Assembly: GCA_030620115.1 (NCBI GenBank)
Contig: JAUXFG010000228.1
Span: forward strand, 1 to 5,082
DNA: 5,082 nucleotides
Reading direction: 5' to 3'
Source of the DNA: Candidatus Fermentibacterota bacterium
GTDB lineage: Bacteria > JAFGKV01
Below are positions 1 to 5,082 of this stretch, piece after piece; within the stretch, counting starts at the first letter, position 1, and every line of letters begins with the position of its first letter. Under the pieces are notes generated by a model. The model had not been told where the DNA came from and did not search any database. It was given only the letters and a program-made list of their open reading frames with translations. A program made the position numbers and the translations under genes.

Positions 1-1209
1 GAAGCTCTCAGCGGAGGTCCGAAGCCGTCAGCCGAGCCCGGCCGGCTCCTTTCATGGATTTCGACAGCAGAGGAAAGAATCGGCGCGTCGGATAGAAGCA
101 TCGCGCTGAGAATCGCTGCGGTGGCGTCCGCAGGTGATGAAAACAAGGCACGAGCGATCTTTGCCGAAGCCACGCGAAGTCATGCCGGGGCAGTGGACTC
201 CCTTCTGGTGTGGAATCCGGATTTCGCTCCCTGGGGGCGCGCAGCGGCGTTTCTGGCCGGTGGAGATTTCTCTGTGGCGGCTGCACTTTCGGCGTGTGCT
301 CCCCATGGATTTGCTGACGACATCAGCGCTGAACTCGCGGCGCGTGTGTTGCTTTCGGTAGGTTTGGAGAGCGAGGCATGTACGCTGACATGTTTCCCTC
401 GCTTCATCGACGCGGGGTGGGCGAACTATGTCCGCTGGAGGGTACACACGCCCTATGACGCAACAGTCCGGTGCCGAAACATAGGATCCCAGCCCATTCT
501 TGTCGATGACACAGGAACCCATATGCTCCTCAGAGGTGAGCCGGCGCGCGGTGTCTGGCCGCGGTTTGATGTCGACTGCCGGGGCGTGCACCATGAGGGC
601 GTCGTTTCCTCGGATGCTTGGGTGCTTCTTGAGACAGCCTCGCCCTGCTCACTTCGCTTTGTCAATGATTTGCGATCCTATCTGGATGATCGCAATCTCT
701 TGTATGGCGGTCTTCGGCGGCTGCCGCAGATTTCAGGTATCCCTGCGGACATGGATCAGAGGGCATTCTGGCAGCGTGTTCTGGCCAGGGTTCATTCGTG
801 GGATGAAGAACCACCGCCATGGGTCCTCTTGGAAAATTTTGAAGCAGTGACCACACTTGAGGCAAGAGAGCCATCTTGGACCCATGGTGTGTCTTCCGAT
901 TCTTCAGGATGGATGCTTTTCAGCCCTTCCTGGATGGCCTGGGAGGGCCTTTCGGGAACCATACTCGTGGTCATGCGCGGACAGCCGGCCGCTCGCCGTT
1001 GGCCCTTGGTGGAGGTGAGTAGCGAAGACTGGGTAACTCGCGAAGTCGTTGACAGCCGGACGTGGAAGGTGTTTGAGTTCCATCTGCCTGAGTGCGCGGT
1101 GGCGTGCACTCTCCGCTTTGTGAACGATTATTGGGATCCAGCGTCCGGAGATGATAGGAATCTCTGGATCCAGGGGCTCTATTCTTCTCCGCTTTTGCAT
1201 AAGGGGTAA
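1..1209 (+). CDS. Carbohydrate-binding protein with TPR-like helices and tandem CBM36/60-like units (5' end missing)
   Basis: The frame is open from base 1 to the TAA at 1207-1209, giving 402 visible codons; the true start lies left of the window. GTG 121 is only the first start-like codon and has no Shine-Dalgarno. Codons 1 to about 130 are alanine-rich amphipathic helices with TPR-like spacing, for example SAGDENKARAIFAEA and FLAGGDFSVAAALSA. The rest is rich in beta strand and aromatics, with two copies of the pattern RGxPA, WP, LRFVND, DDRNL, GL (codons about 174-239 and 321-393). That pattern matches what I know of the calcium-dependent CBM36/CBM60 xylan-binding families, where the acidic and Asn residues of ND and DRN are candidates for calcium and sugar contact. 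No membrane helix or catalytic domain is visible, and secretion cannot be judged. It lies 5 bases before the Wzz-like gene, so a role in binding, guiding or tethering the polymer is inferred. It could also be the tail of an enzyme whose catalytic part is upstream. Confidence 0.8.
   Translation, partial: EALSGGPKPSAEPGRLLSWISTAEERIGASDRSIALRIAAVASAGDENKARAIFAEATRSHAGAVDSLLVWNPDFAPWGRAAAFLAGGDFSVAAALSACAPHGFADDISAELAARVLLSVGLESEACTLTCFPRFIDAGWANYVRWRVHTPYDATVRCRNIGSQPILVDDTGTHMLLRGEPARGVWPRFDVDCRGVHHEGVVSSDAWVLLETASPCSLRFVNDLRSYLDDRNLLYGGLRRLPQISGIPADMDQRAFWQRVLARVHSWDEEPPPWVLLENFEAVTTLEAREPSWTHGVSSDSSGWMLFSPSWMAWEGLSGTILVVMRGQPAARRWPLVEVSSEDWVTREVVDSRTWKVFEFHLPECAVACTLRFVNDYWDPASGDDRNLWIQGLYSSPLLHKG
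520..717 (+). other. First CBM36/60-like carbohydrate-binding unit
   Basis: This stretch encodes roughly 66 residues beginning HMLLRGEPARGVWPRF and ending SLRFVNDLRSYLDDRNLLYG plus GL. It aligns by eye with the second unit at 961-1179. The RG-P-A, W-P, LRFVND and DDRNL blocks are the diagnostic part and are typical of calcium-dependent CBM36/CBM60 modules. The spacing between ND and DDRNL is 5 residues, against 7 in the second copy, so the sugar-binding loop differs in length. The domain edges are approximate, and the preceding beta-rich residues (from about base 400) may belong to the fold. Confidence 0.7.
961..1179 (+). other. Second CBM36/60-like carbohydrate-binding unit
   Basis: This stretch encodes about 73 residues with MRGQPAARRWP near its start and TLRFVNDYWDPASGDDRNL near its end. 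By eye about 25 positions are identical to the first unit over some 65 aligned residues, so the two arose by an old internal duplication. This copy has the longer loop between ND and DDRNL, with an aromatic pair (YW) that could stack on a sugar ring. It also has two cysteines, CAVAC, four residues apart just before the signature. Confidence 0.72.
1201..1206 (+). promoter_or_regulatory. Ribosome binding site for the Wzz-like gene
   Basis: AAGGGG ends 8 bases before the ATG at 1215 and overlaps the last two sense codons of the upstream gene. It supports the ATG at 1215 as the start and suggests both genes are read from one transcript. Confidence 0.6.
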
Positions 1210-1214
1210 GAAAG

Positions 1215-1988
1215 ATGGACGACCGAACCAAAATCAGAGCGCTTATCTCCAAGTCCTGGCTTCTGGTGCTCTGTTTCATTCTTGTGACGGGAATCTCATG
1301 GATTGTTCTGGATGCGCTTGTATCTCCGGTCTATCTAAGCACCGGAATTGTCGAACTCGGCTATTTTAACCCTCGAGATTTCTTGCCTCATCCCGTGGTC
1401 TCCACCAGTGGTCTGACGGCACTGATTGGGGACGCTTCTTTCTCGCAGCAGGTGGCCAAGATCTTGGGATCTGAGGGAATGATGGATCCTGCTCCCGTGG
1501 TAGGTGCTGCTCCCCTTGAAGAGGGGCTGATCAGAGTCGAGGCCAGGGAAGGGAGGAGCGAGGTGGCGAGGCGAGCGACGGTAGTGGCCTGCTCGTTGGT
1601 GGTGGACATGAGCAACCAAGGGTACGAACGGGAACGTTCGTTGCTCGAGAAGCAACTCGCACTTGTTCGTAGCCGATCCGCGCTGGCTGAATCCCTCATC
1701 AGAGTGGGGCATGAATCCTCGCGCGCAGACGGACAGCACATGGGGAGTGAAGCCATGAGAGCATTGGCCCATCTCACTGAGATACAATTGAAGACCGAGA
1801 CCGCAACGGAACATGTCAGACAGAAGAAACGGACCCGGATCTTGGTGACACCCGGGGCAGCTCATGCTGATCGCCCATCCACCAGAGCGCTGGCCTTGGT
1901 CCCGGGATTTATCGTAACTCTGCTCCTGGGTGTGGCTCTCGCGGCGAATGCGGGATCCTCCGGGGGCAGACCATCCGAAACATCTTGA
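1215..1988 (+). CDS. Wzz-like polysaccharide co-polymerase (chain length determinant), no kinase domain
   Basis: The 257-residue product has the two-helix layout of the Wzz/PCP family. A charged N-terminus (MDDRTKIRALISKSW) is followed by a membrane helix at about 15-36, then SPVYLSTGIVELGYF, like the conserved strand after helix 1. GLIRVEAREGRSEVARRA matches the family's V-x-x-(D/E)-x-x-P/S-x-x-A stretch. A coiled coil follows at about 137-206, and a second membrane helix at about 224-245 (ALALVPGFIVTLLLGVALAA) lies after a proline-containing approach. Family members form inner-membrane rings that set the length of the polymer made by Wzy. The C-terminal tail is about 12 residues with no Walker A or tyrosine cluster, so no BY-kinase is fused. 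The periplasmic part (about 185 residues) is short for the family. ATG 1215 has a good ribosome binding site, and the stop overlaps the next start, consistent with action alongside the polymerase. Confidence 0.75.
   Translation: MDDRTKIRALISKSWLLVLCFILVTGISWIVLDALVSPVYLSTGIVELGYFNPRDFLPHPVVSTSGLTALIGDASFSQQVAKILGSEGMMDPAPVVGAAPLEEGLIRVEAREGRSEVARRATVVACSLVVDMSNQGYERERSLLEKQLALVRSRSALAESLIRVGHESSRADGQHMGSEAMRALAHLTEIQLKTETATEHVRQKKRTRILVTPGAAHADRPSTRALALVPGFIVTLLLGVALAANAGSSGGRPSETS
1985..1988 (+). promoter_or_regulatory. TTGA stop/start overlap coupling the co-polymerase and polymerase genes
   Basis: The TGA that ends the Wzz-like gene (1986-1988) shares bases with a TTG start (1985-1987) for the next gene. 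The upstream frame of the second gene is open but has no ATG or GTG nearby. The only G-rich run (GGGGG, 1962-1966) is about 18 bases away, too far for a normal Shine-Dalgarno. Start by ribosomes that have just terminated is therefore the likely mode, which is inference. A second TTG at 2054 has GGGAG five bases ahead, but using it would remove the first membrane helix. Confidence 0.5.
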
Positions 1989-3427
1989 AACGGCTCGGTA
2001 TCGGCGGGGCCATCTGGCTTCTTGCTCTGGCTCCTATCCTTCTGGGAGCTCCCTTGAAGATCGCTGTCGCAGTATGGTGCCTGATCTCCACGGCCATCAT
2101 ACTGGTACCGCCTGGGCGCAGGGCACAGCGCGCAACGGCTATTTACCTGTTTCTGATTGTCTTTCCCATGGTAGACTATATCGGTGAAGCGGGAGCGGGA
2201 AGCATAGGAGGCGCCCCGGTGAGCCTTGCATACTATCCTGCTGATTTCTGGCTGCTCCTGGCAATCGGCTTCGCCCTATTCGAGCGCGATCTGAGAGCAC
2301 CGGATCCTCGGTTCCGTCGTCTTTTGTTGGCTGCGGGTGCGTTCTCCTTCCTCGTCCTTCCCTCGGTCTTCATAGCATGCAGTCCAATCTCCGCGCTGCA
2401 GCAATGGTTCGTGATTCCTCGGGCCGCAGTGCTAGGCCTCCTCGTCTTTTCCCAGGCGCGTCGGCGGGATGGCTTCCGGCTTCTGATCGCCTCGTTGATG
2501 GCGGGATTCGTGGTCCAGATTGTCGTGGCCGCCGCACAGCAGGCTTTGGGATCGGTGCTCGATCTGGGACTGCTGGGAGAAGCGCCACAAAAGCATCTAT
2601 TCAAGTACATTGCCCATGGTGTACCACTCTGGCGGTCAGGTGGGACAATGGGGCATCCAAACGTATTCGCGACGTATCTGCTGGGCATGTTGAGTGCCGT
2701 TCTTGGGCTCACACTCTCCAGGCGTTCCCCGATTTCACGAGGGGGCATGGGCCTTCTTTTTCTTGGCGGGCTCGCCGCGCTGGTCTGGTCGTATTCTCGC
2801 GCTGCGTGGGCCGTGGGGATGCTTACACTCGGTCCACTCATGCTGTGGGCCATGTGGCGAGTTCTACCCAGACGCGTCGCTTTGGGGTCTGTGGCCATTT
2901 TGGCTCTGGTGATGGTGTTGGTCGCACCTGCGGTCACATTCAGACTGATCAAGACGGAATCCAGTGCGACTGATGTGAGACGTGTCTTGATTCCCGTGGC
3001 ATTGCAAATGACGTCGGTCTACCCGTGGTTCGGTGTGGGTCTGAGTGAATTCTCGGATAGGATCCCCTCGTTCGATCCTCTGAGGAAGCTTGGCCAGTTC
3101 AGGCATCCTGTCCACAATATTGTCCTGCTTGATCTTGCCGAGGGAGGAGTTCTTGGTGGACTGGGGAGCCTGATCCTTTGGATTGGCGTTCTTTCCGTCG
3201 CACTCTCCGGGGTTTGCAGGAGAGGAGACGTGAAGAGCATGATAACCAAGGGAATATGGGTTGGCGTCGTGGCCATGGTGTTCCATAACTGCGTGGACTG
3301 GACAGCGCGCTGTCCAGTCATCGAGCTGCTCCTCTGGACTCTTATGGGCTTGGCATGTGGCGCTTCCGCGGGAGAGACTGCGAGGAGTGGTCGGAGTATA
3401 GGCCCTAAGGAGCTGGAGCATGCGTAG
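1985..3427 (+). CDS. O-antigen ligase / polysaccharide polymerase family membrane protein (Wzy_C type)
   Basis: The 480-residue product is very hydrophobic, with about 12 predicted membrane helices and one larger outer loop at about 318-388. Family marks appear in the expected order. GGTMGHPN (219-226) matches the GT-x-x-HPN motif. SYSRAAW (269-275) follows at the start of a helix, where SxSR is usual. In the large loop GVGLSEF (350-356) precedes HPVHN (374-378) and DLAEGGVLGG (383-392), the HN-x(4)-D-x-x-E-G block. Near the end FHNCVDW (433-439) resembles the H-x-x-x-D of the family. Members act at the outer face of the inner membrane. They either polymerise lipid-linked repeat units (Wzy) or transfer the finished chain to an acceptor (WaaL). 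The adjacent Wzz-like and Wzx-like genes favour polymerase, but the sequence does not settle it. The TTG start is chosen from the overlap and because it keeps the first helix; the first ATG is at 2168, far inside. Confidence 0.83.
   Translation: MKRLGIGGAIWLLALAPILLGAPLKIAVAVWCLISTAIILVPPGRRAQRATAIYLFLIVFPMVDYIGEAGAGSIGGAPVSLAYYPADFWLLLAIGFALFERDLRAPDPRFRRLLLAAGAFSFLVLPSVFIACSPISALQQWFVIPRAAVLGLLVFSQARRRDGFRLLIASLMAGFVVQIVVAAAQQALGSVLDLGLLGEAPQKHLFKYIAHGVPLWRSGGTMGHPNVFATYLLGMLSAVLGLTLSRRSPISRGGMGLLFLGGLAALVWSYSRAAWAVGMLTLGPLMLWAMWRVLPRRVALGSVAILALVMVLVAPAVTFRLIKTESSATDVRRVLIPVALQMTSVYPWFGVGLSEFSDRIPSFDPLRKLGQFRHPVHNIVLLDLAEGGVLGGLGSLILWIGVLSVALSGVCRRGDVKSMITKGIWVGVVAMVFHNCVDWTARCPVIELLLWTLMGLACGASAGETARSGRSIGPKELEHA
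3296..3319 (+). repeat. Perfect 24-base palindrome inside the polymerase gene
   Basis: GACTGGACAGCG is followed directly by its exact reverse complement CGCTGTCCAGTC. As RNA it could form a 10-pair stem with a CGCG loop. There is no T-run after it, so it does not look like an intrinsic terminator, and it lies about 108 bases before the end of an intact reading frame. It encodes residues DWTARCPV of the polymerase, next to the conserved H-x-x-x-D segment. Because the site is palindromic, the opposite strand reads the same residues. Confidence 0.85.
3407..3412 (+). promoter_or_regulatory. Ribosome binding site for the flippase gene
   Basis: AAGGAG lies 7 bases before the ATG at 3420 and inside the end of the polymerase gene. 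It is the strongest Shine-Dalgarno in the window. It decides for ATG 3420 over the in-frame ATG at 3435. Confidence 0.75.
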
Positions 3428-4586
3428 TGCCACCATGTACTTGTCCATGGCACGGGCATTGGGCCCCGGGGTGTCCGTGGTGCTCATCGTACTCCTGGCC
3501 CGGAGGAACGGCCCGGAGGAAGTGGGCATCTACGGCCTTGCCCTGGCCGTTTTCGCACTGCTCGAAGCAGCCGCGTCCCTGGGGATGCGGCACCTTCTGC
3601 CGCGTGAGCTCGCGCGGGGTCATAATCAGCAGTTATTGGCCACGGGAGCGGCGCTCTGTCTCGGCGCCGGTCTTCTTCTTTGTCTCGGGCTGATATGTAT
3701 CTCCGGGTTATTCGTGTCGCCGACGACCGGGCATGTTCTTGCAGTTGTAGCGTTAGCACTTCCATTTTCGGGACTGATGGTGGCAGCAGAGGGGTATTGG
3801 ATCGCGACTCAGCATGTCGGAAGGCTTGTGAAGGCGCTCGTTCTAGAACAGGCCATTCGTCTTGTCACCGGGCTCGTGATTGTTGCCGCGGGATATGGCG
3901 CCATTGGTCTCATGTGCTGCTTCGTCCTGGGGCGTCTCACGGCAGCGGTGCTCGCGCGACCTCCCGGAGGGTTTTCTTTGGCACGCTCCGCTCGCTCAAC
4001 AGCTCTGTCTCTCATGCGGGAGATCCCCATCTTCGTGGGCCTGGAAGCGTGCTTCCAGCTCTATTGGCGAGTCGACGTGCTCTTGCTCAGCCTCATTTCC
4101 AGCAAGGCTGAGACAGGCTACTATGTTGCCGCCTATCGGATCTTCTCTGCGCTGCTATTATTACCCCAAAGCTATGGCCAGATCCTTCTTCCCCGGCTCG
4201 TCAAGAGCCAGGGAGACGGGCTTTTTCGTCGCGGCATACGGGACATGGCGTTTCTAGGCGGGGCCATGGCGGTGGCCACAATCCTTCTTGCAAGAACGGG
4301 GACGGGTGTGCTTTACGGCCCTGGCTACCAACGATCTGCGCTCATTCTCGTCATACTTGCGATGGGACTCCTCCCGGCAAGCGTGGACCAGCCACAGGGC
4401 AGAGCTCTCGTGGCAGCCGGCCGGCAAAGCAAGGACCTTGCCGCACTGGCCGCAGCCACGGGAACGAACATTTGCCTCAATCTGCTCTTGATACCATCCT
4501 TTGGCGGGCTGGGAGCTGCGTGGGCGACCATCGCATCACTGATAGTGTCAGTCTTGGCTCACAGAATGGCCCTTAGTCCGGGCTAG
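3420..4586 (+). CDS. wzx: Wzx-like polysaccharide flippase (MOP superfamily)
   Basis: The 388-residue product is predicted to cross the membrane about 12 times. Its N-terminal stretch ARRNGPEEVGIYGLALAV (27-44) matches the L-G-P-x-x-(F/Y)-G-x-Y-x-L-A signature of polysaccharide exporters. In the middle, RVDVLLLSLISS then ETGYYVAAYRI (217-241) match the usual R-x-D-x-L-L-L ... G-x-Y-x-A-A-Y-R. Near the end LNLLLIPSFGGLGAAWAT (353-370) matches the L-N-x-x-L-I-P-x-x-G-x-x-G-A-A-x-A-T hallmark. Such proteins move undecaprenyl-linked sugar units from the inner to the outer face of the cytoplasmic membrane. The length is compact, because many relatives run to 420-480 residues with a longer tail. 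The start is fixed by a strong ribosome binding site, and the gene overlaps the polymerase by 8 bases, implying co-translation. The substrate cannot be deduced. Confidence 0.85.
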   Translation: MRSATMYLSMARALGPGVSVVLIVLLARRNGPEEVGIYGLALAVFALLEAAASLGMRHLLPRELARGHNQQLLATGAALCLGAGLLLCLGLICISGLFVSPTTGHVLAVVALALPFSGLMVAAEGYWIATQHVGRLVKALVLEQAIRLVTGLVIVAAGYGAIGLMCCFVLGRLTAAVLARPPGGFSLARSARSTALSLMREIPIFVGLEACFQLYWRVDVLLLSLISSKAETGYYVAAYRIFSALLLLPQSYGQILLPRLVKSQGDGLFRRGIRDMAFLGGAMAVATILLARTGTGVLYGPGYQRSALILVILAMGLLPASVDQPQGRALVAAGRQSKDLAALAAATGTNICLNLLLIPSFGGLGAAWATIASLIVSVLAHRMALSPG

Positions 4587-4589
4587 GGA
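4585..4589 (+). promoter_or_regulatory. Ribosome binding site for the glycosyltransferase gene
   Basis: AGGGA overlaps the TAG stop of the flippase gene and sits 9 bases before the ATG at 4599. The arrangement supports that start and continued operon reading. Confidence 0.55.
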
Positions 4590-4598
4590 TGTTTTGAT

Positions 4599-5082
4599 AT
4601 GAAGAAAATACTGGTCGTCTCAACCATAACACCGTTCCCGCCGGACAGGGGTCACCGGATCAGGATTTATTACCTCCTCAACCAGCTGCTGACTGAGTTT
4701 CGAGTGGGCTTGGTCACCATGGTGTTCTCGCCTGAGGAGTACGCCAATGCCAGAATGCTCAAGGATGTGCTCCCGGAGATCGATCCCATGGTCATCGTGC
4801 GTTCTGCTGCGCACAGGAGCATGGTGACTCGGTTGCGGGCTTCGTGTGGATCGCGCCTGAGCGAACTTGCCGGTTTTTCCAGAGAGAAACGCTATCATTC
4901 CCCCCTGGAGCTGAGGAGAGCCGTGAGGGGTGCGGCCGAGGCTTTCGGGCCAGAGCTTATCCAAGTTCACTACTGGTTTGCACGCGAGGCGGTGCCTGAT
5001 AGCCAAAGCGCTCAGATATGGACCGATAGCATCGACATTCACTGGCGGCGGGAATGGGCGCTTGTGCGTGCGGCGCGCACAC
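4599..5082 (+). CDS. GT4-like glycosyltransferase, N-terminal part (3' end missing)
   Basis: 161 codons are visible before the window ends. The start MKKILVVSTITPFPPDRG (1-18) is the first Rossmann strand and loop of a GT-B sugar transferase. It is followed by HRIRIYYLLNQLL (19-31), the helix in which family-1 enzymes carry the x-R-x-x-x-L-L-x-x-L pattern. VGLVTMVFS (36-44) is the next strand. ELIQVHYWFA (119-128) matches the D-x-(I/V)-x-V-H strand, and IWTDSIDIHWRREW (140-153) resembles the D-x-x-D segment after it. The layout recalls the glycosyltransferases found with exosortase/EpsH systems (PFPP-x-x-G-x-x-I-R), but this is a memory-based resemblance. The enzyme probably works at the cytoplasmic face, adding a sugar to the repeat unit that the flippase exports. 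The donor-binding C-terminal half, with the E-x(7)-E motif, lies outside. ATG 4599 has a Shine-Dalgarno and sits 12 bases after the flippase stop. Confidence 0.78.
   Translation, partial: MKKILVVSTITPFPPDRGHRIRIYYLLNQLLTEFRVGLVTMVFSPEEYANARMLKDVLPEIDPMVIVRSAAHRSMVTRLRASCGSRLSELAGFSREKRYHSPLELRRAVRGAAEAFGPELIQVHYWFAREAVPDSQSAQIWTDSIDIHWRREWALVRAART

Follow-up and report, generated by a model that had tools for sequence, protein, structure and literature searches.

A membrane-anchored pair of CBM36/60-type modules encoded beside Wzz, Wzy and Wzx, a candidate receptor for nascent polysaccharide

In Wzy-dependent systems it is still debated how the growing chain is held and measured in the periplasm. 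Several polysaccharide-assembly proteins carry CBMs that act on the cell's own glycan. Wzt of the WzmWzt transporter recognises its own chain via a C-terminal CBM (PMC9445017, PMC11127046), and for GT136 (ORF12) pull-downs show binding of the CBM to the enzyme's own O-polysaccharide, yet the CBM is not essential (PMC11127046). In EmbC a CBM-like subdomain is required for normal LAM synthesis, and the EmbC calcium site superposes on that of CBM36 within 0.9 Å (PMC3044687). The jelly roll of Wzc, a CBM-like fold that faces the periplasm in a Wzy-dependent complex, has been proposed to receive the repeat unit, and deletion of this domain leaves almost no capsule (PMC12881504). For CBM36 and CBM60 themselves the characterised ligands are xylan, galactan or cellulose (PMC9165906, PMC9107766).

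The locus analysed here shares features with each of these systems and also differs from each. A CBM in a polysaccharide-assembly machine is common to Wzt and the present protein, but that of Wzt is of a different type, sits on an ABC transporter ATPase and reads the modified chain end. EmbC/AftD and GT136 have in common with our protein a CBM on a membrane protein, extracytoplasmic in their case and predicted to be so here; there, however, the CBMs are fused to a GT-C transferase, whereas Pfam finds no transferase domain in the protein encoded here or in its full-length orthologue from genome G001. The Wzc jelly roll is part of the co-polymerase, while the present module has a protein of its own, whose neighbour is a small Wzz-like protein.

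The window, i.e. the whole stretch of DNA that was analysed, is a complete contig of 5,082 bases (C273) from a fragmented Candidatus Fermentibacterota genome (4.1 Mb in 296 contigs). All its genes lie on the plus strand and either overlap or are at most 12 nt apart. The CBM-bearing gene is represented by its 3' part (1-1209, 402 amino acids visible, 5' end open), and its stop codon is separated by 5 nt from the ATG of a gene for a Wzz-like polysaccharide co-polymerase (1215-1988). This protein of 257 amino acids has a membrane helix at each end and scores 17.1 bits with Pfam Wzz, under the cut-off of 25.5; topology and synteny agree with Wzz, and the syntenic G001 protein is 49% identical. It is followed by a Wzy/O-antigen ligase family protein (1985-3427, 480 amino acids; Wzy_C 57.8 bits, above the cut-off of 31.7) and by a Wzx-type flippase (3420-4586, 388 amino acids) above the Pfam cut-offs for both Polysacc_synt_3 (53.9 bits versus 23) and Polysacc_synt (about 54 bits versus 28.2). 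A glycosyltransferase gene truncated by the contig end (4599-5081) completes the window; its product is 42% identical to the G001 counterpart, which matches Glyco_trans_1_4.

Within the CBM-bearing protein a helical spacer (37-447) leads from the membrane part to module copy 1 (454-741) and module copy 2 (862-1206). Copy 1 reads RGEPA...WP...LRFVNDLRSYLDDRNL, with its motifs at 532-546 and 658-699, and copy 2 reads RGQPA...WP...LRFVNDYWDPASGDDRNL, with motifs at 976-990 and 1117-1164. Pairwise comparison gives 36% identity over 77 amino acids with an E value of 1e-10, so the likeness between the copies is not due to chance. The initial annotation, which had described tandem diverged units at 400-1209 directly before the co-polymerase, polymerase and flippase, is thus confirmed in arrangement and coordinates. 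CBM60 (PF16841) is the only Pfam family matched by the modules. Copy 2 reaches 23.9 bits, i.e. below the cut-off of 28.2, and copy 1 has no Pfam match of its own; the G001 orthologue is above the cut-off with 29.0 bits. When the window protein and the module profiles were searched against the sequences of solved structures, nothing significant was returned, the best match being the CBM36 part of xylanase J (E 0.47), and a scan of GTDB contigs with the window protein as query found no relative. No hydrolase had been visible in the initial annotation, and in agreement with this Pfam detects no hydrolase domain in the carrier, which has membrane helices, or in the G001 orthologue. The spacer had been described as TPR-like. 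Its helices are present in a model of low to moderate confidence, while Pfam TPR has no match in this protein, and NCBIfam yields just TPR-level matches far under cut-off, such as PrsT, LapB and PilW.

We modelled copy 2 from an alignment of 23 modules. The model adopts a CBM jelly roll with a mean pLDDT of 92.1. CBM36 structures head the VIA-align matches (7ay3, Z 11.9; 6kka, 11.7; 1ux7, 11.4), and 7ay3 aligns end to end with an rmsd of 2.9 over 104 residues. CE2 jelly rolls tie with CBM36, and CBM35 and CBM6 rank after; the match therefore shows the fold class and does not prove membership of the CBM36 family. With Foldseek the copy 2 model has no match at E < 1e-3. The module has the same linear strand order as CBM36 (7ay3, 1ux7); a circularly permuted order relative to CBM36 is a mark of CBM60. 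It differs from CBM36 in that identity is about 7-12% and in not being attached to a hydrolase. With CBM60 it shares the RG..A..P and F.ND...DRNL core, but the window protein scores under the cut-off, lacks a sequence match to solved CBM60 structures and, as a carrier, is membrane-bound and encoded in an assembly locus. Solved CBM60 chains were absent from the sequence searches of solved structures and from the Foldseek and VIA-align matches listed, an absence that is not evidence against CBM60. The CBM36/60-like signature proposed initially is accordingly upheld, by CBM36 in structure and by a weak CBM60 match in sequence. The model of all 402 residues (pLDDT 64, moderate confidence for copy 1) is weak outside copy 2, too weak to place the two modules or to identify the helices as TPRs or otherwise; with TM-scores of about 0.2, the Foldseek matches of this model were set aside.

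Conservation points to a candidate calcium site in the module. Among 57 distinct profile-found modules the copy 2 positions N88, D89, D98, R99 and N100 are conserved at 91, 84, 93, 96 and 95%, and both window copies keep all five residues. In CBM36-1 the side-chain ligands of the sugar-site calcium are Asp367 and Asp372 (PMC9165906). Asp89 of copy 2 pairs with Asp367 in two alignments, and the counterpart of Asp372 is Asp98 (hhalign) or lies in the Asn100 region (MAFFT), ambiguous by one or two residues. The module has candidate counterpart positions for the acidic sugar-site ligands, and the alignment together with the conserved loop makes a calcium site at the ND...DRN loop likely as judged from sequence. 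CBM36 has a second, structural calcium site, which the module apparently does not keep.

The missing N-terminal half of the protein is found on another contig. Over 137 bases at its start, the window overlaps the end of the reversed contig C263 with 86% identity; because the overlap is not identical, a mixture of strains at the contig ends is likely. An open reading frame on C263 encodes membrane helices at its start and runs in frame into this overlap; reading frame 1-1209 is the 3' part of this longer gene, and C263 carries the portion for the N-terminal membrane part. The searchable relatives were two other genomes of the window's family, all the rest sharing just the domain with it. In G001, from a second genus of the family, all eight genes occur in identical order on a single contig. 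This demonstrates that the gene is real and the synteny conserved, and contigs C263 and C273 very probably adjoin. The complete G001 orthologue, of 581 residues, has about five predicted membrane helices at its N-terminus and contains the two modules. Its residues 198-572 are 36% identical to the window protein, the N-terminal membrane part alone is 26% identical between the two genomes, and the eight syntenic proteins range from 34 to 54%. Upstream of the CBM gene, C263 encodes a 965-residue second Wzy-family protein with C-terminal TPRs (706-3603 of locus L009), and both genera have it immediately ahead of the CBM gene. Two further genes kept in both genera precede the polysaccharide genes (5371-8953), one for a TonB-dependent receptor and one for a YncE-like protein whose C-terminus weakly matches Por_Secre_tail.

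The module recurs near Wzy and Wzz in other bacteria. A PF16841 search was positive in 20 of 386 genomes, and a Wzy_C gene lies within 10 kb of the module in 9 of 23 clusters compared with 0.78 expected. Leaving out the window's phylum gives 6 of 20 clusters (0.675 expected, P 2e-5), and taking one cluster per lineage 4 of 17 (P 0.001). Thermus composti, included as a named control, is also positive. In a Thermus-like family 22 of 50 genomes contain the module, and all 23 places directly adjoin a homologue of one same Wzy; the carrier in the one locus examined is a 137-residue single-helix protein. The small phylum of G014 has the module in 22 of 40 genomes. To Wzz we applied a sample of 21 positive genomes from the phyla of G014 and G350, with 38 module places in 13 families. 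Pfam Wzz lies within 2.5 kb at 8 of these places, where 0.135 are expected, and in 5 of the 13 families, while Wzy_C is near the module at at least 6 of the 38 places versus 1.99 expected (P 0.013), a moderate enrichment. In this set Wzz, not Wzy_C, is the stronger partner. Since the counts cover related genomes, the per-family figures are the safer ones.

Several of these loci repeat the gene order of the window, i.e. a TPR-module protein, Wzz and then Wzx/Wzy. The polysaccharide-locus context is kept in the second genus, and the module recurs beside Wzz, Wzy and Wzx in other lineages. Neither finding that would have counted against the initial annotation, a lack of any profile or structural match to CBM36/60 or a majority of homologues outside polysaccharide loci, was obtained. 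The initial annotation was nevertheless too narrow, as several other lineages have the module next to glycan-assembly proteins or as part of them; its description of the module as known chiefly from hydrolases of plant walls was overstated, given how common it is in glycan-assembly loci in our survey. In four loci (L047, L052, L122, L127) a Wzz-like co-polymerase is located between two different TPR-module proteins, and the gene that follows this group in L047 has a sequence that, as we read it, resembles a phosphodiester glycosidase.

All three genomes of the window's family also contain a second module locus, in which three glycosyltransferases are followed by a small module protein, a 944-residue membrane protein and Wzy_C. 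The 944-residue protein has TPRs and, at its C-terminus, a module that scores 57 bits with CBM60 in the window's genome; its layout resembles that of EmbC and GT136. The small one-module protein (L013, 12426-13223) is lipoprotein-like in the window's genome, with a VSGC lipobox. Elsewhere the module forms the C-terminal tail of membrane proteins that resemble GT-C glycosyltransferases, once in three consecutive proteins. These three (L164, 5609-13248; G223:C29) have 7-9 predicted helices each and all end in the module; their neighbours are a membrane protein with several helices and two genes of nucleotide-sugar type.

On the basis of the module fold, the conserved site, the operon, the synteny and the recurrence beside Wzz and Wzy, all computed here, we infer that the window protein is most likely a periplasmic calcium-dependent receptor for nascent polysaccharide. 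We give this reading as a whole, with its periplasmic side, calcium, ligand and assisted step inferred, somewhat better than an even chance. The protein would be an inner-membrane protein in which about five N-terminal membrane helices and a helical spacer precede two jelly rolls predicted to face the periplasm, and it would be produced together with the Wzz-like, Wzy, Wzx and glycosyltransferase proteins. Calcium in the ND...DRN loop of each module would probably grip hydroxyls of the polysaccharide chain flipped by Wzx and under polymerisation by Wzy. With the lipid-linked repeat, or the chain as it grows, retained at the Wzy/Wzz complex, polymerisation, length control or hand-off would be helped. 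The occurrence of the module beside glycan-assembly genes in several unrelated bacteria indicates that its probable task is to handle sugar chains made by the cell itself, and by analogy the parallels with GT136, EmbC, Wzc and Wzt make holding of the nascent chain plausible. A membrane-anchored module that holds the nascent chain is the simplest reading of the context. Weighing against it are the missing family match of copy 1, the sub-threshold scores of copy 2 and of the Wzz-like protein, the lack of a Foldseek match at E 1e-3, the ambiguous alignment at the second acidic ligand, the structural calcium site that is apparently not kept and the occurrence of the module in other kinds of loci.

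The same genes can be read in other ways. The jelly roll may be purely structural, docking the TPR/membrane protein on Wzz or Wzy with no sugar bound, and the loop may stabilise the fold with or without calcium. Jelly rolls are common folds, the module is distant in sequence from solved CBMs, and its structural match to CE2 domains is as good as that to CBM36. However, the near-invariant polar loop matches the CBM36 sugar-site calcium ligands, and elsewhere the module is fused to a GH16 hydrolase domain, so we regard pure docking as unlikely. Alternatively, the Wzy_C neighbour might be a ligase, to which, or to the acceptor, the modules present the finished chain, making the protein an attachment receptor. 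Pfam itself describes Wzy_C (PF04932) as O-antigen ligase, and as the locus encodes two Wzy-family proteins, the one on C263 with C-terminal TPRs, one of them may be a ligase. The module gene, however, adjoins the gene for the chain-length protein Wzz and not a ligase in several lineages, and a role in ligation seems rather improbable to us. That the modules bind an outside glycan such as a plant or microbial wall, the protein being a surface adhesin that is in the locus by chance, would fit the xylan, galactan or cellulose ligands of characterised relatives and the presence of PF16841 modules on probable secreted enzymes. About five N-terminal membrane helices are ill-suited to a surface adhesin, and the protein is tied to Wzz, Wzy and Wzx in the second genus and in analogous loci; we consider this reading very improbable.

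Returning to the receptor for the nascent chain, its general role is already known for other CBM types, since Wzt, EmbC and GT136 act on own glycans (PMC11127046, PMC9445017, PMC3044687). The role that the initial annotation put forward as possibly undescribed is in this sense known, and it is the recurrent pairing of a CBM36/60-type module with Wzz and Wzy across lineages that seems undescribed in the open literature. There we found no mention of PF16841, no description of the module with Wzz/Wzy in the portions accessible to us, subscription journals lying mostly outside the search, and no experiment on binding, localisation or knockout of the present module family. We tentatively propose, with a little less than an even chance, that a membrane-anchored, often TPR-containing, calcium-dependent module of this type is a recurrent extra subunit of Wzz/Wzy assembly in several phyla, where it would capture the nascent chain in the periplasm and so have a part in its polymerisation or in the control of its length. 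A sugar-binding partner that is small and separable and adjoins Wzz or Wzy in several lineages, including the Thermus-like single-helix protein, would offer a simple handle on how the chain is held and measured. In genome annotation, a CBM60 match does not imply plant-wall degradation.

Beyond glycan-assembly loci the module is also carried by cytochrome proteins of planctomycete type, by one GH16 protein and by one fn3 protein. CBM60-type modules on planctomycete-type proteins in a quite different context are found in L045, L046, L048, L060 and L061; the PSCyt3 match is displayed for L061, and the other four were assigned by neighbourhood. In most of these five loci a second conserved gene comes next. 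Finally, the wzy reading frame of the window contains a perfect palindrome of 24 bases, GACTGGACAGCGCGCTGTCCAGTC (3296-3319), compared with a longest palindrome of 18 bases among 100 codon shuffles.
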